Source: Adonisia turfae CCMR0081
GTDB lineage: Bacteria > Cyanobacteriota > Cyanobacteriia > Phormidesmidales > Phormidesmidaceae
Reading direction: 5' to 3'
DNA: 64,000 nt
NCBI RefSeq assembly: GCF_011009555.1
Contig: NZ_QXHD01000004.1
Coordinates: 2,129,985 to 2,193,984 of the forward strand
The notes below the pieces were generated by a model. That model worked only from the letters and a program-made list of their open reading frames with translations. It made no database searches and had not been told where the DNA came from. Of this stretch, positions 1 to 64,000 are shown one piece after another (the first letter of the stretch is position 1; each line of letters opens with the position of its first letter). The position numbers and the translations under genes are program-made.

Positions 1-1170
1 GCAGGCCTGGATCGCTACTACCAGATTGCTCGCTGTTTTCGCGATGAAGACCTGCGCGCCGACCGCCAGCCAGAATTTACTCAGCTGGATATGGAAATGA
101 GCTTTATGGATCAAGAGGAGATCCTGGCGCTCAATGAAAGTTTAGTGGCCCATATTTTCAAGGTTGTTAAGGGCATCGACCTGCCACTGCCGTTCCCCCG
201 CATGACCTATGTCGAGGCGATGGATCGCTACGGTAGCGATAAGCCGGACACTCGCTACGGACTGGAGCTGGTTTCAGTCTCTGACATTGTTAAAGACTCT
301 GGATTTAAGGTGTTTTCCGGCGCTGTCAAGTCTGGCGGTCAGGTAAAAGTACTACCGATTCCTGGTGGTAATGATGCCATTTCGAATGTGCGCATTAAGC
401 CCGGCGGTGATGTGTTTAAGGTGGCCACTGATGCGGGTGCTAAAGGATTGGCCTACATTCGTGTTCGCGAAGGTGGGGAAATCGACACCATTGGAGCCAT
501 TAAGGACAACCTCAGTGATGAGCAAAAGCAAACGCTGCTAGAGCGCACCGGTGCTGAGGCTGGCCACCTGCTGCTATTTGGTGCCGGCCCCACAGCCACA
601 GTTAATGCCGCCCTGGATAAAGTCCGTCAGGCCATTGCCGCCGAGCTAGATCTGATTGATCACGACAAGCTCAACTTCCTCTGGGTGACAGACTTCCCCA
701 TGTTTGAGTGGAACGCTGATGAAAATCGCTATGAGGCATTACACCACCCATTTACAGCGCCCAATCCTGAGGATATTGATGACCTAACAACGGCTAGAGC
801 CGTGGCCTATGACCTGGTGCTCAACGGCTATGAGATTGGCGGTGGCAGTCTCCGTATCTATCAACCCGATGTACAGGCTAAAGTATTTTCCACCATTGGC
901 CTCAGCGATGAAGAAGCCCGCGAAAAGTTTGGCTTCTTTATGGATGCCTTTGATTTTGGTGCACCGCCCCACGGTGGCATTGCCTACGGTTTAGACCGAT
1001 TGGTGATGCTCATGGCAGAGGAAACGTCGATTCGCGATGCGATCGCATTCCCAAAAACCCAACAAGCCCGCTGTCTGTTGACCCAGGCACCATCCAAAGT
1101 AGATGAGCGTCAGCTCAAGGAATTGCAGGTGAAGTCAACCTATAAGCCAAAGGAAAAGGAAGAAAAATAG
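1..1170 (+). CDS. aspS: Aspartyl-tRNA synthetase, C-terminal part (5' truncated)
   Basis: Charges tRNA-Asp (or Asp/Asn) with aspartate in the cytoplasm. The frame is open from base 1, so the gene starts before the window; 389 residues remain of a family usually near 590. The first visible residues are class II motif 2 ([20 protein letters not shown]). A GAD insertion domain of the bacterial type follows (around [12 protein letters not shown]), then motif 3 near the end ([13 protein letters not shown]). The tail is lysine-rich. An in-frame ATG at 91 is internal and is not the start. A hairpin follows the stop directly. The family call is secure; discriminating versus non-discriminating specificity cannot be told. 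Confidence 0.97.
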
Positions 1171-1176
1171 GGAAAA

Positions 1177-1224
1177 TGAATGTTGGGTCGTGTTTATGTC
1201 GTGTTTATCGTGACCCAACATTCA
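1177..1224 (+). terminator. Hairpin after aspS
   Basis: Perfect 13-base arms (TGAATGTTGGGTC at 1177-1189 and its complement at 1212-1224) enclose a 22-base loop that itself carries two near-copies of GTGTTTATG. It begins 7 bases after the aspS stop. No clear T-run follows, so it may be a weak or factor-assisted terminator or an mRNA 3' stabiliser. Confidence 0.5.
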
Positions 1225-1320
1225 CTCTCCTCCCTTCACCCCCTCTTCCACAAATCTACATCCGCCGCTCCAACAACCTGCGCTACGATCAGAGAAATTA
1301 CCCTCAAATAATCGCTCTGT

Positions 1321-1638
1321 ATGGTCGTAGTGGTATTTTTGATTCTGATAGGCCTACTGCCACCAGCTCTATCAGTTTGGGCAACGTATCGAGCCGAACG
1401 ACGAGTCATTGAACGATTTGACTTTGCCATAGAATCAGCCCAATACCCCTCAGTTCACCCGTGGCGACGACGAGATCCAGATGAGCATTATATCGACGGC
1501 ATTGGCTTGGTGATTGGTGATATCACCTGTCAGCTCAATGCCCGTTCTCCCCATATTCGCTGTGCCGTTAATCCCATGGGGCCATGTGAAGGTTGCCGCT
1601 CCTATGAAGGACGTACTTATGAACCCATGGCCCGATGA
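1321..1638 (+). CDS. DUF6464 family cyanobacterial protein
   Basis: 105 residues. An N-terminal hydrophobic segment (residues 1-20, beginning MVVVVFLILIGLLPP) can anchor or export it. The conserved part is C-terminal, with several cysteines: DITCQLNARSPHIRCAVNP, then MGPCEGCRSYE. The Cys spacing (C...C...C..C) suggests metal or disulfide use, but no function is established. I recognise this as the cyanobacterial family DUF6464. It lies between the aspS hairpin and convergent pyrG. Two other small ORFs overlap it in other frames and are shadows; this frame is chosen for its family-like cysteine block. Confidence 0.75.
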   Translation: MVVVVFLILIGLLPPALSVWATYRAERRVIERFDFAIESAQYPSVHPWRRRDPDEHYIDGIGLVIGDITCQLNARSPHIRCAVNPMGPCEGCRSYEGRTYEPMAR

Positions 1639-1684
1639 ACCAACGGCCTAGGGACCGTTCATTGAACAGCTATCACCCAAGGCA

Positions 1685-3688
<2,004 letters not shown>

Positions 3689-5455
3689 ATGGCAAATCGT
3701 TGGAAAACATTGGCGGGGGCATTAGTACCCGCATTAACATGCCAGCTTGCAATTGTTCACCCAGCCATGGCTGAATTATTTGTTGCCTATCCACCGTCCA
3801 CTCACACTACCGTATCAGATCGAATTTTCTTTATTGGCACCGGTGCCCCTGACAGTGATGTTTTAATTAACGGCACCCCTATCACCGACCGCAGCTCAGC
3901 CGGACATTTTGCCCCCACAGTCCCCTTAGCCATCGGTCAGAACCAATTCACCATTACCCAAGGCAGTGAAAGCATCACGTTTAACATTACCCGTGATTCC
4001 TTAGAGCCTCCTCAGATCAATGGCATTGCCTTTGCAGAAAATACATTAGAGCCTAGCCGCAGTATTGCTCGTCAGCCAGGAGAATTGGTTTGTTTTGAAG
4101 CCGTTGCTCCACCTCAAGCCCAAGTCGCCGTTAATTTAGCCGGTCAGAGCATCGCTCTTAGGGTTCAGCCTGGCAGCTTTGAGCTACCTCCCAACTATGC
4201 TGTACTAACTGAACAAACTGAGCCCTATGCACTCAATGCTGCGCAGTATGGCGGCTGTGCCACCTTTAATCAACCGGGAAGCTTTGGCACCCCCGAATTT
4301 CAGCTCACCCTCAATGGGCAAACAATCACCCAGGCGGGTAGTGGCTCCATAGAGATTCTCTCTCCCACCTCTTTTCAAGTGGCAGAAGTTACCGTAGAGT
4401 CTGGCATTGCTCGCACTGGCCCCAGCACCGATTATTCTCGTCTAACACCACTTCCCCAAGGCACCAGCGCTACTGTTACCGGTCGTGAAGGGGATTGGGT
4501 GCGTCTAGATTACGGCGCTTGGATTCGGGCATCAGAAGTCTCAATTTCTCCTAGCCCTATACCGGTAACAACAACCATTCGCGGCATCAGATCCCGTCAA
4601 GTAGCAGACTGGACTGAGGTCATCTTTCCGCTACAGGTGCCAGTGCCCATGACGGTGGAACAAGACATCAACAGTCTGACCCTGATTTTACACAACACGG
4701 TGCCCCAAACGGATACTATCTTTTTCTCTGACAACCCGGTGGTGGAACGGATGGACTGGCAGCCCATTTTGCCAGATAAGGCTTCCTATACATTCCATTT
4801 TAAGACCGATCAACAGTGGGGGTATAAACTGCGTTATGAAGGAACAAATCTGATTCTCTCGCTCAAACATCCGCCCGCCATTGATGCCACTGTCGCACCA
4901 CTACAGGGCACAACAATATTGCTCGATCCTGGCCATGGCAGCAGTGAAGATCTGGGTGCCCGTGGCCCCAATGGGTATCCCGAGAAAGATGTTGCACTAT
5001 TAATCTCTAAGTTAGTAAGAGATGAACTAGAGGTGTTGGGCGCTGAGGTTGTGATGGTGCGTGAAGGCGACGATGATTTGTTTCCACGCGATCGAGTTGC
5101 TGTGATTGAGGCAACAGAGCCCACCATGGCGCTAAGCCTTCATTACAACGCACTGCCTGATAATGGTGATGCCCTCAATACAGCAGGCATTGGCGCATTT
5201 TGGTATCACCCCCAGGCCCATGATCTGGCATTATTTTTGCACAACTACTTAGTAGAGACGTTAGATCGCCCAGCCTACGGTGTCTATTGGAATAATTTAG
5301 CTCTCACAAGACCCAGCGTGACACCGAGTGTCTTACTAGAGCTGGGCTTTATGATTAATCCCTATGAGTTTGAGTGGATTGTTAATCCAGAATCACAACA
5401 GCAACTCGCTAAAGCGTTAGCGAATGGAGTCGCTGAGTGGGTAGTCAATCAATGA
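3689..5455 (+). CDS. Periplasmic N-acetylmuramoyl-L-alanine amidase (Amidase_3) with SH3b and AMIN-like domains
   Basis: Cleaves the amide between MurNAc and the stem peptide in peptidoglycan, typically for daughter-cell separation or septal pores. 588 residues: a signal peptide ending near PAMA (about 28), a beta-rich N-terminal region, a bacterial SH3 domain around 230-290 (VESGIARTGPSTDYSRL, then WVRLDYGAWI), an AMIN-like domain around 300-400, and a zinc amidase at 405-588. Expected zinc/catalytic residues are visible: His in LLDPGHG (about 416), Glu in GYPEKD (about 432), His in LSLHYNA (about 484), Glu in LLELGFM (about 551). Transcribed divergently from pyrG. A LysM plus degenerate M23 protein at 48694 could be its activator, by analogy with NlpD-AmiC. 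Confidence 0.92.
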   Translation: MANRWKTLAGALVPALTCQLAIVHPAMAELFVAYPPSTHTTVSDRIFFIGTGAPDSDVLINGTPITDRSSAGHFAPTVPLAIGQNQFTITQGSESITFNITRDSLEPPQINGIAFAENTLEPSRSIARQPGELVCFEAVAPPQAQVAVNLAGQSIALRVQPGSFELPPNYAVLTEQTEPYALNAAQYGGCATFNQPGSFGTPEFQLTLNGQTITQAGSGSIEILSPTSFQVAEVTVESGIARTGPSTDYSRLTPLPQGTSATVTGREGDWVRLDYGAWIRASEVSISPSPIPVTTTIRGIRSRQVADWTEVIFPLQVPVPMTVEQDINSLTLILHNTVPQTDTIFFSDNPVVERMDWQPILPDKASYTFHFKTDQQWGYKLRYEGTNLILSLKHPPAIDATVAPLQGTTILLDPGHGSSEDLGARGPNGYPEKDVALLISKLVRDELEVLGAEVVMVREGDDDLFPRDRVAVIEATEPTMALSLHYNALPDNGDALNTAGIGAFWYHPQAHDLALFLHNYLVETLDRPAYGVYWNNLALTRPSVTPSVLLELGFMINPYEFEWIVNPESQQQLAKALANGVAEWVVNQ

Positions 5456-5515
5456 GGAGGATAAGGGTTACGGTGATGTTGATGATGCAGTACCTGAATT
5501 TTGATTTAAACATTA

Positions 5516-6403
5516 TTATCCAAGGTTGTTTAGCTGCTGAAACTCTGACTGTGAGAGACTAATCGTTGCGCTGGCTAAGTTCTCTTTGAGATGGGCAATC
5601 GACGTTGTTCCTGGAATCAGCAAAATATTGGAGGCCCGATGCAACAGCCAAGTCAAGGCAATCTGTGTCGGGCTCATATTATGGGCGTTGGCGATTTCAC
5701 GTAGAGTTCCCTCAGCATCCACTAAGGGAGAACCAGGTCTGAGTGGATGGGCGGCCAGGGGACCGTAGGCAATGAAGGCAATCTGATGGGCAGTGCAATA
5801 GTTGAGGATATCTTCGTGGGTGCGATCGAGCAGGCTATAGCGATTTTGTACTGAGGTAATAGGTGCGATCGCTTCAGCTTCCTTGAGCTGAGCCAGGGTG
5901 ACATTTGAGACACCAATATGGCGAATTTTACCTTCCTGTTGTAGCTCGGCAAGCGTCTGAATCGATTCGGCAAAAGGCACTTTGGGGTCAGGGCGGTGCA
6001 GCTGATAAAGGTCAATACGCTCCAGATTGAGCCGTCGTAAACTGCCCTCAACACCTTGCCGCAAACTCTCTGGTCTACCATCTGCTTGAATATTGTCAGG
6101 TGCAGGCTTATTGATCCCTCCCTTGGTAGCAATGACTAAACCCGCAGGGTAGGGATAAAAGGCATCAGCGATAATTTCTTCGTTATGACCAGGGCCATAG
6201 GCCTCAGCCGTGTCGATCAAGTTAACTCCACGGTCTACAGCGTGGTGCAGCAATTGTTTACCGCCTTCCCAATCTGCATAGGGGCCAAAGTTACCGGGCT
6301 GTCCAGTCAGGCGCATGGCCCCGTAACCTAAGCGGTTGATAGGGAGATCACCACCAAGTAAAAAGTTCAGAGGGTTAGAAGTGGAAAAGAAGGGAGACTC
6401 CAT
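5516..6403 (-). CDS. Aldo/keto reductase
   Basis: 295-residue NAD(P)H-dependent carbonyl reductase, predicted soluble. The AKR (beta/alpha)8 signature is visible: the catalytic Asp and Tyr in LIDTAEAYGPG, the Lys in IATKGG and the His in YQLHRPDP, so the tetrad looks intact. The C-terminal part carries the cofactor-binding IPGTTSIAHLKEN. The start ATG at 6403 gives a family-sized protein. It is divergent from a LysR regulator 247 bases away, the usual arrangement for a LysR-controlled target. Substrate unknown. Confidence 0.93.
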   Translation of the reverse strand: MESPFFSTSNPLNFLLGGDLPINRLGYGAMRLTGQPGNFGPYADWEGGKQLLHHAVDRGVNLIDTAEAYGPGHNEEIIADAFYPYPAGLVIATKGGINKPAPDNIQADGRPESLRQGVEGSLRRLNLERIDLYQLHRPDPKVPFAESIQTLAELQQEGKIRHIGVSNVTLAQLKEAEAIAPITSVQNRYSLLDRTHEDILNYCTAHQIAFIAYGPLAAHPLRPGSPLVDAEGTLREIANAHNMSPTQIALTWLLHRASNILLIPGTTSIAHLKENLASATISLSQSEFQQLNNLG

Positions 6404-6573
6404 GGGTTTAAGACTAATAGCTTTAAAGTTTATGTTGACGAGGTTGCCTATCTTTTTAGAAATAGGTTGTTCTGTTCCTGTTTAGGGGATGATTTTGCGA
6501 TCGCGAGGATCCTGAAATAGTTATAAAAACATCTCCTCACCATCTACAACAGAATGAAATCCAACTACATCAT

Positions 6574-6602
6574 GTTGATAAATTCACTATGACAGGATCA
6601 AC
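6574..6602. promoter_or_regulatory. Possible LysR-type operator dyad
   Basis: GTTGAT (6574-6579) and ATCAAC (6597-6602) form an inverted pair with a 17-base gap, in the AT-rich 247-base space between the divergent AKR and LysR genes and about 50 bases before the LysR start. LysR regulators usually bind such dyads near their own promoters. Short arms, so tentative. Confidence 0.3.
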
Positions 6603-6650
6603 TGATATTGTGTAGACGATTAACAAAAATAGCTGTTATTCATTTTATGC

Positions 6651-7574
6651 ATGAGCAAATCCCTTGATCGCCTGACTCTTCTGGATACCTTTGTACGCAT
6701 TGCCGATGCAGGCAGCATCAGTGCGGCTGCCCGCGATTTGGGGCTGTCGCAGCCCTCTGTCAGTCGCCAGTTGGCAGAGTTAGAGACTCGTTTCAAAACT
6801 CAACTCATGCACCGGACGACCCATAGCCTGTCGTTAACTGTGGCCGGAACTGAACTGCTCGCCGATGCTCGTCAGTTGCTAGACAGCTGGGAAGCCCTTG
6901 AAGAAAGACATCTTGACGCCCAAACCACCCCCCGAGGCAAAATTAGCGTGGTTGCTCCCATCGCCCTGGGACAAAACCAACTACTGGATAGCATGCTGAG
7001 ATTCCAGCAACAACACCCTCAGATTTCGCTAGTTTGGCAATTGCAAGATAGTAATATTCGCTTTGCCGAAGTTGGCTGTGACTGTTGGATTAAAATCGGC
7101 CCTGTCCCTGACGACTCCCTAAAAGTTGAGGCACTCGGGCAGGTAGAGCGTATGATTGTTGCCTCGCCTCAGCTATTGGCAAACTATGGCTCAATCAATA
7201 AACCGCAGGCATTGGGGCAGCTTCCCTTTGTTGTGCTGACGCCCTTTGAAGGCGATCGCATTCCTTTGTCGAATGCCAAAGGAATGCAGGTTTTAGTGAC
7301 TCCTTTTGCCCAAATGACCACCAACAGCATCATCGCCCTGCACAAAGCTACTCTTGCGGGCATGGGTGCATCAGTCTTGCCTCGCTGGTTTATTGAAGAA
7401 GACTTGGCTGATCAGCGTTTGGTGGATATTCTGCCGCAATGGCGTGCACCAAGGCTCACCATTCACGTGGCCACCTTACCAGGGCGTTACCAACCTCAAC
7501 GTTTGCGACGCTTCCTCGAATGTTTGAGGATCGAAATCGGCAAAATTCCTGGCATTCAGAAACCCGATCGCTAA
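6651..7574 (+). CDS. LysR family transcriptional regulator
   Basis: 307 residues from the ATG at 6651. The N-terminal winged helix-turn-helix spans about 7-66 (SISAAARDLGLSQPSVSRQLAELE). A LysR substrate-binding domain follows from about 92 to 295. Its short spacing and RxTP-like ligand region resemble the CrgA/AaeR group that controls neighbouring reductases. Likely to regulate the divergent aldo/keto reductase and itself. It is unlikely to be NdhR/CcmR of the CO2-uptake regulon, because its context is the reductase, but that was not tested. Confidence 0.93.
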   Translation: MSKSLDRLTLLDTFVRIADAGSISAAARDLGLSQPSVSRQLAELETRFKTQLMHRTTHSLSLTVAGTELLADARQLLDSWEALEERHLDAQTTPRGKISVVAPIALGQNQLLDSMLRFQQQHPQISLVWQLQDSNIRFAEVGCDCWIKIGPVPDDSLKVEALGQVERMIVASPQLLANYGSINKPQALGQLPFVVLTPFEGDRIPLSNAKGMQVLVTPFAQMTTNSIIALHKATLAGMGASVLPRWFIEEDLADQRLVDILPQWRAPRLTIHVATLPGRYQPQRLRRFLECLRIEIGKIPGIQKPDR

Positions 7575-7781
7575 GGGAGCACTGGGTGATTGTGCGTTTA
7601 GTACATCAGTAATTTGATTTAAGACCCATGGTTCTTTTTCAGCGCAAAGGTTAATGTACAATCATTGCGCTTGAGAAAAGATTGTAAGAGCCAACAACAC
7701 TAATGCTCTTGCGTGGTATAGATTGATAAATCCTAATCGCAATGCTTATATTATCTTAATAGTCTTTGATAAGCTGACGCT

Positions 7782-8711
7782 GTGAAACAAGCCCCTTTTG
7801 GAACTAAGAAACAGTCCTCAAGCAGCGCGATAACGATTGACTTCACTAGAGATAGCGAGATTTTACAGGTTTTTCCCTCTGGCTCGCTCCTTTCAAGCCA
7901 ACCAAAACAATGGCATGGGGTTAACCTAAGCTACTATCAACATCGTCCCCATGAACTTCCTGAAACTGTCTCCAATCAGCATTTGGTTTTAGTTCACCTA
8001 GAGACTCCAACCTGGGCTGAACAGAGGTTAGATACCCAGTTTCAGGAAGTTCACTTTCAGGTCGGCGACATTCTCATTATTCCAGCCCAGATGCCCCACT
8101 ATGCTTGCTGGGATACAGAGCATCGCTATCTGATTCTTAGTCTTGAACCAACCGCATTTCTCAGTGCGGTGCAATTAACGGGAAGCTGGGATAGCGCTGA
8201 ACTAGTGCCCCATTTCGCAACAGCTGACCCGTTAATTCATGGAATAGGATTAGCCCTAAAAGCCGAGCTTGAGTCAAGTGGCTTAGGGGGGCAGCTTTAT
8301 GCAGACTCCCTCTGTACCGCGCTGCTTAATCACTTAATTCGCCATTACACTGCACAAAAACCAATACTCCCAGCTCAAGCAGGTGGACTGCCAAGCTATC
8401 GATTGCGGCAGGTGCTCGAATACATTGATGCCTATCTGGATCGCAAACTGTCTTTAGCTGATCTTGCGGCTGTCGCTCAAATGAGTCCAAGCTACTTCAC
8501 TCAGCTCTTCAAAGCATCGACTGGATTCACACCGCATCAATATGTGATTCAGCATCGAGTTAAGCGGGCGAGGCAACTTCTCGTTGAAGGGAAGCTACCA
8601 ATCGCAGAAGTTGCTCTCCAGGTCGGCTTCGCCCATCAAAGTCATCTCAACCGCCACTTTAAGCGATGGTTTGGAGTCACGCCAAAGACGTTTCTTAAAC
8701 ATCTTCTGTAA
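7782..8711 (+). CDS. AraC family transcriptional regulator
   Basis: 309 residues with a GTG start at 7782. The N-terminal half is a cupin-like sensing domain (RLDTQFQEVHFQVGDIL). The C-terminal AraC double HTH runs from about 205 to 305 (KLSLADLAAVAQMSPSYFTQLFKA, then EVALQVGFAHQSHLNRHFK). It precedes the DUF4079 and amine oxidase genes in the same direction and may control them; the gaps (115 and 183 bases) argue for separate promoters. Inducer unknown. Confidence 0.93.
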   Translation: MKQAPFGTKKQSSSSAITIDFTRDSEILQVFPSGSLLSSQPKQWHGVNLSYYQHRPHELPETVSNQHLVLVHLETPTWAEQRLDTQFQEVHFQVGDILIIPAQMPHYACWDTEHRYLILSLEPTAFLSAVQLTGSWDSAELVPHFATADPLIHGIGLALKAELESSGLGGQLYADSLCTALLNHLIRHYTAQKPILPAQAGGLPSYRLRQVLEYIDAYLDRKLSLADLAAVAQMSPSYFTQLFKASTGFTPHQYVIQHRVKRARQLLVEGKLPIAEVALQVGFAHQSHLNRHFKRWFGVTPKTFLKHLL

Positions 8712-8826
8712 GAACGTGCTAAAAATCGGAGAAATTGGCAAGAAACCAAGAGTGAACCATATGCATACTGTAAATGCTCGGGCAATGGTGGGTTTGACAG
8801 ATTAAGCTTAAATATTTGGTTCAGAA

Positions 8827-9318
8827 ATGAATGGCTTACAGTTTGGAGGCTCACTTCCAGAAGTGATGAAGTATTGGCTTTATGCAATTCATCCAGCCTG
8901 GATGTGGGTTGTGTTCGTCTTGACGATTTACGCACTTTACTTAGGATTGCAATCTCATCGTGCTCGCAAAGCGACTGGAGAAACAAAGAAAACCTTAGTT
9001 AAACAAAAGTTTCCTCAAAGACACTATCAAAGCGCAGCATTACTTTTAGCTCTTATGACAACAGGAAGTATCGGTGTTTTAGGAATTGAATATCTTAATA
9101 GTGGCAAATTATATGTCGTCCCTCATACCATCGTCGGGCTTGTCATGACAGTTTTGATGGCTAATGCCGCAGCCCTAGCTCCCTTTATGCAAAAAGGAAA
9201 AGAGTGGGCACGTCAAATTCATATGGCTTTTGCATTCTCAATTACAGGTCTGTTTGGCTGGCAGCTTATTACGGGATTTGAAGTCATTTTAGAGATTATT
9301 GGTGAGTATAAGCCATAG
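8827..9318 (+). CDS. DUF4079 family membrane protein
   Basis: 163 residues with four predicted membrane helices (about 18-40, 68-90, 97-120, 130-155). Histidines lie at helix ends (AIHPAWMW, VPHTIVG, IHMAFAF), a pattern that recalls cytochrome b561-like haem ligation. I recognise the cyanobacterial DUF4079 family; haem binding is inference. It sits between an AraC regulator and a Tat-exported flavin oxidase, so an electron-transfer role with the oxidase is possible but unproven. Confidence 0.75.
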   Translation: MNGLQFGGSLPEVMKYWLYAIHPAWMWVVFVLTIYALYLGLQSHRARKATGETKKTLVKQKFPQRHYQSAALLLALMTTGSIGVLGIEYLNSGKLYVVPHTIVGLVMTVLMANAAALAPFMQKGKEWARQIHMAFAFSITGLFGWQLITGFEVILEIIGEYKP

Positions 9319-9501
9319 AGGTCAGATGGTTTCTCTGTCTAAAAGGAACTAAGTCGATTAATGACTTTCAAGGGTGAAAAAACTCAATCAACACTATATT
9401 CATCAGCCTTTACAGAAACCTATCTGTGCGATCGCTAACCCTTTCACCAATAGCGACTCGTCTCTCATTTTGCTTTGGCAAGCCACTTTGGATAACTACA
9501 A

Positions 9502-11112
9502 ATGAATCAAGATAGTCGATTTTTTTTTAACGTCAACTCCTTATCCCAAATTAATCGTCGTTGGCTTTTGCGGGGTGTTGCTGCTTTAAGTGGTGCAGCT
9601 TTCACATCTCGTTTTATTCACACAAGAGAGCTATTACATGCAAAGGCCTCTAAAACAGAAATCAAGTCTACGAATTTGCTGAACGAATTAGATGCTACTC
9701 CTAATCCTAGTCAACCTTTGAAGGTAATAATTTTGGGGGCAGGAATGGCAGGACTTTGTGCAGCTTACGAGCTAGAAAAGCGGGGACATTCATGTGTCAT
9801 TCTAGAGGCGGAATGCAGTCATATTGGAGGACGAGTTCGTACCCTGCGCTTTGGGAACGGCTTGTATGGCGAAGTTGGCGCATCGCAAATCGCTAAGAGT
9901 CATAATCTGACCCACCATTATGTGAATGAGTGTGAGTTACAACTCCGTCCATCGGTAACAGTCAATCCTGAGGCATACTACTATTTGCGTAACCAACGTA
10001 TACGGGCGAAGAATTCAGAACAGTTGAGCAGTCTTTATAATCTGACTGGTTCGGAGAGAGGATTGACGCCGGATGATGTTTTAGGAACCGTCATTGGAAG
10101 TCGTCTTTCTCAATTGAACGAACAGGAGAAAGCTGAGATCTTTGCGCAGCAGATTCAAAATCCAGCCATTCGCGAGATGGATCAGCAGTCCATGCTTCAG
10201 TGGTGTAAAGCGTCTGGTTTTTCAGACAATGCCATTGAAATGATGGCGGCGGCAAATGGTTTTTTGGGCGGTTTGATGTATTGTTCAGCGCTTAGTTTTG
10301 TCCGGGTAGGCGCAAATTATGGCGAAATGGAAGAAATCGTGGGTGGTAGCGATCGCTTCCCAACTGCTTTGGCAGACAAACTCAAATCGAAACCGAGAAT
10401 GGGTTGTGAAGTCATTAGCCTAGAGCGAGATGATTCAGCGTCCAAGGCGGCAGCTGTTTATGTAGAAGAAAATAGCATCAAGAGAGAAGTCGGAGACTTT
10501 GTTCTTTGTACGATTCCCTTCCCTGTTTTATCTAGGCTGGACAATCCCTTTTCTGCCGCTAAGCATCGGGCTATTCGGGAGTTTTCCTATGTTTCTGCTA
10601 CGAAGGTATTCGCTGTAACGAATCGCCGTTTTTGGGAAATAGAGGATGGGATATACGGAGGGAGTACGTCGAGCGATTTACCCATCTCTACAGTCCAGTA
10701 TCCTTCAGATAATGCACAGGCCAAAACTCCTACCATCTCAGCTGCTCCATCTGTTTTGCTAGCATCCTACACAACAGGTAATCTAGCCCGTCATTTAGCG
10801 CACTTACCTGAGCAGGAGCGCCATAGAATCGTTCAGCAGAATCTCGCAAAGATTCATCCTCAGGTTAATCAAAATCAAACAATCCAGAGTATGAAAAGTT
10901 GGAGTTGGGACAATCACCGTTGGAGCTTAGGAGCTTGGTCTTTGATCAGGCCCTATCAGCAATTGAGTCTGTACGAACATGGGATTGTTCCAGAAGGGCG
11001 CATTCATTTTGCGGGGGAACATACATCAACCAATCAAGGTTGGATGCAAAGTGCGCTGGAATCATCGCTAAGGGCTGTTCAGGAAATATTGGTAGAAGCT
11101 AACAAAGCGTAA
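9502..11112 (+). CDS. Flavin amine oxidase (L-amino acid/monoamine oxidase-like), probable Tat substrate
   Basis: 536 residues. A twin-arginine-like leader is visible (NRRWLLRGVAALSGAAF, about residues 19-36). It is followed by an FAD dinucleotide-binding fold (VIILGAGMAGLCAAYELEKRG, about 75-95), then GGRVRTLRF. The C-terminal FAD motif is intact (IHFAGEHTSTNQGWMQSALES, about 500-520). Family members oxidatively deaminate amino acids or amines with O2, releasing H2O2. The Tat leader implies export as a folded holo-protein to periplasm or thylakoid lumen. Substrate cannot be read from the sequence. Confidence 0.9.
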   Translation: MNQDSRFFFNVNSLSQINRRWLLRGVAALSGAAFTSRFIHTRELLHAKASKTEIKSTNLLNELDATPNPSQPLKVIILGAGMAGLCAAYELEKRGHSCVILEAECSHIGGRVRTLRFGNGLYGEVGASQIAKSHNLTHHYVNECELQLRPSVTVNPEAYYYLRNQRIRAKNSEQLSSLYNLTGSERGLTPDDVLGTVIGSRLSQLNEQEKAEIFAQQIQNPAIREMDQQSMLQWCKASGFSDNAIEMMAAANGFLGGLMYCSALSFVRVGANYGEMEEIVGGSDRFPTALADKLKSKPRMGCEVISLERDDSASKAAAVYVEENSIKREVGDFVLCTIPFPVLSRLDNPFSAAKHRAIREFSYVSATKVFAVTNRRFWEIEDGIYGGSTSSDLPISTVQYPSDNAQAKTPTISAAPSVLLASYTTGNLARHLAHLPEQERHRIVQQNLAKIHPQVNQNQTIQSMKSWSWDNHRWSLGAWSLIRPYQQLSLYEHGIVPEGRIHFAGEHTSTNQGWMQSALESSLRAVQEILVEANKA

Positions 11113-11248
11113 TAACATTCCACCCATTAGGCACTTTTGTTGCCCAACGGTAAAATTGAGCGGTATGAGGCCATTTTATAACGAAGCCTGACGCTTTAGC
11201 CTTCACATCCGCTCCAACGCAAAGTCAGGCACGTAAAGCTCTGTGATT

Positions 11249-11273
11249 GCTGGGTTTCATTCTTCAACCCAGC
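11249..11273. terminator. Hairpin between convergent genes
   Basis: GCTGGGTT (11249-11256) and AACCCAGC (11266-11273) form a perfect 8-base stem with a 9-base loop, between the convergent amine oxidase and repeat-protein genes. No long T-run on either side; a weak bidirectional terminator at best. Confidence 0.35.
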
Positions 11274-11303
11274 CCACGAAGCTGTTTTCTGAGCAAGTTG
11301 CCA

Positions 11304-13721
11304 TTAATTTGGGCCAAACTTAGGTAGTTCAGTTTGTTGGATTAATGCACTTGCCATCTCAACTGCCTCGGCAACACTCCTTAAAACTGTAGCTTTGTTA
11401 CCTGGATCTTGGATAGAGTTAGCTTCAGTGAGTACTTGCTGTAGCAATGCCGTGACGACTTGGTTCTCGGCAAGCTTTCCACTAACCCGTGCAAAGCTAT
11501 CTAAGAACAAAGCTTTTGCATCAGAGTCCATCGACATGTCCAAAGTGAGCGACTGTTGTAAAACTGCTTTAGCCATCTCAAAATCTTTGATTTTTCCGTA
11601 TGACAATGCAATACTCCTCAAGACCCAAGCTCTAGTAACAAAATTCGGGATGAGTTCAGTTTTGGTAAGTACCTCCTGTAAAATCTCTTCAGTGGCTTGA
11701 GATCCGGAGAAACGATCTGATATCCCTGCGACTATAGTCAAAACCAAAGCTTCAGCACCTGGTTCTGGAATGGAATTATCCGTAGCGGTAGCTCGCTGTA
11801 GAATTGCTTTAGCGACTTGAGTATCGGAGAGTTGCCAAGGCGTTATAGCGATTAACAGTAAGATTCTCGTTTGCTCTGTCGAATCTTGAATCGAGTCAAT
11901 CGTAGCGACTGTCTGAAGTAGAAGCTTTTCGACAGCTTGAGTATCAGCAAGCTGTCCATAGGCTTCGACAATGCCAATTAGGATTCTGGCTCTAGTATCC
12001 GGGGCAGGAATATCGTTAGCTGCCGTGACTGCCTGTTGCAGGATATCTTGCACTAATTGTAAGTCGCCGAACTCGCTGTGTGCTTTGGCAATATCAGTTA
12101 AGGCCCAAGCTTTAACACTCACCTCCTGGATGGAGCTAACTGTAGTGAGTACCTGTTGTAAAATATTTTGAGTGATCTGAGAATCAATAAGTTTTCCAGA
12201 TGCCTTGGCAATGCTGATTAAGATTACAGCCTGGTCATAAGATTCCGGGATTGAGTTAGCTGCCGTGACTATTTGTTGTAGAATCTCTTTGGCAGTTTGC
12301 GGGTCAGAGAACTCTCCAGACACCTCAGCAATGCTGCCTAGGACTATCGCCTGGTCACGAGACTCTGGAATTGAGTTAGCTGCGGCAAGCGTTTGTTGTA
12401 GAATCTCTTTGGTAGCTTGTGGTACAGAAAGTTGGCCACTGGCCTCTGCTACTCTCTTCAAAAATCTAGCTTGGGCATTTAAGTCTTGAATTGAGCTAGC
12501 TGTCGTAATTGCTTGTTGTAAAACCTCTTTAGCGGCTTGTGGATCAGCAAGCTGATTGTAGATTTGGGCAATATCCAACAATGCCTCAGCTCTAGTTCTT
12601 GAGGCTGGAATTGAGCTAACCGTTGTGAGTATATGCTGGAGAGCTGCCTGACCTGCTTTCGGATTAGAGAACTGGCCAGATAATTCTGTAATGCCTTCCA
12701 AAGCACTTGTACGTCTTCTACTCCTCTTATCCCAGTCTGAAACAGCGTTAAGAATGGCAAGTATCTGTTGTAAAACTTCCTGGGTAGCTTGATCATTAGA
12801 CAGTTGACTATAGACTTTTGCAATTTTGCTTAAGACCCAAGCTCTAGCATCTGCATCTGAGATAAGGCTAGCTTCGGCAGCGATCTGTTGAAATAGCGCT
12901 TGAGCAGTCTGAGTGTCGGGAATTTGGCCAGATGCTTTTACAATTTTACTTAAGACTGGAATTCTCTCTTTTTCTGGCCTTGTGCTAACCGTGATCAGCA
13001 TTTGCTGCAATAGCTCTTGTGCCTTTGGAGAGTCGGAAAGTTTACCATAGGTTTCTGCAACCTTAATCAAGAACAAAACTTTCTCTTCTTCTGGGATTGA
13101 GTCAGCTAAGGTGAGTGTTTGTTCCAGAATCTCCTTAGCCATTTGAGGTTTAGGGATTTGTCCGTAGGCTTCTGCCAGCCTAAGTAAGGTGCGTGCTTTT
13201 TCATCTGGCTTGGTAATGGAGTTAGTTGCAGCGAATACGTCCCCTAAGACTTCTTCCGTTATGAGAGGTTCAGAAAGTTCGCTGGCTACATATGTAATCT
13301 GTCTAAGAACGTTCCCCTTAGCTTCATCTGGAACTGAGTTAGCTACAGTAATTGCCTGCTGTAATACCTCTTTAGCTACTTGAGCATCAGGGAAAAGTTT
13401 GGATGTACGTACAACTTGCCACAAAATTGTAGGTTTTTCAGTTGAAACTGGGATTGAGTCAGCTGCCGTAAGGGTTTGTTGTAGCAGATCTGCAAAGTCT
13501 TGCTCCCAATTGATAAGAGGTGAATCCACCAACTGAACAGTGAAATTTGATTCCGCCGTTTCTAGGCGTTGAGACAGTGATGATGGTTCATCCTGGTGTT
13601 GAGTGAGTGCCCAACTACTTTCCAAAAATCTACTCCCAACTAAGCCTAATGCGATCGCAAGTCCTAGTAGAGATTGCCTAACCCAAGTTCCTGTGGACCT
13701 CCCCTGCTGTTTGTAATTCAT
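11304..13721 (-). CDS. Exported protein made of about 18 repeats of 40 residues
   Basis: 805 residues from the ATG at 13721 (MNYKQQGRSTGTWVRQSLLG), chosen because a signal peptide follows at once and ends near SSWA; the upstream 23 codons lack family features. The rest is a nearly unbroken array with a 40-residue period, consensus roughly ARVLxxIAEASGQLSDPQ followed by AKEILQQxLTAANSIPES. Each unit reads as two amphipathic helices, so a TPR/HEAT-like solenoid is expected. No catalytic domain is present. I do not recognise a named family. The gene is less GC-rich than its neighbours. It converges on the amine oxidase gene. Likely a periplasmic or surface protein-binding scaffold; function unknown. 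Confidence 0.8.
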   Translation of the reverse strand: MNYKQQGRSTGTWVRQSLLGLAIALGLVGSRFLESSWALTQHQDEPSSLSQRLETAESNFTVQLVDSPLINWEQDFADLLQQTLTAADSIPVSTEKPTILWQVVRTSKLFPDAQVAKEVLQQAITVANSVPDEAKGNVLRQITYVASELSEPLITEEVLGDVFAATNSITKPDEKARTLLRLAEAYGQIPKPQMAKEILEQTLTLADSIPEEEKVLFLIKVAETYGKLSDSPKAQELLQQMLITVSTRPEKERIPVLSKIVKASGQIPDTQTAQALFQQIAAEASLISDADARAWVLSKIAKVYSQLSNDQATQEVLQQILAILNAVSDWDKRSRRRTSALEGITELSGQFSNPKAGQAALQHILTTVSSIPASRTRAEALLDIAQIYNQLADPQAAKEVLQQAITTASSIQDLNAQARFLKRVAEASGQLSVPQATKEILQQTLAAANSIPESRDQAIVLGSIAEVSGEFSDPQTAKEILQQIVTAANSIPESYDQAVILISIAKASGKLIDSQITQNILQQVLTTVSSIQEVSVKAWALTDIAKAHSEFGDLQLVQDILQQAVTAANDIPAPDTRARILIGIVEAYGQLADTQAVEKLLLQTVATIDSIQDSTEQTRILLLIAITPWQLSDTQVAKAILQRATATDNSIPEPGAEALVLTIVAGISDRFSGSQATEEILQEVLTKTELIPNFVTRAWVLRSIALSYGKIKDFEMAKAVLQQSLTLDMSMDSDAKALFLDSFARVSGKLAENQVVTALLQQVLTEANSIQDPGNKATVLRSVAEAVEMASALIQQTELPKFGPN

Positions 13722-13939
13722 GGCTTGGTGATGATAAATTTGTGGGGACAAAAATAAGAGCCTCCATAGAAGAAAAATGCCGAAACCCACTTGACACGTT
13801 CACGGCTTCATAGTTATGAAACTGAGCGGCGGTCAATATTTTTGCTGTATCACCTGCTGATTATTAAATCCATCCGCTCCTGCTTAGGGTTTTGATTTTA
13901 TTCAGGGCATTGCAGCAGAAGCTTGACTACACGCTGATA

Positions 13940-15274
13940 TTAAAGTCGTTCTAACCAGCCACGCATCTTGCCAGGGTTTAATAAGCCATAGGGATCAATT
14001 TGAGCCTTAAATGCCACCTGGGTTTCGTTGATCTGCTTACGGCCTCCATCTTCCAAAATGTAGGTGTGAGGGTTGGCAATAAAGGCTCCCTGCTCCTCGT
14101 GATAGCGAATAATCTCATTGAGGCGCGCTTCGTTGGTGTAGCGTACTAGCTGTAGTGCAGCTGGGCAGACCTGTCCGTGTACCCGAAAGAACTCTAAGTG
14201 CATCATCGCTTCATCGCCAAAGTGCTGATACATGTGCTCAATCAGCTTCATATTTGTGTCGTAGGGAAACAGCGTCTGTAAATAGGTGAGGCTGTCATCC
14301 ACATTCCGAGCATGGAGTGTGGTGTGGTTCCAGGTGAATTCTGCTAGGGCAGCCCCTTTCTTGGCTTCCTCTGCAGTTTTTTGATAGGTGATTGTGCCAC
14401 CAGCTGTTTTGACCAATTCATTAAAAGGCTCTAGGGACGATTCTGAGATCATCAATAGAGCGGCTGCTTTACCTTCAGGTAGGGCATCCTGTAGCGCTGC
14501 AAAATAACTGGGTATGGGCCAGGCATGAATGCTGATCAGCTTTTTAATAATGCCGTCGGCTTCGCCCAGGGTATACCCAAAGCGAGCGGCGTCCATAAAA
14601 TTATCGAAGGTGACAATCACCTCTGCCCAGGGATAGGCTGGGCCTAACGGAATTTCCAGCTCGGTGATAATGCCATTGGTGCCGTAGGCGTGATTTACTT
14701 TTTGCACCTCGTCACCGCGCAGTTCAAGTATGCGGGGTTCGTCTTCCATGGTGACCACACGGACCGCATGGAGGTTACCGCGATCGGCCAGCTGACCATA
14801 GGTGATGGAACCAATGCCGCCACTGCCACCACCGATAAAGCCACCAATGGTGGCGGTGCGGTAGGTGGAGGGAACCATGCGAAGTTCCCAGCCCTGCCCA
14901 CGGGTGATTTTATCAATAGCCGCTAGTTTGGCTCCAGCATCTACACAAGCCAGCCCCGGCTTTACCCATTTCACTCGATTGAGCTTACTCAGATCTAAAA
15001 TTACGCCGCCTTTAAGGGGGATGCACTGACCGTAGTTACCCGTGCCTGCGCCTCTGACTGTTAGCGGTGTCTTGGTGGCAACACAAGCCTTAGCCACTTG
15101 AATTACCTCTGCTTCCGTGGAAGGCCGCACTACCAGGTCAGCCACTTTGTTTTCTAACTGGGCCGTCAGCACAGGGCTGAAATGATAATAATCCTTGGAG
15201 AGCTTAGCGACCTGGGTAGGGTCTTGGATCAGGTCCAGGTTGTTGGGCAGCAGGGAGAGTATGGGAGAGGCCAT
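13940..15274 (-). CDS. FAD-linked oxidase (GlcD/FAD_binding_4 type)
   Basis: 444 residues from the ATG at 15274 (MASPILSLLPNNLDL). The GTG at 15457 would add 61 residues with no family similarity. A PCMH-type FAD domain spans about 40-230: VVRPSTEAEVIQVAKAC, then LTVRGAGTGNYGQCIPLKGG and the glycine-rich GGFIGGGSGGIGSITYG. A substrate domain follows, ending with LLNPGKMRGW. Relatives include glycolate/D-lactate dehydrogenases and other hydroxyacid oxidases; the exact substrate is unknown. The 278-base gap upstream, shared with mraY, holds no clear feature. Confidence 0.88.
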   Translation of the reverse strand: MASPILSLLPNNLDLIQDPTQVAKLSKDYYHFSPVLTAQLENKVADLVVRPSTEAEVIQVAKACVATKTPLTVRGAGTGNYGQCIPLKGGVILDLSKLNRVKWVKPGLACVDAGAKLAAIDKITRGQGWELRMVPSTYRTATIGGFIGGGSGGIGSITYGQLADRGNLHAVRVVTMEDEPRILELRGDEVQKVNHAYGTNGIITELEIPLGPAYPWAEVIVTFDNFMDAARFGYTLGEADGIIKKLISIHAWPIPSYFAALQDALPEGKAAALLMISESSLEPFNELVKTAGGTITYQKTAEEAKKGAALAEFTWNHTTLHARNVDDSLTYLQTLFPYDTNMKLIEHMYQHFGDEAMMHLEFFRVHGQVCPAALQLVRYTNEARLNEIIRYHEEQGAFIANPHTYILEDGGRKQINETQVAFKAQIDPYGLLNPGKMRGWLERL

Positions 15275-15552
15275 AGTTGGAATAAGGCGGAGGGGTAGAA
15301 AAGATAACCGATGCTGAGTTAGCAATGTCGGGACTGAGTCCCTGAAAAAGTATTTGGCATCTGCCGTAGGAGTAGTGTGGCAAGAATTTTCGGTTGGATC
15401 AAGGTGATTTGTGGTGATGCTAGTGGCTTGCACCCCACGACAATAAAACAGCGGCACAGAGACCGCTGCTTCAAACGCTGTATGAAATTAAAACAGTAAA
15501 AATGGACAAGTACATCGCACCGTAGTGCTTACCTGTCCGTTATCGAGAAGAC

Positions 15553-16650
15553 TTAATACAGTGTGGTCAGTGCTACGCAAGATAGCAGACCCGCTATCAT
15601 GTAAAACACGCTAACGACCTGAATTTCGGACCAACCGGATAGCTCAAAATGATGATGTAAGGGAGCCATCTTAAAGAGACGCTTGCCTTTACCGTCGGGT
15701 CCTTTAGTGGCCTTGTAATAGCTCACCTGCATAATGACTGAAAGGGTTTCAGCTACAAATAGCAGGGTGATAATAAACAGCGCAAACAAGTGACCGCTCA
15801 AGATGCCGACTGCGGCCAGGGAACCGCCTAATGCTAGGGAACCGGTATCACCCATAAACACTCTGGCAGGGTTGCGGTTGTGGGTGAGAAAACCAACACA
15901 GGCTCCACTCATAGCGGCACAGAAGATCATTAGCTCTGGATAGTTGGGAGCAATCAGGGCACCAAACCCTAATAGCGCGATCGCACCAGTGCCACCCATG
16001 AGACCATCCACACCATCTGTCAGGTTAGTCGCATTACTCTCAGCCACCATGGTGAACCCAGCCAATGGCCAGAAAAGTAATCCCAGGGGCAGCAGGATAC
16101 CAAAAGGCAAGTCCAGTTCAGTAATTTCAGCGGGCTGACTAGTCATGGCCCAAGCACAAAAGGCAATGGCAAATCCAATTTGCAATGCCAGCTTCATCTT
16201 GGGGGAAATGCCCTTATTGGAACGACGTCTTAGCACTTGCCAATCGTCAAGCCAACCAATAGAACCATAGGCCAGGGTCAAGGCACAAACCGCCAATGTA
16301 TTGACAGCGCCACCCGACGCAATAGCTGCTACCAGGATTGCCACAGGGACAAAAAAGATACCTCCCATGGTGGGAGTTCCAGCCTTTTTTAAATGCGCTT
16401 TAGGGCCTTCTTCCCGAATAAATTGCCCTGCCTTGAGGTGCTTTAGCATTGGCACTACACCGTAGCCAAGTAAAGCTGAACCCACAGCGGATAATAGAAA
16501 TGGCATTAGCAGACTGGATTGAGCTAACCAGTCACGACCTGCCCATATATCTAATCCCGCTGCTAAACATGACAGGGTACCCATCAAAAGTACCGAAAGG
16601 CCTGTACCCGTTAGGGCCGTTGCCCTAGAGGTAAAGAATTTAGCATCCAC
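15553..16650 (-). CDS. mraY: Phospho-N-acetylmuramoyl-pentapeptide-transferase
   Basis: Transfers phospho-MurNAc-pentapeptide from UDP to undecaprenyl phosphate, making lipid I at the inner face of the plasma membrane. 365 residues with about ten membrane helices. Diagnostic motifs are all present: KKAGTPTMGG (about 87-96), the aspartate-rich NATNLTDGVDGL, the HNRNPARVFMGDTGSLALGG loop and the C-terminal PLHHHFELSGW. Length is typical. It is not beside other mur or fts genes here, as is usual for the dispersed cyanobacterial cell-wall genes. Confidence 0.98.
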   Translation of the reverse strand: MDAKFFTSRATALTGTGLSVLLMGTLSCLAAGLDIWAGRDWLAQSSLLMPFLLSAVGSALLGYGVVPMLKHLKAGQFIREEGPKAHLKKAGTPTMGGIFFVPVAILVAAIASGGAVNTLAVCALTLAYGSIGWLDDWQVLRRRSNKGISPKMKLALQIGFAIAFCAWAMTSQPAEITELDLPFGILLPLGLLFWPLAGFTMVAESNATNLTDGVDGLMGGTGAIALLGFGALIAPNYPELMIFCAAMSGACVGFLTHNRNPARVFMGDTGSLALGGSLAAVGILSGHLFALFIITLLFVAETLSVIMQVSYYKATKGPDGKGKRLFKMAPLHHHFELSGWSEIQVVSVFYMIAGLLSCVALTTLY

Positions 16651-16856
16651 AATTCACGTCCTTCACACACCACACACTTCAAGCGTTTAGCCTCACTTTC
16701 CGTACAGAATCGTCTGTAGATAAGGAGTGCTAAAAATACAAAAAGGCCTCACTACCTAGATTTTCCAGTGAATGCTGCTAAAAGTCTAGGAATACAGGCT
16801 ACAAACTTACTAAGTCAATATACTTAGCTCTGCACAGCCTTGCTTGTAGAGGATGT

Positions 16857-17102
16857 TTAATCCCCGTCGGGTTCATCACTATCGGAATTGTCATCCGAAT
16901 CATCGAAGCTAGCATCATCACTGCCCATGAGGTCAGAGATTTCTTCGCTATCAGCTTCTTCACGAACGGCTTCGGTCTCACGAGGAATCAGACGCCCTGT
17001 GTTTTCTAGCCAACGCAGAATGGAGGAGTCACCGCGCTCGGGAATGACGACTGCGTGTTGCTGGCGAGGAATTTGTCGTACGGAGGGATTGTATTTAGTC
17101 AT
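16857..17102 (-). CDS. DUF3134 family cyanobacterial protein
   Basis: 81 residues. The conserved core is N-terminal (NPSVRQIPRQQHAVVIPE and SILRWLENTGRLIPRE). The tail is extremely acidic (Asp/Glu/Ser-rich from about residue 49). I recognise the cyanobacterial DUF3134 family; its role is unknown. It is located between mraY and the divergent PAP/fibrillin gene. A frame on the opposite strand over the same bases is a shadow created by the repetitive acidic codons. Confidence 0.8.
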   Translation of the reverse strand: MTKYNPSVRQIPRQQHAVVIPERGDSSILRWLENTGRLIPRETEAVREEADSEEISDLMGSDDASFDDSDDNSDSDEPDGD

Positions 17103-17460
17103 ACGCGTTTGTGGTTGAGACTAGACTGGGGGTAAACACCTATACCTAACTCATCTAATTCCAAAGAGCAGAAGCCCCAAAGATCAGAAGACTGAGTATA
17201 CGCTGATTTACCGTACCGTTTAACCTACTTTTTTCTACACAGAGATCCTGAAACTCTGCATCAAAATATACAGTACCTCAGCACTCATCATTGTTTGTGA
17301 TGGTCTTCAGCTGAATATTAAGCATTTCTTACCATGCCATGCCAATAAAGTATGAAAGGATGCTCATGTCAAGTCCCTGACAACAATAATTTGCTAGTCC
17401 TTTGAAATAGGCACAGTATGGTTAGGTGTCTGTTGGCATCTAATCTATCTGTCACCATCT
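17103..17460. other. 358-base divergent intergenic region
   Basis: AT-rich space between the DUF3134 gene and the PAP/fibrillin gene, which point away from each other. It must hold both promoters, but I can identify no convincing -35/-10 pair, hairpin or small ORF. Confidence 0.5.
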
Positions 17461-18057
17461 ATGACAATGCTTGAGAAAACTGACCTGTTAGACGCGATCG
17501 CACCCACAAACCGTGGACTGCTGGCAGATGACCCTGAGCAAAAAGCAGACATCCTCAAAAAGGTTGCCCGTTTAGAGGCTAGTAATCCCACCTCAAATCC
17601 TTTATCAGCAATAGATTTGCTCAATGGCAATTGGCAATTGCTCTATACCACCAGCACAGAATTACTCGGCATTGATCGCTTTCCGCTGCTAGCCCTCGGC
17701 AACATTTATCAATGGGTGCAGATCGAGCAGATGCGTATCTATAATCTGGCGGAAATCAGGTCGGTATTAGGTGGGCTGGTATCTGTGACAGCGACATTTG
17801 AACCGGTCTCTGAGAAACGCGTCAATGTATGCTTTGACCGAGCAATTTTCGGTTTGCAATCGACCCTCGGCTATCAGAGCCCTAGCCAGTTTATTGAGGC
17901 GATGCAGCAAACCGATAAGTTTAACTTTTTTAAGGGCATTGACTTTACGGTAAGTTCCAACAGAGAACCGGGTTGGTTAGAGGTTACCTATTTAGATCAG
18001 ACCATGCGTATTGGACGGGGTAATCAGGGCAGCGTCTTTGTGTTGAGAAAGGCTTAG
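17461..18057 (+). CDS. PAP/fibrillin family protein
   Basis: 198 residues with the plastid-lipid-associated-protein fold. LLNGNWQLLYTTSTELLGIDRFPLL is split here as the lead motif (about 52-75, with its central NGNWQLLYTTS), and the C-terminal strand LEVTYLDQTMRIGRGNQGSVFVL is the closing one (about 172-194). Fibrillins bind lipids or hydrophobic quinones and coat thylakoid-associated structures; cyanobacterial members are linked to membrane photoprotection. No signal peptide. The start ATG at 17461 is followed by a second Met at codon 3. The RecB-like nuclease begins 5 bases after the stop, so the two are probably co-transcribed. Confidence 0.88.
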   Translation: MTMLEKTDLLDAIAPTNRGLLADDPEQKADILKKVARLEASNPTSNPLSAIDLLNGNWQLLYTTSTELLGIDRFPLLALGNIYQWVQIEQMRIYNLAEIRSVLGGLVSVTATFEPVSEKRVNVCFDRAIFGLQSTLGYQSPSQFIEAMQQTDKFNFFKGIDFTVSSNREPGWLEVTYLDQTMRIGRGNQGSVFVLRKA

Positions 18058-18062
18058 ATACT

Positions 18063-18842
18063 ATGGCGCTGTCTGTTCTATCGCTATCCCAGGCCCATCT
18101 CACCCTATTAGATAGCTGTCCACGGCGATTTCAGTTTATCTTCGACCAATCTTTAGCGGTACCGCCCACACCGGATGGACAGGATGCAGCCCTGTGGGGG
18201 AATCAATTTCACCTGCTGATGCAACAGCAGGCCCTGGGGCTACCCATCGATGTGATAGCAGCGGCTAACGCAGATATGACGGCCAAGATTGAGGCACTGC
18301 GAGGATTAGACCCCCACCTGTTTCAACCTGACCCTGATGAACAGCTGCGCCAAAGTGAGCATCAGCGTACCCTGGCATTGAATGGCTACATATTTACAGT
18401 GATTTACGACCTGGTCGTCTTAACTGAGCAATCAGGGCTAATTGTGGATTGGAAAACCTATCTCAAGCCACCCTCAAGAATGCGTCTGGCTCAGGATTGG
18501 CAAACTCGCTTGTATCTGTATGTATTAACTGAGACCAGTGGGTTAAGGCCTGACCAGGTAACTATGGTCTACTGGTTTGTCCGCAATCGGAATGAGCAAG
18601 GCGATGATTTACCCCCTAGCGACTATCGATTTACCTACAGCCTGCAGCAGCATGAGCAAACTAGAGCAACACTATTGCAATTGACTGAGCGGCTGTCTTT
18701 ACTACGGCAACGTGGAGAATTCCCCAAGACTGATATTTTGGACCGTTGCACCCATTGTCCATTTCAAATGCGCTGTCAGCGGTTAGGGACGTCACCGCTG
18801 CCGATTAACCTCAATGATATTGAAGAGCTATCAATTCATTGA
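18063..18842 (+). CDS. Stand-alone RecB-like PD-(D/E)XK nuclease with probable iron-sulfur cluster
   Basis: 259 residues. Nuclease motifs: His in GNQFH (H50), Asp in IYDLV (D116), the DxK pair in LIVDWKTY (D129, K131), and the motif IV Gln/Tyr in DWQTRLYLY. Four cysteines are placed as in Cas4/AddB-type iron-staple nucleases: C19 in LLDSCPRR and C229, C232, C238 in CTHCPFQMRC. This predicts a [4Fe-4S]-stabilised DNA exonuclease. No helicase domain and no cas genes nearby. It is immediately downstream of the PAP/fibrillin gene. Confidence 0.88.
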   Translation: MALSVLSLSQAHLTLLDSCPRRFQFIFDQSLAVPPTPDGQDAALWGNQFHLLMQQQALGLPIDVIAAANADMTAKIEALRGLDPHLFQPDPDEQLRQSEHQRTLALNGYIFTVIYDLVVLTEQSGLIVDWKTYLKPPSRMRLAQDWQTRLYLYVLTETSGLRPDQVTMVYWFVRNRNEQGDDLPPSDYRFTYSLQQHEQTRATLLQLTERLSLLRQRGEFPKTDILDRCTHCPFQMRCQRLGTSPLPINLNDIEELSIH

Positions 18843-18854
18843 TTTAGATAAATC
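18841..18854. promoter_or_regulatory. Dyad 1 upstream of ndhF3
   Basis: GATTTA-GA-TAAATC, a perfect 6+6 inverted repeat overlapping the stop of the nuclease gene. It has the same arms as dyad 2, 95 bases further on. Candidate operator for the CO2-uptake operon or part of a terminator for the preceding gene. Confidence 0.4.
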
Positions 18855-18935
18855 CACCTAAACAGTCACATTAAAAATACTCTATTCAAGGTCTGGCGTT
18901 TTTGGGTGTGGGTAATTAAACTTAAAATATCGATA

Positions 18936-18949
18936 GATTTAAGTAAATC
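18936..18949. promoter_or_regulatory. Dyad 2 upstream of ndhF3
   Basis: GATTTA-AG-TAAATC, a perfect 6+6 inverted repeat about 170 bases before the ndhF3 ATG. It differs from dyad 1 only in the two central bases. In other cyanobacteria this operon is controlled by the LysR-type NdhR/CcmR; whether these dyads match its operator is not established. Confidence 0.45.
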
Positions 18950-19070
18950 GTTCTAAGGCACAGATAGATTTTATTAAATGATCTTCTGGTTGGCTTATGG
19001 GTGTGAAAAGCTCCCTGACTAGAGCTAGGGATACTCTGGTCAAGATTTTTCTACCCAAGCTGCATGCCTC

Positions 19071-19089
19071 GGATTTTAAAGTTAAATCC
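19071..19089. promoter_or_regulatory. Dyad 3 upstream of ndhF3
   Basis: GGATTT and AAATCC arms with a 7-base centre (outer arms resemble dyads 1 and 2 with wider spacing), 28 bases before the ndhF3 start. An imperfect related dyad lies near 18967-18983. Confidence 0.4.
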
Positions 19090-19117
19090 CTAATCAGTTG
19101 CTTCTTGAAATTACTCC

Positions 19118-20980
19118 ATGGCTGAGGTTTACTTGCGCGCGGGATGGCTGATCCCTTTTTACTCATTGCTCGGTATCTTGCTGACGATACCGTGGATGTC
19201 AGTTCGACGAACGGGGCCACGGCCTGCTGGGTACTTGAATCTTGCTACGACAGTATTGGCTTTAGTTCATGCCTTGCTAGCTTTGAGTGCTGTCTGGGGT
19301 CAGGAACCCTTACGCTTGTCCATCGGCTGGATGCAGGTGGCAGATCTGTCAATTGAGCTGCCGTTTGAGCTATCTACCCTCAATTTAGTTGCAGTGGTGG
19401 TAGTAACAACTCTGAACCTGCTAGCGCAAATTTATGCCATTGGCTACATGGAAATGGATTGGGGCTGGGCGCGTTTGTATAGCCTGTTAGCCCTGTTTGA
19501 GGCGGGGATGACGGCGCTACTGCTGTGTGATTCGGTGTTCTTTAGCTACATGATGCTAGAGATTTTAACCCTGGGAACTTACCTGATTGTGGGCTTTTGG
19601 TTTAATCAGCCTCGGGTGGTTACAGGGGCACGGGATGCCTTTTTGACTAAGCGGGTAGGGGATTTGATTCTACTGATGGGGTTAATTGCTCTGTATCCGC
19701 TGGCTGGTACCTGGAGTTATTCGGAGTTGGCTCAGTGGTCTAGCGATCAACCGATTGAGGGATTAACGGCCACATTGGTGGGATTGGCATTGCTGGCTGG
19801 GCCGATTAGTAAGTGTGCTCAGTTTCCGCTGCATCTTTGGCTTGACTCTGCCATGGAGGGGCCGCTACCAACAACAATTTTGCGTAACTCTGTGGTTATT
19901 CCGGTGGGAGCGTGGGTCTTAATTAAGCTCACACCGGTTTTGGCACTATCTCCGGTTGTGGATACTGTGGCGGTTGCCATTGGCACGATTACGGCCATTG
20001 GGGGAGCGCTGATCTCCATTGCCCAGATTGATACGAAACGCGTTCTGTCTTACCTGACAAGCGCCTTTATGGGGCTGATACTGATTGCTGTAGGGACTTC
20101 TCAGGTTGGTGTAGCGTACTTTTTACTGATGACGTTTTCGGTTGCGATCGCAGCCTTAATTGCCAGTACAGGATCCATTGTGTTTACCTGCGTCACCCAG
20201 GACTTGACCCTGCTAGGAGGTCTCTGGTCACGGCGTCCGGTCACGGCGTTGTCCTTTATTTTTGGGGCCCTAGGCATCTTAGGACTGCCTCCATTTGGCG
20301 GGTTTTGGGCGATGCGTTTTCTAGAAACTGGTCTGTGGTACGACGGTCAGATTCTGCCCTTTGCTATCGTGCTTGCCATTAATGGTCTGTGTGCCTTTAG
20401 TTTGGTGCGGATGTTTTGTCTGATCTTCGTAGGTCAACCCAAGGCCATGAGCACCCGCGCCCCTGAACCGCTTTGGGCAATAGTGTTGCCAATGGCAATC
20501 ATGGCGGCACTTACGCTGCATGTGCCCATCATGTTGCAGACCCTCAAGCTATTGCCGATTATGCAAACTGCCATCGGTGAGACCGGTTTGCTACTAATTT
20601 GGTCCACGATGCTGGGCTTGGGCCTAGGTTTTGTCTTTTATGGCATTCAGCGAGAGAAACTGCCTGCTGACTACGTGCCACAGTGGATGACAAATTTGTT
20701 TGCCTATGACTTCTATACCCCCGGTCTCTACAAAAATCTTTTAATTTGGCCCGTGGCCAGCATTGCTAGCGTTTTTGATTGGGTAGAGCGCTACATCATT
20801 GATGGGTTGGTCAACCTGGTAGGTGCCCTATCGCTACTGAGCGGGGAAACCCTGAAATATAGCAACCCTGGCCGGTCTCAGCTGTATGTGCTCACCATTA
20901 CTGTGTGCATTGTGCTCCTAGGTATTGTTATGACGTTGAGCACCATGAAAAATCTCGGTCAGCTCACTGCAGCATTTTAG
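19118..20980 (+). CDS. ndhF3: NDH-1MS antiporter-like subunit NdhF3
   Basis: 620-residue membrane subunit (about 15-16 helices) homologous to complex I subunit 5. Typical proton-channel features: Glu in a helix near MMLEILTLGTY, the Lys in TKRVGDLILLMG, GPISKCAQFPLHLWLDSAMEGPLP (its core ISKCAQFPLHLWL is diagnostic) and TKRVLSYLTS. The assignment to the F3/F4 type rests on the following ndhD, cupA and cupS genes. NDH-1MS on the thylakoid membrane couples electron flow from PSI to hydration of CO2 to bicarbonate (high-affinity, low-CO2 inducible). First gene of the operon; three dyads precede it. ATG at 19118. Confidence 0.95.
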   Translation: MAEVYLRAGWLIPFYSLLGILLTIPWMSVRRTGPRPAGYLNLATTVLALVHALLALSAVWGQEPLRLSIGWMQVADLSIELPFELSTLNLVAVVVVTTLNLLAQIYAIGYMEMDWGWARLYSLLALFEAGMTALLLCDSVFFSYMMLEILTLGTYLIVGFWFNQPRVVTGARDAFLTKRVGDLILLMGLIALYPLAGTWSYSELAQWSSDQPIEGLTATLVGLALLAGPISKCAQFPLHLWLDSAMEGPLPTTILRNSVVIPVGAWVLIKLTPVLALSPVVDTVAVAIGTITAIGGALISIAQIDTKRVLSYLTSAFMGLILIAVGTSQVGVAYFLLMTFSVAIAALIASTGSIVFTCVTQDLTLLGGLWSRRPVTALSFIFGALGILGLPPFGGFWAMRFLETGLWYDGQILPFAIVLAINGLCAFSLVRMFCLIFVGQPKAMSTRAPEPLWAIVLPMAIMAALTLHVPIMLQTLKLLPIMQTAIGETGLLLIWSTMLGLGLGFVFYGIQREKLPADYVPQWMTNLFAYDFYTPGLYKNLLIWPVASIASVFDWVERYIIDGLVNLVGALSLLSGETLKYSNPGRSQLYVLTITVCIVLLGIVMTLSTMKNLGQLTAAF

Positions 20981-21029
20981 TCTCAGATTTTCAATCTTGT
21001 TCTGCCTGTTGTCTTAACCCATTCAAGTC

Positions 21030-22529
21030 ATGATGTTAACTCTGTTAATGGTGCTTCCACTGCTAGGGGCCATAGCATTACTATTTTTCCCACCTGAGAA
21101 GGCCAAACCATTAGCCCTACTGGGTTCAGGGGTGACGTTGCTCTGGACGATATGGTTGTTCAGTCAGTTTAATCTCAGTGTTAGTGAGTTTCAGATGGTG
21201 GAGTCTCTAGACTGGTTGCCAGTCTTGGGGCTGAACTATGATTTGGGTTTAGATGGGTTAGGGCTATTGATGATTGCTCTAAATACTCTGTTGACATGGA
21301 TCGCTATCTACAGTGCTCGCCCTGACCTTGAACGTCCTCGACTGTTCCATGGCTTGACGCTAATTACCAGTGGCATTATTTCAGGAGCATTCCTAGCACA
21401 AAACTTTCTCCTCTTCTTCCTCTTCTATGAAGCCTGTCTAATCCCTCTATATTTATTGATCAATATTTGGGGTGGTGAGAAACGTAGTTATGCAGCCACT
21501 AAATTTCTGATTTACACAGCGATTTCCGGTGCATTTGTATTGGTTAGTGGCTTTGGTTTGTTGTGGTTGGGTGGGGCTGATAACTTTAGCTACGCTGCGC
21601 TAACCGATACTGATTTATCGGTGCGGCTCCAGGTGATTCTCTTAATTCCTATGGCGATTGGCTTTGGCATTAAGGTTCCCATGGTGCCGCTGCATACCTG
21701 GTTGCCAGATACGTATGTAGCAGCGTCTACCCCTGTGGCCATCATATTAGGTGGTGTGTTAGCCAAACTGGGGACCTATGGCCTGTTGCGGTTTGGCCTC
21801 AGTTTGTTGCCTAAGGGATGGGCCGTCATTGCTCCCTGGCTAGCGGTCTGGGCTGCAGTCACCATTATCTACTGTGCTTTTTTGGCGATTGTGCAACAAG
21901 ATATCAAACGCATGGTGGCCTATAGCTCTGTTAGCCATATGGGCTATGTGCTTTTGGGGAGTGCAGCCGGTAACAGTCTGAGCATATCGGGCTGCATTGC
22001 CCACATGATTGCCCACGGTTTAGTGTTAGCCATTCTGTTTAACTTGGTGGGTGTGATCGAAGCCAAGGTTGGTAGTCGAGATTTAGACAAGCTGAACGGT
22101 TTGATGAACCCTGTGAGAGGGTTACCGTTTGTTAGTGCAACGCTGCTGTTGGGGGCGATGGCAAGTGCCGGCATCCCTGGATTGGTTAACTTTGCAGCGG
22201 AATTTGCTGTCTTCCAGGGTAGCTATCGAGTGTTTCCGGTTCAAACTCTCATCGGCATTGTTGGCACGGGACTAACGGCAGTTTACTTTGTGATTTTACT
22301 TAATCGCACATGTTTTGGTCGTTTAGATAACCAGCGAGCGTACTTTCCAAAAGTCTCCTTCAATGAAAAAGCGCCAGCTTTGTTACTGGCTGTATTGATT
22401 GTGGTACTGGGTGTACAACCAAACTTGTTGATGCGTTGGAGTGAGCCGATAGCAGTGAACTCCATTGCGATCGCACCCATTCAACACTGGAGCATTGGCA
22501 GTCTTTTTTCAGACGATGCTGCATCTTAA
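21030..22529 (+). CDS. ndhD3: NDH-1MS antiporter-like subunit NdhD3
   Basis: 499 residues, about 14 membrane helices, homologous to complex I subunit 4. The hallmark regions are present: FLLFFLFYEACLIPLYLLI with the conserved Glu, KVPMVPLHTWLPDTYVAAS, and QQDIKRMVAYSSVSHMGYV. It follows ndhF3 by 49 bases and precedes cupA by 66 in the same direction. The D3/F3 pair with cupA/cupS defines the inducible NDH-1MS CO2-uptake complex rather than respiratory NDH-1L. Confidence 0.96.
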   Translation: MMLTLLMVLPLLGAIALLFFPPEKAKPLALLGSGVTLLWTIWLFSQFNLSVSEFQMVESLDWLPVLGLNYDLGLDGLGLLMIALNTLLTWIAIYSARPDLERPRLFHGLTLITSGIISGAFLAQNFLLFFLFYEACLIPLYLLINIWGGEKRSYAATKFLIYTAISGAFVLVSGFGLLWLGGADNFSYAALTDTDLSVRLQVILLIPMAIGFGIKVPMVPLHTWLPDTYVAASTPVAIILGGVLAKLGTYGLLRFGLSLLPKGWAVIAPWLAVWAAVTIIYCAFLAIVQQDIKRMVAYSSVSHMGYVLLGSAAGNSLSISGCIAHMIAHGLVLAILFNLVGVIEAKVGSRDLDKLNGLMNPVRGLPFVSATLLLGAMASAGIPGLVNFAAEFAVFQGSYRVFPVQTLIGIVGTGLTAVYFVILLNRTCFGRLDNQRAYFPKVSFNEKAPALLLAVLIVVLGVQPNLLMRWSEPIAVNSIAIAPIQHWSIGSLFSDDAAS

Positions 22530-22595
22530 TCAGCCATCGATATTGCTGACTTAGCGGTCTTTCTTGACTTCCGTATACTTGTTTTCGTAAAAATC

Positions 22596-23882
22596 ATGGT
22601 AAACACCACTACAACGATTCCCCTGTCTACCCATCCCTATGCTGAGGTTATTCATCGGCTCGAAGCTGGCGGCTCCATGCTGCCCGATACCCCAGAAAAT
22701 CTCATGCAGATTATCGGTATCTACAAAGCCTATGCGGTACCGATGGATTTTTATTGGCGGGATCTGTTGTACATTGGCGAACGAGTTTTCCTACAGCCCC
22801 TGCCATTTTTCAAATATTTCATTTCTCAAGAGTATCTGGACCGTCAGAACACCTATGCAGGTGATCAGTCACCCTTAAGGATATGGCGAGGGGTGGGGGA
22901 GGCCCATCCTGAGCTACTGGAGTTCATGGCTAAGGGAGAAGGTAAGCGCAAGTGGCCCCGGCTATTTCACCATCTAGGACATGACCGTGTCAATATGGAG
23001 TTTGCGGAAGCCTGCATGCGAGCCATGTTTTGGCATGAGGATCTCAATCCCAAATTTAACGAGTATCTCTATAGCGAACCCTATAAGGCCGCCGCAGATC
23101 GAGCAATTAAAGCCTATTTCAGGGGTAATCCAGCCATGTTGGGGCTTTATAAGCTCTTCCCCGACATGTTCTTAGAGCAGGTACGACAGATGTCATATTA
23201 CGCTAACCTTGGCTTGTTTTGGGAAGTAATGGCCCCGGTGTTTTTCGAGATGTCAGACATCTATGATGAAGGTGGCTTTAAGGGAGTACCTGATGCCATG
23301 AACTTTTTAGTCAATGGCATTTTTGCAGTGGCTGGTCGTCCCATCTATCACCATGTGTATGTCGGTGATGAGTGCTTTGAAGTCATTCCTAAATCAGCTG
23401 GATTTACCTGGCTTTATGAGGCAGCCCTGCCTTATGTGGAGGCCGTCTTTTATCGTACAGCACCATTTCGAGGCACTAAATCCTACGATGCCCAGGTGCA
23501 TCAAGTGCCAGACCAGCAGCCAGAATTTCACTATGGCATTCTCTATGCCGATGTGTTTCCGGTGGGTAGTGCAGGTATTCCACCAACACTGTTAATGCAG
23601 GATATGCTGCACTTTTTACCGCCCTATCTGCAGGACTATTACCAACAACATTGTCGTGGTGAAGACGATCAGCTGATTCAGCTAGGCATTACCTTTCAGC
23701 GCTCAATGTATAACGTGACATCAGCGGTGATTCAAGCATTACGAGCGGCGTTGTACTATCCACTAGATGATCCAAACCCAAAGCATCTGATGGCCAACCG
23801 CGAATTTTTTGAAGCTCAAATGGATCGGCTCATACGCCCAGAAGCACGTCTGCGAGATATTCAGACTGCAAATTACCGCTAA
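22596..23882 (+). CDS. cupA: CO2 hydration protein CupA (ChpY)
   Basis: 428 residues, soluble, no signal peptide. It belongs to the cyanobacterial CO2 hydration protein family, recognised from TPENLMQIIGIYKAYAVPMD near the N-terminus, WPRLFHHLGHDRVNMEFAEA, and the C-terminal LPPYLQDYYQQHCRGEDDQL. In the known complex CupA docks on NdhD3/NdhF3 at the stromal face and hydrates CO2 in a carbonic-anhydrase-like, vectorial way. Assignment as CupA (with F3/D3) rather than CupB rests on the CupS gene that follows, because CupB complexes lack it. Confidence 0.95.
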   Translation: MVNTTTTIPLSTHPYAEVIHRLEAGGSMLPDTPENLMQIIGIYKAYAVPMDFYWRDLLYIGERVFLQPLPFFKYFISQEYLDRQNTYAGDQSPLRIWRGVGEAHPELLEFMAKGEGKRKWPRLFHHLGHDRVNMEFAEACMRAMFWHEDLNPKFNEYLYSEPYKAAADRAIKAYFRGNPAMLGLYKLFPDMFLEQVRQMSYYANLGLFWEVMAPVFFEMSDIYDEGGFKGVPDAMNFLVNGIFAVAGRPIYHHVYVGDECFEVIPKSAGFTWLYEAALPYVEAVFYRTAPFRGTKSYDAQVHQVPDQQPEFHYGILYADVFPVGSAGIPPTLLMQDMLHFLPPYLQDYYQQHCRGEDDQLIQLGITFQRSMYNVTSAVIQALRAALYYPLDDPNPKHLMANREFFEAQMDRLIRPEARLRDIQTANYR

Positions 23883-23953
23883 GTGTGTGTGTCTTGCCGC
23901 GTAGTGGCAAAAGCCCACGTTGAAGTTTATGTCCTCTGAATTTTGCTTTAATC

Positions 23954-24355
23954 ATGGCAACGATTGTCGATATCGCGCTTGAAAATCCTGGTTTTGAAAC
24001 CTTAGTGGCGGCTGTTAAGGCAGCAGGCTTGGTGGAAACGTTGCAATCTCCAGGGCCATTTACGGTGTTTGCGCCCAATGATGATGCCTTTGCAAAACTA
24101 CCTCCCAATACTGTGAATAATCTGGTGCAGAATCCTCCTCAATTAGGCCGAATTCTTTGCTATCACGTGGTTTCTGGTCGTTGGGATAGTGCGCGCATCC
24201 GTGAGTTTTCCCAACTGACATCAGTGGAAGGTTCGCCCATTCCTATTCGTAGCCAGAATCCCCTAGAAGTGAAAAATGCCTCGGTGATTGCGGCTGATAT
24301 CGAAGCCAGCAACGGCATTATTCATGTCATCGACAATGTAATTTTGATGGATTAA
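23954..24355 (+). CDS. cupS: Fasciclin-domain protein CupS
   Basis: 133 residues, a single fasciclin (FAS1) domain: [17 protein letters not shown], the H1 motif [16 protein letters not shown], the YHVV core and the H2 motif [13 protein letters not shown]. It has no signal peptide, unlike secreted fasciclins, matching CupS, the small cytoplasmic subunit of NDH-1MS encoded after cupA in other cyanobacteria. It starts 71 bases after cupA, and a small membrane ORF follows 8 bases after its stop. Confidence 0.92.
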
Positions 24356-24363
24356 TACAATTC

Positions 24364-24519
24364 ATGGGTAAAGTTTTGCAGGAACTTGATCTGTTTTTTT
24401 GGATAGCGGCTCTGATGATCGCTGGGATGACGATAGTGGATGTGGCAGACATTCAGATGGTAAGTCCCTATAGCGACTTTGTTCAGGCGATGACTGAGCC
24501 AGTAGACTCGCTTCAATAA
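24364..24519 (+). CDS. Possible 51-residue membrane protein at the end of the cup operon
   Basis: An ATG 8 bases after the cupS stop opens a 51-codon frame ending TAA at 24519. The product begins MGKVLQELDLFFWIAALMIAG, with one hydrophobic helix at about 10-26, then an acidic, polar tail (DVADIQMVSPYSDF ... EPVDSLQ). No strong Shine-Dalgarno, as is common in this window. Position and topology resemble the very small single-helix accessory subunits known for NDH-1 (such as NdhP/NdhQ), but I recognise no homolog. Coding status is an inference from placement. Confidence 0.5.
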   Translation: MGKVLQELDLFFWIAALMIAGMTIVDVADIQMVSPYSDFVQAMTEPVDSLQ

Positions 24520-24686
24520 AGGCCGTTGCTGATCTAGAGGATGCGTTAATCGATCACGTCGCTCATTAATCTGAGCTTGAGCAATGAAATCATACCGAGG
24601 ATTTGCAACGCCTCATAAAACTTCTGAGGTAGTCATGTTGACGCAATTCCGCGCTATGCTCAGATTTTTATGTAAAAATGTAAAGC

Positions 24687-25736
24687 GTGTGGATTACTTC
24701 ATCTCCTACATCGGCTAAAAAGCCGACTAAAATTGCCCTCGGTAACTTTGATGGTGTCCATCTCGGTCACCAGCATGTTATTGAACCTGTTTTAACCCAT
24801 AAGGGCGGTCTGCCCTCTTTGGTCTTAGCTGACGATATGTGTTTGCAGGCCGCTGCGGCCTCTGGCTATAGTGATTTGCCTGGCGTAGCGTCTGTTTCTG
24901 AATCATCGAAATCTGGCTTTGCTGAGTGGGCGTCGGTAGTTACGTTTTTTCCCCATCCCAAAGAGTATTTTTCCGGTCAGTCGCGCTCATTACTGACGCC
25001 GCTGGAAGAAAAAAGTCGCCAGTTGGCCTGTTTAGGGGTAGATCAACTCGTGCTACTGCCGTTTGATGCGGCATTGGCTAACTTGGATGCGGCGATGTTT
25101 GTGGAAAAGATCCTGATTCAGGATTTGCAGGCGACGCATATTAGTGTGGGGAGCGACTTTCACTTTGGTAAAGGGCGTGGCGGGAATGCTGAGTTGCTGT
25201 ATGCGATCGCAACCCGTCACCATATCCCAGTTACCATTATCCCGCTGCACAATGATGCCGAAGGACGCATCAGCAGCTCCCGCATTCGGCAAGCTCTGGC
25301 GGAGGGCGAGCTAACCAAAGCCAATCATCTACTGGGGCGACCCTATGCCCTCAGCGGGCAAGTGACCTTAGGAAAGCAGTTAGGACGTACAATTGGATTC
25401 CCAACCGCTAACCTCAAGTTGCCAAGCGATAAATTTATTCCTTGCCAGGGCGTTTATAGCGTTAAAGTATTTGGCATTCTACCAAATCAGAAACCTTTGC
25501 TGGGTGTCATGAACATCGGTAATCGCCCTACGGTTGCAGGTCAGGATTTGAGTGTCGAGGTGCATATATTTGATTGGGAAGGGGATTTGTACGGAGAGAC
25601 TCTAACAGTTGGTTTAGAAAGCTTTATTCGACCTGAACAGAAGTTTGAGTCTTTGGATGCCTTAAAAGAACAAATTGTCAAAGATTGTGTGACAGCAAAA
25701 GAAATGTTGAATATCTCCACATCACCGGTTACTTAG
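24687..25736 (+). CDS. ribF: Bifunctional riboflavin kinase / FAD synthetase
   Basis: Makes FMN from riboflavin and FAD from FMN. 349 residues with a GTG start at 24687. The N-terminal FAD synthetase domain shows IALGNFDGVHLGHQHVI (about 12-28) and VGSDFHFGKGRGGNAE. The C-terminal riboflavin kinase domain shows GRTIGFPTANLKLP and KFIPCQGVYSV. A stretch at about 45-75 (residues between SLVLADD and VTFFPHP) is longer than in many relatives. Its last 15 bases overlap the end of the convergent AEC transporter gene. Confidence 0.96.
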   Translation: MWITSSPTSAKKPTKIALGNFDGVHLGHQHVIEPVLTHKGGLPSLVLADDMCLQAAAASGYSDLPGVASVSESSKSGFAEWASVVTFFPHPKEYFSGQSRSLLTPLEEKSRQLACLGVDQLVLLPFDAALANLDAAMFVEKILIQDLQATHISVGSDFHFGKGRGGNAELLYAIATRHHIPVTIIPLHNDAEGRISSSRIRQALAEGELTKANHLLGRPYALSGQVTLGKQLGRTIGFPTANLKLPSDKFIPCQGVYSVKVFGILPNQKPLLGVMNIGNRPTVAGQDLSVEVHIFDWEGDLYGETLTVGLESFIRPEQKFESLDALKEQIVKDCVTAKEMLNISTSPVT

Positions 25737-26612
25737 CCACAGCACGATAGGGAGTGTGCCTAGGCTGAGTAATGTGGACACGACAATGGTTCTGGCAACT
25801 CGCACTGTGTCCCCGCCCAGTTCGATCACCCAGATTAACGAATTCACTGCCACAGGCATAGCAGCTTGTAAGATAACAACTTGGCGATCAATACCAGTGA
25901 GCCCCACTAGGTTAGCAATGTTAACTGCTATCAGTGGTGACACGATTAATCGTAGTCCTGCCCCCATGAGCTCGTAACGGCCAAATACAAACGGCGTTTC
26001 CGACAGCTGAATGCCTAGCATTAATAGAGCAACTGGGATCGCGCCTTCACTTAAAAGGGTGACACCTCGATCGATCGATATGGGCAGTACGGTGCTTGTG
26101 CCTTGTAAAATAAGCCCTGCGATCGCAGCCCACAAAACCGGTAAACACGCGGTATAGCGTAAGCCTTTAAGAATTTCCTCTCCTTTGAGCACTATAGGGA
26201 AGACACTGGCAGTCATCAGGCTAGAGCCCACCAGGTAAACAATGGCTCGTTCGAGTCCGGCTTCTCCTAGGGAGAATAAAACAAAAGGAAGACCCATGTT
26301 ACCCACATTGGCAAAGATTGTTGTGGCGATTAAACTCTTTTTCTCATCTGATGAGAACTTGAGTACTTTACCCAGGGTGACAGCAAGTAGATAGAGTACG
26401 GTGGTGTGGAGAACAAAGGCGATGAGGATTGCGATCGCATTGCCTAACTCCAATGTTGTTTTAGCTAAGCTGTGCAGTACAAGCGCTGGCACTAACGCAT
26501 AAATGCTCAACCGTGCTAAGGTTTGCCGCTCTAGCGTAAACATACGCCCCACCCAAACACCCACCAGTGCCACCAGTGCGATGGGCAGGACAGCTGAAAT
26601 TAAAATGCCCAT
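25722..26612 (-). CDS. AEC family transporter (auxin efflux carrier-like)
   Basis: 296 residues with about ten hydrophobic segments from the N-terminus (MGILISAVLPIALVALVGVW) to the end. The family pattern includes SIYALVPALVLHSLAKT, the GNMGLPFVLF glycine/proline motif in the middle and AVNSLIWVIE near the C-terminus. These plasma-membrane carriers export organic anions such as malate or amino acid derivatives; the substrate is unknown. A small gene sits 3 bases upstream, suggesting co-transcription. The 3' end overlaps ribF tail-to-tail by 15 bases. Confidence 0.88.
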   Translation of the reverse strand: MGILISAVLPIALVALVGVWVGRMFTLERQTLARLSIYALVPALVLHSLAKTTLELGNAIAILIAFVLHTTVLYLLAVTLGKVLKFSSDEKKSLIATTIFANVGNMGLPFVLFSLGEAGLERAIVYLVGSSLMTASVFPIVLKGEEILKGLRYTACLPVLWAAIAGLILQGTSTVLPISIDRGVTLLSEGAIPVALLMLGIQLSETPFVFGRYELMGAGLRLIVSPLIAVNIANLVGLTGIDRQVVILQAAMPVAVNSLIWVIELGGDTVRVARTIVVSTLLSLGTLPIVLWLSNR

Positions 26613-26615
26613 ACC

Positions 26616-26801
26616 CTAAGAATCAAGAGAACCGCCATCCCATTCATGGTTAGGATCTGGATAAAAGGTGATGCCGCTACCCTCGCCACCACCACAGCGA
26701 ATGGCCACCAACCAACCGCCTGGCACCTTGGCCCTCCAGGCACCTAAGCCACCAATTGGCTGGTTTTTACAGTCTAGCTTCTCCCAAATGAAGTCAGGCA
26801 T
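26616..26801 (-). CDS. Small conserved-looking protein upstream of AEC transporter
   Basis: 61 residues from the ATG at 26801 (a GTG one codon earlier is an alternative). Rich in Trp, Gly and Pro: MPDFIWEKLDCKNQP, AWRAKVPGGWLVAIRCGG, then TFYPDPNHEWDGG at the end. It reads as a folded small beta domain. I recall similar short cyanobacterial hypotheticals with the RAKVPGGWLV...YPDPxHxWDG pattern but know no function. It ends 3 bases before the transporter start. The overlapping plus-strand frame at 26668-26859 is rejected as a shadow. Confidence 0.65.
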   Translation of the reverse strand: MPDFIWEKLDCKNQPIGGLGAWRAKVPGGWLVAIRCGGGEGSGITFYPDPNHEWDGGSLDS

Positions 26802-26890
26802 CACTTCTATTTTAAGTACTGGCCATAGGGGTATGGTATCGCCTAGTATCCTTAACTAGTGGGTTGCATCCAGATTATTGCCTAGACTCC

Positions 26891-27604
26891 ATGACCAAAC
26901 CTGTTCCTCAGCATCCAATGCGTGGCTTTAGACACTTAGATACCATTACCGCTCTGTTTGTCACAGTACTGTTGATTTCTAATGTGACATCGACCAAAAT
27001 TGTTGATTTTGGCATCTTTACCTTTGATGGTGGCACATTACTATTCCCTCTCAGCTACATTTTTGGGGATATCCTGACTGAGGTTTATGGCTATGCTCGT
27101 TCCCGCAAGGTAATCTGGACGGGATTTATGGCTGCACTGGTTATGTCTGTCACGTTTATGGTGGTGGGGGCGCTACCTGCTGCTACAGATTGGCCCCACC
27201 AAGAGGCCTATGATCAGATCCTGGGGCTGACACCAAGGATCGTTATGGCTAGCCTGATTGCCTATGTCGTTGGTGAGTTTTCCAATTCGTTTATTTTAGC
27301 CAAGTTGAAGGTGGCGACCAAAGGTCGACAGCTATGGGTGCGGACGATTTCGTCTACGCTGGTGGGCCAGGTGTTGGATACAGGATTATTTATTGCGATC
27401 GCATTCTGGGGCCTATTTCCTCCCAGCCTGATGGTGACTCTAGTTGTGTCCAACTACATCTTTAAGTGCGGTGTAGAAATTCTCTTTACCCCCATCACCT
27501 ATGGATTAACCGGCTGGCTAAAACACCAAGAAAACGAAGACTTTTACGATCGCCATACAAATTTCAACCCCTTTCACCTTTTACCAGGTCCCATGTCTCG
27601 ATAA
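26891..27604 (+). CDS. Queuosine precursor transporter (YhhQ/VUT family)
   Basis: 237 residues from the ATG at 26891 (MTKPVPQHPMRGFRHLDTIT); the frame also runs back to a TTG at 26864. Six or so membrane helices. Family signatures: NVTSTKIVDFG, FPLSYIFGDILTEVYGYARSR near 60-80, and the later NYIFKCGVEILFTPITY. Members import queuosine precursors (preQ0/preQ1) for tRNA modification. No queuosine genes are adjacent. The HIP1 octamer lies within the gene. Confidence 0.93.
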   Translation: MTKPVPQHPMRGFRHLDTITALFVTVLLISNVTSTKIVDFGIFTFDGGTLLFPLSYIFGDILTEVYGYARSRKVIWTGFMAALVMSVTFMVVGALPAATDWPHQEAYDQILGLTPRIVMASLIAYVVGEFSNSFILAKLKVATKGRQLWVRTISSTLVGQVLDTGLFIAIAFWGLFPPSLMVTLVVSNYIFKCGVEILFTPITYGLTGWLKHQENEDFYDRHTNFNPFHLLPGPMSR

Positions 27605-27694
27605 GCCAGGTCTTCCTATGAGTATTTAATGGTCGAAGCAAATCTACAATAAGCAGGTTGCTTGATAGATCTTATCGCTACACTGAGTCTTTAA

Positions 27695-28564
27695 ATGTGT
27701 GTGTATCTATCAATGAGTCGTCGAGCAGCCCCTAAAGAACGTGTTAAGTTTTGGCGTGATCCGGCGTTGCGTGGTTTAGAAATGCTCCATGCCACGTATG
27801 TGACATACGCTTTCTCGCGTCATGCCCATGAGGGATTTGGCATCGCCATTGTCGAGTCAGGCGCAATGGAGTTTGACTATCGTGGTGCCAGTCATATTGC
27901 GCCCCCTGGGAGTGTGGTGATTACTCACCCTGGTGAAATGCATACGGGGCATGCGGTCTTAGAGACAGGGTGGACCTATCGAACGCTTTTGCCAGCTATC
28001 GATTGGCTACAGCAGGCTGCCAAAGAGTTGAGTGAATGTTCAGGGGCAATTCCCTACTTTTCATCTCCTGTTATCCAAGATAAGTGCCTTAATCAAAAGT
28101 TAGTTAATCTCCATCGCACGCTCGAAACATCTCCCTCATCCTTAGAAAAAGAATCTCGTTTTTTATGGGGCTTAACGCAGCTAGTGCATGGATATGCCAG
28201 CAATCGTCCCCAGATAAAATCTGTTGGCAAAGAAAATTATTCTGTTCAACAGGTCCGAGAGTATCTTCACTGTCACTACACCCGTAATATTTCACTGGAC
28301 GAATTAGCTAGGCTGACAAACTTAAGCCCATTTCGTTTGCTGAGAGCATTTAGGAAACAGGTTGGCTTACCTCCCCATGCTTACCTCAATCATGTGCGTG
28401 TTCATCAGGCTAAAACCCTTCTAGCTGAAGGACATCCCATTGCTGAAGCAGCTCTAGCGACTGGCTTTGCCGATCAAAGTCATCTGCATCGACACTTTAA
28501 AAAAATGCTTGGGGTAACCCCTGGACAGTATGTCCAAGGCTGTCGACTTATTGCTGTCAGATAA
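27695..28564 (+). CDS. AraC family transcriptional regulator with cupin sensor
   Basis: 289 residues from the ATG at 27695; a second ATG at 27713 (MSRRAAPKERVKFW) is an equally good start. The N-terminal AraC ligand-binding cupin includes FSRHAHEGFGIAIVESG and PPGSVVITHPGEMHTG with metal/ligand-site histidines. The C-terminal AraC HTH pair: NISLDELARLTNLSPFRLLRAF, with its core LDELARLTNLSPFRLLRAF, and EAALATGFADQSHLHRHFKK. Relatives often control amino-acid exporters or transport genes; the target here is unclear, since neighbours are a precursor transporter and a convergent nitroreductase. Confidence 0.92.
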   Translation: MCVYLSMSRRAAPKERVKFWRDPALRGLEMLHATYVTYAFSRHAHEGFGIAIVESGAMEFDYRGASHIAPPGSVVITHPGEMHTGHAVLETGWTYRTLLPAIDWLQQAAKELSECSGAIPYFSSPVIQDKCLNQKLVNLHRTLETSPSSLEKESRFLWGLTQLVHGYASNRPQIKSVGKENYSVQQVREYLHCHYTRNISLDELARLTNLSPFRLLRAFRKQVGLPPHAYLNHVRVHQAKTLLAEGHPIAEAALATGFADQSHLHRHFKKMLGVTPGQYVQGCRLIAVR

Positions 28565-28622
28565 TCATCAGTTGCCTTAAACAATCAGAGAGTAGCACTG
28601 TTTAACAGCATACATGCAGCGG

Positions 28623-29837
28623 TTATGCAATATTTCCTACAGTCACTAAGTATAAGGCTGCTTCTTCTATACCATCGATACCTAATAATTCATTGAGTGC
28701 ATCGTCGAAGAAAGCACCAACACCGCAAACACCAAGCCCCAAGGCTGTAGCGGCTAAATATAAATTTTGACCTAGATGTCCGGCTTCCATTAGGACATAG
28801 CGATAGGTGCGTTCGTGATATTTCCAGCGAGTGCGTTGGAAAATGCCTGAGATCACAAAACAAACCTGTGCTTCGCCCAGAAACTCTTGGTTTAAGCCTG
28901 CTCTGATAAGTGGCTGACGGAGGTCTCCAGATTGTACCAATTCTAACCGATGATGCTCCACAGCATGGTGATAAAGTCCTGGCTCTAATCCTTCGACGCG
29001 GTGGACAATCGGATAAATTTCTAAAGGATAGAGCGCTCCAGAAGAGGGCACTGTCCGAAACTCTCGCTCATCCCAGGTGATGCCTTGAGCTAGATATAAC
29101 AATTGGGAAAGTGTATCTAGCGATATCTGGCTCTGGGGGTTGTAGTTACGGCGCGATCTCCGAGTGGTTAAAGTTGTCGCTAGATTCAGCGTAGTAGGTG
29201 ATGATTCCTCTGAGAGGGGAAATTGGGGCAGTTCAATTTGCTGGGCATCTGGATAAATCTTGTACAGTGATGGCGCTTGTCCCCAATTGAAAATAGTGGC
29301 AATGGCTTCCCCATATCCAGGCTGACTCCACCTATGGTAAAGCTGCCCTATATCCTGATTGACATCAGAATTGACATCAGAGAGGCCACCGGGTTCTGAA
29401 GGGGAAATAAAACGCTCAAAGCCAATGCCAGTGGCGATGGCCAAAATAAACAAAAGAAGATTACGGCGTCCGCTGTTTGGTAAGACGACTTGTTTAGGGG
29501 GAAGAGGTGGGGCCGCTGTTGATTGGCCTGTGGCTGTTGATTGGCCTGTGGCTGTTGATTGGCCTGTGGCTGCTGATTTAGGGTGAACTTTGGTTAGGGA
29601 AGGTTCTTGAGGGCGATCTCGCAATCGATTGCGCATAAAGGCTTTAACCCGAGTCCAGGTTTGGATGAGATGAATTGTGGCTAGGGTGACCCACAAATAC
29701 CCCACCTGACTGTGAAAGCCAAAGTGATGCAGCCCCATTGTATCGGCGATGAGTCCGGTGATAAAAACGTAGATGCTGCTACCCATGAGCAGGGTAATCA
29801 CCACATAGTCAAGATCGCGCCGTTTTACTATTGCCAT
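28623..29837 (-). CDS. Membrane-anchored SagB/ThcOx-type nitroreductase with N-terminal DUF4405-like domain
   Basis: 404 residues. Residues 1-70 form two helices with internal histidines (H37, H38, H42, H56), resembling the DUF4405/cytochrome b-like domain. A low-complexity linker (88-108) carries three SATGQS-type repeats. A third helix lies at about 125-142. From about 165 to 404 is a SagB-type FMN-dependent nitroreductase: TTRRSRRNYNPQSQISLDTL, RTVPSSGALYPLEIY and a C-terminal GLGVCGVGAFFDD. SagB proteins include azoline dehydrogenases of peptide modification, but no precursor peptide or cyclodehydratase gene is adjacent, so this is more likely a redox enzyme fed through the membrane domain. 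Confidence 0.85.
   Translation of the reverse strand: MAIVKRRDLDYVVITLLMGSSIYVFITGLIADTMGLHHFGFHSQVGYLWVTLATIHLIQTWTRVKAFMRNRLRDRPQEPSLTKVHPKSAATGQSTATGQSTATGQSTAAPPLPPKQVVLPNSGRRNLLLFILAIATGIGFERFISPSEPGGLSDVNSDVNQDIGQLYHRWSQPGYGEAIATIFNWGQAPSLYKIYPDAQQIELPQFPLSEESSPTTLNLATTLTTRRSRRNYNPQSQISLDTLSQLLYLAQGITWDEREFRTVPSSGALYPLEIYPIVHRVEGLEPGLYHHAVEHHRLELVQSGDLRQPLIRAGLNQEFLGEAQVCFVISGIFQRTRWKYHERTYRYVLMEAGHLGQNLYLAATALGLGVCGVGAFFDDALNELLGIDGIEEAALYLVTVGNIA
29521..29574. repeat. 18-base tandem repeat, three copies, in coding sequence
   Basis: Three consecutive copies of GATTGGCCTGTGGCTGTT, the last with one change (CTGCT). In the minus-strand gene they encode a repeated six-residue ATGQST unit in the linker between membrane and nitroreductase domains. 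Frame-neutral, so copy number can vary without breaking the gene. Confidence 0.9.
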
Positions 29838-30252
29838 AGGCCCCCATGAAGCGCTTGTCTAATAGTCTAGCGAGCCGTTGTGGGATGTGCGTAGGGCCTA
29901 TCAAGAGTTTTTGAGCAAAGCATCTCGACGGCTAAGGAGTACCACCTATGTTGACAATGCTCTGTGTGGAATAAAACCAGCGCAAAGCTGGCTATGGGGG
30001 CAGATGCGCTGGTTGCTTCGACAGCGACTACTATCCAAAATAAGCCGCTGAGCCTAACTTTTATTAGACCCATTGCATCTAAGAAAGCATTAAGATCATC
30101 ATGAGATTGCTCTCATGATTTGAATCGTTTGCATTGAATCGCCTTGATGTCAGAAACGTATACTGCCTTGATAAAGATGACTAGAAGACCATATAACCTC
30201 ATATACTGGCAAAGTTGGATGACTAATACTGAATCCTTAACGAACTGAGCCA
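29838..30252. other. 415-base divergent intergenic region with a perfect hairpin
   Basis: Space between the divergent nitroreductase and histidine-kinase genes. The clear feature is a perfect stem ATCATGAGA (30098-30106), loop TTGC, TCTCATGAT (30111-30119), about 135 bases before the kinase start. It may be an operator or mRNA leader hairpin. A minus-strand frame at 29867-30073 has no coding character. Confidence 0.45.
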
Positions 30253-31755
30253 TTGGACTTATCTTTTCTCAGAAAGCGCTTATTTGCACCGTTTTATGCC
30301 AGCTTTACGGTGTTAGTTGTCCTGCTATTAGCTCAGGAAGTGCTGAGTGTAGCCGTGAGTGTTGCCAGACAACGAACCTCCCAAGAGATTACTAAGACCG
30401 TTGAAATCAAGCGTGAAAGCGAGCGCCTACTGAGATCTGCCTTAGAAGAAAAAGTGGCCCTGCGTGGATATTTGCTTAGCGAAAATGAGGATTACTTACA
30501 ACAGTATCAAGCTGGACGTCAACAGTTTGAATCAAGTTTGGCAACTCTTTCAACCCTTTTAGCTCAGGATCCATCTCAGCAGGGTACTCTATCGCTGATT
30601 GAAACCTTTCATAATCAGTGGCTACGAAAATTTGCACAGCCGGTTGTCGATGGCTCATTTGATCGAAATAGCTTAGCGGAGGAAAGTTCATTAGATACTC
30701 TGAGGGAAGCAGTCAATCGCATTCTAGAGTATGAGAAGTCTATCCTAGAAGCACAGAATCAGCGACTAAACCGTCTAAATCGCTTAAATGTTTGGGGCTT
30801 AGGCCTCAGTGGTACTGCCATTGTGCTAATTGTTGTTGGCAGTGCACTGAACTTAATTCTGCTACGCCGTCGTATTCTCACACCTTTAAGACAACTTATA
30901 AGGGTCGGGGATAACTGGCGGCATGGTCAATTGGATAGGAGAATTCAGCATGTGTCAGAAGATCCGATGGGAGACCTGGCAACTACGCTGAATGGTATGG
31001 CTGAGGGGATCAGCGTACGGCAAGAACGGATTCAACAACGCAATCAACAGCTAGAAGATTTAATCGGTACACTATCCCACGATTTACGGACTCCTTTGTT
31101 GGCTAACCGTGGTACCCTCAACGCTATTGTTGGAGGGGCATTCGGTCCAGTGAGTAATTTGCTCAAAGATTTGTTAGAAGACTATCGTGAAGCTAACGAT
31201 AACTTGATTAAGCTAGTGGAGGCACTGCTAGATATTAGTCGCTATGAAGCGGGGGGTAGTCAGCTACTTAACTGTGAACCTTTGAACTGGGATAAAATTT
31301 GTAATCGGGTGATTGTTTGGGAGCAAAATAGCTCGGAAGGGAAATGTGTATTAGAGGTCAACATCGCGTCTAAGATTCCGGTCGTGTACGGTGATGCCAT
31401 CGAAATTCAAAGGGTTTTGCAAAACCTAGTCGATAATGCTGTACGGCTGAGTAAGCCAGGGAAGCCGGTTTCAATTGCAGTGACATCGCGGCATGATTTA
31501 AGTGTGTATGTAGCCGTACGTGATCAGGGACCAGGTCTTAAGGAGGAAGAGATCGGCTTGTTGTTTTATCGGTTTTCTCAAGTTGCAGGCCGTCAAGGAC
31601 GAGCTGGTCTGGGCCTCTACCTCTGTCGGCAAATTATCGAGGCCCATGGCGGTAAAATTTGGGTAGAGAGTATTCCAGGTAAGGGGGCTACCTTTTGGTT
31701 TATGCTACCGATGAATGCCCTTACATGTGATGTCCCCAGCTTGGAGTCTGGTTGA
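30253..31755 (+). CDS. Sensor histidine kinase (CHASE3-like, HAMP, HisKA, HATPase)
   Basis: 500 residues with a TTG start (30253). Order: membrane helix at about 12-32, an extracytoplasmic four-helix CHASE3-like domain (33-175, with ALEEKVALRGYLLSENEDYL), a second helix at 178-205, HAMP (206-258), the HisKA box LIGTLSHDLRTPLLAN (phospho-His about 276), then the ATPase with N-box QRVLQNLVDNAV, G1 VRDQGPGL and G2 AGLGLYLCRQIIEAHGG. All kinase boxes look intact. It lies 15 bases before a NarL-type regulator, its probable partner. CHASE3 ligands are unknown. Confidence 0.95.
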   Translation: MDLSFLRKRLFAPFYASFTVLVVLLLAQEVLSVAVSVARQRTSQEITKTVEIKRESERLLRSALEEKVALRGYLLSENEDYLQQYQAGRQQFESSLATLSTLLAQDPSQQGTLSLIETFHNQWLRKFAQPVVDGSFDRNSLAEESSLDTLREAVNRILEYEKSILEAQNQRLNRLNRLNVWGLGLSGTAIVLIVVGSALNLILLRRRILTPLRQLIRVGDNWRHGQLDRRIQHVSEDPMGDLATTLNGMAEGISVRQERIQQRNQQLEDLIGTLSHDLRTPLLANRGTLNAIVGGAFGPVSNLLKDLLEDYREANDNLIKLVEALLDISRYEAGGSQLLNCEPLNWDKICNRVIVWEQNSSEGKCVLEVNIASKIPVVYGDAIEIQRVLQNLVDNAVRLSKPGKPVSIAVTSRHDLSVYVAVRDQGPGLKEEEIGLLFYRFSQVAGRQGRAGLGLYLCRQIIEAHGGKIWVESIPGKGATFWFMLPMNALTCDVPSLESG

Positions 31756-31770
31756 CGTTTCGAGGTAACT

Positions 31771-32427
31771 ATGGCAACTGCTCCTATTCGTGTTCTTTTG
31801 GTAGAAGATCATGCCCTAATGCGGCGTGGCTTATCGGGACAGTTTCGCTTAGAAGATGACTTTGAAGTGGTCGGCGAGGCTGAAAACGGTCAGCAGGCTA
31901 TTGAGCTAGCAGCTCAACTACAGCCTGATATTATTTTAATGGATATTGAAATGCCTATTCTGGATGGTATTTCAGCAACTCAAGCCATTAAAGCAACAGA
32001 ATCGGAGAGTCGAGTACTGGCATTGAGTGCTTTCGGTAAAGATAGCCAGGTCGTGGGTATGCTGGCAGCGGGGGCAGATGGCTATTGTCTCAAAAGTATT
32101 GAATGGCAGCAGTTAATAGCAGTGTTACGGTTGATCCAGGGCGGCGGCACCTATTTAGCGCCGCAGATTGCCCACAAGCTTTCTTCAATGTTGAAATCAA
32201 CGACAGCCCCGGTTCCCGCTCAAGATAAAGCACCTTCGATGCTTACGGATCGCGAGCGTGAGGTTTTGCAACTGATTAGTGAAGGTTGTTCAAATCAAGA
32301 GATTGCCGATCAGCTTTACCTATCCTTAGGCACCATTAAGGCGTATGTGCGTACTATTTTGAATAAACTCAGTGTTGATGACCGAGTGCAAGCTGCCGCC
32401 AAAGCCGTTCGTGAAGGTCTGATTTAA
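31771..32427 (+). CDS. NarL/FixJ-type response regulator
   Basis: 218 residues. Receiver domain (about 5-122) with acidic pocket VEDH (E11, D12), phospho-acceptor D58 in ILMDIEMP and the conserved Lys in YCLKSIEW. A LuxR-type HTH follows (about 153-215): LTDREREVLQLISEGCSNQE and LGTIKAYVRTILNKL. It starts 15 bases after the histidine kinase, which fits a two-gene operon. Targets unknown; the nearest downstream gene is the carbonic-anhydrase-like protein. Confidence 0.96.
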   Translation: MATAPIRVLLVEDHALMRRGLSGQFRLEDDFEVVGEAENGQQAIELAAQLQPDIILMDIEMPILDGISATQAIKATESESRVLALSAFGKDSQVVGMLAAGADGYCLKSIEWQQLIAVLRLIQGGGTYLAPQIAHKLSSMLKSTTAPVPAQDKAPSMLTDREREVLQLISEGCSNQEIADQLYLSLGTIKAYVRTILNKLSVDDRVQAAAKAVREGLI

Positions 32428-32730
32428 GCCTGTGCCATCTGCGGATAGCCAGGTGGATATCTGGCAGACTATCCACTGGAACCATAGAAACGGTCAATAG
32501 ATAGTATTACAAATCATCATGTCTAAGCCATAGTAATGGAGCACATGCAGCATGGCTGCTATGGGAGCTGTTTATTCAAGTTGGCTGTGAATCATTTTTC
32601 TCCACCCCATAACCTTTATAAATAGTCTTGTCCGTTTTCAACGGACAAGATCGTTTTAATCAATAGTTTTAGGATGGCTCCTCGCTGTCGTCTCTCTTGA
32701 GAGAGGTACTTTATATGGAGCTTTCTATCT
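32428..32730. other. 303-base intergenic region
   Basis: Lies between the NarL-type regulator and the carbonic-anhydrase-like gene. The only strong feature is the hairpin at 32627-32649, listed separately. A shorter CTCTC/GAGAG stem lies near 32690-32706. No small ORF stands out. Confidence 0.5.
32627..32649 (+). terminator. Strong hairpin between NarL regulator and CA-like gene
   Basis: CTTGTCCGTT (32627-32636), loop TTC, AACGGACAAG (32640-32649): a perfect 10-base stem followed by a short T stretch (cgttttaa). It could end the kinase-regulator transcript, although it is 200 bases downstream, or act in the leader of the next gene. Confidence 0.5.
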
Positions 32731-33486
32731 ATGTCGTGGCTATCAGCTAAGCATTTACTGTGTCATCACTGGATGAAGTCTTTTTTAATAATTTTGGGAA
32801 TTGTTGGCGCTTTTATTGCTGGCACTCTTATTAATCAGAGATCTTATTACTCATCATATAAAGGGATAGCAATCAGGCCATGTCCTGACAAGCAACGACA
32901 GTCTCCCATTGAACTCCAAACCACCATTCAAGTGGATTTAACTCCGTTACAGTACGATTATCATTCTGTTCCTCTGACAGTTGTGCACAATGGTAATACT
33001 ATTCAGGTTAATTATCGATTTGGTAGTACGCTGACCCTGGATGAACAGCTGTATACGTTAGAGGAAGTGCATTTCCAGGCTCCGAGCGAACATGTTGTCG
33101 CTGGTATGCCCTATGCGATGGAAGTTCAACTTGTGCACCGCTATGGTGAGCACGTTGTAATTGTAGGAGTATTCGTTGAAGTTGGGGAAGGTAATCCTGT
33201 GATGCAAAGTATCTGGGACCATATGCCTGCCACACCAGGGCTCAAAAAGACTTTTGACAATGTAGCGATTGATGCTGCTCAATTATTACCTGACAACCTA
33301 AGGGCTTACTACCGTTATTCAGGTTCTTGGACAGAGCCACCCTACAGTGAAAGTGTTACGTGGATTATTATGAGAGATCCGATTACTCTTTCTATTACCC
33401 AGCTAGAGCAATTTATCGCTGTTTTAGGTGAAACTGCCCGACCTGTTCAACCTCACCATAATCGATTGATTTTAGAAGCGAACTAG
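32731..33486 (+). CDS. Membrane-anchored alpha-carbonic-anhydrase-related protein, zinc site lost
   Basis: 251 residues with an N-terminal membrane anchor (about 16-34), so probably periplasmic. The alpha-CA fold is recognisable: CPDKQRQSPIEL (51-62), VHFQAPSEHVVAGMPYAMEV (113-132), WTEPPYSESVTWIIM (200-214). Of three zinc histidines only the first remains (H114). The second is Gln (Q116 in HFQ, family HFH) and the third is Gln (Q133 in MEVQLVH, family MEAHLVH). The gatekeeper Thr is Glu (E202) and the usual second disulfide Cys is Tyr (Y205). It should not hydrate CO2. The reading frame is intact, so it is a diverged protein and not a pseudogene. It sits between two-component genes. Confidence 0.88.
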   Translation: MSWLSAKHLLCHHWMKSFLIILGIVGAFIAGTLINQRSYYSSYKGIAIRPCPDKQRQSPIELQTTIQVDLTPLQYDYHSVPLTVVHNGNTIQVNYRFGSTLTLDEQLYTLEEVHFQAPSEHVVAGMPYAMEVQLVHRYGEHVVIVGVFVEVGEGNPVMQSIWDHMPATPGLKKTFDNVAIDAAQLLPDNLRAYYRYSGSWTEPPYSESVTWIIMRDPITLSITQLEQFIAVLGETARPVQPHHNRLILEAN

Positions 33487-33599
33487 GATGTTTCCAGCTT
33501 ATTTAAGAGATATTTCTAGCTTATTTAAGATACGGTTTTGTAGCAATTGGGGTCTTATTGCCAATGTTTTCTCTTTCTCAACCTTGCCCTATAACTGCT

Positions 33600-34283
33600 A
33601 TGAGCCGTATTTTGATTATCGAAGACTCTCCCCGCGTGGCATCTTTCCTGGAGAAAGGGCTGCGGGCAAATGGCTATACCCCAACCATTATAGATAATGG
33701 GGACGATGCGATCGCACTTGCCCTCCACCAACAGTTTGACCTGATCATCCTCGACTTAGGGTTGCCGAATAAAGATGGTCTAATTGTGCTGGATGAGTTT
33801 CGAGGGCAAGGTATCTCCGTGCCAATTATTATTCTTTCTGCTCGTCATGAAATTAACGATAAAGTCGCTGGGTTTGAGCGGGGTGCTGACGATTATTTGA
33901 CCAAGCCATTTCGGTTTGAAGAATTGCTAATGCGGATCCAAGCTCGTCTACGCAATGCCCATCTCCAACAGACCCACATCGACACATCTAATACTTACAT
34001 CCTAAGATTCCGAGAGGTTGAACTAAATTTGCATTCTCGCGAAGTACGTGTAGCAGGACGCTCGATTAAATTGTCAGCTCGAGAATTTATTCTTGCTGAA
34101 ACGTTTCTGCGCCATCCTGGTCAAATCTTAAGTCGAGAACAACTATTGGATCACGTCTGGGGATACGACTATGATCCAGGCTCCAATATTGTTGATGTGT
34201 ATATTGGCTATTTACGCAAAAAACTGGGCCGCCACTTCATTGAGACCATTAGAGGGTTAGGCTACCGTTTGAAACATGAATAA
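33600..34283 (+). CDS. OmpR-type response regulator
   Basis: 227 residues from the ATG at 33600 (MSRILIIEDSPRVASFLEKG); the frame extends back to 33558, but the extra 14 residues lack similarity. Receiver with E8/D9, phospho-acceptor D52 (IILDLGLP) and Lys in YLTKPFRFEE. The C-terminal winged helix (about 130-225) has LSAREFILAETFLRHPGQIL and VDVYIGYLRKKLG. No histidine kinase is adjacent on this side; the kinase at 30253 pairs better with the NarL regulator. Closely resembles the receiver-only gene that follows. Confidence 0.96.
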   Translation: MSRILIIEDSPRVASFLEKGLRANGYTPTIIDNGDDAIALALHQQFDLIILDLGLPNKDGLIVLDEFRGQGISVPIIILSARHEINDKVAGFERGADDYLTKPFRFEELLMRIQARLRNAHLQQTHIDTSNTYILRFREVELNLHSREVRVAGRSIKLSAREFILAETFLRHPGQILSREQLLDHVWGYDYDPGSNIVDVYIGYLRKKLGRHFIETIRGLGYRLKHE

Positions 34284-34368
34284 GCTCTCATCGCTGTATC
34301 ATCGAGATTTTAATATCGTCTAGCATGCTGAACAGTAGCACAGTGTGAACGAATATTAAATTCTGAAT

Positions 34369-34758
34369 ATGGCCAAGATTTTACTTGTGGATGATGAACC
34401 TCGAATCGTCACATTCTTAGAAAAGGGACTTAGGAGACAGCATCACCAGCCTGAATCAGCGTTTAATGGTCGCCAGGCTCTGGATATAGCTCTTTCTGAG
34501 TCTTTCGACCTGATCGTTTTAGATTTGGGTTTGCCTGAGCTCGATGGATTTGATGTATTAATGAATTTACGCAAAATGAATCAGTCTCCACCGGTTGTGA
34601 TTATTACAGCCCTTGGAGAGTCCGACTGCGCTCGAGCGATTGAGCTGGGAGCCGATGACTGTCTGCATAAGCCGTTTCGATTTGGTGAGTTATTGGCCAA
34701 AATCAAACGCCTTTTAGGAGAAACAGAACAGAACATTGCAGAAGCTAAGGTCGGCTGA
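34369..34758 (+). CDS. Single-domain response regulator (receiver only)
   Basis: 129 residues, receiver domain with D8/D9, acceptor D52 (IVLDLGLPELDG) and Lys in CLHKPFRFGE. No output domain: the frame ends soon after helix 5. FLEKGLR and KPFRF are shared with the preceding OmpR receiver at the same positions, which suggests local duplication with loss or never-gain of the DNA-binding domain. It may act as a phosphate sink or by protein contact. An 18-base-arm hairpin follows its stop. Confidence 0.93.
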   Translation: MAKILLVDDEPRIVTFLEKGLRRQHHQPESAFNGRQALDIALSESFDLIVLDLGLPELDGFDVLMNLRKMNQSPPVVIITALGESDCARAIELGADDCLHKPFRFGELLAKIKRLLGETEQNIAEAKVG

Positions 34759-34772
34759 GGACGTCAGGTTTT

Positions 34773-34809
34773 CCAGCCCTAATCCATAGAATCTATGGAT
34801 TAGGGTTGG
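34773..34809. terminator. Long near-perfect hairpin between convergent genes
   Basis: 18-base arms (34773-34790 and 34792-34809; one G-T mismatch) built on CCCTAATCCATAGA and its complement, lying between the stop codons of the receiver gene (34758) and the convergent CNNM gene (34823). Works as a candidate bidirectional terminator; T-rich bases flank it on the left (ggttttcc). Confidence 0.7.
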
Positions 34810-34822
34810 AGAGATGGTGCCG

Positions 34823-36127
34823 TCATCCTTCATCTTCGCAGGGATTACGTTTGGGTGTGATTAGTACCTTATCCACCCGATTACTGTCCATGTCCATCAC
34901 TTCTACGACGAATCCATTCCAATCAAAGCGATCGGTTGCTGTGGGAATGCGCCCAAGTTGGTGAATCACTAGGCCCCCCAGGGTATAGTAGCTAACTGTT
35001 TTATCAGAAAAGTCTCCTAATTCAAGACAGTAATAGACATCCTCAATATTCATCATGCCGTCGAGTAGCCAGGATCCATCTTCCCGTTGGCGCGGCTGAT
35101 CGCCAGGTTCGTCCAGAGATGGCGCATCTCCCACGAGGGCTTCCAGAATATCCCACAGGGTGACTAATCCCTGAATGACGCCATATTCATCAACCACAAG
35201 AGCGGTGTGCACACGCGAACGTTTGAACTGCTCGAGTAGGGGTAGCGATCGCGATATTTCTGGAATCACCAGGGGCTGTTCCAGATCTACGGTTAAATCT
35301 AAAGGATTTTGGTTCAGGGCTCGATTTAATAGGGAGTTAACACTGACCAGACCGAGAATATTGTCTAAACTACCCTGGCATACGGGTAGACGACGATAGC
35401 GACTGGCAATAATCTTGCGTTGATTTTCTGTGGCAGTATCTTCTAAATCTAGCCACATGATTTCAGGGCGTGGCGTCATGATAGAGGTAACTTGGCGGTC
35501 TCCAAGTCGAATCGCCCGTTCCATGATTTCCCGTTCAGCGACCTCTAACGTGCCTTCCTCAGTCCCTTGTTGAATAAAGGCCCGAATTTCTGCTTCCGTG
35601 ACACTGGGGCCACGGTCGGGTTGAATATTCAGGACGCGCACCACTAGGTTGGTTGAAAAGCTAAGCAGGGCAACAATGGGAGCGGCTAGTTTTGAGAGGG
35701 TCGCCATGGGCCGAGCAATGACTTTTGCAATGGCTTCGGGCATGGTCAGCGCCACTTGTTTGGGCACTAGCTCCCCTAAAATCAGTGATAGATAGGTGAT
35801 AATAGCAACCACCAGCGGAAAAGCCAGGGTATTGGCATAGGTCCCCAAACCAGGAATCTTATTAATCAAGGCGGCCATAGGGGCTGACAGGGCCTGGCCT
35901 CCAAAGGCACCACTGACAATGCTGATCAGGGTGATGCCCACTTGCACCGTAGAGAAAAAGTTATCGGGACGTTTAGATAACTTGAGGGCCGCCTGGGCAC
36001 GACGATCACCGTTGCGAGCAGCTTGCTCTAGGCGCACCTTGCGAGCTGATACAATGGCCAGCTCAGACATGGCAAACACGCCATTGGCAATGATTAACGC
36101 CAAAATGATCAGAATATTCGTGAGCAT
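34823..36127 (-). CDS. CNNM/CorC (hemolysin-like) transport protein
   Basis: 434 residues from the ATG at 36127 (MLTNILIILALIIANGVFAM); a TTG at 36139 is the frame limit. N-terminal DUF21/CNNM membrane domain (about 1-190; ELAIVSARKVRLEQAARNGD and LGELVPKQVAL), two CBS domains (about 205-330; VTSIMTPRPEIMWLD, VVDEYGVIQGLVTLWDILEA), then a CorC/HlyC C-terminal domain (about 345-430). The family takes part in magnesium/cobalt homeostasis, probably as Na+-coupled Mg2+ efflux. The hemolysin label is historical. Confidence 0.94.
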   Translation of the reverse strand: MLTNILIILALIIANGVFAMSELAIVSARKVRLEQAARNGDRRAQAALKLSKRPDNFFSTVQVGITLISIVSGAFGGQALSAPMAALINKIPGLGTYANTLAFPLVVAIITYLSLILGELVPKQVALTMPEAIAKVIARPMATLSKLAAPIVALLSFSTNLVVRVLNIQPDRGPSVTEAEIRAFIQQGTEEGTLEVAEREIMERAIRLGDRQVTSIMTPRPEIMWLDLEDTATENQRKIIASRYRRLPVCQGSLDNILGLVSVNSLLNRALNQNPLDLTVDLEQPLVIPEISRSLPLLEQFKRSRVHTALVVDEYGVIQGLVTLWDILEALVGDAPSLDEPGDQPRQREDGSWLLDGMMNIEDVYYCLELGDFSDKTVSYYTLGGLVIHQLGRIPTATDRFDWNGFVVEVMDMDSNRVDKVLITPKRNPCEDEG

Positions 36128-36228
36128 AAGAGCAAGCAAACAGCAGAATCTTTATCCTACTATTAGTCTGTTGTCTCCCTCTTTGATCACTGCTGATTTG
36201 AGCAGCATACCTGAGTGTTGCACCAAGT

Positions 36229-37176
36229 TTAAACGTTTACTCTTGTGAGCCAACTATTGTAGTGCGGCTCTTTCCCGAGCGTTATCGATTGAAGACTTTC
36301 CCGAAGCTGATGGGTTATGGGCTGCATTGAGGGAAGATCATAATTCTCAATACTCAAAACAGGTGTAATTTGAGCAGCAGTTCCTGAGAGAAAAATCTCG
36401 TCAGCAATAAAAAGCTCAGATTTATCAACAGGCCGCTCTATGACTGGTATGTCTAAATTCTCGGCAATGGTAAGAATGCTGTCGCGGGTGATGCCTTCTA
36501 AAATGTCTTGGTCAAAGCTTGGGGTAATCAGCTGGCCATTTCTCACCAGAAATAGATTCATGGCAGACGCTTCGCTGACCTTACCTTGGGAGTTCATCAG
36601 GATGGCTTCGTCAAAGCCGGATTCTACGGCTTCGGTTTTGGCGAGGGCTGAGGCAATATAGGCGGCGGTGGTTTTACCTCGGAGGGGCTGGCTACGATCT
36701 TCTTGCCGTGCCCAAGAGCTAATGCGACAGCGCACACCATTGCGGGCAAGATAATCTCCCATGGGTACACCATAGATTAGTAAATCTTTTTCGACTTGGT
36801 GAAATCGAGGAGCGACACCCAGCCCAGACGTGTAAATCAACGGCCTGAGATAGAAGGCTGTAGCAGGCTGATTGCGTTGTACAAATTCAATGAGTGTTGC
36901 TTGAAGTGCATCTGGGGAAAGGTGGTAGCCCATAAATTTAGCGCTGTTGCTCAGGCGCTGACAGTGGGCCTCAAGACGAAAAATCAACGCTTCTCCGTCA
37001 ATGATGAAACCGCGAATGCCGCCGAGAACAGCGGTGCCATAGTGGAGTGCATGGGTGGCGATAGAAATTCGAGCTTGGTCAAAGGGGACAAACTGATTGC
37101 GAAAATAAGCCGTCGGCAGAAAATTAGGTGCTGCGAATTTGGCCTCGGCAGGGCGCTGAAGCGTGGTGATACTCAT
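36229..37176 (-). CDS. ilvE: Branched-chain amino acid aminotransferase
   Basis: 315-residue class IV PLP aminotransferase interconverting Leu/Ile/Val and their 2-oxo acids with 2-oxoglutarate. Motifs: FDQARISIATHALHYGTAVL near the N-terminus, the PLP lysine in the KTTAAYIASALAK region, the class IV signature EAILMNSQGKVSEASAMNLF and DEIFLSGTAAQITPV. Start ATG at 37176 gives MSITTLQRPAEAKF. Divergent from a TrmB-like regulator 84 bases away, which may control it. Confidence 0.95.
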   Translation of the reverse strand: MSITTLQRPAEAKFAAPNFLPTAYFRNQFVPFDQARISIATHALHYGTAVLGGIRGFIIDGEALIFRLEAHCQRLSNSAKFMGYHLSPDALQATLIEFVQRNQPATAFYLRPLIYTSGLGVAPRFHQVEKDLLIYGVPMGDYLARNGVRCRISSWARQEDRSQPLRGKTTAAYIASALAKTEAVESGFDEAILMNSQGKVSEASAMNLFLVRNGQLITPSFDQDILEGITRDSILTIAENLDIPVIERPVDKSELFIADEIFLSGTAAQITPVLSIENYDLPSMQPITHQLRESLQSITLGKEPHYNSWLTRVNV

Positions 37177-37260
37177 GGTTGGTAATGCTACTTGTGTGAT
37201 GACTGACAGGATTCTACAATAGCACCACTGAACAGTGGTGTCATTTCCTGTCGCAGAACG

Positions 37261-38079
37261 ATGAGCGATGCACAGCAGTTAGAAAATCTGACGAATCTGG
37301 GGTTGACCCGCTATGAAGCGGCGGTCTATCTAGCGTTGCTAGAACGGCAGGATTTTACCCCATCTCAACTGGCAACCCAGGCAAAGGTGCCTCGGCAGCG
37401 AATTTATGATGTGTTACGGGGGTTATGCGATCGCAACCTTGCCCTCGAACGCCACTCTGGCAGACAACGCCTATTCCAGGCCGTTGATCCGACCCAGGCC
37501 TTACCGGGACTAGTGCAAGCTAAACAGCGTCAGTACGCAGCCGAACTATCTCGCCAGCAACAACAGTCTGAGGCAATGGTGGCCGCCCTAGCCCCACTCT
37601 ATGCAGCAGGCCATCGCAATCAAGATCCCCTGGCCTATGTCGAAGTATTGTCAGATCCCAACCACATTAATGAACGAGGCAGCCATTTGGCCCAGGCCGC
37701 TGAACATAGCATTTGCGTATTTTTTACCTATCCCTCTCTACTTAGCTATGAAGATGGCTTAAAACTCGTGGAAGGTCCCCTGAAACAAGGCATTACCTAT
37801 CGCACCATTTACGAACACAATGTGTGGCAAGATCCTAGCAGTCGTGACTTTATCCGCCAGTGCCAGGACTGGGGGCAACAGGTACGATTTGTTGCAGAAG
37901 TGCCGTTTAAAATGCAGCTGTTTGATGAGCGGGTGACGCTACTGTCATTGCAGGACCCGGTGGTCAGTTCTCCCAGCTTTACGGCATTGAGTGTTACCCA
38001 TCCAGGGCTAGCAAAGACCTTACAACTCTCCTTTGAAGCACTCTGGAGAGAAGGTGATGCCAAACCACTGCAAGGTTAA
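37261..38079 (+). CDS. TrmB family transcriptional regulator
   Basis: 272 residues. N-terminal winged HTH (about 5-75) of TrmB type: LGLTRYEAAVYLALLERQDF, then TQAKVPRQRIYDVLRGL. A coiled linker follows (80-115, Gln/Ala-rich), then a phospholipase-D-fold-like effector domain. TrmB proteins usually sense sugars in archaea; cyanobacterial members are uncharacterised. Divergent from ilvE, with the start at 37261 directly after a short 84-base space, so control of ilvE is the simplest guess. Confidence 0.88.
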   Translation: MSDAQQLENLTNLGLTRYEAAVYLALLERQDFTPSQLATQAKVPRQRIYDVLRGLCDRNLALERHSGRQRLFQAVDPTQALPGLVQAKQRQYAAELSRQQQQSEAMVAALAPLYAAGHRNQDPLAYVEVLSDPNHINERGSHLAQAAEHSICVFFTYPSLLSYEDGLKLVEGPLKQGITYRTIYEHNVWQDPSSRDFIRQCQDWGQQVRFVAEVPFKMQLFDERVTLLSLQDPVVSSPSFTALSVTHPGLAKTLQLSFEALWREGDAKPLQG

Positions 38080-38130
38080 AAGGTAAGAGACACGACCGTT
38101 ACCAGGTGTAGGGTTTTATTGTTAGCTTAT

Positions 38131-38496
38131 TTATTCATCCAAATCTTTCCCAATCATCAGACGATGACCATCAATGGTGCGTAAACCAAACTCTCTCATG
38201 CCCCACGGTTCATCGCGTAGGGGTTTTACAATCTCCACATTGTGAGCTGTCACTTTGTTATACTCACTGTCCACATCATCCACAACAAAGTAGGCAAAAT
38301 AAGAATGGTCGCCTAGCTCTCTTGCCGGAATGGCATTGGGGCATTCTCCAGCCATGATGCGGCAGCCATCACGCCTATACATCCGCCAGCCTGGGTCCCC
38401 CATGTCTTCGATGGTGAAGCCCAGAACATCGCGGTAGAAAGGGGCTGAGATTTCAAGATTGGGGACAGCAATGACGTAGAGGGTACGCTGAATCAT
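38131..38496 (-). CDS. VOC family (glyoxalase-like) protein
   Basis: 121 residues, two beta-alpha-beta-beta-beta modules of the vicinal-oxygen-chelate fold: LYVIAVPNLEISAPFYRDVLGF and FVVDDVDSEYNKVTAHNVEI, ending with the strand GLRTIDGHRLMIGKD. One metal-site-like Glu/His pattern is partial, so the activity could be a dioxygenase, a lyase or simple binding. Lone gene, convergent with the TrmB gene and 39 bases beyond the end of the toxin-like gene. Confidence 0.88.
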   Translation of the reverse strand: MIQRTLYVIAVPNLEISAPFYRDVLGFTIEDMGDPGWRMYRRDGCRIMAGECPNAIPARELGDHSYFAYFVVDDVDSEYNKVTAHNVEIVKPLRDEPWGMREFGLRTIDGHRLMIGKDLDE

Positions 38497-38535
38497 GAGC
38501 TGATCTTGGGTAAGGGGACTACGAAATTTGTGGCA

Positions 38536-38925
38536 CTACATCTCTAAAAAATCTTTAAGGGCAAGCTTATAGCGGTTCTTCAACCGTTTCGAGGCTAATC
38601 CACCGGCTTGAATGTGTTGGAGTACGGCTCTAGAGCAATAGCCTTTATGGGTGCGATGTCCCATGGGTAGCAATTTGGCTAACTCCTTAACTGTTAGTTC
38701 ACGGGCAAATCGGTAATTAACAACCGATTCATGAATGATAAAGTCTGGCACATCAGGACCGGGTTTGAGAATACAGACAGTTTCTGACTTGGGTTGGCGA
38801 CTATTGACGCTGACAAATAGGTGTCGAGTTTTAGTGGTTTTTGCGATCGCAATATACAAATGCTTCCCTTTCGGCGGTGTTTTAATTAAAAACGCATCGC
38901 CGAGACGAATAGAGAGGCTAGCCAT
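38536..38925 (-). CDS. Putative toxin partner of a Panacea-domain antitoxin (unrecognised family)
   Basis: 129 residues, basic. The first 75 residues look like a small beta-barrel (IRLGDAFLIKTPPKGKHLYI, LFVSVNSRQPKSETVCILKP, FIIHESVVNYRFA). A Lys/Arg-rich helical end follows (KELAKLLPMGHRTHKGYC, KRLKNRYKLALKDFLEM). The GD-F opening recalls PemK/MazF-like barrels, but no catalytic signature is secure. It begins at the base after the stop of the Panacea-domain gene (zero spacing), the layout of translationally coupled toxin-antitoxin pairs. Toxicity is inference. Confidence 0.6.
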   Translation of the reverse strand: MASLSIRLGDAFLIKTPPKGKHLYIAIAKTTKTRHLFVSVNSRQPKSETVCILKPGPDVPDFIIHESVVNYRFARELTVKELAKLLPMGHRTHKGYCSRAVLQHIQAGGLASKRLKNRYKLALKDFLEM

Positions 38926-39489
38926 TTAACCCTCATCCTCTATAACTTGATCGAGATAGGCCTCGCGCGTAACATCGTCTTGAATGCGCATAATTTCAGC
39001 ATCACTTTTGCCCAGATTTTTAAGAATCTCTTCTACCACAATGGGAATGGCTGATCCTTCAGGATCGCTCCATTCAGGTAAATCATGGGTCCACTCGGCG
39101 ACCTCAAAAGGATCCAAATGACCAAACGTGTTATACACCTGTTGAAGGATCTCTTCTTCTTCTTCACAAAGTTCTCCATTGCCTGGATCTTCAAGCAGAG
39201 AAACACAGTTGTCTTCACGGGGAGAGATAAATTTGGACCACAGAGGTAGCGCGTCATCAACGGGTTGCCCCTTGATCAAATCATAAACACCGCTAAGGAC
39301 CGGACCATAGTCCATGGACACATAATGGTCACCCGTAATCGGCTGCTCCATTTGTGCCAACGCGACTCGATCGGCAATGTACAGCATCTTGAGCAACCCA
39401 AGATATTTTATCGGTTCACCATGGCACTTTAATAACAGGGCTGCAGCTGCTATTGCCTTCTCTGGCTGAAACTGAAACTCAATGGTCAT
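38926..39489 (-). CDS. Panacea-domain (SocA/DUF4065-type) protein, probable antitoxin
   Basis: 187 residues from the ATG at 39489 (MTIEFQFQPEKAIAAAALLL); a GTG at 39513 is the frame limit. The Panacea domain spans about 8-130, with the hallmark KYLGLLKMLYIADRVALAQ and ITGDHYVSMDYGPVLSGVYDLI around 27-72. An acidic stretch (CEEEEEILQQVY) follows. Panacea domains (family of SocA and GepA-like proteins) serve as promiscuous antitoxins paired with diverse toxins. Its stop codon abuts the start of the next gene with no gap. Confidence 0.82.
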   Translation of the reverse strand: MTIEFQFQPEKAIAAAALLLKCHGEPIKYLGLLKMLYIADRVALAQMEQPITGDHYVSMDYGPVLSGVYDLIKGQPVDDALPLWSKFISPREDNCVSLLEDPGNGELCEEEEEILQQVYNTFGHLDPFEVAEWTHDLPEWSDPEGSAIPIVVEEILKNLGKSDAEIMRIQDDVTREAYLDQVIEDEG

Positions 39490-39670
39490 CGCGTTTATTA
39501 CCTTGTGGCGCACCTCGACCTAGTACATTTTTATTGTAGGCAATGCAACGCCCCCCGTCATCCGTAGGTGGCATGGGGCAAAGTTCTCTAAAAACATTTG
39601 CCTGTGAGCTACATCATTCCAAAACCTTGAACTGTGTGGGTAAGCTGTAGGCAGTTCACTAAGGGCAACC

Positions 39671-40579
39671 ATGCGCGATCGCATCGACCAAATCGTTCAG
39701 AACCTGAATAAAACCATTGTTGGCAAAGAAGAGCCCATTCGCCTGGTGCTGGTGGCACTTTTATCCGGTGGTCATGTTCTGCTCGAAGATGTCCCTGGAG
39801 TGGGAAAAACCTTACTAGCAAAGTCCCTAGCCCGCTGCATTGATGGAAAATTTCAACGGGTGCAGTGCACACCCGATTTACTGCCCAGCGATGTCACTGG
39901 CACAAATATCTGGAACCCCAGCAGCGGCACGTTTCAGTTTATGCCAGGACCAGTATTTGCCAACATACTACTGACCGATGAAATTAATCGTGCGACACCG
40001 CGAACTCAGTCAGCACTACTCGAAGTGATGGAAGAACATCAGGTGACCCTCGACGGCGTTTCTCGCCCGGTACCCGAACCGTTTTTCGTGATTGCAACCC
40101 AAAATCCTGTGGAGTATCAAGGAACATTTCCATTGCCTGAAGCCCAGATGGATCGCTTTGCCCTATCCCTAAGCTTGGGCTACCCCAGTGCTGAAGAAGA
40201 ACTGAAGATGCTGCAAAATTTGACCCAGCCATTTAAACCAACTGATCTAGAGCCCTGCATTACCCTAGACGAAATGCACAGTCTGCAACAGCAGTGTCAG
40301 CAGGTCAGGGTCGAAGACTCCGTACAGCAGTACATGATTAATCTGGTGCGTGCCACCCGTGACCATGAGGATGTTGCCCTTGGTGTTAGCCCACGAGGGA
40401 CAGTGGCTCTCTATCGCGCAGCCCAAGCCTTAGCCTTTCTAGAAGATCGAGACTATGTTCTACCCGACGATGTCAAGACCCTTGCCACAGCTGTTTTAGC
40501 CCATCGAATCATTGCCAGTGGCGGCCACAAAAGCGCTCCCATCATTGCCCAGCTTTTAGACACGGTGCCCATCCCGTAG
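39671..40579 (+). CDS. MoxR family AAA+ ATPase
   Basis: 302 residues. Walker A in EDVPGVGKTLLAK (about 40), Walker B in ILLTDEINRA (about 105), sensor 1 in FVIATQNPVEYQGTFPLPEA, and a C-terminal lid with ALYRAAQALAFLEDRDYVLPDD. MoxR ATPases act as chaperones in assembling metalloenzymes or cell-surface complexes, usually with DUF58 and VWA proteins. Those partners are absent here, so this one is orphaned or pairs elsewhere. A HIP1 octamer overlaps the start codon region. Confidence 0.95.
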   Translation: MRDRIDQIVQNLNKTIVGKEEPIRLVLVALLSGGHVLLEDVPGVGKTLLAKSLARCIDGKFQRVQCTPDLLPSDVTGTNIWNPSSGTFQFMPGPVFANILLTDEINRATPRTQSALLEVMEEHQVTLDGVSRPVPEPFFVIATQNPVEYQGTFPLPEAQMDRFALSLSLGYPSAEEELKMLQNLTQPFKPTDLEPCITLDEMHSLQQQCQQVRVEDSVQQYMINLVRATRDHEDVALGVSPRGTVALYRAAQALAFLEDRDYVLPDDVKTLATAVLAHRIIASGGHKSAPIIAQLLDTVPIP

Positions 40580-40700
40580 GGGACGGCCTTGTGCCTACTC
40601 GCCTTGTGCGTACCTGCCCTGACACGGTTCAACCCATGTTTCTCAGGTTATCTTTAGAAAAATCGATTACTCTTTAAGCGTTACTCTCGCGTTAGCAACA

Positions 40701-41579
40701 ATGCGCAAACTGTTGGGTCTTGCCCTGGTGACAGCTCTATTCGCCTTTAGCTGTACCTTGATCAATCCTCCTTCGTCTAGTCAAACTCCTGCTAATGACC
40801 AAAGCGAGGCCATAGCAGAACTCCACAACGACGATGTTCCAGTGGCGTCTCCTGCAGCCAAAGATGTTGCAGCTGAGACTATAACGGCACAGGATGTTAC
40901 CTATGGAACCCTTGATGGCATTCCATTTGAAGGCTATCTTGTTAAGCCCGCAGAGGCCACTGAACCTTTACCAGGCTTAATTGTGATTCAAGAATGGTGG
41001 GGCCTTAACGACAATATTCGCACCATGACCCGTCGCCTTGCTGCTGAAGGCTACGCCGCCTTAGCTGTTGATCTGTACGATGGGCAGGTAGCAGAAACCC
41101 GCGATGAAGCTAAAACCTTAGTGCAAGCGGCTATTCAAAACTCAGATCGGCTGACTCAAAACGTGATAGCCGCCCATAACTATCTTACCAATGAACAACA
41201 GGCCCCTAAGGTTGGCAGTATTGGCTGGTGTTTTGGTGGGTCCTGGTCTTTCAATGCAGCCCTGGCGCTACCTGAAGATCTTGACGCGGCTGTGATTTAT
41301 TACGGCAGCCAACTATCCACTGATCTAACCACCCTTGAACCCTTACAAATGCCAATTCAAGGACACTTTGGCGCTTTGGATACCAACCCCTCTCCCGACA
41401 CAGTTCAATCATTTGAGACAGCGCTCAAGAACCTTGGCAAAGATACTGATATCTATATATATGAAGGAGCCAATCATGCGTTTGCGAATCCTTCTGGCAC
41501 CCGTTACAACGCTGACGCGGCAGACCTTGCCTGGCAAAGAACTATAGCGTTTCTAAGGCAGCATCTTAGCAATAGTTAA
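40701..41579 (+). CDS. Dienelactone hydrolase family lipoprotein
   Basis: 292 residues. N-terminal lipoprotein signal with lipobox FAFSC (Cys about 18), then an acidic/Ala linker to about 60. The alpha/beta hydrolase core carries the DLH nucleophile Cys in GSIGWCFGGSW, the Asp in HFGALDTNPSPD and the His in EGANHAFANPSG. A complete Cys-Asp-His triad fits dienelactone hydrolase rather than a serine esterase. Expected location: outer leaflet of a membrane, facing the periplasm. Natural substrate unknown. Confidence 0.9.
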   Translation: MRKLLGLALVTALFAFSCTLINPPSSSQTPANDQSEAIAELHNDDVPVASPAAKDVAAETITAQDVTYGTLDGIPFEGYLVKPAEATEPLPGLIVIQEWWGLNDNIRTMTRRLAAEGYAALAVDLYDGQVAETRDEAKTLVQAAIQNSDRLTQNVIAAHNYLTNEQQAPKVGSIGWCFGGSWSFNAALALPEDLDAAVIYYGSQLSTDLTTLEPLQMPIQGHFGALDTNPSPDTVQSFETALKNLGKDTDIYIYEGANHAFANPSGTRYNADAADLAWQRTIAFLRQHLSNS

Positions 41580-41615
41580 ACGTATTTGTCAGCGGTGTGG
41601 AAAGGGCTGCAATTT

Positions 41616-42638
41616 CTAATGGGCACTTAGTTTAGCCTCAAGCTCAATTTGTAAAGCCTCAGGAACATCCGATAGTAAATCGTAACCTGTAGCAAGCTCA
41701 ATTCGATCAACAGAGGTTTGATACGTTTGCCATTGATCATCGAGACGCTTGTTATTAGGCATATCCACAGCGATGATCTCAGTGTTGTAAGAAACGTTAT
41801 CCACAGTTGGTTCATCGTCAAAAATCACAATCACTTTCCAGGTACGGCTGGGAGGGATAACTCGCTCCTTAGCAATAGGTTCCTTTTGACCATAGACTCC
41901 ACCAACGATATACAGGATCTTATTTTGCTGATAGATCAAGTCACGGGAATAATTTTCCAGCTCTTTCCAGGGTCCACGATTATTCTCAGCCGTCTGAGGA
42001 AAAACATTGGTCATTAAAAATGTTGCCGAGTTATCTTTTTTGCTAGCTGTACGATCCGCTGAAGGCACCATATGCCCACGATCATAACCACTATTGGTAT
42101 AGTCTCCAGGGGCTACTTTATATGTCCCCTTGGGTAAAATGCCATCCGGGCGAAAGTTGTTTTGTCGCTCGGTACTACCAATCCAGTCGCGACTTGAGAC
42201 CCAACTAGCCCAACGCAATACACCTCGACTTTGACTGTAAGCCAGAACATATTGCTCTCTATCAATTAAATAGTTATTAATATTTTCTTGCCCGGCGTGG
42301 CTAGGATTGCCCAGAGCAATATGGGGATTGTTAGAAAAATAAGTTTCCCAGTCTAATGCTGGTGTACTTTGAGGCAGTTGTTCACAAGCGCGACCGTTAT
42401 CATCACCGTCCAAATTATGGGGGTCACCCTGAATGTCATTAAGGACTAATTGCGCCAGGTCTTGACTGACAAAATCACCACAGTCACAATTTTGCTCGAC
42501 ACAGGGGGGAAGATGGGCGTTGGGATCGGCCAATTGAGTGGCTAAATTATCGCAACTTGTCAGTATGAGTAAGAAAGCTGATGTTCTTACTGAATAACGT
42601 ATCCAGCGTAGCCAATATGCTAAATTCTGATGCCTCAA
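41616..42638 (-). CDS. DNA/RNA non-specific endonuclease lipoprotein with excalibur-like domain
   Basis: 340 residues. Only a TTG (42638) opens the frame before an upstream stop, so TTG is taken as start. Lipobox LTSC near residue 29. Residues about 50-90 form an excalibur-like calcium-binding segment (DCGDFVSQDLAQ, then NLDGDDNGRACEQLP). From about 115 to 335 is the beta-beta-alpha-metal endonuclease of the NucA/Serratia type, with DRGHMVPSADR holding the catalytic His and later Asn in TNVFPQTAENN. Predicted secreted nuclease for nutrient scavenging or defence. Divergent from sodN. Confidence 0.9.
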   Translation of the reverse strand: MRHQNLAYWLRWIRYSVRTSAFLLILTSCDNLATQLADPNAHLPPCVEQNCDCGDFVSQDLAQLVLNDIQGDPHNLDGDDNGRACEQLPQSTPALDWETYFSNNPHIALGNPSHAGQENINNYLIDREQYVLAYSQSRGVLRWASWVSSRDWIGSTERQNNFRPDGILPKGTYKVAPGDYTNSGYDRGHMVPSADRTASKKDNSATFLMTNVFPQTAENNRGPWKELENYSRDLIYQQNKILYIVGGVYGQKEPIAKERVIPPSRTWKVIVIFDDEPTVDNVSYNTEIIAVDMPNNKRLDDQWQTYQTSVDRIELATGYDLLSDVPEALQIELEAKLSAH

Positions 42639-42771
42639 GGTTCCGCTTAAAAGTACTTATATTTTCACCCATGAGTTTACCCTGAGGTTAGTACAAAAAT
42701 ATTATAAATATTACAATATAAATCCTTATACATCCTTTGCTATCCCCCATGGAGGGATGGGAAAACGGCAG

Positions 42772-42777
42772 TATACT
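42772..42777 (+). promoter_or_regulatory. Possible -10 of sodN
   Basis: TATACT about 100 bases before the sodN ATG and just before three 13-base direct repeats. No matching -35 is clear. This would place the repeats in the 5' leader. Confidence 0.3.
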
Positions 42778-42786
42778 GTTAACTGC

Positions 42787-42825
42787 GCTGGACGATTTCG
42801 CTGGACGATTTCGCTGAACGATCTT
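42787..42825. repeat. Three 13-base direct repeats upstream of sodN
   Basis: GCTGGACGATTTC twice, then GCTGAACGATCTT, head to tail, 53 bases before the sodN start. The 13-base period puts copies a little over one helical turn apart, as in repeated regulator sites; if transcribed, they lie in the leader. Confidence 0.85.
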
Positions 42826-42878
42826 GCCGGCGAAGTTTCTAGCAGAAGCCCCATCAACTATTGAATCGATTGGTGATT

Positions 42879-43346
42879 ATGCTCAACAACGCAATTGAAT
42901 TACTAAACGCTTGGTTCCCTGCTACTGAGGTCCACGCTCACTGTGATGGCCCTTGTGGTGTTTATGATCCCTCTGCTGCCCGCATCACCGCTGAAGCTGT
43001 GCTCTCGATGACTAAGAAAATTTTGGCCCTTGAAGAGCCAGCAGATGCCGCTGGTAAAGTAGTCTACGCGAACACTCTTTCTCGCTACATCGCGATCAAG
43101 GAAGAGCAGGCTCAAAAGACTAAGGATGATCTCCTGATTCTATGGACTGACTATTTTAAGCCCGTGCACTTAGAGTCCTATCCTGATTTGCACGATACTT
43201 TCTGGAAGGCGGCAAAACTTTGCTCTGCCTGCAAGGTAGAGGTCAGCCAGCAGCATGCTGAAGAGCTCATGGCTGCTGTTGAGAAGATCCACACCATCTT
43301 CTGGGCAACTAAGGGGCGTGATGTGGCTTGGTATACCGCTAGCTAG
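42879..43346 (+). CDS. sodN: Nickel superoxide dismutase precursor
   Basis: 155 residues from the ATG at 42879 (a TTG at 42861 is in frame). It dismutes superoxide to O2 and H2O2. The N-terminal 20 residues (MLNNAIELLNAWFPATEVHA) are the propeptide. The nickel hook HCDGPCGVY begins at residue 21, so His1, Cys2 and Cys6 of the mature enzyme are present. The rest is the four-helix bundle ending WATKGRDVAWYTAS. The maturation protease gene follows 83 bases later with a terminator-like hairpin between. Confidence 0.97.
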   Translation: MLNNAIELLNAWFPATEVHAHCDGPCGVYDPSAARITAEAVLSMTKKILALEEPADAAGKVVYANTLSRYIAIKEEQAQKTKDDLLILWTDYFKPVHLESYPDLHDTFWKAAKLCSACKVEVSQQHAEELMAAVEKIHTIFWATKGRDVAWYTAS

Positions 43347-43373
43347 TAGCTATGTAGCTCATGTTTCTATAGC

Positions 43374-43406
43374 AATCCCGCAGGGTCTTTCCCTTGCGGG
43401 ATTTTT
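43374..43406 (+). terminator. Intrinsic terminator after sodN
   Basis: GC-rich stem AATCCCGCAGGG / CCCTTGCGGGATT (one bulge, 5-base loop) followed by a T-run (atttttg). A textbook Rho-independent terminator 27 bases after the sodN stop and 24 bases before sodX, which would favour high sodN and low sodX expression. Confidence 0.85.
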
Positions 43407-43429
43407 GTATTCAAAACCAAAGGCTGTGA

Positions 43430-43858
43430 ATGGTAAGTCGTAAAAGGGGAAATGGGTATAGCCCATCACGTGAGGTACACAAAAGTGTACTGCCTAGTGC
43501 CGGATGGAAGGAGTATATTCAATGGCTATCAGGGCGACGGCGACGGTTTGTGGTTCGTGAGAATTCTATGGTGCCAACGCTGATGCCTGGAGATACGATT
43601 TTAGCCAAGATGGGAGGAGCAGTGCAGGTTGGTGATATTGCCATCGCCCAAGTACGCACTAGTCAGGTTGTTGCACCTGATAACTCTGCTGTATTGCTCC
43701 TCATAAAACGGGTCGGCGAAATCTTCTATGACGGTAGTGTATACCTGATCAGCGATAATACAAGTGAGCCGCAAGCCCGTGATAGTCGACATTTTGGTGT
43801 CATAGCAGCGAACCGTGTTATCGGCCGCGTTACGAGCCGTTTGGCTGTCTCAAAGTAG
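43430..43858 (+). CDS. sodX: Nickel-type superoxide dismutase maturation protease
   Basis: 142 residues, S24/S26-type serine protease. Nucleophile Ser46 in RENSMVPTLMPGD, general-base Lys93 in LLIKRVGEI, and the late GVIAANRVIGRV strand. No membrane anchor is evident, unlike signal peptidase I, and the basic N-terminus (residues 1-40) precedes the catalytic fold. Its known role is to remove the SodN propeptide so that nickel can bind at the new N-terminus. It directly follows sodN behind a terminator, and a GNAT gene follows 33 bases later. Confidence 0.94.
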   Translation: MVSRKRGNGYSPSREVHKSVLPSAGWKEYIQWLSGRRRRFVVRENSMVPTLMPGDTILAKMGGAVQVGDIAIAQVRTSQVVAPDNSAVLLLIKRVGEIFYDGSVYLISDNTSEPQARDSRHFGVIAANRVIGRVTSRLAVSK

Positions 43859-43891
43859 TTGTGTCTCCACCCATTTTTGATTAATTGCTCA

Positions 43892-44383
43892 ATGGTAGCC
43901 CCCATTACTATTAGCCCCGCAACCCGCAATGATATTCCATTACTCTTTGAGCTTGTTATGGCTCTGGCGGAATATGAAAATCTGGCCCATGAAGTGAGTG
44001 GTGCGCCAGAAGATTTAGAAAAATATCTCTTTGGCGACAGTCCTAAAGCCCACGCGATTGTTGCGCGTATTGATGGAGCACCTGCTGGGTTTGCACTTTA
44101 TTTTTTTAATTTCTCTACGTTTTTAATGAAACCAGGTATTTATTTAGAAGATCTCTTCGTTTTGCCTGGATATCGCCGTCGAGGTATCGGTACTGCCATT
44201 TTTCAATATCTCGCCCAGACAGCTTTGGCTAAAGGGTGCGGCCGTTTTGAATGGAGTGTTTTGGATTGGAATCAGCCTGCCATTGATTTCTATAGGTCTA
44301 AAGGTGCCGTGATGCTCAATGATTGGCGCACCTGTCGTGTTGCGGGTATAGCTTTGGAAGAGTTGGCTAGCAGTGAGCAGTAG
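43892..44383 (+). CDS. GNAT family N-acetyltransferase (diamine/SSAT-like)
   Basis: 163 residues from the ATG at 43892 (MVAPITISPATRNDIPLL); the frame extends back to a TTG at 43859. The GNAT acetyl-CoA site is clear: YLEDLFVLPGYRRRGIGTAI (about 85-105). DWNQPAIDFYRSKGAV near 130 is typical of spermidine/spermine- or thialysine-acetyltransferase-like members. Expected to acetylate small amines; substrate unproven. It is co-directional with sodX. Confidence 0.92.
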   Translation: MVAPITISPATRNDIPLLFELVMALAEYENLAHEVSGAPEDLEKYLFGDSPKAHAIVARIDGAPAGFALYFFNFSTFLMKPGIYLEDLFVLPGYRRRGIGTAIFQYLAQTALAKGCGRFEWSVLDWNQPAIDFYRSKGAVMLNDWRTCRVAGIALEELASSEQ

Positions 44384-44401
44384 TGCAGTACTAGTGGTCC
44401 A

Positions 44402-44839
44402 TCAATCTACAAAATATTGATATAGTGAGTCCAACATAGGCTGGAGCTCAGGAGGTAAGCGCCGGACAATTTTTCGTTTGCTGATGTCTATAGGAACCAG
44501 CAATACTTGACCGGTAATACATAGTTTTTGTGCGTCTTCTGTCGTATCGTAAATTTCATAAAGCCAATTCAGTCTGACACTGCGTTGTATATCTAATCGC
44601 GTTCTAACCAACCCTTTGGCTCCCAAGATCAGGGGTTGGTGATAACGTAATTGCAGGTCGATGACAGGTAAGTCATAGCCTGCTTTGACAAAGTCTTCGA
44701 ATGCAAATTCCAGGGCACGAAGACACTCCACCCGGGCTGCTTCCATCCATTGAACATATGTGCCATGCCAGACAATACCACCATAGTCGGTGTGATGAGG
44801 CTGTACTCGAAAACCATAGTCAAACCAGCGGTTAGTCAT
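44402..44839 (-). CDS. Acyl-CoA thioesterase, 4-hydroxybenzoyl-CoA type hotdog
   Basis: 145 residues from the ATG at 44839 (MTNRWFDYGFRVQPHHTDYG); a TTG at 44857 is in frame. Single hotdog domain with HTDYGGIVWHGTYVQWMEAAR (core DYGGIVWHGTYVQWMEAAR) holding the Asp/His-like active region of the YbgC/FadM group. Cyanobacteria use a related enzyme for 1,4-dihydroxy-2-naphthoyl-CoA hydrolysis in phylloquinone synthesis; this sequence differs from that subgroup, so only thioesterase is claimed. Convergent with the GNAT gene, 18 bases apart. Confidence 0.9.
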   Translation of the reverse strand: MTNRWFDYGFRVQPHHTDYGGIVWHGTYVQWMEAARVECLRALEFAFEDFVKAGYDLPVIDLQLRYHQPLILGAKGLVRTRLDIQRSVRLNWLYEIYDTTEDAQKLCITGQVLLVPIDISKRKIVRRLPPELQPMLDSLYQYFVD

Positions 44840-44953
44840 AAATAAGTTGACTGTCAAACTACGAATTGTGAACCCTGATCAAGTTTATGAAAACAGGGTG
44901 CTTATCATAGATATTTATACATCCTTGAGAGTTTATCCAATAGGATTTAGTCA

Positions 44954-45811
44954 ATGATCGAGAAGATTTTGTTGGCCAGCTCCGGCCCAGGCAACACTGA
45001 GACAATGTTTAAGGCCCTGCTGGAAATCCCCATGATTCAGCGAGCGCAGGTAACTGTATTAAAGGCTATCCCGCCTCAAACAGCTTCCAACGACATGGGT
45101 GATCAGCGTGCTGACAGTGAACAAGAGTTGTCAGACACGGTGACACGCTTGGGTATCGAAGCATCGAAGGTAACCCCTATGCTACGAGAGGGCGATCCTA
45201 AAGATGTGGTGTGTAAGGTCGCTGATGAAATTGACGCCAGTCTAATTGTTATGGGCTCCCGTGGGCTCGGTGGTCTAAAGGCAATTTTCAAAAACTCGGT
45301 CAGTCAGTATGTGTTTCAGCTATCCTCTCGCCCCATGCTACTGGTGAAGGATGATATATATAGCATTCGACCCATTAAGCGAGTCTTGGTTGCCCTAGAT
45401 AAATCTGATATGGCAAAAGAGTCGCTGAGAGTTGCCATCGACCTCACCCGTGATATCCAGGACAGTGAATTGATCTTTGTTCATACGCTATCAAACTTGC
45501 GTAACTCCATTGATGAGGCCATTAACGCAAATCCAGAGACTGATCCAGTTCTAGCGCCTGCCATCGCTGAAGCAAAGCGGTATCGTATCAACTATCGTTG
45601 TTTGGCTCCAGCCGGTAAACCGGGTCAGCGTATTTGTGTATTGGCTGATGAGCTCAATGTGAATCTACTGATTCTGGGTTCCCCTGACCGGCGTCCTTCC
45701 ATTGCTAAAGGCTTACCTGATATTGATCGGTTGCTAGGTGGGTCTTTGTCTGACTATGTGCGTATCAATGCTCCCTGTCCGGTGTTACTGACTCGTATGG
45801 CAACTAATTAA
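44954..45811 (+). CDS. Universal stress protein, two Usp domains
   Basis: 285 residues: two tandem UspA folds (about 1-133 and 138-283). The first ends with the nucleotide-site pattern LIVMGSRGLGGLKAIFKNSVSQYV, given here by its core GSRGLGGLKAIFKNSVSQYV; the second with LLILGSPDRRPSIAKGLPD and a long insert before LGGSLSDYVRINAPCPVLL. The G-2x-G-9x-G-S/T ATP motif is good in the first domain and altered in the second. Role in stress tolerance is general; no specific partner is visible. A long hairpin follows. Confidence 0.94.
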   Translation: MIEKILLASSGPGNTETMFKALLEIPMIQRAQVTVLKAIPPQTASNDMGDQRADSEQELSDTVTRLGIEASKVTPMLREGDPKDVVCKVADEIDASLIVMGSRGLGGLKAIFKNSVSQYVFQLSSRPMLLVKDDIYSIRPIKRVLVALDKSDMAKESLRVAIDLTRDIQDSELIFVHTLSNLRNSIDEAINANPETDPVLAPAIAEAKRYRINYRCLAPAGKPGQRICVLADELNVNLLILGSPDRRPSIAKGLPDIDRLLGGSLSDYVRINAPCPVLLTRMATN

Positions 45812-45821
45812 GTAAAGCTGA

Positions 45822-45884
45822 TTGGTTTGGGGAGTGTTGAATTTTGAGTTGAGTGTTGATGCCAAATTCAACACTCCAAACCAA
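45822..45884. terminator. Long imperfect hairpin after the usp gene
   Basis: Arms of 21-23 bases (45822-45844 and 45864-45884) pair over TTGGTTTGG...AGTGTTGAATTT with only two extra Gs bulged. The loop contains another GAGTGTTGA copy. It starts 11 bases after the usp stop. Terminator or a small palindromic repeat element. Confidence 0.55.
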
Positions 45885-45974
45885 GAATTTAGCTGTGATC
45901 GGCGATTACTCTACGGCCAATGGGGGTAGGATATGCCTGCGTTTGCTATCCTTGACCCACGTTTGTAGGTATTG

Positions 45975-46616
45975 ATGACTATGGCGTCTTTGTCCCACAC
46001 CATTGAAGCAATCTTGTACCTTAAGGCCAAACCCTTAACCATTGCCCAGATTGCCGAGTATGCCAAGTGTGATAAGGCGACTGCGGAGGAAGGGTTGATC
46101 CAGCTGATGGGAGATTATTCTCATCGAGAGGGAGCATTGGAAATTTCTGAAACTGAAAATGGCTATAGCTTGCAGTTGCGTCAGCCATTTAAGCCGCTAC
46201 TCGATGAATTGATTCCTTTAGATATTGGTTTGGGTGCATTGCGGACGTTGGCCGCGATCGCAATGAAAGGTCCTCTCAGTCAGACCGACCTGGTTGACTT
46301 GCGTGGGTCAGGGGCTTATGGACATGTGCACGATTTAGTTGACCAAGGCTTGGTTCGTCGCCGTCGTCAATCCGATGGACGATCTTTTTGGTTACAAGTG
46401 ACCGAAAAGTTTTATCAGCGTTTTGAGATTGATAAACTTCCACAGATTAATTTACCTGACGTCACAAATGATACGTCTGAGCCTGGTGAAACCTCGATGG
46501 AAACATCCGCCAACACAAATGATGATTCAACCATAGAAACAGAGACGGAAACAGTGCCAAACCCTCTTTCAGAGGTGAGTGTAGCAGTTGAACCAATGGC
46601 TCTGTCAGAGACTTGA
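45975..46616 (+). CDS. scpB: Segregation and condensation protein B
   Basis: 213 residues from the ATG at 45975 (a TTG one codon earlier opens the frame). Two winged-helix domains of ScpB: LSHTIEAILYLKAKPLTIAQ (about 4-24), then ALRTLAAIAMKGPLSQTDLV and the DLVDQGLVRRRRQSDGRSFW region (about 92-140). ScpB dimers bind ScpA in the SMC complex that compacts and segregates chromosomes. The C-terminal 60 residues are Thr/Glu-rich and look disordered, a lineage-specific extension. scpA is not in the window. Confidence 0.93.
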   Translation: MTMASLSHTIEAILYLKAKPLTIAQIAEYAKCDKATAEEGLIQLMGDYSHREGALEISETENGYSLQLRQPFKPLLDELIPLDIGLGALRTLAAIAMKGPLSQTDLVDLRGSGAYGHVHDLVDQGLVRRRRQSDGRSFWLQVTEKFYQRFEIDKLPQINLPDVTNDTSEPGETSMETSANTNDDSTIETETETVPNPLSEVSVAVEPMALSET

Positions 46617-46773
46617 AAAGTTCACTAAGGCTAGTAGTCAATTAAGATATCGTTAAATCAAGCGATGTGATGGGGCATGTTTAAGATATGTCGTTCACAC
46701 TGAACTTCTTGGAAGTGCTAGCTGAAATCGGCTTGATCACGCTAAGGTAATTAGAAGAAATACACAACCATTT

Positions 46774-47145
46774 ATGTTTAACCCTGATAGCGCCCAATTT
46801 ATCGGCATGGGTTCTGACGATGCACAGGTCAATCAATTACTGAAGTACCTACAGCATCAGCCACCTGAGGTTCTTACTCGCGTGGCCCAATCCGTGAGCG
46901 GTGAGATCAAGCAAATCATCTCTCAAAACGTTCAGGGCCTCATTGGCGTGCTGCCGTCGGAAGGGTTTAACGTGCAGGTGACAACTGACCGTGAAAACCT
47001 GGCGGGGTTGTTGGCTTCAGCCATGATGACGGGATACTTCCTACGTCAGATGGAACAGCGAATGGAACTTGAATCCAGCCTGTCAGGGGTATCCTCTACA
47101 CTAGATAGTGATTCAGATAGCGAATTCCCAGAATTTGATAGCTAG
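46774..47145 (+). CDS. DUF760 family protein
   Basis: 123 residues. Recognised as the cyanobacterial/plastid DUF760 family from LLKYLQHQPPEVLTRVAQSV, EGFNVQVTTDRENLAGLLAS and MMTGYFLRQMEQRMELE. Mostly helical, no signal peptide or membrane segment; an acidic Ser/Asp tail ends it. Plant relatives are linked to chloroplast protein turnover; no bacterial function is known. It is convergent with the HtrA gene, with a perfect palindrome between. Confidence 0.85.
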   Translation: MFNPDSAQFIGMGSDDAQVNQLLKYLQHQPPEVLTRVAQSVSGEIKQIISQNVQGLIGVLPSEGFNVQVTTDRENLAGLLASAMMTGYFLRQMEQRMELESSLSGVSSTLDSDSDSEFPEFDS

Positions 47146-47199
47146 GCCATCTAAAGCCTAGCTGTTACTACTTGGTTTTCAAGCTCACCACCAGTTTGC

Positions 47200-47225
47200 A
47201 AGTAAATGCTTGCAAGCATTTACTT
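47200..47225. terminator. Perfect 26-base palindrome between convergent genes
   Basis: AAGTAAATGC-TTGCAA-GCATTTACTT reads the same on both strands, between the stops of the DUF760 gene (47145) and the convergent HtrA gene (47256). T-rich bases follow on the plus strand. Most likely a bidirectional terminator. Confidence 0.65.
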
Positions 47226-47255
47226 TGATTACGAGGACTCACTACAGCAAGTCAT

Positions 47256-48488
47256 TTACTGCAGATTGTTAGGCATTTTAGTAGGTTTGACCTTAAGGGT
47301 CTTCACTTCACCTTTGCGATCAATTTCTACTTTCAGAGCCTTGCCAATAATACTAGCCTCAACCTGAGTCTGTACATCGGTAGCGGTAGCAACCTCAACC
47401 TCATTCACTTTGCTGATGACATCACCCCGTTGGATCCCGGCAATTTCAGCCGGTGTATCTTCCATGACGCGAATAACCATTACACCTGACTCTGCCTCGA
47501 TAGTGAAGTCAATATCTTCATCGGCATTAATGCGCTGACGCATCTCTGGATTAAGGTTAACCATCTGGATTCCCAGATAAGGGTGCTTCACTTCACCATC
47601 TTTAAACAGCTGATCACCAATGCGTTTAGCCGTCTCAATGGGAATTGCAAATCCAAGCCCCTGAGCACCGGCACGAATTGCTGTATTCATGCCAATAACT
47701 TCTCCTTGGGCATTAAGTAGTGGCCCACCAGAGTTACCAGGGTTAATGGCAGCATCAGTTTGAATAAACTGCACACGTTTGTCAGAAATGCCCACTTGGG
47801 AGCTGGTTCGACCGATAGCACTGATAATGCCAGCGGTAACACTGTTATCTAGACCTAGAGGGTTGCCAATGGCAATGGCCCACTGGCCTGCCGCTAAATT
47901 ATCCGTTGCTCCTAGGGGAGCCGTTGGCAGGTTCTCACCATCAATTTTGACAACTGCAACATCGGTGACCGGGTCGGTCCCGACTACCTCACCTTCAAAT
48001 GAGCGTCCATCATTTAAGGTCACATTGACTGTTTTAGCCCCTTCTACAACGTGGGCATTGGTCATAACTTGACCATCACTCGTCATAATAAAACCAGAGC
48101 CAGTTCCCTGTTCAAGACGTTCGGGTAAATCTGGTTCCACCGGAAATTCATCTGTGAAAAATCGCTTGAATAAAGGATGCTCAAAGGGTTCTGATACTCC
48201 CCTAACTGAACGTGAAGCATCAATACGTACAACGGCAGGTCCCACCTGCTCGGCGGCAGCTGCAATAAAATTAGGATTATCAACCGACGGATAGCTGGGC
48301 TGTGGAGATTGAGTTAAAACTTCTGTAGGCTCAGTTGCCGTCTGCAAAACCGAAGTAGCAATTGGTAGTTCACTATCCTGTTCCTCGACAACCGACTTGA
48401 AAAAGTAGCTATGACTGGCCCAGCCAGCACCACTACCCACCAGAAGGAGGCCTACATATAGACCGAGTTGTTTGGGAGAAATTTTCAT
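47256..48488 (-). CDS. HtrA/DegP-type periplasmic serine protease with PDZ domain
   Basis: 410 residues from the ATG at 48488 (MKISPKQLGLYVGLLLVGSG); the frame extends back to 48575 without similarity. An N-terminal signal anchor (8-25) places it in the periplasm or lumen. Trypsin-like domain with the complete triad: H146 (MTNAHVVEG), D177 (VTDVAVVKI), S253 (NPGNSGGPL). One C-terminal PDZ domain (about 305-400; VMVIRVMEDTPAEIAGIQRG). It is one of the Hho/HtrA proteins cyanobacteria use for quality control under heat and light stress; which paralog cannot be decided. Confidence 0.96.
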   Translation of the reverse strand: MKISPKQLGLYVGLLLVGSGAGWASHSYFFKSVVEEQDSELPIATSVLQTATEPTEVLTQSPQPSYPSVDNPNFIAAAAEQVGPAVVRIDASRSVRGVSEPFEHPLFKRFFTDEFPVEPDLPERLEQGTGSGFIMTSDGQVMTNAHVVEGAKTVNVTLNDGRSFEGEVVGTDPVTDVAVVKIDGENLPTAPLGATDNLAAGQWAIAIGNPLGLDNSVTAGIISAIGRTSSQVGISDKRVQFIQTDAAINPGNSGGPLLNAQGEVIGMNTAIRAGAQGLGFAIPIETAKRIGDQLFKDGEVKHPYLGIQMVNLNPEMRQRINADEDIDFTIEAESGVMVIRVMEDTPAEIAGIQRGDVISKVNEVEVATATDVQTQVEASIIGKALKVEIDRKGEVKTLKVKPTKMPNNLQ

Positions 48489-48693
48489 TGCTGCTTCCTC
48501 ATCTCTAGGTGATGAGGGTTCTAATGAACTTACCTTAGCGAAGATTACCTCGAAAATGTATCGGCTTAAGTACACACTCCTGATACAGACTTATCCATGG
48601 TACTGAATGTTGGTGCTGTGCTCAGGTAAATTTCTCTACCAATCACTGCGGAATGGTGATTTGCTATTGTTCGTAATCCTGGGTGCTCCAAGA

Positions 48694-49554
48694 ATGCATG
48701 TATTCCAAAGATTTTATAAATTTTTCCTATTCCTATCTGGATTTAGTTTGCTTTCCCTGGGTTGGCTGAAGCCGTTGCAGGCATCAGCGTGCCCTGACGC
48801 GGCGCTTTCCCAAATGACCAACCACCGTGTTACAGCGGGAGAAACGCTGGAGGGTGTGGCTGCACAGTATGGGTTACGCCCGGCAACATTAGCGGCAATC
48901 AATCCACAATTGCCAGCTCAAGGAGCTCTGCCCACGGGGGGAGTGGTCGAAGTCCCCCCATTTAATGGTGTTCCTGTCCAAGTCGGGGCGGGTCAAACCT
49001 GGCAGTCATTGGCAGAGCGCCATGGGACAAGGGCAGACCTTTTATTTGAGGTGAATGGCTGCCCTGATACCTTACCCAGTCGAGTATTTATTCCTGCTGG
49101 TAATCGTGGGGGCACTATGGCTGCTGAAACTACGCCTTCAGCAGTTGCCTTAGGGTATCCATTGCCCGTTCCAGCCAAGCTTGTGTTGAGTTATGGTTGG
49201 CAGCCTCATCCCCGACGAGATGAACTGGTTTTTAACAGTGGTATTGCTTTTTCGGCAACACCAGGGACTGTGGTGACATCAGCTGCAGATGGCACCGTAG
49301 CGTTTGTGGGAGAACACAATGGCGCTTTGATCGTGGTGGTTAATCATAGCAATGGCTTGCAGACCCGTTATGGCAACTTGGCTGATGTTGAGTTTACCGT
49401 TGGTGATGCAGTTACCCAAGGGACTGGATTGGGCACCGTAGCAGGTGAGTCGCAGGATTCTTTTATGTACTTTGAGGTGCGGACAAATTCTAGTGAGGGC
49501 TGGATTGCTCGCGATCCAGGTCAATATTTGTCCGAATTAGAATTACAGCAATAG
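48694..49554 (+). CDS. LysM plus degenerate M23 (LytM) protein, NlpD-like
   Basis: 286 residues from the ATG at 48694 (MHVFQRFYKFFLFLSGFSLL); the frame runs back to 48607. Signal peptide ends near QASA (31). Two LysM-like motifs (44-88, HRVTAGETLEGVAAQYGL; 94-135). A LytM/M23 fold spans 160-280, but the zinc site is gone: the usual His and Asp of FHxGID are N181 and A185 (FNSGIAF), and the HLHFEVR histidines are F257 and Y259 (FMYFEVR). Such proteins (NlpD, EnvC) activate cell-wall amidases and do not cut. An Amidase_3 enzyme at 3689 is a possible client. Divergent from the HtrA gene. Confidence 0.87.
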   Translation: MHVFQRFYKFFLFLSGFSLLSLGWLKPLQASACPDAALSQMTNHRVTAGETLEGVAAQYGLRPATLAAINPQLPAQGALPTGGVVEVPPFNGVPVQVGAGQTWQSLAERHGTRADLLFEVNGCPDTLPSRVFIPAGNRGGTMAAETTPSAVALGYPLPVPAKLVLSYGWQPHPRRDELVFNSGIAFSATPGTVVTSAADGTVAFVGEHNGALIVVVNHSNGLQTRYGNLADVEFTVGDAVTQGTGLGTVAGESQDSFMYFEVRTNSSEGWIARDPGQYLSELELQQ

Positions 49555-49697
49555 CTCACTTGCGAAACTCGATAAAGTATCGGATATCTGAAGAATTGCA
49601 GCGTAAAGCTAGTCATTGCGATAAAGAAGGCTTACAATGCCGTTATTCTAGGTCCAATACCAAGGGTGAGGGTGCTTTTTAAGGAACGTGTTGTGCT

Positions 49698-50666
49698 ATG
49701 GCTAGGCATCCAATCTTGTCTGAGCAACTATCTAAAAGGTTAAAAGCGCTGATGAAGCGTGCTTCGAGACGTGTATCACCTTCCCGTAGCAGACGGGGCA
49801 GCCCCCCCTCATCTCTAAAGCTTAAGAAAGTGGCTGTGCCCAAGTCGCCTGCCGCTAAAGCAACCCGGACCATAGCTCATAAGACAACTGCACCTCAGAA
49901 AAGGTCTGCTAAGTCGGGTTCATTTTGGTCACATCTATTTTGGGTGCGGCCATGGCTGCTGGTCGTTGCCCTGTGGCTGACATTTATATTGATGATTGCG
50001 ATCGCACTCGCTGGTCTTTCTAACCCTGGCCGTGAGATGACTCTGGAGCCTGTCAATAGCAGCATTGCAGGGCAGCCCCTAAGCACTCCTGATGCCGCTG
50101 CTTTTTCACGGCTGAGCATTCGTAATGAAAAAAGTGTCCTGAGTCAGCGAGATCCGGCAGCGACGTTACCAGGGGCAAACGAGCAAGCTATGCCAGCTTG
50201 GCCACTGTTATTCATGGTCGTCACCTGCGCAGGTGGCTGTCTGCTGGTATCTAAACAAGGTCTGTTAACAGCTGAGTCTCGTCGTAGTCGCCGCCGGGTT
50301 GCAACCGCTCCTGTGCCTCAAGCAGGTTCTCGCCCTGTACGCTCTGCACGAACCCCAGGTAAAACCGTTAGTAAACGGCAACGTCGTGGTAAACACCGCC
50401 GTTTGGCAGCCCAGCAGCGCTCAGCCCCTAAAGGCATGGCAGTGCAGTCAGGCCAGAGACCTGGGCACCATCAAGTACCTGCTCAGCCATCAGCACCCAT
50501 GACGTCACAACCAATGTCATTTGCTGTGACTAGCCAGTCTGCTCCGTCTGGTCCATCTGTGACCGTTGTTCCGGACAATGAAACGTCTCCCCTGGATTGG
50601 AAAGAAGGGAGTCTGGCCCATAAGTTAGATGTCCGCCAGACTCGCTCAATCAGTTCTTTCTTGTAA
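49698..50666 (+). CDS. Unrecognised basic membrane protein
   Basis: 322 residues. Very basic N-terminus (Lys/Arg/Ser-rich, 1-75), a strong membrane helix at about 90-112 (WLLVVALWLTFILMIAIALA), a short polar loop, a second helix at about 172-190 (WPLLFMVVTCAGGCLLVSK), then a long disordered Arg/Gln/Pro/Ser-rich tail (195-322). No domain recognised. Predicted topology puts both basic ends in the cytoplasm, suggesting contacts with DNA, RNA or acidic proteins. It ends 8 bases before the HDAC-family gene, so the two may be co-expressed. Confidence 0.7.
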   Translation: MARHPILSEQLSKRLKALMKRASRRVSPSRSRRGSPPSSLKLKKVAVPKSPAAKATRTIAHKTTAPQKRSAKSGSFWSHLFWVRPWLLVVALWLTFILMIAIALAGLSNPGREMTLEPVNSSIAGQPLSTPDAAAFSRLSIRNEKSVLSQRDPAATLPGANEQAMPAWPLLFMVVTCAGGCLLVSKQGLLTAESRRSRRRVATAPVPQAGSRPVRSARTPGKTVSKRQRRGKHRRLAAQQRSAPKGMAVQSGQRPGHHQVPAQPSAPMTSQPMSFAVTSQSAPSGPSVTVVPDNETSPLDWKEGSLAHKLDVRQTRSISSFL

Positions 50667-50674
50667 ACCGCGTT

Positions 50675-51592
50675 TTGACGGGTCTGCCGGTTATTTATCA
50701 CCCTGACTATGTGACGCCTTTGCCCACAGGGCACAGGTTTCCGATGCCAAAGTTTCAGCTGCTGCGGGACCTGCTGGTGCGCGATGGCGTCATTTCAGAA
50801 AAGCAGATTTATCAGCCGGGACGTCCCCCTAGGGACTGGCTCGAATTAGTGCACGATTCGCCCTATGTACAAGCTTATTGTGATGGCGGATTAGACGCTA
50901 AGGCTCAGCGCCGCATTGGTTTGCCCTGGAGTGCGGAATTAGTGCGACGAACCTGCACCGCAGTCGGCGGGACTATCTTGACGGCCAAACTAGCACTCAA
51001 TCAAGGGTTGGCCTGTAACACCGCTGGAGGAACCCACCATGCCTTTCCAGGATATGGAGCAGGATTTTGTATTTTTAACGATATTGCGATCGCAACCCGT
51101 CTTCTCAAAGCCCAAAACTTACTTAAAACCGTCCTAGTCGTTGATTTAGACGTACACCAAGGCGATGGCACCGCCTGGATTTTTCGGGATGACCCCAGCG
51201 TATTCACATTTTCCATGCACTGCGCAGTGAATTTCCCAGGGCGTAAGCAAACCAGTGATTTGGATGTGCCCCTGGATGAAGGCACTGAAGATGACGAATA
51301 TTTAGCAAAGCTAGAGGCCCATCTGCCCGATCTATTGGCTCAGGTAAAGCCTGATCTGGTTCTATACGATGCTGGTGCTGACCCCCATCGGGATGATCGT
51401 CTGGGTAAATTGGCCCTGACGGATGAGGGGCTATATCGCCGTGATTGGTATGTCTTAGAAACCTGCGCGAAAGCGAGATACCCGGTAGCCTGCGTAATTG
51501 GCGGTGGCTATGGCAAAGACATGAACGCGCTGATCTATCGACATTCATACTTACATCGGGCCGCCAGCGAGGTCTACCGGAAATATTGCTAG
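50675..51592 (+). CDS. Histone deacetylase superfamily protein
   Basis: 305 residues from a TTG (50675); no ATG or GTG allows the conserved N-terminus LPVIYHPDYVTPLPTGHRFP to be kept, so TTG is preferred. Zinc-hydrolase motifs are intact: GGTHHAFPGYGAGFCIFND (catalytic His pair), the zinc ligands in VVDLDVHQGDGTAW, the later Asp in YDAGADPHRDDRLG and IGGGYGKD. Bacterial members deacetylate small molecules such as polyamines, acetoin-related compounds or proteins. Substrate unknown. Confidence 0.93.
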   Translation: MTGLPVIYHPDYVTPLPTGHRFPMPKFQLLRDLLVRDGVISEKQIYQPGRPPRDWLELVHDSPYVQAYCDGGLDAKAQRRIGLPWSAELVRRTCTAVGGTILTAKLALNQGLACNTAGGTHHAFPGYGAGFCIFNDIAIATRLLKAQNLLKTVLVVDLDVHQGDGTAWIFRDDPSVFTFSMHCAVNFPGRKQTSDLDVPLDEGTEDDEYLAKLEAHLPDLLAQVKPDLVLYDAGADPHRDDRLGKLALTDEGLYRRDWYVLETCAKARYPVACVIGGGYGKDMNALIYRHSYLHRAASEVYRKYC

Positions 51593-51743
51593 AAATTTAG
51601 GATAAAGTTGTAAGGCTTTAGCAGCACCGTTTCCTGGAATCAGTAAAGCCTTACCAACGGAGATGTCACCATATTCAGGAAATTTTGGCCATAGCTGCTG
51701 AAGTCCGATCTAAACCTAATTTCAAGCATCAAAAATCTTTCCC

Positions 51744-52637
51744 ATGCCTTGGACCGTTATTACCTTCTATAAATTTGTTCAGCTCGATGATTTTGTTGAA
51801 TTGCGTCAGCCCCTCACAGAGCTTTGTAAAACGCAAGGCATTAAGGGAACCATCTTGCTAGCCCTTGAAGGAATTAACGCTACGGTAGCAGGCACCAATG
51901 AAGCAGTGGAAAAGTTACTGTCCCACCTTAAACAAGACCCCCGGTTAGCCGATCTCACCCACAAAACCTCATCCGCAGCAGAGCAGCCCTTCTCGCGTAT
52001 GAAGGTGAAGCTGAAAAAAGAGATTGTCACCCTAGGACAGCCGGACGTGAGCCCGACTAAAAAAGTCGGCACGTATGTGGACCCAAAAGATTGGAATCAG
52101 GTAATTTCTGATCCAGACGTGGTGGTGATTGATACACGCAATAATTACGAAGTGGATATCGGTACCTTTAACGGTGCCACTAACCCACAGACTGAGTCTT
52201 TTCGTGATTTTCCTGACTATGCGGATCAGCAGTTAGACCCAGCAAAACATAAACAAGTAGCGATGTTTTGTACCGGGGGGATTCGCTGTGAAAAAGCATC
52301 ATCCTACTTGCTAGAGCAGGGATTTGAGCAGGTTTACCATCTTAAGGGCGGTATTCTAAAGTATTTAGAAGAGGTCCCACCAGAAGACAGTCTTTGGGAA
52401 GGGGAATGTTTTGTGTTTGATCAACGGGTGACCGTACAGCATGGCTTAGCAGAGGGCAGCTATGCCATGTGCCGTGGCTGTGGACATCCGATATCCGATG
52501 AAGATATGCAATCACCCTATTACGAACCAGGGATGGCATGCCCTAATTGTTACGACCAACTGACTGAGAAACAGCGTATGCGATTTGCCGAACGTATAAA
52601 GCAGCGACAGCTAGAGAGAGAACGAAAGTCTCTTTAG
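51744..52637 (+). CDS. trhO: tRNA uridine(34) hydroxylase TrhO (rhodanese family)
   Basis: 297 residues. N-terminal acylphosphatase-like domain ([28 protein letters not shown]), central rhodanese domain (about 125-215) with catalytic Cys in [14 protein letters not shown], and a C-terminal Cys-rich zinc-like module ([21 protein letters not shown]). This is the YceA/UPF0176 family that hydroxylates wobble uridine (ho5U) in tRNA using O2. Length and motif order are complete. No associated operon partner. Confidence 0.95.
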
Positions 52638-52753
52638 GCGCCTGTGCTTAAATAATCAGCCCATTACCCCATCACTCATTCACCCATCGACAGCCCCAAC
52701 CTGAGTCTTTATTTTTGTTCAGTCCCCTAAGAGGCACAAGAAGAGCCCCATAA

Positions 52754-53587
52754 CTAAAGATTTGACCTCAAAGCGTCGGGTAAGGGAGCTTTGTCTCCTA
52801 CTCGATACCCTTGCTGCGCAATCAGGCGCTCAAGATTGCGCACCCGCTTTTTAGATGGAGGGTGACTGGCTAATATGGCTAAGCCGGGACGCTCTGATCG
52901 ACTGAGCCGGTCAAAGAAGTCGGTGGCTCCAGCAACATGACCATAGACTTGGTTAAGCAGTGTCAATCCGAGTCGATCAGCGTGTTGTTCTTGCTGTTGC
53001 GAAAACTGAGCAGTGGAAAGTGTAGAAATGCTAGCGCTGGCGATGGAACCCCAAGAGCCAAAGTCACCGAGTAAGGACGATAGGGATAGACGAATTAAGA
53101 CCTGACGGCTGAGGCCGCGCAGATGATCTCGATTGGCAAAGTGCCCCAGCTCATGGCCTAAGACCATCATTAACTCGTTTTCAGAAGCTACTTCGGCGAG
53201 TAAACCCTGGTAAATGATAATGTGATCGCCTGGAATAGCCAGGGCATTCACGGTCTGATCTGGCACATACAATACCTGATAATTCCGTCCGTTAGTCTGT
53301 GCGGCAGGTAAATACGTCTCCAGCCGGTCTAATAGCTGATTAAGGGTTGCTTGTGTCGCTGACACTTCAGCTTGAGCCGCGTAAATGGGCACAATTGCCC
53401 GCCCCAGTTGTTGCTCTACACGAGTCGGGATAAACCATACCAAAGCTCCTGCTAACCAGAAGGCAATGGCAATGGCGATAGCGATGCCTGCGAGAAATAA
53501 CCCCAACAACACTAACAGCTGATGATGGCTGGGTGGGGGTGTTTTGTCACTATACGCCGCTGTTCCAGGCGGAAGTTCCATGGGCAT
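52754..53587 (-). CDS. M48 family membrane-linked metallopeptidase
   Basis: 277 residues. A membrane helix lies at about 25-52, then a soluble protease with the zinc motif HELGH (145-149, in VLGHELGHFANRDH) and the third ligand Glu in SQQQEQHADRLGL near 205. Related to HtpX/Oma1/BepA-type quality-control proteases. Start ATG at 53587. It begins 7 bases after the third AIM24 gene and so is the probable last gene of that operon; Oma1-like proteases and AIM24 are both linked to mitochondrial inner-membrane organisation in eukaryotes. Confidence 0.92.
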   Translation of the reverse strand: MPMELPPGTAAYSDKTPPPSHHQLLVLLGLFLAGIAIAIAIAFWLAGALVWFIPTRVEQQLGRAIVPIYAAQAEVSATQATLNQLLDRLETYLPAAQTNGRNYQVLYVPDQTVNALAIPGDHIIIYQGLLAEVASENELMMVLGHELGHFANRDHLRGLSRQVLIRLSLSSLLGDFGSWGSIASASISTLSTAQFSQQQEQHADRLGLTLLNQVYGHVAGATDFFDRLSRSERPGLAILASHPPSKKRVRNLERLIAQQGYRVGDKAPLPDALRSNL

Positions 53588-53594
53588 TGGTCAT

Positions 53595-54296
53595 CTAGTT
53601 ATTACTCTTGGTTGGGCGGAAGGGATTCAGAAAGTTAACCAGTGAGTAAACATTACGGGACTGAATCCACAGTCGACCCGAGCCACTAAAGCGAGCCACA
53701 AGACCTTCTCCGCCAAAAATGCCAGTTCTCAACCCCCTAAAGGATAGACCACTGATCATTTCAACGTTATAGCTGAGGCTATCTTCAAAGGCGACAATAT
53801 AGCCCGTATCCACTACATAATTGCCTTCCACAGGGATTTCTAAAATTGCGCCAAAGGAACTAAACCAAAAATCCCCCTGGCCGGTAACTCGTAAGAGAAA
53901 AAGCGATTCTCCACTAAAGAATCCTTTAAAGCCTTGAAATTTGCTGTCAATGGAGACGCCTGGACCAGCTGCGACAAAACCAGATGATTGCACCATCAGA
54001 CTTTGATTGCCGTCTAAGATATAGTGTTGAATGTCTCCAGGCACACCTGGCGATATGTATAGATCACCAGAACTTCCCTGGGCTGTAAACTCACTGATAA
54101 ATAAAGATTCGCCCCCGAGCATGCGGCCAAGGCCTTTTTTCCAGCCGCCTTTTGCTTTGGATTTCATATCAATGCAGCTGTCCATAGCTGCCATGGCCCC
54201 AGCTTCTACAGAGACTGTTTGATTGGGCTGCAGGCTAAGTTTGAGGGAAGCGTACGCTGGGTTATGGTCGATGGCATATGTGACTTGATTACTCAT
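53595..54296 (-). CDS. AIM24/TIGR00266 family protein, copy 3
   Basis: 233 residues from the ATG at 54296 (MSNQVTYAIDHNPAYASLKL); an ATG at 54317 is also in frame. All-beta AIM24 fold: VSVEAGAMAAMD, GWKKGLGRMLGGESLFISEF, then a second FFSGESLFLLRVTGQG half and the C-terminal GIFGGEGLVARFSGSGRLWI. Each GGESLF/GGEGLV motif marks the repeated halves. Function unknown; AIM24 is needed for mitochondrial MICOS stability in yeast. Last of three tandem copies, followed 7 bases later by the M48 protease gene. Confidence 0.92.
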   Translation of the reverse strand: MSNQVTYAIDHNPAYASLKLSLQPNQTVSVEAGAMAAMDSCIDMKSKAKGGWKKGLGRMLGGESLFISEFTAQGSSGDLYISPGVPGDIQHYILDGNQSLMVQSSGFVAAGPGVSIDSKFQGFKGFFSGESLFLLRVTGQGDFWFSSFGAILEIPVEGNYVVDTGYIVAFEDSLSYNVEMISGLSFRGLRTGIFGGEGLVARFSGSGRLWIQSRNVYSLVNFLNPFRPTKSNN

Positions 54297-54350
54297 ATCG
54301 CTTGGTTCCTGATTCATTTACAGTGGTCGGATTTGGCTTTGCTCACGCTG

Positions 54351-55028
54351 CTAACGAGGAGGCAGTTTGCCCCCCACTAATCGCCCAAATGATCCAGGAT
54401 TGTGGGTTTGGCAAAAGACTTTACCGCGGCCTCTAAATTGGCAGACAAATCCTTCTCCACCAAAGAATGCGCCAGCCCAGCTTTTGTTAGCTTTGGAGAT
54501 GCTGTAGTCAAGGGTACGCTCAAAGGCGACAATGTGGCCTGTATCGACGACATAGTCTCCATCCACATCTATTTCGTAAATGCCACCAAAAGCGCTGAGC
54601 AACAATAGGCCTGAGCCGCTAGCTGTGAGCCAAAAGAGAGATTCTCCTGAGAAGAGACTTTTAAAGCCAGTGAAGCCTAAGTCAATATCAACATCGGGTG
54701 TACTGGCCATGTAACCAGTGGATTGCACCACAAGTTCTGTTTCTTTGAGGGTATAGGGAAGAATATCGCCGATTAGTTTGGGGGCAAGATAGAGTTCTGC
54801 CGAGCTATTTCCTGAGCGAAAAACGCTCAGGAACAGCGATTCTCCAGCTAGCATGCGCTTTAAGCCACCAAAGACGCCGCCCCCCTTACCTTTGCGGAGT
54901 GTGGTGCTAACGTTCACAAAGCCGCTCATGGCGACCATGGCCCCGGCTTCGGCAATGAGTTCTTCTTGGGGGTCCATGAAGATTTTTGCGATCGCACTAT
55001 CCGGCTGATGTAACAGTTCAAGCTTCAT
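54351..55028 (-). CDS. AIM24/TIGR00266 family protein, copy 2
   Basis: 225 residues (MKLELLHQPDSAIAKIFMDP). Same fold and motifs as its neighbours: LIAEAGAMVAMSGFV, GGLKRMLAGESLFLSVFRSG, LFSGESLFWLTASGSG and AFFGGEGFVCQFRGRGKVFC. It lies 37 bases after copy 1 and 54 bases before copy 3, so co-transcription is likely. Divergence from the other copies is large at residue level, which points to an old duplication with separate roles or a hetero-oligomer. Confidence 0.92.
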   Translation of the reverse strand: MKLELLHQPDSAIAKIFMDPQEELIAEAGAMVAMSGFVNVSTTLRKGKGGGVFGGLKRMLAGESLFLSVFRSGNSSAELYLAPKLIGDILPYTLKETELVVQSTGYMASTPDVDIDLGFTGFKSLFSGESLFWLTASGSGLLLLSAFGGIYEIDVDGDYVVDTGHIVAFERTLDYSISKANKSWAGAFFGGEGFVCQFRGRGKVFCQTHNPGSFGRLVGGKLPPR

Positions 55029-55065
55029 ACTCTTTCCAGGTTATATAGATGTTATCCAGCACTCT

Positions 55066-55728
55066 CTACCGCAGCTTCGACCTGAGGAAGCGAACCAACC
55101 CATCCATACTGCGGGACTGGAGATAAATTTTTCCTCGACCCTGGAGCCGGTTGATAAACCCTTCTCCAGAGGTGATGGAGCCCACCATACCTCCCGACAA
55201 GCCAATGTTCATCTTGATGCCTGGTTCGTAGGCCACGAGATGACCGTTGTCGACAATAAATTCATCTTTGACAGTGACTTCCGAAAGGCCACCATAGGCA
55301 CCAAAGAAAACGAGTCCACGACCACCTAGCTTGAGCTTAAATAACCCTTCGCCAGCAAACCAACTAGCGAAGCCGGCCCACTGTAGTTCTACCTTAACGC
55401 CTGAGCTGTGGGCGATATAGGCTCCAGGCTGCAGACACAGTTCATTACCATTCAGCTCCATGCGGGCAATATCGCCAATGGTTGACTGGGTGAGCACCAG
55501 CGTTTGGGGATTATTAGTTCGATTAGCAAAGTGATTCAGGAATAGGGATTCGCCACCGAAAAACGCTTTGAGCAACCCTGGAATCAGGCCACCAAAGAAG
55601 CCTGTACCCATGGATATTTGCCCGTCCATGCTCGCCATCGCTCCCGCCTCGGCAAAAATACGCTCTCCCGGCTGTAAGGTGACAAATAAGGTGGCAAACG
55701 CTGGTTTGTAGCGAATTTCGTACTTCAT
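55066..55728 (-). CDS. AIM24/TIGR00266 family protein, copy 1
   Basis: 220 residues from the ATG at 55728 (MKYEIRYKPAFATLFVTLQP); a GTG at 55737 is the frame limit. Motifs: IFAEAGAMASMDGQISMGTG, GLLKAFFGGESLFLNHF, WFAGEGLFKLKLGGRG and SITSGEGFINRLQGRGKIYL. First gene of the three-copy AIM24 cluster; the 148 bases upstream hold its promoter and the end of the CHAT gene. Confidence 0.92.
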   Translation of the reverse strand: MKYEIRYKPAFATLFVTLQPGERIFAEAGAMASMDGQISMGTGFFGGLIPGLLKAFFGGESLFLNHFANRTNNPQTLVLTQSTIGDIARMELNGNELCLQPGAYIAHSSGVKVELQWAGFASWFAGEGLFKLKLGGRGLVFFGAYGGLSEVTVKDEFIVDNGHLVAYEPGIKMNIGLSGGMVGSITSGEGFINRLQGRGKIYLQSRSMDGLVRFLRSKLR

Positions 55729-55876
55729 CGCTAACACTCCCGTATTTGAGTCGTGAATCGGTAGTTATCCCTCTCAGACTACCTAGAACGGGCAGGAAAG
55801 TAACAGCTTAAGTTGATAAAGCGCAACATGAACATGATTAATATAAGTATTCACCCAGGAGCATTGGCTGAGTTAT

Positions 55877-58675
55877 TCATAGCCAGTTACCCACCAGAAT
55901 CAACGGAGCCCAATTTCCAGGATGACCATCCCGTTGAATGGCTGCTATCTGGGCTGCTTGTAAGGCTTGGGCTTTATTGAGGTTTGGATGCTCTTTCAGG
56001 TTGCGGTAGAAGTGACCCATAATATCGGCAGTGATGGCATCATCAATCAGCCATAGAGACGCGATCGCGCTTCTGGCTCCAGCCCGAAGTGCGACACCCG
56101 CTAACCCTAAGGTTGAACGATCACTGCCTAACCCGGTGTCACAAGCTGTCAAGGCGATCAGTTCAATCGGATGAGTATTGGATGAGTTATCTCGAATTAA
56201 TTGCTCTAATGCACCAAAGGTAAGTTTCTCGCCATCACCCGTCACAATAAATGTGCTGTCAGGGTCTGCACTAAACTCTCCATGTGTGGCGATATGCAAT
56301 AGGGAATAGTGGTTCTTTTTTAATGCTTTGGCCAGATTTTCTGATGTGAATTCTCTATTTAGAAGTGGGGCAGGACTGCCCGGAAAAATATGTCTAACAG
56401 ATTGAAGTTCTTGTTCCACATGCCAGATCGGTGCGTATTCACAGTTACTACCATTTTCATCACATAAACCATCGCTAAAGCCTAAGGTTAAGACCTCTAG
56501 CTCTTTTGGTCGCAGTGCTTCTGGCTCGGTTAAGGTCAGTGATGGGACAGTTGCGATCGCATAGTTCTCAATTAAATACTGCTCGCCATCCCATAAAGCC
56601 GCCATGGGTATGCTGCGAAGGATGCCATCTTGGATAAAAACGAGGGTCTTAACATGGGCCTCTGCTAAAACCTCATCAAAGGGAGTAATGATCCACTGAT
56701 AAAGCTGTGCAGCAGAATGATAGTCATAGGTACGATCATGGGATCTTTCTAAACCTTGCCGATAGTCGATGGCTGTTTTTACCAGACGTTCGGTATTGAC
56801 TGGCACCCAGGTCAGCTGCGCCGCCGCATTCGGCACAGTCAAGATCAGCGCCATTTGATCACCCACCGTAATGGAGCTAATCACGGCAGAGGTTGTATTT
56901 TGATTAATTAGCCCAATCACCTGCTCTTGCCGGATTGGACTGAGTAAACAATCATCCCCAAAGTAATTTTGCAATTCAGCTAATCTGAGAGAGTCTACGG
57001 TCTGTAACGCACCTTCTAGACTATTGAGAGGAACATCGTCGTTTCCGTTTTCTACTGATAGTTGGTAAGAGGTATTGTCCGCTAGTTCAAGCTGGAGCCT
57101 GATCATTCTGCGATAAAGTGGCTCGACAGCATCACGAAAGTCAAACTGTAGATCTTGAGTGGCCGTTAAAATATCGTCACGAATACTGTCCAAGATTGTA
57201 ATCGCCTGATGGTAACTGGCCATCGCTTGGGTGTAGTCGCCCTGGGACTCATAGAGGCGACCCGCTTGCCATTTCCACAGATATTGACTATCAGCAGCGT
57301 CTCGTCCCTCATCGGCCTGCCACTCAGCTAGTTTAGTGAGCCTGAGCGCTTCTTGTTGATAGGTGAGCTTTTGTGTCGGTGACAACGATGTTTGAGCTTG
57401 GCATTCATAGAAATGGCCTAACTGCCCCGTCGCGAAGGATTGGGCCCGAAAATCATCGATATCTTTAGCAATTATCTGGGCATGGTCTAGTACCGTACGG
57501 ACGATAGAGTCAGTTCCTGGAGAAAAACAGCTAAAGGCCTGTAGATTTTCTTGATACGATTTTGCTAGGGCAATGGCAGCATAGGCGGTCTCACGGGAAT
57601 TGGGTAATTGTTGTAATAATTGACCAATCCGTTGCTGTGTTAAGGAGAGATCTGGAACAGGATGTCTTCTTTGGGAAAGTTTTAACAGCGTTAGCTGGGT
57701 ACGCAGTTCATCTGTTAATAACGGTATAAGAGAACGTCCGTCAGTTAGGGGCTCGTCAATTAATACAAACCGCTGCTGCACTAAAAGCAGAGCCTCTTCT
57801 ACATAGCTGATAGCATTGTCAAACTGCCCATCACCTTTAACTTTCAGCCCCTGGGCAGAACTGACAAAGGTCAGACTTTTAGCCGCCTCAGCCCGTTGAT
57901 AGCTGAGTAGAGCCTGTCTACCATAGGCATTGGCTAAGCTATTCAGCATCGGAATCTCATAGGCATCTGAGAGGGGTCCCTGATGAGCTAAGTGAAGACC
58001 AGCGGTGAGAATTACCACCGCACTCCCATAGTCGCCTTGAAGCTGGTAGGCATCCCCCAAACTCCCCAAGGCTGCAACCTGTCCTGCTAGATCTTGAGTG
58101 GAGAGCGCAAGCGGGTAAGCTCCATCTTCAACACAGTTTTGGAACAGGGTGACAGGGCTCGGTGGCTCATCTACATCTATAGGGTTGGTAGTTTGAGTAT
58201 CAACATTTTGAGGTAAACAGATCAGTGCAATTGCTCGCCGGTATTGTCCCAAGCTGGCATAAATCTGGGCTTGTTCAGTTTGTATTCGCCCCATCCTTGC
58301 CACCATGCCTAACTGGTCATAGATGTTTCCCGCCTCAATCAGAGCCCCTAGGGCTTTATGGGGTTGTCCTAGCTGCTGATAGGCATTGGCTAGGTTAGTG
58401 TGAATCACAGCTTTCTCAGGCACCGGATCTTCAGCAGGGTAACCATTGAGGGCTTCCAGCCAATGCTCAATAGCTACAGAATAGTCGCCTGAATTGTAAT
58501 CATCGACCCCCGCTTGAACGGCTTGAATAGCCATCTCTTTAGCGAAACTCGCTGCCGATGCCATCCCAGGGATAAAGGGACTATGACCAATCCAGACCGC
58601 TAGGGTTAGACCGACAGCAAATAGAGTTTTGAGCCAACGTCGGTTAACGAATAAACACCGGCCAGGAATGTGCAT
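55877..58675 (-). CDS. TPR-CHAT protein, exported caspase-like protease candidate
   Basis: 932 residues from the ATG at 58675 (a TTG one codon earlier also opens the frame). Signal peptide ending near SAAS (about 42). TPR-type repeats fill about 45-260 and 440-520 (DDYNSGDYSVAIEHWLEALN, AVIHTNLANAYQQLGQPHKA). The CHAT domain runs from about 640 to 932, with the caspase-fold dyad present: H798 in LHIATHGEF and C845 in LTACDTGLG. The domain is common in cyanobacteria as stand-alone TPR-CHAT proteins. It is divergent from a TPS exoprotein, a frequent cyanobacterial arrangement. Protease activity is inferred from the intact dyad. Confidence 0.92.
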   Translation of the reverse strand: MHIPGRCLFVNRRWLKTLFAVGLTLAVWIGHSPFIPGMASAASFAKEMAIQAVQAGVDDYNSGDYSVAIEHWLEALNGYPAEDPVPEKAVIHTNLANAYQQLGQPHKALGALIEAGNIYDQLGMVARMGRIQTEQAQIYASLGQYRRAIALICLPQNVDTQTTNPIDVDEPPSPVTLFQNCVEDGAYPLALSTQDLAGQVAALGSLGDAYQLQGDYGSAVVILTAGLHLAHQGPLSDAYEIPMLNSLANAYGRQALLSYQRAEAAKSLTFVSSAQGLKVKGDGQFDNAISYVEEALLLVQQRFVLIDEPLTDGRSLIPLLTDELRTQLTLLKLSQRRHPVPDLSLTQQRIGQLLQQLPNSRETAYAAIALAKSYQENLQAFSCFSPGTDSIVRTVLDHAQIIAKDIDDFRAQSFATGQLGHFYECQAQTSLSPTQKLTYQQEALRLTKLAEWQADEGRDAADSQYLWKWQAGRLYESQGDYTQAMASYHQAITILDSIRDDILTATQDLQFDFRDAVEPLYRRMIRLQLELADNTSYQLSVENGNDDVPLNSLEGALQTVDSLRLAELQNYFGDDCLLSPIRQEQVIGLINQNTTSAVISSITVGDQMALILTVPNAAAQLTWVPVNTERLVKTAIDYRQGLERSHDRTYDYHSAAQLYQWIITPFDEVLAEAHVKTLVFIQDGILRSIPMAALWDGEQYLIENYAIATVPSLTLTEPEALRPKELEVLTLGFSDGLCDENGSNCEYAPIWHVEQELQSVRHIFPGSPAPLLNREFTSENLAKALKKNHYSLLHIATHGEFSADPDSTFIVTGDGEKLTFGALEQLIRDNSSNTHPIELIALTACDTGLGSDRSTLGLAGVALRAGARSAIASLWLIDDAITADIMGHFYRNLKEHPNLNKAQALQAAQIAAIQRDGHPGNWAPLILVGNWL

Positions 58676-58864
58676 CAAAATATTATCAGGGGAGAAAATT
58701 GTTAATTTGCAATAGGACTATTGATATATGGGTGAGCCAGCTGTGACGTCATTACGGCATCAGATGTCTCATGAAAGGACTTAGCAGATTTATACAATGC
58801 GTACTCTACTCCCAAAATGTAACAGAATAGATGTCTGAATCGTTATTAATCAAGAGATCGTCCC

Positions 58865-61800
58865 ATGAAATTTACTCAATCTGCTGGTTGGTTTCATGTC
58901 TGTACGTTGTTATTAACGAGTAGCTTGGTTGGGCTCTCCCATGGAACTATGATGGCTCAGATTCTACCGGATAATACGTTGCCGGGTGAGTCTTCGGTGG
59001 TAACGTCTGGCGCGGCGGTACAGGGTTTGCCTACGGAGCTGATTGAGGGAGGAACACGGCGAAATATTAATCTTTTTCATAGTTTTTGGGACTTTAATGT
59101 AGATTTTGATCAGCGGGTTTATTTTGCCAATCCTGCGGCAACTGAGCGAATTTTTAGTCGGGTAACCGGGGGAAATCCATCGTCGATTGATGGAGTCTTA
59201 GGAGTCGATGGGACAGCTAGCTTATATTTTTTGAACCCCAATGGAGTGATCTTTGGACCAGCAGCGAGTTTAGATGTGTTGGGCTCGTTCTTTGTGAGTA
59301 CGGCGCAGGGGATTGGGTTTGAAGATGGTAGTGAGTTTAGTACATTGGGGCCGAGCGATAGTTCACTTTTGACAGTGAGTGTCCCACTGGGGCTACAGAA
59401 GGGACCAGCACCAAGAGAACAATCTGTGGTGCTCAACCAAGGTAGTCTTGCGACTGGACAAGACTTAACAGTGTTTGCAGATCAGGTGGATTTACAAGGA
59501 CCAGTCATATCTGGTGGAAGTCTCAATCTATTCGGTACAGATACGGTTCGTATTCGAGATTCCGTAACCGTTCCTTTCATAGCCGCAGCAGCAGGAAACT
59601 TAAGGATTCAAGGAAATGAGACGGTTGATATTGTTGTGTTGAGTCATCCAGATAGTGGTCTTTATTCTGGTGGAGATTTATTGTTACAGAGTGCGAATGA
59701 GGTGGGGGGAGATGCTCATTTTTGGAGTCGAGGAGGGTTTAGGGTTGAGACATTAAATGGTGATGCTGGTAACTTATTCAGTCCAATCGATCCTATTATT
59801 CGAACGTTTGGAGATGTTGTTATTAATGAATATGAGGGGGCATCGCTCCATATTTTGGCCGGTGGTTCAGTGACCCTAGGAACAGCTACAATTACTGGCT
59901 CAGATCCAGGCATTTTGGGCATTGATGCGATCCGGGAAGTAATTGAGTTGTCGGACGGTACGCTGTTGGCAGTTGATGGCTTAGCTCAACCAACGTTGGA
60001 TATTAGGGCAGGTGTTAGACCCGAGATAATCGGCGATCCTCCTTTAGAAATCTTAACTGGGTTCAATCCGTTTACGGATATTTTTTTTGCACCAGCCTTT
60101 GCTACACCTAACCCATCTACTGCTGATATCAGCGTAGGTGACGCACGTATTGAGCAGCCCGATGGATTGATTCTGTTGACAAATCAATATTTTCCACAGC
60201 CAACCGTGTTGAATAGCTCAATTTCGATTACGGGTGATGGAAGATTTAATGATGGATTAGTTGTCGGCACCTTTAATGGAGAAAGCAGTAACATAGTTAT
60301 TGACGCTCGCAACAATGTGTCTGTTACTGACAGTGTTATTAGTACTACTGCTTTAGGAGACGTTGGCGATATTACGATACTGGCCAATGATGAGGTGGAT
60401 TTCATCAGCACCAATGGCAGGTTAACAGGGGTTTTTAGTGATGTTGCTGCCAATGGTACAGGCAACGGTGGCAATATCGTTATTCGAGCCTCTGAGTTGA
60501 TGCTTGCAGGCGGAGCTCAACTATCTGCCGCCTTGGTTGGAACGGGTAATGGTGGCAATATTTTTCTTGCGATCGCTAATCAATCTACCATTGATGGATT
60601 GAATGAAAATAATGCACTTGTCAGTGGTATTTTTGCCGAGGTGAGTGGCCCTGGGGCAGGAACTGGGGGAGATATCGAGTTAAATACCAGACGTTTAAAC
60701 GTGACTAACGGTGCACAGATTAGTACGTCAACCAATGGCATTGGTGATGCAGGCCAAATCATAATTGATGTTGCTGAGACGGCCCGCTTTGATGGAGTAA
60801 ATAATGCAACAGGAATCGTTAGTGGTGCTTTCAGTAACGTCAATCGTACTGGATCAGGCCAGGGTGGAGTGATTCAAATTTTAGCCAATGATCTTGCAGT
60901 TACCAATGGGGCACAACTCAGTTCATCCGTCTCCGGTACCGGTGATGCAGGCGATGTGATGATTGAGGTGGCAGAAACGGTCCACTTTGATGGATTTGAT
61001 CCACAGGGAAACTTTCCGAGTGCGGCCCTTAGCAATATTAATTCTGATGGGGAAGGCACAGGCGGAGTTGTGAGCATTACGGCCAATCAGCTTGATGTCA
61101 CCAATGGGGCAGCAATAGCTGCTTCCTCAAATGGTCTAGGTGATGCGGGAAGTGTGATCATTGCCATATCTGACTCCATGCAAGTCACTGGTTTTAACGC
61201 TGCGAACGGTAGAGCTAGTGACATCTCTAGTAGTATTCGGTTTGGAGGGAGAGGCAATGGCGGCTTGGTTGACATTTCAGCTAACACGCTGGAAGTCAAC
61301 AATGGCTCCCAGATTGAAGGATCAACCAATGGTACAGGTGACGCTGGCACGGTCGTCATTGATATCGCTGAAACAGCTAGATTTGATGGCTTTAATCCAA
61401 TTAATTTCTTGGGCAGTGGCGCTTTTAGTAATGTGAATTCAGACGGAGTTGGCAATGGCAGCCTAGTGCAAATCTCAGCTGGTAATCTTGACGTGACAAA
61501 TGGTGCACAGTTGAGTGCGTTAGTGTTTGGTCAAGGGCAGGCAGGTGATGTGGTGCTCAATGTTAGAGAAACAGCACGTTTCGATGGGTTTAATCCCAAT
61601 GGGAATTTCCCAAGTGCGGCGTTAACCAACATTGAACCCAATGCCGTCGGGATGGGGGGAGATATCACCATCACGGCTGCTAATCTTGACATAGTCAATG
61701 GAGCCAGGGTGGTGGCCAGCTCTGATGGCATTGGCAATGCAGGGGATGTGAGGATCAAAGTCACTGACACCATCTTTATCAGTGACTCTGATCCTGTTTC

Positions 61801-62620
61801 TTTGAGTGGCATTTTTAGTAATCTTAGAAAAAATGGCATCGGCACTGGTGGAGATATTGTTGTTTCAGCCAACAATTTGGAAATGAGTAATGCTGCAACA
61901 ATCAGTGCATTCTCCGATGGGAATGGTGATGCAGGCAATATATTTTTAACTGTCAACAATAGTTTTCGAGCAGACGATAGCAGTATTCTCACCAACGCAG
62001 AGAATACTGCTGGAGGCAGTATAACTATCAATGCTACAAACGTCTTACTAATAGGTGATAGCGATATTGTTACGTTTGTAAATATCGGCGCATCAGGAGG
62101 AGGAGACATTACGTTTAATGGTAATACGGTTATTGCCCTTGATGACAGTGATATTTTAGCGTTTGCTGATGATGGACGCGGTGGGGACATTACCTTCAAC
62201 ACAGCCTTCTTTGGAGAAAATTATGTGCCGGGCAGTCCACCACCGTTTAATGGCAATGATCGAGTGGATGTAAATGCCAGTGGTGCCATCGACGGCAGTA
62301 TTACTATCTCTGATATCTCTTTTATTGAAAACAGTTTGACCGAACTGCCAGATGCCTTGGTAGATCCCACCACACTTACCACTGGCAGTTGCATTGTCCG
62401 CACAGAAGAAAATCCAGATTCTTTTATCACTACGGGCTCTGATGGTCTTCCACTACGTCCTAACGACTCTGCTAGCTCCAGGTTTTCAGCGCTCCCAGTG
62501 CAACCCCTGACTAACGAAGACGCTCCGAGCCCATGGCACGTTGATCAACCTATTGTCGAACCCAATGTCCTGCATCGGCTGGCCGATGGTCGTTTGCTGC
62601 TAGGGCGAGACTGCCCATAA
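58865..62620 (+). CDS. Filamentous haemagglutinin-like exoprotein (two-partner secretion)
   Basis: 1251 residues. Signal peptide (1-31, ending TMMAQ). The N-terminal TPS secretion domain (about 32-250) has the signature YFLNPNGVIFGPAASLDVLG and GSFFVSTAQG. From about 470 to 1050 come repeats of 65-75 residues built on LDVTNGAQLSASVxGTGDAG and a following ARFDGFNPxGNF. They read as a beta-helix. The C-terminal TTGSCIVRT region is the usual cyanobacterial end. It needs a TpsB outer-membrane transporter, not seen in the window. Likely a surface or released adhesin-like protein. Long minus-strand frames inside it are shadows of the repeats. Confidence 0.93.
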   Translation: MKFTQSAGWFHVCTLLLTSSLVGLSHGTMMAQILPDNTLPGESSVVTSGAAVQGLPTELIEGGTRRNINLFHSFWDFNVDFDQRVYFANPAATERIFSRVTGGNPSSIDGVLGVDGTASLYFLNPNGVIFGPAASLDVLGSFFVSTAQGIGFEDGSEFSTLGPSDSSLLTVSVPLGLQKGPAPREQSVVLNQGSLATGQDLTVFADQVDLQGPVISGGSLNLFGTDTVRIRDSVTVPFIAAAAGNLRIQGNETVDIVVLSHPDSGLYSGGDLLLQSANEVGGDAHFWSRGGFRVETLNGDAGNLFSPIDPIIRTFGDVVINEYEGASLHILAGGSVTLGTATITGSDPGILGIDAIREVIELSDGTLLAVDGLAQPTLDIRAGVRPEIIGDPPLEILTGFNPFTDIFFAPAFATPNPSTADISVGDARIEQPDGLILLTNQYFPQPTVLNSSISITGDGRFNDGLVVGTFNGESSNIVIDARNNVSVTDSVISTTALGDVGDITILANDEVDFISTNGRLTGVFSDVAANGTGNGGNIVIRASELMLAGGAQLSAALVGTGNGGNIFLAIANQSTIDGLNENNALVSGIFAEVSGPGAGTGGDIELNTRRLNVTNGAQISTSTNGIGDAGQIIIDVAETARFDGVNNATGIVSGAFSNVNRTGSGQGGVIQILANDLAVTNGAQLSSSVSGTGDAGDVMIEVAETVHFDGFDPQGNFPSAALSNINSDGEGTGGVVSITANQLDVTNGAAIAASSNGLGDAGSVIIAISDSMQVTGFNAANGRASDISSSIRFGGRGNGGLVDISANTLEVNNGSQIEGSTNGTGDAGTVVIDIAETARFDGFNPINFLGSGAFSNVNSDGVGNGSLVQISAGNLDVTNGAQLSALVFGQGQAGDVVLNVRETARFDGFNPNGNFPSAALTNIEPNAVGMGGDITITAANLDIVNGARVVASSDGIGNAGDVRIKVTDTIFISDSDPVSLSGIFSNLRKNGIGTGGDIVVSANNLEMSNAATISAFSDGNGDAGNIFLTVNNSFRADDSSILTNAENTAGGSITINATNVLLIGDSDIVTFVNIGASGGGDITFNGNTVIALDDSDILAFADDGRGGDITFNTAFFGENYVPGSPPPFNGNDRVDVNASGAIDGSITISDISFIENSLTELPDALVDPTTLTTGSCIVRTEENPDSFITTGSDGLPLRPNDSASSRFSALPVQPLTNEDAPSPWHVDQPIVEPNVLHRLADGRLLLGRDCP

Positions 62621-62908
62621 TCAAATGTAGTTTTCTGCAATGCTCGCCTCAGAAAACGGAAAATCTACACTCCATTTATATGGCTATTTTACTCAAGTTT
62701 GGATAGTCGATTGGACACAGCGAGAATCTCTTGTGTCATAAAACTCTCCTGACTTCAAGGGGAATAACCCTTAATTTAGGAAGTGTGAATGAGCCAACAA
62801 GCAATGCATTTCATCGTTATCTCTCTATCCATTTCCTAGAACAAAGCATTGCTACTGAAAGGCTCAATCCGCTCTTGAAATACCTAACGCATTAATGGAG
62901 TTCGACCC

Positions 62909-64000
62909 ATGACATATGGACAAATCACTCAATCTAGTGACAATACATCTACAGGGGATAACAATATCGACGCCCTACTGCTTGAACATCGATGGGCAGA
63001 TACGACCGTAACGTTCAGTTTCACCAACAACTTTAAAAATGACTATGAGGAAGAAACAGATTATCCAGCCGAGTTTGAAAATGGATTTCAAACTCTAAAC
63101 GCCACCCAAAGATCTGTGGCTCGCGAATGGATGGATATGTATGAAAGTGTCTCTGGCTTAACATTAACGGAGCTAACGGGGGCTCAGGATCGGAATGCCA
63201 CTATCCGCATAGCAGAATCTAGTGCTGCCAATCCAGCTCGAGTCGGTGATTTCCCAGGAAGTACAGAGCATAGTGATAGTAGCTTTGCAGCTGGAGATAT
63301 TTGGTTTGACAACAACCAGTTTAACAATCCTCAAATGGGTGACTATGCCTATCTCACCTTTGGCCATGAAATTGGCCATGCATTAGGTCTTAAACATGGT
63401 CACAGCACGGAAGAGGGCGTGCAAGCAGTTGCCATGGATGCCAATCGAGACTCCATAGAATTCTCGGTGATGACTTACCGTTCTTACGTAGGCAGCCCAG
63501 TTAGGAGCTATACAATCGCACAAGATAGTTATCCCCAGTCCATGATGATGTATGACATCAGGGCTATACAAGAGATGTATGGTGCCAATTTTAACCATAA
63601 CTCCAACGATACAGTCTATAGGTTTTCAACAGACACGGGGGAACTGTCGATCAACGGTGTTGGTCAAGGGCAACCGGTTGGGAATAAAGTCTTCCGTACC
63701 ATTTGGGATGGCAATGGTAATGACACCTACGATTTCTCTAACTATACGACCAATCTCTCCGTTGACTTACGCCCTGGCAAATGGAGCAATTTAGATAGAG
63801 ATGGTAACTTTCAACAGGCAGAGCTAGGTCCCAATCAGCACGCCCAGGGTCATGTTTATAATGCTCTTCAGTACGATGGGGATAATCGCTCATTAATCGA
63901 AAATGCCAATGGTGGTTCCGGTGACGACATCATCCACGGCAATAACGCTGATAACGTGCTCCGAGGTAAGGCAGGCAATGACGTTCTTCGTGGTTATTTA
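62909..64000 (+). CDS. Serralysin-like M10 metalloprotease with RTX repeats (3' truncated by window)
   Basis: 364 residues visible from the ATG at 62909 (MTYGQITQSSDNTSTGDNNI); the frame is still open at the window end. The zinc-binding HExxHxxGxxH is complete in HEIGHALGLKHGH (about 153-165) and the Met-turn is SVMTYRSY (about 189-196), as in serralysins. An RTX-type calcium-binding region begins about 330 (GGSGDDIIHGNNADN, then GKAGNDVLRG). No N-terminal signal peptide, as expected for type I secretion with a C-terminal signal. An exported calcium-dependent protease. It starts 288 bases after the TPS gene. Confidence 0.93.
   Translation, partial: MTYGQITQSSDNTSTGDNNIDALLLEHRWADTTVTFSFTNNFKNDYEEETDYPAEFENGFQTLNATQRSVAREWMDMYESVSGLTLTELTGAQDRNATIRIAESSAANPARVGDFPGSTEHSDSSFAAGDIWFDNNQFNNPQMGDYAYLTFGHEIGHALGLKHGHSTEEGVQAVAMDANRDSIEFSVMTYRSYVGSPVRSYTIAQDSYPQSMMMYDIRAIQEMYGANFNHNSNDTVYRFSTDTGELSINGVGQGQPVGNKVFRTIWDGNGNDTYDFSNYTTNLSVDLRPGKWSNLDRDGNFQQAELGPNQHAQGHVYNALQYDGDNRSLIENANGGSGDDIIHGNNADNVLRGKAGNDVLRGYL

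Follow-up and report, generated by a model that had tools for sequence, protein, structure and literature searches.

Vertebrates, insects, nematodes, viruses and Toxoplasma are known to have inactive relatives of the carbonic anhydrases (CAs) (PMC5437132). In the vertebrate proteins CA VIII, X and XI, one, two and three of the zinc-binding histidines are missing, respectively (PMC9032886, where XI is printed as IX), and CA VIII, with one histidine missing, is inactive (PMC9032886). Some CAs reportedly stay active after a single ligand change (PMC5437132). Among the matches listed in the open-licence PMC literature, none was an inactive CA relative from a bacterium.

Here we describe a bacterial gene whose product looks, in functional terms, to be a CA-related protein. 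We analyzed a window of 64,000 nt (by which we mean the whole stretch of DNA) from Adonisia turfae CCMR0081 (genome G000; assembly GCF_011009555.1, contig NZ_QXHD01000004.1, positions 2,129,985 to 2,193,984 of the forward strand). The gene, at 32731 to 33486 on the plus strand of the window, encodes a putative alpha-CA-fold pseudoenzyme of 251 amino acids, as judged from its frame, profile match, PDB match and predicted fold. It is shared with Leptolyngbya sp. PCC 7375 (G015). That two close cyanobacteria carry an unbroken, CA-shaped protein in which the zinc/CO2 site is mostly replaced suggests retention for a non-catalytic job.

Family, fold and active-site residues

The initial annotation had proposed an intact frame and a relationship to the alpha-CAs, and both points are borne out. 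An unbroken frame starting with ATG spans the whole gene. Its product matches PF00194 (E value = 4.5e-34, 118.6 bits against a Pfam cutoff of 27), with protein residues 50 to 248 aligned to positions 12 to 251 of the 254-position profile. A phmmer search of the PDB matched it to 6im0 (E value = 1.8e-41), and the predicted structure of the protein has the alpha-CA three-dimensional fold; a search of NCBIfam at an E value of 0.001 returned no family match for the protein.

Active-site positions were read by alignment to relatives and are given in hCA II numbering (in part as in PMC5437132). Two of the three zinc histidines are glutamines, as first annotated. In H-F-Q (codons 114 to 116; 33070 to 33078, plus strand), His94 is kept as H114 and His96 is replaced by Q116, and within M-E-V-Q133-L, His119 is replaced by Q133 (codon 133; 33127 to 33129, plus strand). 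The site reads His-Gln-Gln, in place of the three zinc histidines (His94, His96 and His119) of a catalytic alpha-CA or the His-His-Gln of an eta-CA; with two histidines missing, the protein falls within the definition of a CA-related protein as one in which at least one zinc histidine is missing (PMC5437132). The gatekeeper threonine, which had been read as glutamate, is in fact present. That reading was one residue off: the conserved SLTTPP has become SWTEPP, so that within W-T-E-P-P-Y (codons 200 to 205; 33328 to 33345, plus strand), Leu198 has given way to Trp, T201 is the retained Thr199, E202 takes the place of Thr200, and Tyr stands where the disulfide Cys would be. The gate pair of a catalytic alpha-CA, Thr199 and Glu106, is retained (T201 and E120), as is the Glu117 equivalent (E131).

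Further replacements, beyond those noted at the outset, are Q92E, F93V, V143I and L198W, together with the loss of conserved N-terminal Trp positions. Val143 (codon 144; 33160 to 33162, plus strand) is presumably a CO2 pocket position. The His64 position, which also varies among the relatives (28 of 58 rows have His), is Asn. Across 43 relatives, a set without the rows of the altered gene, L019 (interrupted by Ns) and the divergent L020, 49 columns were conserved in at least 90%; the altered protein keeps 36 and changes 13. The changes fell on 6 of 11 active-site columns and 7 of the 38 others (one-sided Fisher test, P value = 0.026, with the active-site list being our own choice). The disulfide had also been described correctly, with conserved Cys51 (32881 to 32883, plus strand) retained and Tyr205 at its partner position. 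Its loss alone would mean little, because Anabaena EcaA is also described as having no disulfide, unlike Synechococcus EcaA (PMC9570166). In the structure model, confidence is reduced at the T201-Y205 loop (block 75), which is uninformative on the altered site because the His-His-His relative L006 dips at the same place (80).

Distribution, constraint and descent

A protein search covered 63 genomes of the order and a 386-genome phylum sample. Alpha-CA matches were found in 14 of the 63 genomes, with the altered protein in two (the window genome and PCC 7375), and in 41 of the 386, own genome included. Four rows were the altered gene itself. Besides these, 58 rows were read, and all 55 that had the ligand positions in one frame were His-His-His. 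The 55 include L019, which an assembly gap interrupts beyond the ligand positions, and exclude a gene with six stops and no usable frame (G209), a gene broken into three pieces (G297, which accounts for the other three of the 58 rows) and a 38-residue piece from the window genome (L021). An exact-peptide scan of genome contigs found PCC 7375 as the sole ortholog, and this ortholog is likewise without the three histidines. We also searched the 386 phylum genomes with a degenerate DNA pattern encoding H-F-Q-x-x-(S, T or one of a few other residues)-E-H, obtaining 34 matches in 30 genomes, compared with 6 for the reversed pattern. One match was the window gene; of the other 33, we read 12 as possible H-F-Q alpha-CAs and rejected them, their frames being 11 to 53 codons long with no CA signal in six frames. 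Five phage records had weak alpha-CA matches, and 179 plasmid records had matches at below 60% identity. On a Skermanella plasmid (L124), a gene for a HAMP-containing chemotaxis receptor comes after an alpha-CA gene, another case in which a CA adjoins a sensor gene.

Catalysis need not depend on the altered gene, because PCC 7375 also carries an unbroken His-His-His alpha-CA (L018). The window genome's own other His-His-His alpha-CA (L085, 6541 to 7173; G000:C11, about 3802.5 kb) is cut near its end by 10 Ns, and the matching C-terminal piece, L021, is found some 2.7 Mb from it, at about 6519.3 kb of G000:C11. This is either a misjoined assembly or a rearrangement; in PCC 7375, the gene is unbroken.

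Random scatter of substitutions had been named as a sign that the gene was in recent decay. The window and PCC 7375 copies differ at 28 nucleotides and 12 residues, with no stop and no indel. Both strains have the same residues at the altered sites, all 12 differences lying elsewhere, which argues against ongoing random decay of the site. Nonsynonymous change is low (residues 1 to 250, dN = 0.019, dS = 0.100, omega = 0.19), and omega falls inside the range of 11 other genes of the region (0.02 to 0.37). In a neutral simulation with 27 changes, the probability of 11 or fewer nonsynonymous changes was 0.0013, and 69% of the simulated copies had a stop. Because only two close strains carry the gene, the constraint rests on 28 nucleotide differences and these tests have little power; moreover, the neutral yardstick is uncertain because the adjoining intergenic stretches differ by 3.6% and 1.8%, below the synonymous rate of the altered gene. 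One of the 12 differences, Y43S in PCC 7375, changes a column that is conserved in relatives, so erosion may be continuing in the N-terminal part, which is already reduced. The proposal that selection keeps a non-enzymatic protein stands in part: the metal site is dismantled and the frame seems to be under constraint, whereas the absence of catalytic activity is something that we infer.

In the best tree, the altered pair groups with His-His-His CAs of the Leptolyngbyaceae (G011, G012, G014 and G016), with support of 82/91. The grouping is not strong: the pair's position is unsure because of its own long stem, and an alternative tree that places the pair with the genus's other CA was not rejected (p-AU = 0.33). 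The stem before the pair has 1.62 changes per column and the tips have 0.03 and 0.02, a pattern suggesting that the protein once changed fast, changes slowly today and acquired its replacements well before the two strains parted. In G016, the CA of the Leptolyngbyaceae group directly adjoins an rsmI-like gene, and clpP lies beyond it; homologous gene order points to the same arrangement in G014. The same rsmI-like/clpP stretch is present without a CA in G000, G015 and G013 (in G015, with about 5 kb of other DNA further along), and the altered gene sits elsewhere, between NarL-type and OmpR-type regulator genes. At this two-component locus, the intergenic DNA is too diverged to place the ends of a CA insertion.

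Regulatory neighbors, leader DNA and probable membrane anchor

The altered gene is flanked, as initially annotated, by a CHASE3-like kinase/NarL pair and OmpR-type receivers, and it has the same position between regulators in both carriers. The functional tie to the two-component genes that had been drawn from this setting did not find support. G018 (71 to 86% identical) and G016 (66 to 80%) also have the kinase, NarL, OmpR and receiver genes side by side, with no CA between them, and the distance from the kinase end to the start of the conserved OmpR gene is 1.08 to 1.09 kb in these two genomes, compared with 1.85 kb in the window. Because G018 and G016 have the regulators without a CA, either the regulatory set is older than the arrival of the CA, or the CA was lost elsewhere. 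In G058, genes for a SagB-like dehydrogenase, the kinase and NarL stand side by side. The window, too, has a gene for a SagB-family dehydrogenase adjoining the kinase gene (28623 to 29837, minus strand), which differs from its PCC 7375 copy by 16 gap positions and contains a short TGQSTA repeat.

Between the NarL and CA genes lies a predicted terminator-like hairpin (32625 to 32651) that folds in both strains; five terminator-like sites were found compared with 2.2 expected by shuffling, which is weak evidence. Its three-base loop is TTC in the window and GAA in PCC 7375, i.e., inverted. The CA leader (window 32610 to 32730) is predicted to fold strongly (z = −4.6 and −3.8 in the two strains), and a further predicted hairpin (32676 to 32722, plus strand) would pair GGCUCC with the putative Shine-Dalgarno sequence GGAGCU. 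Rfam had no match at gathering scores in window 28000 to 37000. The downstream OmpR gene is 71 bases from the CA gene, and cotranscription of the two is possible. Directly 3′ of the CA stop codon are two tandem 22-nt copies that are 91% alike (33487 to 33530).

The initial annotation had also assigned a membrane anchor, and the sequence is compatible with one. There is a single strongly hydrophobic segment at codons 17 to 35 (32779 to 32835, plus strand; Kyte-Doolittle mean of 2.16 over 19 residues), which fits an N-terminal signal anchor or a signal peptide, and the structure model has a helix at residues 12 to 38, at low confidence. The protein is probably membrane anchored and probably exported, lying outside the plasma membrane.

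Explanations and known systems

We think it likely that the gene encodes an exported, probably membrane-anchored alpha-CA pseudoenzyme of a two-strain Leptolyngbya lineage, descended from the EcaA type, with its zinc site lost and purifying selection acting now. The ancestor would have been an ordinary cyanobacterial alpha-CA of the EcaA type, from which the zinc site and a portion of the CO2 pocket disappeared along the long stem branch, and purifying selection would now hold the altered gene. Tethered outside the plasma membrane, the CA fold would act by non-catalytic binding of a partner protein, or of a small ligand in the remodeled cleft, the mode assumed for animal CA-related proteins; the binding function is one that we infer. 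More tentatively, cyanobacteria may have turned the CA fold into a zinc-free domain for binding or sensing, tethered to the membrane, with a remodeled cleft (H114, Q116, Q133, W200 and E202) that recognizes a new partner or ligand. One version of the pseudoenzyme reading, which we regard as very unlikely, makes the protein an accessory sensor that detects CO2, bicarbonate or some other ligand for the CHASE3 kinase/NarL or OmpR/receiver genes. The location between regulators in both carriers would fit it, as would an older proposal, quoted in PMC9570166, of EcaA proteins as surface CO2 sensors, but G018 and G016 have the same regulatory genes without the CA, the terminator-like hairpin separates NarL from the CA, and what has been lost is the very site at which CO2 would be expected.

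The gene might instead be a non-functional remnant too young for stops, which we consider quite unlikely. Its restriction to two strains, flanking intergenic DNA that diverges as little as the gene and a conserved N-terminal residue still being lost (Y43S) are what a remnant might display; set against these are the nonsynonymous deficit (P value = 0.0013) with no stop or indel, the unchanged altered sites and the long stem, along which the changes are apparently old relative to the strain split. It also seems unlikely that metal is still bound via H114, Q116, Q133 and perhaps E202, with weak or altered catalysis, as in the eta-class Plasmodium CA with His-His-Gln. Two ligands are changed rather than one, pocket positions 143, 198 and 200 are now bulkier or charged, and the Toxoplasma gondii protein TgCA_RP, with two ligands lost, was inactive, although restored histidines did not revive it, so that its inactivity may have other causes (PMC5437132). 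This has to be weighed against the retained Thr199, Glu106 and Glu117 equivalents, the fact that both changes are from His to Gln, a possible metal ligand, and the activity of the Plasmodium falciparum enzyme (PfCA) with Gln for His119 and, in reduced form, of His94Asn hCA II (PMC5437132).

If the pseudoenzyme reading is confirmed, a CA fold has been kept after its zinc site was lost in bacteria too. Since PCC 7375 has both the altered gene and an unbroken His-His-His alpha-CA, a non-catalytic role for the CA fold is testable there, including the idea of EcaA proteins as surface sensors (PMC9570166).

Among described proteins, the cyanobacterial EcaA-type alpha-CAs (L005 to L008) are 43 to 46% identical to the altered protein and share with it the predicted fold, most of the conserved structural residues and the Thr199, Glu106 and Glu117 equivalents; the altered protein differs in the replacement of two zinc histidines by Gln, in T200E, L198W, V143I and Q92E, and in the loss of the disulfide Cys and the N-terminal Trp positions. 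Dioscorin (4twl) is a plant protein with other roles. TgCA_RP is similar in that two ligands are changed, one of them His119 to Gln, and in that the gate Glu and Thr are kept; its other loss is the first histidine, to Phe, whereas in the altered protein it is the second, and TgCA_RP is closer to the eta-CAs, GPI anchored and 519 amino acids long (PMC5437132). PfCA shares the Gln at the third ligand but keeps the other two histidines and is active (PMC5437132), and because an enzyme with one Gln ligand is active, weak metal binding by the altered protein is conceivable. Vertebrate CA VIII, X and XI are likewise alpha-CA relatives with zinc histidines missing. Unlike them, the altered protein is bacterial, has a probable N-terminal anchor and has cyanobacterial proteins as its nearest rows in a tree without vertebrate rows, and this cyanobacterial kinship points to an origin separate from that of the animal CA-related proteins.
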